Source: a virus. From it: a stretch of DNA of 25,037 nucleotides. The notes beneath the pieces were generated by a model. That model did no database searches, was not told where the DNA came from, and saw nothing but the letters and a program-made list of their open reading frames with translations. The stretch spans positions 1-25,037 of IMG/VR virus record IMGVR_UViG_3300027721_000069; one strand, 5' to 3'. How positions within the stretch are numbered: position 1 is the first letter of the stretch; each line of letters starts with the position of its first letter. The position numbers were made by a program, and so were the translations under genes. Below are positions 1 to 25,037 of this stretch, in pieces.

Positions 1-427
1 TCGCCGTAAAAGGCACGAGGATTGATTTTAAGGGCAGGATGGGTGGATATGGGGTATGGATACCAGATTAGGGGCAGGATGGCTTAGAGGGGCATTAGAA
101 TGCGTTCTAGAGGGCATTGGGAGAATGGAGGCAATGGCTGGACTCAGGTTACGTCTGTTTGCACTTGGTTATACTCATTGCAAAGCAGGTTGGAAATGAG
201 GGATGACTGGCTGGGTAGGGAGCAAGGGATAGGGTTGCGGGAATCGCTTGCACTTTCCGAAAGAAAATCTCCACCGCGCTCGACCTTGTTTTACCATGTG
301 CATACGCAACTTGTTACAACATACATAACACCAAATCCAACGGATGTTTGAATTCTATATGGCGTAAGGGATTGCTGGCATTTCGCCCCGAATCCCGGCA
401 ATTTGTGGTAGATTCCGACCAAATTTG

Positions 428-541
428 ACGCGTGTTTTCAACTTTGCGACGCGTGACCCACGCGTGTTTTCAATTCTGCGACGCGTGCCTGACGCGTGTT
501 TTCAATTTCGGGACGCGTGACCCACGCGTGTTTTCGACTTT
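428..541. repeat. 32-bp tandem repeat carrying paired ACGCGTG motifs
   Basis: There are three full units (428-459, 460-491, 492-523) and a partial fourth (524-541). Each unit is ACGCGTG, then 14 bases close to TTTTCAATTYTGCG, then a second ACGCGTG, then four bases (ACCC or CCTG). ACGCGTG begins at 428, 449, 460, 481, 492, 513 and 524, so the palindrome ACGCGT occurs seven times in about 100 bp; elsewhere in the window I noticed it only near 4875. CACGCGTG, an 8-bp palindrome, forms at 459-466 and 523-530. Clustered palindromes at regular spacing look like iterated protein-binding sites (origin iterons, a packaging signal or an operator array). Function is inferred only. Confidence 0.85.
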
Positions 542-553
542 GAATTCCGTGTT

Positions 554-655
554 AAGGGGAAGGGAAGAGAAAGGAAAGGAAGGGAAAGGAACACCGGGGG
601 GGAGGGGGTCGAACTTTCGACGAGCGGGAAAAGCGCGCACGATTAACCACCCTCC
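554..655. other. Purine tract, G-run and potential stem-loop
   Basis: Bases 554-591 are uninterrupted purines on the + strand. A G-rich run (seven Gs, an A, five Gs) follows at 596-608. GGAGGG at 601-606 can pair with CCCTCC at 650-655, enclosing a small hairpin GTCGAA/TTCGAC at 608-621. Possible roles are an RNA structure, a triplex or quadruplex-forming element, or a pausing site. There is no U-run on either side that would make it a standard terminator on the + strand. No known RNA family is recognised. Confidence 0.3.
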
Positions 656-798
656 TAAAAATTATCGAAATTGGGAGTCGTCACAGAACACCCCTAGAAT
701 CGCTTTATACCTAATTCTGGCACTATGTAGCCAAACATACCCCAAAACGCCCTCACGTCGATTCTAAGGGCATTTAAAGCCTATTCCTGCCTGCCTGC

Positions 799-827
799 TT
801 GACAGATTGGTTTCTGTTCCGCAGTCA
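799..827 (+). promoter_or_regulatory. Candidate promoter upstream of the tail genes
   Basis: TTGACA at 799-804 matches the consensus -35 hexamer. No good -10 box follows. The downstream sequence TCCGCAGT at 818-825 recurs as TCCACAGT at the same distance (13 bases) from another TTGACA at 19764, in front of the capsid genes. Because the site lies at the end of the non-coding region, 31 bases before the first tail gene, a promoter role is plausible but unproven. Confidence 0.3.
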
Positions 828-835
828 GTGGTTCT

Positions 836-1099
836 ATGCGTGGAGATTCATATCAATTACAAGGTCAGATGGGTGCAATTACTGCCTCTGGCTCGCAGAC
901 TATCACTGGTAACTTTCGATGGGTGCTTGTTGCAGCGGATGCTGTGATTACGAGCATGACCGGGAACGTCCTCGGTGTTTCGGGTGCTAACCCCAACGTA
1001 TCGCTTGCAGGTATTACTTTGCCTGCTGGGTTTGGATTCGGTGGTAACATCACGAGCATCACGATCACTTCCGGAACTATCTTGGCTTACTACCTGTAA
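836..1099 (+). CDS. Small beta-rich virion-associated protein (hypothetical)
   Basis: This is an 87-aa protein rich in Gly, Thr, Ser, Ala and Ile, with alternating beta-strand-like segments (QTITGNFRWVLVAADAVI, SLAGITLPAGF, ITSITITSGTILAYYL) and no charged domains or membrane span. Small proteins like this are common beside tail and head genes of podovirus-like phages. It resembles the 140-aa protein at 21903-22325 in style, though not clearly in sequence. Its stop codon overlaps the start of the nozzle gene by one base (TAATG), so the two are probably translated together. The start at 836 has no ribosome binding site; an ATG at 869 is an alternative. A small tail or decoration component is the best guess. 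Confidence 0.7.
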   Translation: MRGDSYQLQGQMGAITASGSQTITGNFRWVLVAADAVITSMTGNVLGVSGANPNVSLAGITLPAGFGFGGNITSITITSGTILAYYL

Positions 1100-3531
1100 T
1101 GTCACAATTCGGATCGGGACTGTCTGACCCTATCGGTGACGATGCTGACCGTGGGTTTTATGCTGTGAACCAGAGGCTGCAATTGAATCAGCTTCAGGAG
1201 GGAGAGGTGCGTGAGTCATTGAACGGGCGTATGGAGGGTTACTGGAAGCCTCGTAAGGGGGTTCTGAGCCTGACTACGGCACTTACCACGGGACAGGTTC
1301 CCTTGCAGTTGCCATTCTACCTGATCGACAGTCCGAAGACGATCTCGGCCACCACAGTCCCATCAACAGGAACCATCCGTATTACGGTTACGTCCCACGG
1401 GTTTGAGGCTGGATCTTCCGGCTGGGCTACCATATCGGGATTGGATGCTGCATTGAACGGTAGTTACCTTTTGACGTATCACGATGCCAATACCCTACAA
1501 TATACGGTTGCTGGAATTACATCGGTTACCGATGGGGTTGGAACACTCTCCCAGATGCAGATCAATGACGTGGCAAACGCCAACGTGAGGGCATCTTGCT
1601 TGTTCAGCGATCCAAACACGAACAACAAGGAATACATCATCGTGGCGATGGATACCGTTGCCAAGAGGATCGACCTAGAGACCTTTGCCATCACAGATAT
1701 CCCCTACTCATCGGGTCAGTCAGTCGGTGACAACAGCGACATGATTCAGGTCTTCGACAAGGTCATGCTGTTCCGCGCCGGGCAGCAGGCACTTGAGTGG
1801 TATCCTCAAGGAAGACCTATCCTGTCAGCATCCCAGTCTGGGACGACTACCGTGACGATGTCGGTGCGTGAGCATGGACTTGTGGCTGGGACTAGCATCA
1901 CAATTGCAGGATTGACTGGTGGCACACCTGCCAATGGCACTTTCGCTGTAGCGTCCGTGGTCGATAAGGACACCTTTACATACGTCTTTACGACCAGCCA
2001 GACCGTGACCTTCGGGGTAACCTCGGCAACGGTATCTGATGGCTTTACCCTTTCACCCGGCGGACCATACACCCAGCCACAAACCTTCAATATCACCGCT
2101 AAGGATGTGGATGTAGTTGATGGACTTGTGACTGCGACGGTCGCAGGCAATACTACAATCCAAGCTGGGGACACAATCGTAGTCCGACAGTCACCGACTA
2201 CCGACTTCCAATCGATGGTTGGAAACGAATACCAAGTAACAGAAGCCACCACCACCACTATCAAGTGGTATGCTCCCGTTGGCAACTATAACACATCCTC
2301 GTCAGACATCTTTGAATTTGGTGGCAGGTTCAGCGTTGGTGGAGGTTTCATGCATCAACCTGCAGCTCCGTGGGGAATTCACTTCCAAAGAAGGATTTGG
2401 GTTCCATACCTTTACGATCAATCAGGAACGTATAACGCTCCAACATATACTAGCCGGAAGATCACGGATGAGATCGCGGTATCTGATATCCTCGATACCA
2501 CGACCTTCGACCAAATCGAGAACCAGTTCCGTATCAGTGGTGGAACCGCAGACTATGTCGTCGGGATGCACGGATTCTACGATGACGCGCTCATCGTATT
2601 GAATAGAAATAGCCTTCATTCCGTAAAGGGAACCGTAGGAAGCCTTCTTGATGTCCAAGTTAAGGAGTTAACTTCCGAGGTTGGGTGCTTGGCTCGCAAG
2701 TCCGTAGTAATGCGTGGCAATACGATGATGTTCCTATCCGACGATGGGGTCTATTCACTTGAGTTCCTTAACGATTATAACCTCCGAGGTTCGGATGAGC
2801 CGATTTCCAAGAATATCCAGCCCTATATTGACCGAATCAACAAGGATTACGCGGCAGAAGCTGTTGGCATCTTGTTCGATAACCGATATTACCTTGCCTT
2901 GGCACTCGATTCCGAGGCCGGAGCCAACGATGCGCGTGGGAACAACTCCGTGATTGTCTATAATTTCAAAAACAAAGGCTGGGAATCACTCGATACATAT
3001 GGAGATCCCGCATTCTTAATCAAAAACTTCATGACTGGTTCGGCTGGAGTAAGAAATAACCTTTATGCTATCACCCAAAACGGTGGTTTACATCAAATCG
3101 ATGCAGTTGAAACATCTACTGATCGGCTTAACGTATCGAACATTGGTGGATCACTTGTAACACCGATAATCAATGCATCATTGACGACCAGAGGTTACGA
3201 TTTTAAGACTATTGATCGCAAAAGGTTCACAGATGCCCAGATCAATATGCAAAACCTTGCTGGAGACACAGGGGAATACAATATCGCATTCGCCACAGAA
3301 GACCCCGACAATGCAGTTCCTATCGGAACCACTACACAGTTTCTCGGTGGCAATGTGTTATCTCCAAGTTCAGCGAATGAGGCTGAAACCGCCAGCATTA
3401 GATGCAGATTGGCTGGAGTCAGAGGCTACACAGGAACCCTCATCTTGACACGAACCATTGGTTCACCCAAGATCAACTCCATTAAGGTCGCAGCATCAAT
3501 CACAAACAGACAAATCATCTCACAACAATAG
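1099..3531 (+). CDS. Tail nozzle / hub beta-propeller protein (tail tubular protein B-like)
   Basis: This 810-aa protein is likely the distal tube or nozzle of a short tail. The N-terminus (residues 1-75) has the pattern seen in such proteins, with YAVNQRLQLNQLQEGEV followed by NGRMEGYWKPRKG. Residues about 82-152, 240-316 and 334-394 look like three related small beta-sandwich modules inserted into the body. The first two share the pattern hGl.aG..itI.Gl...nG.y.v....d..Tf.yt. The rest (about 420-700) has repeated propeller-like blades, including DDALIVLNRNSLHSVKG, MMFLSDDGVYSLE, YYLALALDSE and NNSVIVYNFKNKGWESLD. It lies between a one-base-overlapping small gene and a fibre gene, matching a tail assignment. 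Assignment comes from motif pattern and context; the inserted modules are unusual enough to note. Confidence 0.75.
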   Translation: MSQFGSGLSDPIGDDADRGFYAVNQRLQLNQLQEGEVRESLNGRMEGYWKPRKGVLSLTTALTTGQVPLQLPFYLIDSPKTISATTVPSTGTIRITVTSHGFEAGSSGWATISGLDAALNGSYLLTYHDANTLQYTVAGITSVTDGVGTLSQMQINDVANANVRASCLFSDPNTNNKEYIIVAMDTVAKRIDLETFAITDIPYSSGQSVGDNSDMIQVFDKVMLFRAGQQALEWYPQGRPILSASQSGTTTVTMSVREHGLVAGTSITIAGLTGGTPANGTFAVASVVDKDTFTYVFTTSQTVTFGVTSATVSDGFTLSPGGPYTQPQTFNITAKDVDVVDGLVTATVAGNTTIQAGDTIVVRQSPTTDFQSMVGNEYQVTEATTTTIKWYAPVGNYNTSSSDIFEFGGRFSVGGGFMHQPAAPWGIHFQRRIWVPYLYDQSGTYNAPTYTSRKITDEIAVSDILDTTTFDQIENQFRISGGTADYVVGMHGFYDDALIVLNRNSLHSVKGTVGSLLDVQVKELTSEVGCLARKSVVMRGNTMMFLSDDGVYSLEFLNDYNLRGSDEPISKNIQPYIDRINKDYAAEAVGILFDNRYYLALALDSEAGANDARGNNSVIVYNFKNKGWESLDTYGDPAFLIKNFMTGSAGVRNNLYAITQNGGLHQIDAVETSTDRLNVSNIGGSLVTPIINASLTTRGYDFKTIDRKRFTDAQINMQNLAGDTGEYNIAFATEDPDNAVPIGTTTQFLGGNVLSPSSANEAETASIRCRLAGVRGYTGTLILTRTIGSPKINSIKVAASITNRQIISQQ

Positions 3532-3534
3532 GCC

Positions 3535-4332
3535 ATGGGCGCAATTGATACCACATACACATTCACAGCTACTGACACGATCACTAGCACGAAGATGAAC
3601 AACATCATCGACGAGACCACAATTACCTCGGATGCCATTTCCGGCACTACGCTTGAGGTAACTGGGACTGGTAAGCTCAAGGTTCGCGCACAGGGGATCA
3701 CATCCAACGAACTAGCTACAGGTGCGGTAACAACAACTGCCATTACAGCGGGATCAGTAACACCAACAAAACTTTCAACCAATGGACCGAGCTGGACAAG
3801 CACGGCAACTGGGGGGGTATTCGGTGTCCCTCAAAGTGGGGTTGAGCTAGGAACAGGAACTGTTTCAAACTTCGGATGCTTCGTTGACTTCCATTCCGCA
3901 GCAACACCTACCGACTTTGAGTGTAGAGTAGTGCGAGATGGTGGTGCAAATGGCAACTTTAACGTAATCAACACAGGAACTGGTGCTATTTCACTATCTT
4001 CCGCTGGCGGGGTAACCTTTGGATCTGCTAACATGCCAACTCCTGCTGGAAATGCTCCGATTTACGGATGCAGGGCATGGGGTGTTGTAAACATCGCTAC
4101 ATCAAGGCCTGTTGTATCTGGAGCAAATATTGCATCAGTTTCAAAAATTGATACAGAACATACACAGGTTAATTTCTCAACCGCTATGCAGACTGGGTAT
4201 GCTGTAAGTGGATGCGTATTGAATGACGCAAATCTTGAATTTGCCACATACGACCATCAAACAACTGGATTTAAGATAAGGCACTCCACGGAGGGTCCCG
4301 GAAGATTCGTGCAATTTATGGTCATTCATTAA
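3535..4332 (+). CDS. Tail fibre / appendage protein, probable receptor-binding
   Basis: This 265-aa protein begins three bases after the nozzle gene. The N-terminal half is a Thr/Ser/Ile-rich repetitive stalk with phrases typical of phage fibres (ITSNELATGAVTTTAITAGSVTPTKLS). A middle segment (about 90-165) is beta-rich, and the C-terminal domain starts near PIYGCRAWGVVN (about residue 178) and ends in RFVQFMVIH. Such a C-terminal head after a stalk is common in short phage fibres and often contacts the host surface. The position next to the nozzle supports a fibre attached to the tail. The exact receptor role is inferred. Confidence 0.7.
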   Translation: MGAIDTTYTFTATDTITSTKMNNIIDETTITSDAISGTTLEVTGTGKLKVRAQGITSNELATGAVTTTAITAGSVTPTKLSTNGPSWTSTATGGVFGVPQSGVELGTGTVSNFGCFVDFHSAATPTDFECRVVRDGGANGNFNVINTGTGAISLSSAGGVTFGSANMPTPAGNAPIYGCRAWGVVNIATSRPVVSGANIASVSKIDTEHTQVNFSTAMQTGYAVSGCVLNDANLEFATYDHQTTGFKIRHSTEGPGRFVQFMVIH

Positions 4333-4665
4333 ATGAACCGACACCTAGCAACCGCACTTACAATTTATGAATCAAACAACATTGACTTGCAATCACTTAT
4401 CGGTTGGCATTTGTCTTATGGTATGGTTCTTTCGACTTCAAATGTTTTTGCATTATGTTTCCACTCGCACAGTGATGATCCTGAAAAAGCAATTGCTTTT
4501 GAACATTCCGACACGCTTTACGTTACCATGTGCTGCGGGGATATGCTTAGTGGACTGCAACTTTTTAAAGATGATTACGAATACATTTCATTCAGTCGTG
4601 ACTTTAAGGGGTCAGAACGTAATCGCTTACTAAAAATGCAAACATTTTACTCTAAACTACGATAA
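4333..4665 (+). CDS. Conserved small phage protein of unknown function
   Basis: This 110-aa soluble protein follows directly after the fibre stop codon, with no gap. It contains YGMVLSTSNVFALCF, a central CCGDM motif (about residues 69-73), and a C-terminal ISFSRDFKGSERNRL...F. I recognise the general pattern (a 'vfStp..f' strand, then 'a.GdM', then 'R..kg.r...tF') from small proteins found in tail regions of podovirus-like phages. None has a function known to me. Base composition turns noticeably AT-rich here and stays so through the following genes, suggesting a module boundary. Confidence 0.65.
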   Translation: MNRHLATALTIYESNNIDLQSLIGWHLSYGMVLSTSNVFALCFHSHSDDPEKAIAFEHSDTLYVTMCCGDMLSGLQLFKDDYEYISFSRDFKGSERNRLLKMQTFYSKLR

Positions 4666-4669
4666 CACA

Positions 4670-5548
4670 ATGGGAAGTAAACCTAAATCAATTCAAGCTC
4701 CACAAATAGATATTGGAAAAGATATTCAGCAATACGTTTCTGGAATGTCGGCAGCATTGCCACAAATACTTTCGCAAGAGCAACAGTTCCGCCCTCAGTT
4801 TCAAGGCCTAAATCTTGGTGATATTCAATCGTTCCTCAGTGGGACAGGTGGACAACAAGGAATCTTTAGGCTTACGCGTGAAGCAGCCCAGCAAGCTGGT
4901 ATGGGCTTGGGTGAAGCTCGCGGGGCAGAACTTGGTCAGATGACTGGTCAAGCAGGACTTACCCGTGGCTTAATGGAGGCATTGTCGCCAGAACAAGCAG
5001 GTATTGTGCAGAGCTTTAATGAAGAAGCTCAAAGGGCATTAGCAGCATCTCAACGGATTAGCCCAGAAGAACAACGCGGGTATCAACAAACAGCGCGTGA
5101 GGCTGCCTCTGCAGCTGGTCGATTGGGAGGTAATGCTGCGATTGCTTCTGAAATTATGGGGCGTGAAAATGTATTTGCTCGCAAACGTGCCGAAGCAGCA
5201 CAAGCAGGGCAAAACGCTTATAGTTTAGCACAAGGATTTTACACACAACCGGGTCTTGCTCTTTTGGGTTCCACTCCCCTATCTTACCAACAAGGGCAAC
5301 AGTTTATCAATACAGGTCTTGGTTCGATTGGTGCAGGAACTCCACAGTTGTTTGATACTTCTGCTGCGCTTAATATTGGTGCAGCACAGCGTTCCAATCA
5401 ACTTGCTGCTGCGCAAGCTAACGCACAAGCTAAGGCTTCTCGCAGCTCAGGAATTATGGGTGCGCTTGGGAGTATTGGAGGGAGTATAGTAGGTGGGCCT
5501 ATTGGCGGTGCTATCGGCGGGTCTATCGGTGGAATGTTTGGAAAATAA
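4670..5548 (+). CDS. Internal virion / DNA-ejection protein with C-terminal glycine zipper
   Basis: This 292-aa protein is rich in Ala, Gln and Gly and predicted largely helical. The N-terminus (MGSKPKSIQAPQ) and the central Ala/Gln-rich helices resemble internal core proteins of T7-like phages. The C-terminal 30 residues are a glycine zipper (GSIGGSIVGGPIGGAIGG), a pattern that inserts into or crosses membranes. Such proteins are carried in the virion and help build the conduit through the cell envelope for DNA entry. The gene opens a run of three virion-type genes before the giant protein. Family assignment rests on composition, the zipper and context, not on a strong motif. Confidence 0.65.
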   Translation: MGSKPKSIQAPQIDIGKDIQQYVSGMSAALPQILSQEQQFRPQFQGLNLGDIQSFLSGTGGQQGIFRLTREAAQQAGMGLGEARGAELGQMTGQAGLTRGLMEALSPEQAGIVQSFNEEAQRALAASQRISPEEQRGYQQTAREAASAAGRLGGNAAIASEIMGRENVFARKRAEAAQAGQNAYSLAQGFYTQPGLALLGSTPLSYQQGQQFINTGLGSIGAGTPQLFDTSAALNIGAAQRSNQLAAAQANAQAKASRSSGIMGALGSIGGSIVGGPIGGAIGGSIGGMFGK

Positions 5549-5557
5549 CTTAACAAT

Positions 5558-6037
5558 ATGGCAATTTACGGAAGAGGACAAATGCTTGGTTCAGGGATCA
5601 ACCCTGAGTCATTTAAACAAGATTACAGCGGGTTTGCTAATGCTGCTGCTACTCAAGCACAAGGGTTAGCTAACCTTGGTGCTACTATTGGAGGAACAAT
5701 TGCTCAAGCTGGAGATTACTTCAAAGAGCAAAAAGAGAAAGCTAAATCAGTAGATACCGCAAGCCGTATCGCTGGATTGATTTCATCTAAGGCTCCAGAC
5801 TTGATCCCCGGCATCGGTGAATTGAAGAATGTTCTGGACGATCAGGAGATCCCATTGTCCGAGCGTATTGCTGCTGCTGAATCATTGTTTGGCATGATGA
5901 ATACTGGATTTGAGGTTAATAAGATAATCAACCAAAACAAGCTCATGGAGATGCAGATGCAACAAGCAAGTGCTACGCAAGGTCCTGCAACCAAAGCTGA
6001 CGACAGAAGTCGATTTGTTATTCCTCCATCACAGTAA
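5558..6037 (+). CDS. Probable internal virion protein
   Basis: This 159-aa protein starts MAIYGRGQMLGSGI, has a short Ala/Gly-rich helix (NAAATQAQGLANLGATIGGTIAQAG, broken here only by description), then charged helices and a Gln/Met-rich tail (LMEMQMQQ). The helical, Ala-rich build and its position between two other candidate ejection proteins suggest a minor internal virion component. The start is preceded by CTTAACAAT with no ribosome binding site. No catalytic motif is visible, and a chaperone or assembly factor is an alternative. Confidence 0.55.
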   Translation: MAIYGRGQMLGSGINPESFKQDYSGFANAAATQAQGLANLGATIGGTIAQAGDYFKEQKEKAKSVDTASRIAGLISSKAPDLIPGIGELKNVLDDQEIPLSERIAAAESLFGMMNTGFEVNKIINQNKLMEMQMQQASATQGPATKADDRSRFVIPPSQ

Positions 6038-6043
6038 TATATT

Positions 6044-6991
6044 ATGAAACCAGAGGATTATTTCCAACCCGGATCTGTGCCATTTATTCAAGCACAAGAA
6101 GCAATTAATGTCATCAACGCGGCAAAAGCTGCTGGATTGCCACAAGCAGAACAGTATGAAAAATCTTTTATGTCATCTCTTGACATCGTAAGAAAAAATA
6201 ATGACTGGAGTGGATTTGACGCAAACAGGCAAGCTATTGCTGGATTAGCACCTCAAATCAATGCTGTTGCACAACAGAATACAAAAACAAACGATTTAGT
6301 TTCATCGATTAATAACGCATTAGCAATAGGGCAGGAATATGGAACTCAATATTCACCAGAATCATCCACTCGAATTGAGCAGGCATTAGTATCAAAAGAT
6401 CCAGCATTGCTTGAAAACACATTGAAGTTTATCAATGATACCAATGAAGGGGCAAAATCAATCAAGACTGAAGCAGAAAAACTTAAACTGCAAGAAAACA
6501 TAAAATCAGAAGCAAAGCAGAAAGAGTCTGCCGTTGCAACTTCTGCAGCTATAGATAAATCTGTTCAATTTATAGGTCTTCTTGATAAATTAGAAAAACA
6601 TAAAGGATTTGATAACCTATTTGGGACTAATGTTGGAATTCCAACATGGGTTGCTGGATCTGATGCTGCCGATGCAAAAGTTCTATTTAATCAAATTGAT
6701 GCTAAGGGTTTCATGGAGGCAATTAAAGACATGAAAGGAATGGGGGCATTAAGTAATGCTGAAGGTGAAAAAGCATCTGCTGCGTTCCTTGGTCTCAATC
6801 CAAGTATGTCTGAAGATGCGGCCAGAGAATCTATTAATGAAGCTAAAAAGATTATCAAGAAGGGGATTGAAAGATATAATGAATCTACTGGGTCAAGTAT
6901 TGAAATCCCAACAGCAAAACCGCCAGAAGCAAAAACACAAGATGATCTAAATAGAGAGATGAATAGCTACTTCAATAAAGTTATTCAGTAA
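6044..6991 (+). CDS. Probable internal virion / ejection protein
   Basis: This 315-aa protein is helical, rich in Lys, Ala, Asn and Gln, and encoded by AT-rich DNA. A long charged helix (about residues 145-180) may be a coiled coil. It is followed by a more conserved-looking block with GFDNLFGTNVGIPTW, DAKVLFNQIDAKGF and MKGMGALSNAEGEKA. I associate that block (a G.sn..G segment, then an 'a.f...id.l.g..f' helix, then 'lkG.GaLsd.EG...') with virion or ejection proteins of many tailed phages. The last 30 residues are Pro/Lys-rich and probably disordered. A 49-base AT-rich gap separates it from the giant gene. Confidence 0.55.
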   Translation: MKPEDYFQPGSVPFIQAQEAINVINAAKAAGLPQAEQYEKSFMSSLDIVRKNNDWSGFDANRQAIAGLAPQINAVAQQNTKTNDLVSSINNALAIGQEYGTQYSPESSTRIEQALVSKDPALLENTLKFINDTNEGAKSIKTEAEKLKLQENIKSEAKQKESAVATSAAIDKSVQFIGLLDKLEKHKGFDNLFGTNVGIPTWVAGSDAADAKVLFNQIDAKGFMEAIKDMKGMGALSNAEGEKASAAFLGLNPSMSEDAARESINEAKKIIKKGIERYNESTGSSIEIPTAKPPEAKTQDDLNREMNSYFNKVIQ

Positions 6992-7040
6992 TTCTTGTTT
7001 ATTAGTTTGTTTTATATAAGGCCTTAAACCATTCCATTAA

Positions 7041-10000
7041 ATGCCACCAAATGTCCCTGAAGAGAAAAAAACAGAATTCAATAAGACCCTTCAAAAAGGA
7101 TTATTGTCTTTAAGTAATCAAGTAAGCGAATCTGCATTTGAGGTGGCGAGTTTGGAAGATCAGCTTCCGCTCGAAGCCATGGGGATATCTGATCCTAATG
7201 GTAATATTGTAACAAATCCATTGGATCTCTTTTCGACTCCAATAGATAAAAATAAAAGCAAGATACTCAACCTTGTTGATGCTGATGGGAATACCACAGA
7301 GCGTGGCAAATTGCTATTCAATCTCCACAAAGCAGGGATGTTTGATGACTCTGGCGTTATTACGCAAAAGGGTAAGGATTACCTAATAAGCCAAGAAGAC
7401 ATCGTAAAACCTGAGAACCTAGAGGCATTCAAGAGGCAGTGGGATGACGGAGTTATACGCGATGAATCAGCCCCCGGCGATATTCTAGATGCTGTAGTTG
7501 ATTTTGGAGGACAATTTTTATCAGGTGCTGCCGAATCAACATGGTTAGGACTTAAAGGGATTGGTTATAATTACTTCAGTCAGGGAGCTTACTACGGATT
7601 GGTTGAAAATAGACCAGAAAAGCTACAAGCTGAACAACTTGCTGCAAACGTAGGATTTGCAGATCAAGCTGTAACTGGACTTCTTGAACTTGGTAGATTA
7701 GCTGATGTTGGATATAGCGCAGTAGAAAACGCAATAGTTAATGATGTATCAAAACTGCCAACTGTCCCATCTGATCCCAGATTTGCTGTAATTGGGCGAC
7801 CAGCACCAACAGCACAAGCAACGCCAACAGAGCAGGATATTAAAATTGATGACAGCAGGCTATATGCAGCCAGACAACGTCAATTTAAGACAAGACTTGA
7901 TATCGAAAACCTCAAAAAAGGAGAGATTATTGAAACTGTTCTTGGGGCTGAGAATGTCGTAAAAGAGGTCGATGCAGCGAAAGCTGTGATTGGAGAGAGT
8001 GAATTCAATAGATTATATGAAGGTGGTAAAGCATACTCACAAATTGCCACAGACCCAACTAATCTAATACCAATTGGAGTTGCGACAAAAGTAGCTAGGG
8101 CTGCTCCATTAGCCACCCGCGCTTCACTTAAAGCACAAAATGTTATTGGCGAAGTTTTAACACAAGAGGCGAGGATTGCTGATTTGCAGACCGCTATTGA
8201 AACAGCTAACCTAGCTATTCAAAAGGGTGCTGTGGCAACAAAACTTACCACTAGATTCGCTGATGAGGCAGCCAAGGTAGGCGCAACTCCTGCAGCAATT
8301 GCTAGGGCCGAGAAAGCAGCAGAAATTGCAGGAAGAACAACCAAGGTCACCGAAGAGGCTGCATCCGCAATCCCGGAATTAACCGCCGAACTTGAGAAAA
8401 CCATCGCCACCAGAAACAGCTTGGCGACCAGAATTCCAGAGGCGGCAGCGAACGCAACCATTAAAACAATGGAGGCAGGCAGAAGTCTTCGCGCCATGCC
8501 CGCAAAAGCCATTGGGGGTGTTCTGGAGGGAGTTGGACAAACGCTCACGAAGGTAGACACAACCGTCACAAACTTCCTCAAGGATCGCGGATTGGATCAA
8601 ATGTATACCGCTGCGGTAGGTGCGGCAGGTGTCGCTGGTATCGCAGGAAGTCCTGTAATTGGTGCTGTAGCCACAGGAGCAGCAGCACTCAAGACTGGAA
8701 AGATGTTGTCCAGTTACGGCAAACTATTCAAGTATGTAGGGAAAGAGATGACAAAAACGCGAGGCCAGATCCCATTCTGGAAACGTGTGGCAGCACACAC
8801 TGAGCCGGGATCATTGAATCGTGGAATAGCCCACACATTCAATATGTTGGATTTGGGTGGAGTCACATCCGATACCCTGCGTAGAGCCGGAAGAGGGGTT
8901 GCGGCAGCATACCCAGTTGATCTAATGTTTGAATATGTTTCTAATGGTGCAGATATGCGTCCTCAGACGCTCTATCAAGCAGCGGCAGAATCATTGGTTT
9001 TTGGTGGATCTGTTGCTGCTGCTGGCGGTGCATTCATGGGAACTAAATCCCGCATGAAAGACCTTTCAAATGGAGACGTGATAAACTTTAACCAGAACAT
9101 GACAGACCCGCAGCAGAAGGTTTTCTACAACCAACTGTCTCCGGGGATGCAGAGATCGATTGCTACATACGCAATCGCCAACCCTACCCTCAACTACGTC
9201 TTCAAGGATTCTGGCTCCAGTAACTACGATCCGAATACGAACACGGCAACCATCAACGTAAACTCAAACAACTCGATCAAGCCACTTGTTGCCCACGAGA
9301 CCCTTCACCATACGGTTATCAAAAACAACATGGAGGGTGGTATCTCTGCCCTGTTCCTTGGTGACACAGTAAACAATACTGCAGGTGGATTGCTCAGATC
9401 GAAGGATGGCAAGCTAGATCCTAACTTTGAGGCATTCAAGGATGCATACTACCAACGACTCGGTCTTGCAGGTATGACCGATGCCGAGAAGGGTGCTATT
9501 TACCCTCTGGACAAGATCGCAGTCGAATACTTTATCGAGCAGCACTCCGACAAGTATGCATCGATGGCTGAGAGCGGCGAACTTGGAGCCATAGCGGCCA
9601 GCGGAGATATCAAAAGGAAACTCAGCGGAGTCCTTGAGACAGTATTGCCTAGAATCCCTGTCCTTCGTGACCTGCACTTCAAAAGTGGCGGCATGATCGA
9701 TAAGGATGGTGCATGGGTTACAGGAAACGGAATACTTAGCTCGGATGGGGTCAAAACAAACCCGATCACCCAGAAGATGTTCCGAGACATGAACAGGCGC
9801 AGTTCTGGACTTGCTCCCGGTCAGTTTGAACCATTGATGAGTGACAAGCAGGATGGTGGGGCGCAGATCGTATTAGACCCATCCAATCCTATCGATTCCG
9901 AGCTTCTCCATCCGCTTATCAAAGTGGACGAGAATGGCAACCCGATCCTAGAGAACGGCAAGCCCGTGGCACTCGATAAGGCTACGATCCTTGAGCGCGC

Positions 10001-12485
10001 TCTTTCAGGTCTCACCGCGAAAGAGGTAATGGCAAGGAAGAAGGCTGAGAACTATATCCCAGAGAAAGGGGAGGCACACGTTGACGATGCTGGTGAGTTC
10101 CAGCCGGGTTGGTTATCCAACGATGTTCTCGCTGAGATATTCTCCAAGAACAGGCTGAATCCTGAGCAGAAGCGTATCATCCGCGAATTCAATAGACTAG
10201 TCCGCAAAGGTGCTGGTGATCGTGTTGTTATGATTAACTTCCCAGCAACCACCCGCAACAAGTCTGGTAAGGTTGTATACAAGCCACAAGCAGCAACCAT
10301 GCGCGACACTGTTCCGGTATCGATCACGATCTCCAAGGATGGAAACCTCCTCTTTGGTCTCATGTCAGTCACCAAGCTTCAGGAGAACATCCAGAAGCGT
10401 TCTCAGAGCAAGCGTGGCAAGAAGCTGTATGGAGGCAACGTGGATCTCATCCTGCGTGATACTCAGGCGATGATGCAGTTCCACAAGGAAGGGGTCGATA
10501 GCATCGAGTATTTCAAGGAGAAATATGGTGCTGTAGAGGCCACAGAGCGCAAGAACTTCATCAACACGATGTTCGGGATGCTGAATCAGAGAGAACAGGC
10601 AGTCCTTAATCCCATGCTGATCGAGGATGGTGTTAAGAGCCGTGACAACGTGTATCGGACATACCGTGCCGACCGGGTCAGTAAGGCTGTAGCAATGTCC
10701 CCTGACGAGCATCCATCGATGCCATTCAGCTATGAGGCGGTGAGCCAAGTTAAGATGCCTGAGCAGACGAGGCAGATGCCAGAGAACGTCTCACCAGAAG
10801 ACTTAAACCCCGTTGCTAATAGGATCGAGGCACAGAGATTATTCGCAGATGGCAAGCGTATGTTTGCCGTCAATGAGATGGATGATTTTGCAACCGAGAT
10901 CACATCTTTGGATATGCTTAACTCGTATCCACCGGATACAATTGGATATATCGATAGCGCAGACCAATCTAGTGCGAGATATATGCCAGAGAAGATCGAC
11001 GCGGAGTATATGCCGGAACCATTAAATCCAAAAACATATGAGAATCAAAAAGGATATGATACAACTGAGATTCTTAAATCTAAATTGGATAATGAAGGTA
11101 AAATTGTTTTAACTAAGCCAACAGCACCTAATGGAGCATTAACCTTGCTTAGAGATAGAAGGACAGTTACAAAAGAAATACCAATTGAAGCTAGAGATAA
11201 GTTTCTTTATGATGAACTTGCAAAAGTAACTCTTTATAAAAACGAAGGGAAAGATGTAAGTTTTAATTATGATCCAGAAACTCAAATCAAACCAGTAATC
11301 AAAGATGCTGCTGTTGAACTTGCTGGTAAAAAAGTTCAAATAGCAATGGCAGATCGGGCTATGGCTGCACTTGGGGACCTTGGTGGAATTTTATTTCCAA
11401 ACCTAAAGGTAAATCAAATTACATTCACAGGTCCTGATGGGATTAAGTATAAACCAGTATGGGCTAATATGGGATGGAAGCCAGTCTTAGCTATGAAAGT
11501 AAAAGCTATCCAGCAAGGATCAGTTAATCTACTCACATATATTATGGGCAAAGATGCTCATGCATCCAATCTCAGATCAGTAAGGACTGTTTCAAATGAA
11601 ATCGCAAATGCAGGTCTCCAGAAACATCATGAAGATTTATTTATTACTTTAGCCAATTATGGCAAAATGCTTGAAAACAATGCAACTCAAGCCAAAACAA
11701 TTCAAAAGCATTCAAATTTAATCTCAAAACTTAATGAGGATATAACTCTTGAGAATAAAGTTGAAACAAAAAAAGAAATACTTAAGAAGAAAGACCTTAT
11801 AAAGAAATCCAAAGAAAAGATTACAAAAATACCTAAAGAGTTTGAATCACTATCTTCAGTTATAAGGGCTTACAGAAGTGCATCTACACGCTTTGAGAAT
11901 GGGACTGGATCACTAGCCAATAAAAACTCAAAGCTTGCTGATTTAGAGGCTTATTTAAAAACTCCAAACTTTAAAAAGTTGGCAGCAGAGTTTTCAGGGA
12001 AGCAATTAATTGAAGTTTCTAATTCATTCAACGGTAGAAAAGCAGCACTTGATGCTACAACAGGGTTTGAAATTGAAGGGTTTTCAACAAACAAAGTAAT
12101 TGATCAAATAGGTGAATTCAAAGAAGCAACTAATAACCAAGTTCTTGGTGCTGTTGAGCTTTCATCGAATCCAGATCTATTTGCTATTTATTTAGGAAAT
12201 GACCCAAAACAAATCAAATTCATGAGCGAAACCGAAAAAGCCGCAGCGAAATATTTTAAAGAACATCCGGATTTCGTTAGGCATGAGGCTTATGATTGGG
12301 TTCAACTTGGACCAGAAAACGGGAATAACTTCCTAAACTCAAAACCCAAAAAACTAATTGACTATTTCAAGGATTTCGGGGATAACTACAAAAAAGCCAC
12401 AGGCAAGTATCCAAAAACGGAAAACGCTAAAGTTGGTGCAATGAGAGACGGAATGAGTGTTGTCCTACAAATGCCCAAAATTTAA
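7041..12485 (+). CDS. Giant polyvalent virion protein with HExxH metallopeptidase-like site
   Basis: This 1814-aa protein is the largest in the window. Residues 1-380 are mixed helical. Residues about 380-480 are an Ala/Glu-rich helical stretch, and about 520-550 and 640-675 are small-residue hydrophobic segments that may touch membrane. His752-Glu753-x-x-His756 (AHETLHH) is a zinc-protease signature, with Glu829 in AVEYFIEQH as a possible third ligand. Around residues 1240-1325 there are repeated short MPE phrases (KMPEQT, QMPENV, YMPEKI, YMPEPL), a linker style known from phage polyvalent proteins. After about residue 1330 the DNA becomes AT-rich and a Lys-rich domain follows, with a coiled coil near 1555-1610. 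It is probably packaged and injected. Proteolytic activity is a prediction; the domain could instead be an inactive scaffold. Confidence 0.65.
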   Translation: MPPNVPEEKKTEFNKTLQKGLLSLSNQVSESAFEVASLEDQLPLEAMGISDPNGNIVTNPLDLFSTPIDKNKSKILNLVDADGNTTERGKLLFNLHKAGMFDDSGVITQKGKDYLISQEDIVKPENLEAFKRQWDDGVIRDESAPGDILDAVVDFGGQFLSGAAESTWLGLKGIGYNYFSQGAYYGLVENRPEKLQAEQLAANVGFADQAVTGLLELGRLADVGYSAVENAIVNDVSKLPTVPSDPRFAVIGRPAPTAQATPTEQDIKIDDSRLYAARQRQFKTRLDIENLKKGEIIETVLGAENVVKEVDAAKAVIGESEFNRLYEGGKAYSQIATDPTNLIPIGVATKVARAAPLATRASLKAQNVIGEVLTQEARIADLQTAIETANLAIQKGAVATKLTTRFADEAAKVGATPAAIARAEKAAEIAGRTTKVTEEAASAIPELTAELEKTIATRNSLATRIPEAAANATIKTMEAGRSLRAMPAKAIGGVLEGVGQTLTKVDTTVTNFLKDRGLDQMYTAAVGAAGVAGIAGSPVIGAVATGAAALKTGKMLSSYGKLFKYVGKEMTKTRGQIPFWKRVAAHTEPGSLNRGIAHTFNMLDLGGVTSDTLRRAGRGVAAAYPVDLMFEYVSNGADMRPQTLYQAAAESLVFGGSVAAAGGAFMGTKSRMKDLSNGDVINFNQNMTDPQQKVFYNQLSPGMQRSIATYAIANPTLNYVFKDSGSSNYDPNTNTATINVNSNNSIKPLVAHETLHHTVIKNNMEGGISALFLGDTVNNTAGGLLRSKDGKLDPNFEAFKDAYYQRLGLAGMTDAEKGAIYPLDKIAVEYFIEQHSDKYASMAESGELGAIAASGDIKRKLSGVLETVLPRIPVLRDLHFKSGGMIDKDGAWVTGNGILSSDGVKTNPITQKMFRDMNRRSSGLAPGQFEPLMSDKQDGGAQIVLDPSNPIDSELLHPLIKVDENGNPILENGKPVALDKATILERALSGLTAKEVMARKKAENYIPEKGEAHVDDAGEFQPGWLSNDVLAEIFSKNRLNPEQKRIIREFNRLVRKGAGDRVVMINFPATTRNKSGKVVYKPQAATMRDTVPVSITISKDGNLLFGLMSVTKLQENIQKRSQSKRGKKLYGGNVDLILRDTQAMMQFHKEGVDSIEYFKEKYGAVEATERKNFINTMFGMLNQREQAVLNPMLIEDGVKSRDNVYRTYRADRVSKAVAMSPDEHPSMPFSYEAVSQVKMPEQTRQMPENVSPEDLNPVANRIEAQRLFADGKRMFAVNEMDDFATEITSLDMLNSYPPDTIGYIDSADQSSARYMPEKIDAEYMPEPLNPKTYENQKGYDTTEILKSKLDNEGKIVLTKPTAPNGALTLLRDRRTVTKEIPIEARDKFLYDELAKVTLYKNEGKDVSFNYDPETQIKPVIKDAAVELAGKKVQIAMADRAMAALGDLGGILFPNLKVNQITFTGPDGIKYKPVWANMGWKPVLAMKVKAIQQGSVNLLTYIMGKDAHASNLRSVRTVSNEIANAGLQKHHEDLFITLANYGKMLENNATQAKTIQKHSNLISKLNEDITLENKVETKKEILKKKDLIKKSKEKITKIPKEFESLSSVIRAYRSASTRFENGTGSLANKNSKLADLEAYLKTPNFKKLAAEFSGKQLIEVSNSFNGRKAALDATTGFEIEGFSTNKVIDQIGEFKEATNNQVLGAVELSSNPDLFAIYLGNDPKQIKFMSETEKAAAKYFKEHPDFVRHEAYDWVQLGPENGNNFLNSKPKKLIDYFKDFGDNYKKATGKYPKTENAKVGAMRDGMSVVLQMPKI

Positions 12486-12490
12486 AAATA

Positions 12491-12769
12491 ATGAAAATAA
12501 GTGATTATATTTTTAACGAAGAGGATGAGGAAGAAATTTCTGAACTTGAGGCTATGGGTTATAGGTCTTATGTAACCGAAGACGGATCATCTTATATGGT
12601 TGATCCAAACGCACCAGAAGAAGCGGACTATTTAGCTAGTGCTGCGGCACAAGGTGATCCAGAGGCAATTGATGAAATAACTGGATATAAGAACCCATTT
12701 GAGATCAAGAGTTCAAAAAGTGAAATTGGAAACTCAAAAATGATCAAAAACGCTGCATCAATCAAATGA
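12491..12769 (+). CDS. Small acidic protein, unknown
   Basis: This 92-aa protein has a strongly acidic N-terminal two thirds (NEEDEEEISELEAMG and many later Asp/Glu) and a basic Lys/Ser C-terminal tail. It starts five bases after the giant gene and shares that gene's AT-rich 3' composition. Its stop overlaps the small terminase start (ATGA). The pairing with the variable C-terminus of the giant protein suggests the two arrived together, and the acidic protein could bind the Lys-rich C-terminal module. That is speculation; no domain is recognised. Confidence 0.6.
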   Translation: MKISDYIFNEEDEEEISELEAMGYRSYVTEDGSSYMVDPNAPEEADYLASAAAQGDPEAIDEITGYKNPFEIKSSKSEIGNSKMIKNAASIK

Positions 12770-13305
12770 TTAAGTCAAAATCTGAGTCATTAGAGGTTCA
12801 GTCGCCTGAGTGGTTCGCAGAAGTCCTCGAAAGAGCCAAGGCCCACGGCGACCGCAAGCGGGTTGAATACTGGAACCCAGAAGGGGCTGCAAAGGCTCTC
12901 TGGATGCTCGCACAGGGACGTAGCTACTGCTCCATAGCAAAGGAGACAGGGATCGACAGGAAGACCATCAGAAGCCTCGAATGGAGGCACGAGGACACCC
13001 TAGAGACGAAGCGCAAGGACTTCTCGCGGAAGTATGCCATCGCTGCCGAGGAATACACGGATTTGCTCTTCCAGAAGGCAGAACAGCTTGCTGATGACCC
13101 AGATCAACTCAAGAACATCTCTCCAGACCGTCTAGCACTCACGGTAGGTATCATGACCGACAAGGCTACCCAGCTTGCTGGTATGGCAGGCGTGGTGATC
13201 GAGCATCGTAAAGGGGCATCTATCGAGGACGCTGCCATCATGATCGCTCAAGCTAAGGCTAAGGTCGCATCCCGGATGTCCAACGTGATCATCGATGTAG
13301 CATGA
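12766..13305 (+). CDS. terS: Terminase small subunit (TerS)
   Basis: This 179-aa DNA-recognition subunit of the packaging motor has a predicted helix-turn-helix at about residues 43-75 (ALWMLAQGRSYCSIAKETG, then IDRKTIRSLEWRH). Long helices follow (about 85-145), suitable for ring assembly, and a short beta-prone tail, as in TerS proteins. It is immediately upstream of TerL and overlaps it by four bases (ATGA), the classic TerS-TerL arrangement. GC content is clearly higher than in the preceding acidic gene, so a composition break falls at this gene's start. TerS sequences diverge strongly, so the call rests on HTH plus position. Confidence 0.8.
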   Translation: MIKSKSESLEVQSPEWFAEVLERAKAHGDRKRVEYWNPEGAAKALWMLAQGRSYCSIAKETGIDRKTIRSLEWRHEDTLETKRKDFSRKYAIAAEEYTDLLFQKAEQLADDPDQLKNISPDRLALTVGIMTDKATQLAGMAGVVIEHRKGASIEDAAIMIAQAKAKVASRMSNVIIDVA

Positions 13306-15830
13306 AGTGGAGGTCTCACCAAATCCTGACTCCTCCCTCGGAGGATGAGATCGCGGAGATGGAGCCAGAGGAACTGGTCGAACTCCACAAGATATACCAC
13401 GAGGCCATCGAGAACGCGGAGAAAGACCCGTTCAGGTATGGATTCCGGCTACCACACTGGGGTAAGGCAGAAGAGCAGTTGTCAGAGGTCACAGAGATCG
13501 TGGCACTTGGAGGTAACAGGTGTCTTGCTCCAGAGCAGGAAATATACGATCCTGTGACGAATAAAAGCACTCCAGTTTCAGAAATTACTTCTGAGTTTCA
13601 TGTGCTTGCATGGGACGGGGAAAAACAGATTCAATGCCGTGCTTTACGACCATTTGTAAAGACTGTTGCCAAGACATACCAAGTGATTCTAGGAAACGGT
13701 GACACGTTTCAGTGTTCGGCGGAGCATCAAGTTTCAACTCCCTTTGGATGGCGTTCCGTAAAAGACATAGGCATCGGCGGAGTTGTCTCGACTCTGGAGA
13801 AAGAACCATCGGTTTCTTGTTCTTCTGGCCGTCACGCATTTTCTTTTTTCCTTCCTCACTCCAACGTGGGATCTGTCCTTTCAAGGTTTCGGCTAGGTGC
13901 TTTGCGTTTGATTCAAACACTTCTAGATTCTCTGGACGATTGTCAGTCTTCACCCCGTTTTTGTGGTGAACTACTTCCGTCTTTAGTAAGAATCGACCCA
14001 ACTGCTTCTCCATCACAAGACGATGCTCCAAAATATAATGGGTATGTCTCTTTGCATTCGGGTGACCGGGAGAGTAAATCTCTACATAGCCGTCCTTATT
14101 CAGGGTCTTGCCACCTTTCCAACCCTTATGAAGAGATCCACTACGAGGACCACTGCGAGGCATCTGGATCTTATGTTTCTTACAGAGTTTTGAAACCCCG
14201 GCAGTTGACCACCTCTGACCGCATCGCTCAAAAGCTAAGTCTGAAACTTCTTGCAGCGTTTTGCCTTGTTCGATCAGTCCCTTTAATTCGTCTCCCGATA
14301 CAATATCTTCTAAGATTGTTTTCATGTGCGCTGACTAAGTCTGGAGAAACTATTATTGTCAAGGTTTATGATAAACAGGTAAGCGAGATATGGGATATTG
14401 AGGTTCCAGAGGCGGGTAACTATTTCATTGGTAACGTCTTGCAAAAAAACTCAGGCAAAACTCAATGGGGTGCATTCTCCATCGTCCGTGCTGCGGTAGA
14501 AAACCCCAACTCCGAGATATTCTGCTTCGCACAAACCTCCGAGGTGTCCATTCGTCAGCAGCAGAGTGCTGTTTACGACTGGCTGCCAGCGGAGCTAAAG
14601 ACCAAGCAGACATCCGCAGGGGCGTATATTTCTTACACGAAAAAGAACGGATTTACCGATGGCAGTCTAATCCTCCCAAACGGCTCCCAGATCATCTTCA
14701 AGACTTACTCCCAGTATCAGAACAACCCCACTATTCTGGAGGGTGCGGAACTCGGCAGCAGGTCACCTGTATGGCACAATATCGGGGTATGGCTGGACGA
14801 GTATCTGCTCGGACCAGAACTGATCAATACCCTGCGATTCCGACTAGCCACAAGGGACGCAAAGATGCTGGTGACGTTCACGCCTATCGACGGGTGGACG
14901 GAGGTCATCAAGGAGTATCTCGACAGTGCTGCGACCATTGAATCCCGCCCTGCGGAACTACTCAAGGGTGAGCTTGTCCCATACATCCAGAGATCGAAGA
15001 AGCGGAATGCTAGTATTCACTACTTCCACTCGCAGGATAACCCATTCGGTGGCTACGACCGCATCAAGGAGGCTTTGGAGGGCAGGTCGAGGGAAGAGAT
15101 CCTAATCCGCGCATACGGGGTTCCTGTGAAGTCTCAGGCTACCAAGTTCCCCAAGTTCAACACCGCAGTGAACGTCATCCCGAAGGATCAGATCCCGACC
15201 AAGAACGTCACGCGCTACCACATCATCGACCCCGCCGGGGCGAAGAACTGGTTCATGTGCTGGGTGGCTGTGGACGAGTCTGGAACCTACTACATCTACC
15301 GCGAGTGGCCTAGCGTGGAGTATGGTGACTGGGCTGAGTGGAAGAGCGGTAAATGGATACCCGGCGAGGCTGCCAAGGGGCTTGGATATGGCATCAGGGA
15401 CTACGTCGAACTGATCCAGAACTACGAGGAAGACGAGGAGATATTTGACAGGCTAATCGACCCACGCCTAGGTGCTGCTAGGTATCAAGCGTCTGACGGG
15501 GCTTCATCCATTATCGAGGATCTGGGGGAAATGGAGATCATCTGTAATCCAGCCCCCGGTCTAGAGATCGAGGAGGGACTTCAGGCGTTGATTAGTAAGA
15601 TGAGTTACGATACCAGCAAACCACTAGACTCAATCAACCGACCCCATTTCTACATATCATCCGACTGCGAGAACATCATCAGGGCATTAGCCGAATATAC
15701 TGGGGATCAGGGACTCAAGGAGGCATGGAAAGACCCTATTGACGTTCTTCGTTATGCTGCCATTGCAGACCTAGATCACGTTGACACTAAGAAAACACAA
15801 ACCACAAGACAAGGTAATGGAGGATATTAA
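13302..15830 (+). CDS. terL: Terminase large subunit (TerL), intein-containing precursor
   Basis: This 842-aa precursor gives a 532-aa ATPase-nuclease motor after removal of a 310-aa intein (residues 74-383). N-extein: residues 1-73, ending IVALGGNR. C-extein: from Ser384, beginning SGKTQWG. Joined, these restore the Walker A motif GGNRSGKT. Walker B is VWLDE with Asp499 and Glu500, and a coupling-type motif VTFTPIDG follows. Candidate RNase H-like nuclease acidic residues are Asp643 (YHIIDPAG), Asp720 (LIDPRLG) and Asp814 (PIDVLRY). The protein translocates DNA into the prohead through the portal and cuts concatemers. Unspliced protein should be inactive because the ATP-binding loop is interrupted. 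It overlaps TerS by 4 bases and the next gene by 14 bases. An HNH gene lies on the opposite strand within the intein. Confidence 0.95.
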   Translation: MKWRSHQILTPPSEDEIAEMEPEELVELHKIYHEAIENAEKDPFRYGFRLPHWGKAEEQLSEVTEIVALGGNRCLAPEQEIYDPVTNKSTPVSEITSEFHVLAWDGEKQIQCRALRPFVKTVAKTYQVILGNGDTFQCSAEHQVSTPFGWRSVKDIGIGGVVSTLEKEPSVSCSSGRHAFSFFLPHSNVGSVLSRFRLGALRLIQTLLDSLDDCQSSPRFCGELLPSLVRIDPTASPSQDDAPKYNGYVSLHSGDRESKSLHSRPYSGSCHLSNPYEEIHYEDHCEASGSYVSYRVLKPRQLTTSDRIAQKLSLKLLAAFCLVRSVPLIRLPIQYLLRLFSCALTKSGETIIVKVYDKQVSEIWDIEVPEAGNYFIGNVLQKNSGKTQWGAFSIVRAAVENPNSEIFCFAQTSEVSIRQQQSAVYDWLPAELKTKQTSAGAYISYTKKNGFTDGSLILPNGSQIIFKTYSQYQNNPTILEGAELGSRSPVWHNIGVWLDEYLLGPELINTLRFRLATRDAKMLVTFTPIDGWTEVIKEYLDSAATIESRPAELLKGELVPYIQRSKKRNASIHYFHSQDNPFGGYDRIKEALEGRSREEILIRAYGVPVKSQATKFPKFNTAVNVIPKDQIPTKNVTRYHIIDPAGAKNWFMCWVAVDESGTYYIYREWPSVEYGDWAEWKSGKWIPGEAAKGLGYGIRDYVELIQNYEEDEEIFDRLIDPRLGAARYQASDGASSIIEDLGEMEIICNPAPGLEIEEGLQALISKMSYDTSKPLDSINRPHFYISSDCENIIRALAEYTGDQGLKEAWKDPIDVLRYAAIADLDHVDTKKTQTTRQGNGGY
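13521..14450 (+). mobile_element. Intein in the TerL P-loop
   Basis: This is a self-splicing protein element of 310 residues. The first residue is Cys74 of the precursor (CLAPEQEIYDP, splicing block A). Block B is near residues 138-151 (CSAEHQVSTPFGW, with His142, intein position 69). The C-terminal blocks run through EIWDIEVPEAGNYFIGNVLQKN, ending in Asn383, with Ser384 as the +1 nucleophile. The penultimate residue is Lys, not the usual His. The P-loop of TerL is a known favoured intein site. Between block B and the C-terminal blocks, the sense translation (about residues 165-335) shows no LAGLIDADG or HNH endonuclease and looks like arbitrary sequence; the opposite strand of that DNA encodes an HNH nuclease. 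Base composition and codon use differ from the flanking GC-richer exteins, consistent with later acquisition. Confidence 0.93.
13585..14325 (-). CDS. HNH homing endonuclease encoded antisense within the TerL intein
   Basis: This 246-aa ORF starts at an ATG whose complement is 14323-14325; an in-frame stop lies only four codons upstream, so the start is well fixed. Residues 14-60 look like a helix-turn-helix DNA-binding segment (LIEQGKTLQEVSDLAFERCG, then STAGVSKLCKKHKIQMPRSG). Residues 80-143 are a full HNH_3-type core: GYVEIYSPGHP, LEHRLVMEKQLGR, TEVVHHKNGVKTDNRPENLEVF, with His120/His121, Asn123, Asn129, Asn133 and His143 as candidate catalytic or zinc/metal-site residues. The core lies over 13897-14088. 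The C-terminal about 60 residues overlap the coding region of the intein's splicing block B and may be partly shadow. It probably cuts intein-free TerL genes. No pseudogene damage is visible. A TTGACA lies upstream on the minus strand (14362 to 14357). Confidence 0.88.
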   Translation of the reverse strand: MKTILEDIVSGDELKGLIEQGKTLQEVSDLAFERCGQRWSTAGVSKLCKKHKIQMPRSGPRSGSLHKGWKGGKTLNKDGYVEIYSPGHPNAKRHTHYILEHRLVMEKQLGRFLLKTEVVHHKNGVKTDNRPENLEVFESNAKHLAETLKGQIPRWSEEGKKKMRDGQKNKKPMVLSPESRQLRRCLCLLRNAIQRELKLDAPPNTETCHRFLESLGMSWQQSLQMVVKHGIESVFPRPMQAHETQK

Positions 15831-16194
15831 CTGCTGGAAACAAAAGGAAGTCGTCGAGAAGCTGGGAGCAACCCCTGCCGAGGCTAAGGCGTATCGTGAT
15901 GAATTCCTTGAGTTTGGGACTCATTGGAACAAGGTTGGAGCCACGATCTACTGGTCCGACCATGCCCTGTGGATGTTCAAGAAACACCTAGCTACCCCGG
16001 TGACGGATACCACGGAGATCGAGGTATTGGTAACAGGATTAGCAAGGAACCCTCGGTTCGTTTACGGAGACCTTCACGGTAACCGTGTCGCAATCGAATG
16101 CCCTCAGAAGCTTTCCGAAAGGATGCTGAAAAAGAAAATCAAAGTATCCGTGAGGGAGGAGAATGGAGAATTTTATTACAAATATAACTCATGA
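15817..16194 (+). CDS. Conserved protein between TerL and portal, unknown
   Basis: A 125-aa protein results when started at the ATG at 15817, which overlaps the end of TerL by 14 bases; an upstream TTG at 15781 would add 12 residues but looks like TerL shadow. The N-terminus (CWKQKEVVEKLGATPAEAKAY) is helical and HTH-like. The C-terminal half is beta-rich (IEVLVTGLARNPRFVYGDL, GNRVAIECP, KKKIKVSVREENGEFYYKY). Small proteins of this shape occur between TerL and portal genes in related phages, but I know no function for them. It overlaps the portal gene by four bases (ATGA). Confidence 0.7.
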   Translation: MEDINCWKQKEVVEKLGATPAEAKAYRDEFLEFGTHWNKVGATIYWSDHALWMFKKHLATPVTDTTEIEVLVTGLARNPRFVYGDLHGNRVAIECPQKLSERMLKKKIKVSVREENGEFYYKYNS

Positions 16195-18290
16195 AGTCAA
16201 AAGAAGAAGAAAATATGTCCGAGTCCATTGATGAAGAATCCATGGAGGGTGAGTCACTCATCTATGCATCAACGGAGCCAGATATTCAGGCACTGAGAGG
16301 TGCGTATGATAACTGCCTGTTGAACCTCGACGAATACTTTGAGATTTGCAATCGGAGCTACGATGACAGACGCAACATCTGGGACGGAAAGACCTCTGAC
16401 CTTCGCAAGAATGGTTCTAATGCATTCCCTTGGGATGGAGCCTCCGACATGGAGGTGAACGTCATTGGCGAGCGTATCGATGCCTTTGTGTCAATCTTGG
16501 ATCAGGCACTCAGCAGAAGCCACATCAAGGCGTTCCCGACCAGCACCACGTCGATCCCACGGGCTGCACTGGTATCCTCATTCCTCAAGTGGATGAAATC
16601 CAGCTACATTCCCGACTTCAAGAATCAGATGGAACTGGGAGCCAACTACCTGCTCGAAAAGGGCATCATGGTTACCTATGTGGGATGGCAGCGTGAGAAG
16701 CGCACATTCCTACAGGATGTATCCTTGGAACAGCTTGCACAGGCATCCCCGGACATGGCTGAGTTGATCATCAACGCCACGGACGATACGATCCTGATCG
16801 ACATGATCGTGCAGGCATTCCCGCACATAACACCGAAGCGTGTTCGTAAGTTCCTCAAGGAGATCCGCAAGGTGGGACGCGCAAGCATCCCGGTTCCACG
16901 CATCTCCGTTGACTGCCCGTTCGTCCACTCATGTGCGCCAGATGGAGAGGTTCTCTTCCCACCATACGTCATTGACCCACAGAAGGCTCCATACGTCTTC
17001 TGGAGGACGTTCATGACCGCTCAGGAGCTTGAGAAGAAGGTTGCTACCGAGGGCTGGGACGAGGAGTGGGTTGACGATGCTATCGATGACCTTCGCGGCA
17101 AGGATTCGTATTATCTGGACGGACAGAAGGCCAAGAGGTTCACAAACCTGCCTATCTCGCACGATACCGACCTCGTGATGGTTGTTTACGCATACCAACG
17201 CCTGATCGATGAGGACGGCGCAGAGGGTATCTATTGCACCGTATTCAACCCCAACGTGGATGGATACGCGAAGAACGAACTACTCAATGGATATGATGAC
17301 TACCCGTTCGTGGTAACCCGTCTCAGTAACAACCAGAAGCGGATGTATGAGGTTCAGACCTTCTCCGACATCCTCCGTGGGTCTCAGTTGCAGATCAAAA
17401 CCGAGCGTGACAGCCGGATCGACAGGGCAAGCCTAGCTACCCTTCCACCGCTGATGCACCCAGCAGGCAGACCCCCTTCCGACTGGGGACCGGGTCGCCG
17501 GGTTCCTTACCGCAGGTTGGGAGAGATCGCCTTCGGCCCTATCCCGCCAGCGGACAACGGATCGATGGAGATCGAGATGTCCATGAGAGCGCAGGCAGAC
17601 CGCGCCGTGGGTCTCGACATGACCAGTCCTATCTCTGCCGTTCGCCAGCAGTTTTTCGTGAACAAGTATCTTGACCACGTTAAGGATGTCCTCGGTCTTG
17701 CGTGGAAGCTATTCCAGCGTATGGGACCAGATGAGATCTTCTTCCAAGTTACCGGCAACCCAAACCCGCAGACGATGACCAAGGGATCGCCAGATGAGGA
17801 CTACTCGTTCAGCGTGTCCTTCGACTCATTGAGTGCAGACCCAGAGAACGCCGAATCACGCATGAAACAGATCGGCAGCCTAGTTCAGTTCGACCGTAAC
17901 GGACGGATCGACATGGACAAGTTCCTTGAGTTTGCCGCGATGTCTATCGACCCCGTATTTGGTGACTACGTCCTGCAACCCGCCGAGGAAGCTACCGCGA
18001 AGGTTCAGAAACAGGTTACCGATGACTTGGCTAAAATCTATGCTGGTATCGAGATGCCTGCACAGCCAAATGGCGCACAGATCGCCATGCAGATGCTTCA
18101 GGCATACGCACAGCAGCCTGACGTGGCTCAGAGGGCGCAGAGTGACGAAGCCTTCGGTGCAAGGCTACAGAAGTATGCCGAGCAATACCAGTTCCAGATG
18201 CAGCAGATGCAGAATGCCCAGATCGGGCGTATCGGCACTGCTCCAGCGGAGATGGGAGGAATCCAAACCCAAGGGATGAATCAGCAATGA
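16191..18290 (+). CDS. Portal protein
   Basis: This 699-aa protein forms the dodecameric ring at the packaging vertex. Supporting features are an acidic N-terminus, followed by YFEICNRSYDDRRNIWDGKTSDLRKNGSNAFPWDGASDMEVNVI (split here for description), the conserved N-terminal pattern of podovirus-type portals. A long mixed region with VTYVGWQREKRTF and the stem-like helices around residues 385-430 (QLQIKTERDSRIDRASLATLPP) also fit. The C-terminus is Gln/Met-rich (QFQMQQMQNAQIG) as in barrel-forming portals. Size and position after TerL are as expected. It starts at 16191 within an ATGA overlap; a second ATG at 16215 would drop eight residues. TerL docks to this ring for packaging; the tail attaches to it later. 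Confidence 0.9.
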   Translation: MKSKEEENMSESIDEESMEGESLIYASTEPDIQALRGAYDNCLLNLDEYFEICNRSYDDRRNIWDGKTSDLRKNGSNAFPWDGASDMEVNVIGERIDAFVSILDQALSRSHIKAFPTSTTSIPRAALVSSFLKWMKSSYIPDFKNQMELGANYLLEKGIMVTYVGWQREKRTFLQDVSLEQLAQASPDMAELIINATDDTILIDMIVQAFPHITPKRVRKFLKEIRKVGRASIPVPRISVDCPFVHSCAPDGEVLFPPYVIDPQKAPYVFWRTFMTAQELEKKVATEGWDEEWVDDAIDDLRGKDSYYLDGQKAKRFTNLPISHDTDLVMVVYAYQRLIDEDGAEGIYCTVFNPNVDGYAKNELLNGYDDYPFVVTRLSNNQKRMYEVQTFSDILRGSQLQIKTERDSRIDRASLATLPPLMHPAGRPPSDWGPGRRVPYRRLGEIAFGPIPPADNGSMEIEMSMRAQADRAVGLDMTSPISAVRQQFFVNKYLDHVKDVLGLAWKLFQRMGPDEIFFQVTGNPNPQTMTKGSPDEDYSFSVSFDSLSADPENAESRMKQIGSLVQFDRNGRIDMDKFLEFAAMSIDPVFGDYVLQPAEEATAKVQKQVTDDLAKIYAGIEMPAQPNGAQIAMQMLQAYAQQPDVAQRAQSDEAFGARLQKYAEQYQFQMQQMQNAQIGRIGTAPAEMGGIQTQGMNQQ

Positions 18291-18433
18291 AAAAGAAGAT
18301 GATCAAGCGTGAAGACGGCTCATACTCACAACGTGGGATGTGGGACAACGTCCGAGCCGCAAAAGGCTCCGGCAAGAAACCTACCAAGGAGATGCTGAAG
18401 CAAGAGCGGAAAATCAATAAGAAGATGAAGTAA
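18287..18433 (+). CDS. Very small basic protein, conserved in phages
   Basis: This 48-aa Lys-rich peptide (MKKKMIKREDGSYSQRGMWD... ending INKKMK) overlaps the portal stop by four bases and the next gene's start by one base, so it sits within a continuous translational chain. The segment AKGSGKKPTKEMLKQERKI is a pattern I have seen in small proteins beside portal genes of podovirus-like phages. Function is unknown; the high positive charge suggests nucleic-acid or capsid-interior contact. It is short, but the overlaps on both sides make it credible. Confidence 0.7.
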   Translation: MKKKMIKREDGSYSQRGMWDNVRAAKGSGKKPTKEMLKQERKINKKMK

Positions 18434-18657
18434 TGGAAAAGCGTTTCAAGAAGGTGGTAAAGAACCCTGAGACAGGCAGGGAGAAGACCGTCAGATACGG
18501 TCAGAAAGGTGCTACGATCAAACCCGGCACAGCCAAGGGCGATTCCTATTGCGCGAGATCCGCAAAGATCAAGGGAGATTGGAAGTCAGACCCCAACTCA
18601 CCGAACAACCTATCACGCCGTAAGTGGAAGTGCCGTGGAAGCAAATCAATGAAATAA
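18433..18657 (+). CDS. Small basic conserved phage protein
   Basis: This 74-aa protein is very rich in Lys, Arg and Gly. Its motifs include NPETGREKTVRYGQKG, KPGTAKGDSYCARSAKIKG and PNNLSRRKWKCRG, with two cysteines (about residues 40 and 67). I recognise the overall pattern from small proteins in many tailed phages, often near head genes, without a known function. A virion-interior DNA-binding role is possible. It starts by one-base overlap with the previous gene (TAATG) and is followed with no gap by the AT-rich gene at 18658. Confidence 0.7.
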   Translation: MEKRFKKVVKNPETGREKTVRYGQKGATIKPGTAKGDSYCARSAKIKGDWKSDPNSPNNLSRRKWKCRGSKSMK

Positions 18658-19290
18658 ATGAAAACAGCAGATTGGATAAAAAAACGGACAGCACAGCTTA
18701 ATCCAAATAATGACGCTCGTGTAACTCCTGATCCCGGATCGAGTGAGAACATCAAAAAACAAACACTTCTTGATAAAACACAAAAAATTATTGAAGATAT
18801 TGATGCCGCAATAGCCAACACTGGAGCCATTGCGAATATAGCAACTGCATCAAAAACACCTCAATTAGCCAGAGCTGGAAGCATTGTTACTGGCGCTGCA
18901 TCTAAATTTGAACCTGTTTTATTGGGTCTGACTGCGCTAGATGCTGCCCGTGGTTTAGTTGATAAAGATTACAGAGAAGACAATTTAAACGCGATCAAGA
19001 AACTAGAAGAGAACCCTAAAAGCGGGGTTCTAGGTGGAGCTTTGGATAATCGTTATTTCAATACATCGATTGGTCTTCAAGCATTTGAGCGGCCAGTAAC
19101 TACCGGGGGAGCGTTAATTCGTCTCCTTATGGAATCTAGAGATAAAATCAACAAGAGCCAAAAAATAGAAAAAGATGTTGAATTGAAGCTCAAAAGGCTT
19201 AAAAAGCAATACGCGGAACAGGAAGCTAGGAAAAAACAATCAATAACCAACCCCCAGCAAATAGTTCCCAGCCCTCAATCACTCGCTTAA
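18658..19290 (+). CDS. Hypothetical protein, AT-rich insert gene
   Basis: This 210-aa protein is encoded by DNA much richer in A/T than the portal and the small genes before it. Residues about 40-105 hold Ala/Gly-rich, weakly hydrophobic helices (AAIANTGAIANIATASKT, ARAGSIVTGAASKFEPVLLG). The C-terminal 50 residues are strongly charged and likely coiled (IEKDVELKLKRLKKQYAEQE). It has no recognised domain. The hydrophobic small-residue centre resembles virion or membrane-interacting phage proteins. It may be part of a small cargo block (18658-19676) placed between portal and scaffold. Confidence 0.6.
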   Translation: MKTADWIKKRTAQLNPNNDARVTPDPGSSENIKKQTLLDKTQKIIEDIDAAIANTGAIANIATASKTPQLARAGSIVTGAASKFEPVLLGLTALDAARGLVDKDYREDNLNAIKKLEENPKSGVLGGALDNRYFNTSIGLQAFERPVTTGGALIRLLMESRDKINKSQKIEKDVELKLKRLKKQYAEQEARKKQSITNPQQIVPSPQSLA

Positions 19291-19291
19291 A

Positions 19292-19462
19292 ATGAATAAA
19301 ACTCAAAATAAAATGTTTAAATTTGTCTCAGTTTTAGCTTACCAAAAAGAAATAGAACCAAATTTTATTGAAAAACTAAAACTTTTTATTTTTGCTGTTT
19401 TTATGTTGTTTGCTACTTCTTTAACCATTCTTGTATACATAGATAAATTTTTGCAAAAATAA
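19292..19462 (+). CDS. 56-aa single-span membrane peptide
   Basis: The peptide MNKTQNKMFKFVSVLAYQKE... has one hydrophobic segment at about residues 30-50 (LKLFIFAVFMLFATSLTILVYI), preceded by Lys-rich and followed by DKFLQK. Positive charges on the N-terminal side favour an inside-N orientation. It starts two bases after the preceding stop and ends just before the ATG at 19464, filling the gap exactly, which supports it being real. Very AT-rich. It could be a holin-like, superinfection-related or host-membrane peptide, but nothing specific indicates which. Confidence 0.55.
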   Translation: MNKTQNKMFKFVSVLAYQKEIEPNFIEKLKLFIFAVFMLFATSLTILVYIDKFLQK

Positions 19463-19463
19463 T

Positions 19464-19676
19464 ATGATACCAGTCCCAACACTAAAAGATGCCATCGCAA
19501 TCCTTGTGAATAATGAAGAATTTAAAGTATTCATGACATTCATTCAGGATGAGCGTGAGGCATTTATCTCAACTCTCAGACAAGCAGAGAATCCAAACGA
19601 AGTTATGAAATTGGCAGGATCAATTTCTACACTTGACGAAATCATACAATTCGTGAATATTGCGTCTGAGAAGTAA
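19464..19676 (+). CDS. Small helical protein, unknown
   Basis: This 70-aa acidic, helical protein (PTLKDAIAILVNNEEFKVF, then FIQDEREAFISTLRQAENPNEVMKLAG) has no membrane span. The helix-rich 'l..n.ef..f...i...re..i..l....n....lag.i..l..i' pattern is seen in short proteins near phage head genes. It might be an assembly chaperone, but this is not established. It is the last gene before a clear terminator at 19712-19744, so it ends the packaging/portal transcription unit. Confidence 0.6.
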   Translation: MIPVPTLKDAIAILVNNEEFKVFMTFIQDEREAFISTLRQAENPNEVMKLAGSISTLDEIIQFVNIASEK

Positions 19677-19711
19677 AGTTCTCAGTGGAGTTCATGTTGG
19701 TTACATCGAAG

Positions 19712-19744
19712 CGTCCTAGCAGGTAAAATCTGCTAGGGCGTTTT
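19712..19744 (+). terminator. Rho-independent terminator after the packaging module
   Basis: An 11-bp stem (CGTCCTAGCAG paired with CTGCTAGGGCG, one G-T wobble) closes a 7-base loop GTAAAAT and is followed by TTTT. It lies 36 bases after the stop codon at 19676 and before the capsid unit, separating packaging/portal genes from scaffold and capsid genes. Confidence 0.85.
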
Positions 19745-19763
19745 GCCGTTTAGGGTCGAGGGG

Positions 19764-19792
19764 TTGACAAGAAATTAATATATCCACAGTTC
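19764..19792 (+). promoter_or_regulatory. Candidate promoter for scaffold and capsid genes
   Basis: TTGACA at 19764-19769 is followed by an AT-rich stretch (AGAAATTAATATA) and TCCACAGT at 19783-19790. It lies between the terminator and the scaffold start at 19834, where a new promoter would be expected. A standard -10 box at 17-base spacing is not present. The same arrangement (TTGACA, 13 bases, TCCRCAGT) occurs at 799-825 before the tail genes. Confidence 0.4.
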
Positions 19793-19833
19793 TCATTCAT
19801 CGCTACCGCCTAGCGTAATTGGCGTTTAAACAT

Positions 19834-20862
19834 ATGAGTGAAGAATCTACGGCCATCGCTGGGGTCACAGAACCAGTGTCAAACTTATCAGTTGAAGAGT
19901 ATATTGCTCGCAGAACTGGTATTGCATCACAACAGGACGAACAAACAGAAGAATCCGAATCGGAGACTGAGGTTGAAATTGAGGATCAGGAAGCTGAGAC
20001 CGAAGACTATACTGAGGAGACCGAGGAAGAGGAAGAGGTTAGTTCCGAAGAAGCTGAATTAGATTTGCTTAATCTATCGACCGAGCAGATTCAAGAACTA
20101 GCTAAGAAAGGCAAGAGCCGCTTGCTCCAACGTGTTGGGGAATTAACCGCACAGAAGAGGCAGTTGGAAGAAAAACTCCAACAACAGGTGGCAGCAAAAC
20201 CTACGAAAGAGATCCCACAGGATGAAAATCCATTCCGTAATATCTCAGACCCGAAGGAGTTGATTGCTAAGTATGGTGAACTTGAACAAGTGTTGGAAGA
20301 TACTGACGCAATCCTTGAGGAGCATGAAGACTACGGGCCAGATGACATTATAACTGTCGGAGACCGGGAATTCACCAAGAGGGAGATCAGGAAAGCAAAT
20401 CGTAATGCCCGCGAATCTATCACAAAATATATTCCCGCACAAGAGAGACAGATTGTTAAAATCCAGCAACTGGCTCAAATGGAAGAGCATTACTCGGCTG
20501 CCGCTAAGGAGGAGATCCCAGACATTCTAGACCCTGAGTCTGAAGTTGGATCTAGATTCCAAGCAATGATGCAAGACCCAATCGCTCAACAGGTAAAAAC
20601 TCAGATTCCAGAACTTGGAGCGCAGCTAGAATACCTTCTAGCCCATGCCGCAAACTCTATCTACGGGAAGGGTAGGCCTAGGATCAACGCAGCAGCAGTT
20701 GGAAGTAAGTTGAAGATAAATCCATCTTCTTCACCAACGGGAGCTTCAGCAGTTAGCCCTAGATCGCTCAAACCGAAGAAGGTCGCGGAAGCGTATAACA
20801 AGTTCGAAAAATCGCACTCAGTAGATGATTGGATCTCAGCCCGAATCGCCAAATACAAATAA
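19834..20862 (+). CDS. Probable capsid scaffolding protein
   Basis: This 342-aa protein starts at the ATG at 19834; a TTG at 19819 in the same frame is less likely. The N-terminal 80 residues are extremely acidic with runs of Glu (EESESETEVEIEDQEAE). A helical, coiled-coil-prone middle follows (AQKRQLEEKLQQQVAAK), then a basic Pro/Ser-rich linker and a short helical C-terminus (KKVAEAYNKFEKSHSVDDW). Acidic N-terminus, helical core and basic capsid-contacting C-terminus, immediately before the major capsid gene, are typical of scaffolding proteins. It would guide prohead assembly and be removed before or during packaging. Confidence 0.75.
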   Translation: MSEESTAIAGVTEPVSNLSVEEYIARRTGIASQQDEQTEESESETEVEIEDQEAETEDYTEETEEEEEVSSEEAELDLLNLSTEQIQELAKKGKSRLLQRVGELTAQKRQLEEKLQQQVAAKPTKEIPQDENPFRNISDPKELIAKYGELEQVLEDTDAILEEHEDYGPDDIITVGDREFTKREIRKANRNARESITKYIPAQERQIVKIQQLAQMEEHYSAAAKEEIPDILDPESEVGSRFQAMMQDPIAQQVKTQIPELGAQLEYLLAHAANSIYGKGRPRINAAAVGSKLKINPSSSPTGASAVSPRSLKPKKVAEAYNKFEKSHSVDDWISARIAKYK

Positions 20863-20886
20863 TTTAACGACTAAACATATAATATT

Positions 20887-21870
20887 ATGCCTATCTCAAG
20901 CACTTACTCACCAAACGCACCTGCCGCCCGCACGGGTCAAGGTTCGGCCATCGCAAACCGCGAGGATCTCTCCAACGAGTTGACCCTCCTTGCACCAGAA
21001 GAAACCCCTCTCCTTTCGCTCTGCGGTAAGGGGACTGCTAAATCCACGTTCTCGGAATGGACTGCTGACAAGCTTTCCGCTCCTATCACCGCTGGTATCG
21101 CAGAGGGTGCAGATGTGAACTCGTTCTCCGACAAGTTTGCACAACGCGCTCGCCTTGGTAACTACGTTCAAATCTTCCGCCGCGACTTCCTCGTGTCGAA
21201 CCTTCAAGAAGCTGTTGCATCCGTTGGTCCAGCCAACATCGCACAAGCCGAAGCAATGTCGATGCGCGAAATCAAACGCGATGTCGAAGCCCGTATCTGC
21301 TCCAACAGCGACCGTTCCGTAGAGGATGGTGCTGGCACTCCATACGCCCTCCGTGGCCTTGGTGACTGGTTGGATTCCGCAGGTCCTGCTGACGTTCCTG
21401 CTGCATACCGCACCCCGGCTGCAAGCATCCTGTCCAGCGCACCTACCGAAACCACGTTCAACGACATCATCGCGTCGATCTTCTCCGTCAATGGTGAAGC
21501 TAACTCGCTGTCCCTCGTTGCCAACGTAGCCCTTCGCAAGGTGATCAGCAACTTCACCCGTTCTAGCGGTGCTGCTGCTTCCGAGGCAGTTTACACTGTC
21601 AACCAGAACGCTGAGAGCAAGAAGGTCACTCACTCCGTCCAACTCTATGATTCCGACTTCGGTATCGTTAAAGTTATCAACGGTAACCCAGATTGTATGA
21701 CTGGTGCTTCTGGCTACCTCGTCAATCCATCCTACTTGCAATTCAACACGCTCATCCCAATGGGTGTTACTCGCCTTGAGAACCAAGGTGGTGGCGAGCG
21801 TGGCTTTGTTGACATGGCTGGAACTCTCGTCTGTAAGCATCCCGGCGCACACGGCAAGATCACCCTGTAA
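20887..21870 (+). CDS. Major capsid protein, SU10-like family
   Basis: This 327-aa protein is expected to adopt the HK97 fold and build the head shell. The N-terminal part (ANREDLSNELTLLAPEETPLL, then EWTADKL) matches the 'aReDLsd.i.....eTP....' pattern of the SU10-type major capsid family (formerly DUF5309). Downstream YVQIFRRDFLVSN, a helix with MREIKRDVEARI and LRGLGDWLDS, and the C-terminal MGVTRLENQGGGERGFVDMAGTL, also fit. It is GC-rich with many C-ending codons, as in a highly expressed gene. It follows the scaffold by 24 bases and precedes the head/decoration gene. An antisense open frame covering nearly all of it looks like a codon-bias shadow. Confidence 0.92.
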   Translation: MPISSTYSPNAPAARTGQGSAIANREDLSNELTLLAPEETPLLSLCGKGTAKSTFSEWTADKLSAPITAGIAEGADVNSFSDKFAQRARLGNYVQIFRRDFLVSNLQEAVASVGPANIAQAEAMSMREIKRDVEARICSNSDRSVEDGAGTPYALRGLGDWLDSAGPADVPAAYRTPAASILSSAPTETTFNDIIASIFSVNGEANSLSLVANVALRKVISNFTRSSGAAASEAVYTVNQNAESKKVTHSVQLYDSDFGIVKVINGNPDCMTGASGYLVNPSYLQFNTLIPMGVTRLENQGGGERGFVDMAGTLVCKHPGAHGKITL

Positions 21871-21902
21871 TATAAACAACTGAAAATTAACTAAATAATT
21901 AT

Positions 21903-22325
21903 ATGCCTCAATTAAGCAATCAAGAGTCGCGTGGGTTCACCCACTTCTTCCGTATGAGCGCAGCAGACCTCGTTGCTGCTGGAACGTCAGCAAAGGTGAT
22001 CGGCGTGGTTCCTCGCGGTGCTATCGTTACCAACGCAGCTGTGACTGTCTTCACGCCTATCGCAGGCGCGTCTGACATCACCCTTACGCTTGGTGTTACT
22101 GGAACAGCTGCTGGTTTCATTGCCTCGACTGACCTCGACGCACTGACCGCAACCGCATACAATAGCGGAACGCTGCTCGACACCGAGCCGGGATATGTCA
22201 ACAACTCGGCATCTTCCGTCAACATCATCGCCACCCTCGGCGGAACTGTTGCAAGCATCACTGCTGGTGAGATCATCTTCGGTATCACCATCCTTGATCC
22301 TTACGGTCTTGCGAACAACGCCTAA
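21903..22325 (+). CDS. Head decoration / minor head protein (probable)
   Basis: This 140-aa, beta-strand-rich, Ala/Thr/Gly-rich protein has almost no Lys. Strands such as SAKVIGVVPRGAIVTNAAV, DITLTLGVTG and IIATLGGTVASITAGEI suggest a small beta-barrel. It lies directly after the major capsid protein and before a strong terminator, so it is probably transcribed at a high level with the capsid. That position and fold are typical of head-stabilising or decoration proteins. A head-fibre or tail component cannot be excluded. Confidence 0.65.
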   Translation: MPQLSNQESRGFTHFFRMSAADLVAAGTSAKVIGVVPRGAIVTNAAVTVFTPIAGASDITLTLGVTGTAAGFIASTDLDALTATAYNSGTLLDTEPGYVNNSASSVNIIATLGGTVASITAGEIIFGITILDPYGLANNA

Positions 22326-22334
22326 TAACTAATC

Positions 22335-22375
22335 TGGGTGGGGGCAGTTTAATCTCTGTCCTCACCCATATTTTT
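22335..22375 (+). terminator. Rho-independent terminator after the capsid unit
   Basis: A 13-bp stem (TGGGTGGGGGCAG paired with CTGTCCTCACCCA, with two G-T wobbles) closes an 8-base loop and is followed by ATATTTTTAT. It begins nine bases after the decoration gene stop. With the terminator at 19712 it brackets the scaffold-capsid-decoration unit. Confidence 0.82.
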
Positions 22376-22381
22376 ATCTAT

Positions 22382-22669
22382 ATGAAAATATCTGAAGCTG
22401 AGATGAATTCCGCTCTAATTAATGAGCTGTGCAGCGGAAGAATGTTGATGGAAACTCAACAAAAATTTAGAGAGAGAGCCTGCGCCCAAGAGGCGTTTGA
22501 GGCCAGAGGACACAAATCCATCAAAGGTCTTGGCAAGATGATTGCCAGCATCCCAAGCCACGAATACTTCCTCATCGCTGAGAAGTATGGGAAAGAGTGC
22601 TGGAACGACCGGGGATTTGTGCGTGATTTTCAAAAATTCGAACCTTCATTGATCGCCAATAAAATCTGA
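22382..22669 (+). CDS. Conserved small phage protein of unknown function
   Basis: This 95-aa soluble protein has RACAQEAFEARGHKSIKGLGKMIASIPSHEYFLIAEKYG (split for description) and ends near FVRDFQKFEPSL. I recognise the pattern 'h.s..gLg......p..ey......yg.e...d..F...f....P' from small proteins next to capsid and adaptor genes in many podovirus-like phages, none with a known function to my knowledge. Its start is seven bases after the terminator's T-run, and its stop overlaps the adaptor start by one base (TGATG). Confidence 0.7.
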   Translation: MKISEAEMNSALINELCSGRMLMETQQKFRERACAQEAFEARGHKSIKGLGKMIASIPSHEYFLIAEKYGKECWNDRGFVRDFQKFEPSLIANKI

Positions 22670-23286
22670 TGCAGACAAAAACCTACAGTGAACTCTACGA
22701 TCTGATTCAAGCCCTTTGCGGTGTCATGTTTGCTGTCGGTGAGGAGCAGCGGATCAAGGCACTTATCAATCGCCGGGCGCAGAAGGCATACCGTGCGAGT
22801 AACTACTGGACTAGGTTCCTACTGGTGGGTCAGCAATTCACCCCGGACGATGGGGTTGTGTTGTATGAAGACCCCAACGGATACAAGGTCGATACCTTCC
22901 TGCGTATCTACAAGACCCAACCATACACCGGGATCAATGTTCAGGAGTATGAGTTTACCGTGACACAGGGTGGAGCCAAGTTGATACATGGGACTACGAT
23001 CCCAGACACCGTGTGGGTGACCTGCAAGACGCAACTGCTCGATACCTATGGCACTGCTACAGGTGATAATTCAAACATCCCGAACGAGTGGTTCCAATAC
23101 ATGGCACACGGGACGTATTCCGACTACCTCCGTGCCGAGGGGCAACAGGAGAGGGCTGCATTGGCAGACCAAGAGGCCAGCGAGATGCTCACGGATGAAT
23201 TGATGCGCTTGGATGAGCAGCACACCCAGACGATTATCTCGAATCGGATATCCACAAACTCCAATATGCAGTATCGCAGCTATTAA
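22669..23286 (+). CDS. Head-tail adaptor / tail tubular A-like protein
   Basis: This 205-aa protein is likely the ring joining the portal to the tail nozzle. The N-terminal helical part has YSELYDLIQALCGVMFAVGEE followed by INRRAQKAYRASNYWTRFL, the typical 'ly..i..l.g........r...liNrRa..ay..s..W.rfl' pattern of podovirus adaptor proteins. A beta-rich middle follows (VDTFLRIYKTQPY, YEFTVTQGGAKLIH, DTVWVTCKTQLLD) and then a helical C-terminus with QERAALADQEASEML. Its position after the capsid module agrees. Confidence 0.75.
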   Translation: MQTKTYSELYDLIQALCGVMFAVGEEQRIKALINRRAQKAYRASNYWTRFLLVGQQFTPDDGVVLYEDPNGYKVDTFLRIYKTQPYTGINVQEYEFTVTQGGAKLIHGTTIPDTVWVTCKTQLLDTYGTATGDNSNIPNEWFQYMAHGTYSDYLRAEGQQERAALADQEASEMLTDELMRLDEQHTQTIISNRISTNSNMQYRSY

Positions 23287-23298
23287 TTTTCAAATAAT

Positions 23299-24588
23299 AT
23301 GGATTTCAGCCTATCAAGCTCTCTAGTTGGAAGTGCAACACTTAACCCGGACAAGCTATCCCTCGACCTTCAGTTCGCCACCGACAAGACCCTTACCGCC
23401 CGTAAAGGTCCCACCCCTACGTTCACGCGAGCATCTACCGCAAGATTTGTTGGGAGTGACGGGCTAATCCAATCGGCAGCAATCAACACCCCCCGCTTCG
23501 ACCACGATCCCGTCACGCTTGCTTGCAAGGGATTGTTGATCGAGGAGAGCAGGACTAATTTATTCCAAAGAAGCAGTGAATTTGAAAACGTATATTGGAC
23601 TAAATTAAGAACAAGTGTCCCATCTGCGGATGTAGCAGTCTCACCTTCTGGAGCTACTGATGCAGAAAAATTAGTCGAAGATACAAGCAACGGAACGCAT
23701 TTGCTTTACAGATTATTTTCCAATGCTTTATCATTAATTCCATACACATTTTCTATTTTTGCAAAAGCTGATGGTAGAAATTTTGCATACCTGAATTTAG
23801 GTGATGGATTTGCAGCAAACTCATTTGCATACTTTGATCTTCAGAACGGGCAAGTTGGAACTGTCGGAGCAAATGCCACAGGAACAATAACCTCTTTCGG
23901 GAACGGTTGGTATAGGTGTTCAATTACAGGAACTCCAACATCTACATCTACGAACGGATTTTATGTTCAAACTGCTTCCGCAAACAATACAGTCAGTTAC
24001 ACAGGAGACGGAACATCAGGCATCTATCTCTGGGGCGCACAACTAGAAGTAGGCGCCTTCCCCACATCCTACATCCCGACCACCACAGCGTCCGTAGTTC
24101 GCAGCGCGGATGTGTGCAGTATCACGGGCGCGAGCTTTACGAGTTTCTATAACCAGAGTGAGGGGACTTTCCAAGGTAATTACTCGTTTGTGTCAGGGTA
24201 TTCTAATGCGAATAGCGCAATGGCATTGTTCCAAGCCTCCAATAATACCTTTGCCGAAGTTATAAGGATCGGAACAGCATCAGGATCTTCAATTCAGAGA
24301 TTAGACACAGTAATTGGAGGATCACAAACCCGCATTTTCTCATTAAATAATCAATCATTAACTGCACTAAACAAGGTTGCTGGCGCATATAAAGTAGGAA
24401 GCAACGCGATTTCGTTAAATGGTGCTGCTGCTGTGACGGCTTCTCCCGCAAGTATAACTTCTTTAGTATCTAGATTAGACATAGGTGTTGTCCACGATGG
24501 AACAGCCAGAATCAACGGACATATTCAATTTTTCCGCTACTACAAAAAACGTCTTTCTGACGCAAAACTCGTAACATTAACGACATAA
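23299..24588 (+). CDS. Spike / fibre protein with lectin-like domains
   Basis: This 429-aa protein has an N-terminal segment with TFTRASTARFVGSDGLIQSAAINTPRFDHDP and then GLLIEESRTNLFQRSSEFENVYW (about residues 79-100), a pattern shared by many phage head-spike and tail proteins. Two beta-sandwich domains follow (about 105-265, carbohydrate-binding-like, with TDAEKLVED, YTFSIFAKADGR, GWYRCSITG, YLWGAQLEVG; and about 275-429, concanavalin/laminin-G-like, with ALNKVAGAYKVGSNAISLNG, ending FFRYYKKRLSDAKL). Such domains bind cell-surface sugars. Base composition alternates inside the gene (AT-rich from about 23560 to 24000 and again from 24150), which suggests domain shuffling. Confidence 0.72.
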   Translation: MDFSLSSSLVGSATLNPDKLSLDLQFATDKTLTARKGPTPTFTRASTARFVGSDGLIQSAAINTPRFDHDPVTLACKGLLIEESRTNLFQRSSEFENVYWTKLRTSVPSADVAVSPSGATDAEKLVEDTSNGTHLLYRLFSNALSLIPYTFSIFAKADGRNFAYLNLGDGFAANSFAYFDLQNGQVGTVGANATGTITSFGNGWYRCSITGTPTSTSTNGFYVQTASANNTVSYTGDGTSGIYLWGAQLEVGAFPTSYIPTTTASVVRSADVCSITGASFTSFYNQSEGTFQGNYSFVSGYSNANSAMALFQASNNTFAEVIRIGTASGSSIQRLDTVIGGSQTRIFSLNNQSLTALNKVAGAYKVGSNAISLNGAAAVTASPASITSLVSRLDIGVVHDGTARINGHIQFFRYYKKRLSDAKLVTLTT

Positions 24589-24908
24589 TGCAGGACTACC
24601 TACTAAAATTCCCATCCAAGGCAATCGCTGAACAGTTCGGCGTCGCTCATGGATTTACCACAGAAGTTGATGGCGTTATACAAGCTGTCTTCTCAACCCA
24701 CGAATACGCCCTGCACGAAATCGGTGAACACAACGGTGCTGATTACTGGATTCTATTCCGCGACCTTGTGGGCATCCCGATTCCCGAAGATGCTGACCCG
24801 TTCATCTACTGGGCATCAACTTGGACTGTAACGGACGAGGATGGTAACGAAACTCCTGTCCCTCGTCCAGATGGTTACGAAAATATACCAACTGTTTTTT
24901 GGTCTTAA
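24588..24908 (+). CDS. Conserved small phage protein of unknown function
   Basis: This 106-aa acidic protein starts by one-base overlap with the spike gene (TAATG). It contains HEIGEHNGADYWILFRDLVG, IPIPEDADPFIYWAST and ends IPTVFWS. The pattern '..yw.lfRDlvg.pvP.......W.S......P...iP.vFw' occurs in small proteins after fibre genes in many phages; I know no function for it. Translational coupling to the spike suggests a fibre-related accessory or chaperone. Confidence 0.65.
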   Translation: MQDYLLKFPSKAIAEQFGVAHGFTTEVDGVIQAVFSTHEYALHEIGEHNGADYWILFRDLVGIPIPEDADPFIYWASTWTVTDEDGNETPVPRPDGYENIPTVFWS

Positions 24909-24919
24909 ATAATGATACC

Positions 24920-25037
24920 ATGGACGAGCATAGCGCAACATACAATCTAGTGAACGGAATTATCGGTTCGGCCGCATCGGCACTTGGTGTCATCACACAG
25001 TTTCAGGAGCAGCTTGACTGGGCATTGAAGACAACAT
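24920..25037 (+). CDS. 5' end of a further gene, possibly holin-like (partial)
   Basis: The reading frame from 24920 (MDEHSATYNLVNGIIGSAAS...) stays open for 39 codons to the window edge. An ATG at 24912 in another frame stops after 12 codons, so 24920 is preferred. Residues 12-27 are moderately hydrophobic (NGIIGSAASALGVITQ). Holins often follow fibre genes in such phages, but the visible part is too short to tell. The gene is cut by the window end. Confidence 0.5.
   Translation, partial: MDEHSATYNLVNGIIGSAASALGVITQFQEQLDWALKTT

Follow-up and report, generated by a model that had tools for sequence, protein, structure and literature searches.

Antisense homing genes and inteins

Descriptions of inteins, to our knowledge, comprise a splicing domain and no more than an endonuclease domain encoded on the same strand. 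The split inteins found in fractured genes by Dassa et al. in 2009 reportedly have a free-standing endonuclease gene between their two halves. In mycobacteriophage DNA methylases, the ShiLan element consists of an HNH gene that shares the strand of its host gene but is read in the third frame, without a splicing domain (PMC11855218). Nuclear rDNA group I introns can contain His-Cys homing genes on the antisense strand (PMC9548176). No published intein with an antisense endonuclease was found in full-text literature searches, subscription papers being outside this coverage. The nearest precedents are the hidden HNH of ShiLan and the antisense homing genes of group I introns.

The 25,037-nt stretch of viral DNA analysed here (the window) contains such an arrangement within its large terminase gene. 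With considerable confidence, we read it as a homing intein whose endonuclease gene is antisense to the splicing domain; protein splicing, cleavage of the empty site, expression from the minus strand and a single origin are inferences within this reading. Both coding sequences, the exact insertion site, constraint specific to each strand, recurrence, and the gain, loss or exchange of alleles are direct observations.

The terminase gene and its insertion site

The large terminase (TerL) ORF extends over 842 unbroken codons on the plus strand (13302..15830), and its C-terminal part matches the PHROG family phrog_2, terminase large subunit (E 6.8e-16), and the Pfam family Terminase_6N (E 0.0013). 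The Walker A motif GGNR|SGKT of this phage TerL is split by a 310-aa intein, while many TerL homologues have a gap of 0 at this point. The N-extein (13302..13520, plus) ends in GGNR, the first half of the motif, and intein-less homologues run from GGNR to SGKT here without a gap. The C-extein (14451..15830, plus), assigned from the terminase profile matches of the whole ORF, begins with the second half, SGKT. At the nucleotide level, the junction halves are GGAGGTAACAGG upstream (13509..13520, encoding GGNR) and TCAGGCAAAACT downstream (14451-14462, encoding SGKT), as defined by the empty alleles L038, L041 and L044-L047. These alleles fix the ends of the intein exactly: it occupies 13521..14450 on the plus strand, from Cys1 to Asn310, and is followed by Ser+1. 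An RNA element at this locus was rejected, as no Rfam match was found in the window and the sense frame is open.

The splicing domain on the plus strand

The insert is matched weakly by the Pfam profile Intein_splicing (E 0.011, below the cut-off). In a PDB profile search, its family alignment matches the structures of the RecA, DnaB and gp41-1 inteins (E about 1e-6), and an AF2 model of the 310 residues compared with the PDB by Foldseek retrieves the inteins of RecA and DnaB (E 7e-6 to 1e-4). Strands are modelled confidently at residues 1-91 and 276-310, whereas most of the linker scores low. The N-terminal Hint splicing blocks comprise aa 1-92 (13521..13796), where Hint strands are predicted with a pLDDT of about 80-92 and C1, H69 and G76-W77 are invariant. 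The C-terminal Hint blocks, WDIEVPEAGNYFIGNVLQKN (14331..14450), were placed from the family alignment and the AF2 model. Between them, the sense linker (13797..14325) is stop-free, poorly conserved and antisense to the core of the HNH gene, with an AF2 pLDDT <50 across much of its length. The residues needed for intein splicing are present: C1, the block-B H69 and N310 are invariant in the family alignment, and Ser+1 is found in the sequence. The penultimate residue in this intein class is Lys (Lys-Asn|Ser); in inteins it is usually His. By all features that could be checked, the insert belongs to the intein family, as the preliminary description of this DNA had proposed for the sense strand, and protein splicing is inferred.

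A non-working intein, tolerated unspliced in TerL as has been proposed for the ShiLan methylase element and mobile through its HNH alone, would be difficult to reconcile with a Hint fold conserved together with C1, the block-B His and the Asn-Ser end, or with a naive dN/dS of 0.14, which indicates purifying selection on the Hint domain. Further, an unspliced TerL should be dead because the insert interrupts the catalytic Walker A motif. We judge this reading highly unlikely, even though splicing is only inferred, the Pfam intein score lies under the cut-off and related HNHs occur in methylases without a Hint domain.

The endonuclease gene on the minus strand

The preliminary description placed a complete HNH endonuclease on the minus strand inside the intein. 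Indeed, an ATG-started ORF of 246 aa (13585..14325, minus) lies wholly within it, and the profile search suggested at the time gives a Pfam HNH_3 match for its product (E 2.8e-10, above the gathering score), along with a match to phrog_20891, HNH endonuclease (E 2.2e-29). The HNH_3 catalytic core at aa 101-137 (13915..14025, minus) is marked by the motifs EHRLVME, EVVHHKNG and DNRPENLEV, and residues E100-H101-R102, H121, N129, N133 and H143 are invariant across 20 diverse members. The N-terminus, aa 1-55 (14161..14325, minus), is helical, with AF2 helices at aa 1-50 (pLDDT 76-84), and its designation as HTH-like is inferred. The C-terminal tail, aa 176-246 (13588..13800, minus), is antisense to the Hint N blocks, and sense-wobble diversity indicates constraint on both strands there. 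The AF2 confidence is low over the HNH core (pLDDT under 50 in much of it), and a PDB search with the HNH alignment returned a single chain, labelled 'CAP REPEAT', which matched only the N-terminal segment.

A promoter and terminator scan found no sigma-70-like promoter, and likewise no terminator, on the minus strand here; a leaderless or distant promoter is possible. No clear Shine-Dalgarno was found ahead of the HNH ATG in the window copy. In two distant members (L170 and L172), a strong AGGAGG Shine-Dalgarno stands correctly placed before the HNH ATG. The minus-strand ORF is a genuine HTH+HNH_3 endonuclease gene, whose nuclease activity and expression are inferred.

Two open frames and strand-specific selection

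The length of the antisense ORF carries little weight by itself, because the window also contains a 323-aa TTG-start ORF (20908-21879, minus) that is wholly antisense to an SU10-like capsid gene (20887-21870, plus). This ORF, which is probably a chance product, has no Pfam or PHROG match and was used as a negative control. It is homology and the pattern of selection that carry the case for the HNH gene.

Sense and antisense frames are both open in 22/22 distinct inserts tested. Synonymous shuffles that preserve the HNH would be expected to create 3.6-7.4 sense stops per sequence, and those that preserve the sense protein 2.6-7.6 antisense stops; in both directions, 0 were observed in the 22 inserts. 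A chance antisense ORF as the identity of the HNH frame was rejected on the stop shuffles and the comparison with the capsid-antisense control. An inverted misassembly was rejected as well, since independent contigs from many metagenomes and isolate genomes show the HNH antisense.

In the overlap, antisense codon position 1 lies opposite sense position 1, antisense 2 opposite sense 3, and antisense 3 opposite sense 2. Diversity was averaged for each sense codon position over 17 distinct 930-nt inteins. The values at positions 1/2/3 are 0.13/0.09/0.49 in the first 21 intein codons, 0.09/0.22/0.08 where the linker faces the HNH core, and 0.10/0.05/0.36 for the C-terminal Hint blocks. Wobble positions of the splicing domain are accordingly free to vary at either end of the element, and those of the HNH in its middle part. 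Opposite the HNH tail, at codons 23-90, constraint extends to every codon position (0.05/0.04/0.16), and the sense-wobble diversity of 0.16 is lower than the 0.40 in the remaining Hint domain (p 1.8e-8). A second class of 885-nt inteins, in which the HNH stops short of the splicing blocks, has a sense-wobble diversity of 0.39 at the same codons. Because this added constraint is lacking in the tail-less class, the tail is selected on the minus strand in the 930-nt class. Judged from these diversities, about 68 codons (13588-13796) are constrained on both strands at once in the window's intein class. The preliminary description needs a correction here, in that the overlap reaches beyond the linker: the last ~70 codons of the minus-strand ORF lie opposite the N-terminal splicing blocks. 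The tail is not universal; it is absent from a close member, L017 (933 nt), and from the 885-nt class.

Naive dN/dS is 0.16 for the antisense HNH core, close to that of the Hint domain, and 1.6 for the sense linker. The strand-specific pattern of substitution, one of the checks proposed in the preliminary description, thus favours its interpretation, with one refinement. On these rates, protein-level conservation is missing from the sense linker, which is for the most part just the stop-free shadow cast by the HNH gene. The same contrast between strands argues against the antisense ORF being a dead relic or a coincidental frame, held open incidentally by the sense strand. Long antisense ORFs do arise by chance, as the one opposite the capsid gene illustrates, but the present frame matches HNH profiles with invariant catalytic residues and lacks the antisense stops that the shuffles predict. 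Moreover, no broken HNH frames were seen among distinct full inteins, and we give a relic or chance frame practically no credence. Two outcomes that would have refuted the preliminary description, an HNH segment in the sense orientation and a sense linker retained despite a broken HNH core, were encountered in no homologue.

Distribution

An IMG/VR search with the HNH alignment returned >500 relatives, and among the best 80 of these nearly all are antisense within an intein at the TerL Walker A motif, with insertion sites that include GGNR|SGKT, NRxGK|T and AS|SGKS. Other contigs whose TerL is interrupted by the complete intein at the site seen in the window retain an intact HNH core. With improved Hint profiles applied to all loci, an HNH antisense within one ORF that contains both Hint halves was found at 268 viral loci, a count without deduplication, at 9 loci in bacterial genomes and at 1 in an annotated phage, all in one phase. 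Counted by distinct linkers over all searches, there are 133 distinct inteins with an antisense HNH, and none (0/133) has an HNH on the sense strand. The absence of a sense-strand endonuclease, claimed for the window's intein alone, is matched throughout, and the arrangement is far more general than the preliminary description assumed. These counts are biased because it was mostly the HNH or Hint of this one family that led to the loci. A 134th long linker (L304, Rubrobacteraceae) is without an HNH; it belongs to a DnaB-like protein with two inteins that matched the Hint profiles and are, as judged by eye, of the ordinary classical kind. The HNH family also has freestanding members with no overlapping antisense ORF (45/80 bacterial-genome loci).

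Inteins with an antisense HNH were also seen in the P-loop of SNF2-type helicases from Acidobacteria MAGs (L280 and L281) and of a strawberry-notch-type helicase from Polaromonas sp. CG9_12 (L297). Given these helicase hosts, the class extends beyond terminases. In a Nitrospira MAG (VGWY01000134.1), a DNA methylase ORF (L302, 1523-4489, minus) has an HNH of the same family antisense to it at 3004-3471 (plus). No Hint domain was detectable in this methylase ORF, which resembles ShiLan in its hidden HNH but has it on the opposite strand.

Among cultured phages, Pectobacterium phage Ymer (OP748252.2; L272, 1095-3359, minus) has a TerL (XBW68187.1) with a 232-aa antisense HNH. The protein matches Terminase_6N and 6C, and its intein matches are weak. 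It is annotated as 'hypothetical protein', probably because the intein went unrecognized. Seven relatives of Ymer (Abuela, Koroua, Amona, Taid, Pappous, Sabo and Setonix) have TerL proteins 96-100% identical to that of Ymer and an HNH match on the strand opposite to TerL, just upstream of the C-extein. The paper on the Ymer genus reports manual annotation of the large terminase, without mention of an intein or an HNH (PMC11445585).

Mobility and origin

In a sample of 100 distinct alleles from the window's TerL group (GGNR site), 38/100 are empty. TerL exteins that are 99.5-100% identical may be empty, contain the 930-nt class or contain another intein class. For example, a 210-aa extein stretch is 100% identical across L100 (empty), L023 and L024 (930-nt intein) and L142 (885-nt intein), while the 930-nt and 885-nt classes are only about 35% identical. 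The inteins thus move, because near-identical TerL alleles are empty or carry either class. Homing, loss and replacement would give this pattern of alleles, and homing itself is inferred from it.

These alleles also bear on whether the antisense HNH, though real and selected, serves DNA packaging as a terminase partner and not homing. HNH proteins encoded beside terminase genes can be required for packaging in some phages, and the present gene lies within TerL itself. However, a packaging HNH would be expected in all members, an expectation that the empty alleles do not meet: near-identical TerL alleles lack the entire element. The same element is, further, found in SNF2-type and strawberry-notch-type helicases. 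A role in packaging is thus very unlikely in our estimation.

Mini-inteins without an HNH occur at the same TerL site (L037, 408-nt; L073, 396-nt), and the 132-aa L073 mini-intein shows 40% identity. As a separate observation, opposite the Hint N blocks of L073 there is an antisense frame without stops over 62 codons, similar to the HNH tail seen in full-length classes.

The HNH gene occupies the position at which canonical inteins hold their endonuclease, and HNH and Hint distances co-diverge (Mantel r 0.69, 77 non-redundant members). The codon-aligned antisense phase is also stop-free for every HNH, yet only one other phase occurs. Stop avoidance alone consequently fails to explain the single phase, whereas common descent does. 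Phe followed by Ile/Met/Thr/Asn/Lys is found in 0/171 antisense HNHs, compared with 23/79 freestanding relatives; this is not evidence, because an open sense frame logically entails such avoidance. The simplest origin is probably one ancient insertion of a reversed HNH, a single origin being an inference from sequence comparison. The reverse invasion of a mini-intein put forward earlier remains plausible in view of the L073 mini-intein at the same site. One old insertion, rather than a recent event in the phage of the window, is indicated by the shared phase and the co-divergence of HNH and Hint.

Proposed mechanism and significance

On the plus strand, the Hint splicing domain would excise itself from TerL. 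A separate HTH-HNH_3 endonuclease, encoded by the minus strand of the same DNA, is inferred to cut TerL genes that lack the intein, at the codons of Walker A, and repair of the cut empty gene would then copy the whole segment in. The HNH gene would have entered an ancestral mini-intein in reverse, at the usual position of the endonuclease and probably once. The plus strand is proposed to stay stop-free over the HNH because TerL must be translated through it, and the minus-strand frame would be kept by selection for the nuclease. In the window's class, the extension of the HNH tail over the splicing blocks leaves about 68 codons constrained on both strands.

By inference, a nuclease on the other strand would permit its production independently of the terminase. 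A broader proposal, which we favour with distinctly less assurance than the homing intein itself, is that these elements form a widespread, old class of Walker A phage inteins in which the endonuclease is obligatorily antisense, its expression is uncoupled from that of the late terminase, and, in part of the class, both proteins are selected at once on shared codons.

Surveys that consider one frame would class such inteins as having nondescript linkers and miss the nuclease. The >130 cases represent natural long antisense overlaps between two proteins of known kind, and tail-bearing and tail-less classes provide an internal control with which strand-specific selection on overlapping genes can be measured directly. 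They also raise the question of a packaging gene that carries, on its other strand, a homing gene that may act at a different time. As cultured phages with an antisense-HNH intein exist, the arrangement is open to bench testing.

Comparison with known systems

The HNH of ShiLan is a relative of the TerL-intein HNH family (tblastn E 4e-7 to 7e-8). Both elements are HNH insertions that leave the host frame open, and both have a disjunct distribution. However, the ShiLan HNH uses another frame of the host gene's own strand and has no detectable splicing domain around it, whereas that of TerL is antisense within a Hint intein. The rDNA group I introns share with the TerL intein a homing gene on the strand opposing a self-splicing element; they splice as RNA and involve no protein-coding overlap, in contrast to the TerL intein, where both strands are protein-coding (PMC9548176).

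A separate endonuclease gene between splicing halves is a feature that the TerL intein has in common with the split inteins attributed to Dassa et al. In those, as reported, the host gene is in two pieces and splicing occurs in trans, while TerL is one continuous ORF across the nuclease gene.

Canonical homing inteins such as those of DnaB and RecA share with the TerL element a Hint domain, a P-loop enzyme as host with the insertion at its most conserved motif, an endonuclease located between the N and C splicing blocks, and empty alleles. Their endonuclease is in frame on the same strand, which none of the 133 distinct inteins satisfies; in the TerL intein, the opposite strand encodes it as a gene of its own, and the sense linker is without a nuclease. 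The strand of the nuclease is the one defining feature in which the TerL element differs from canonical homing inteins.
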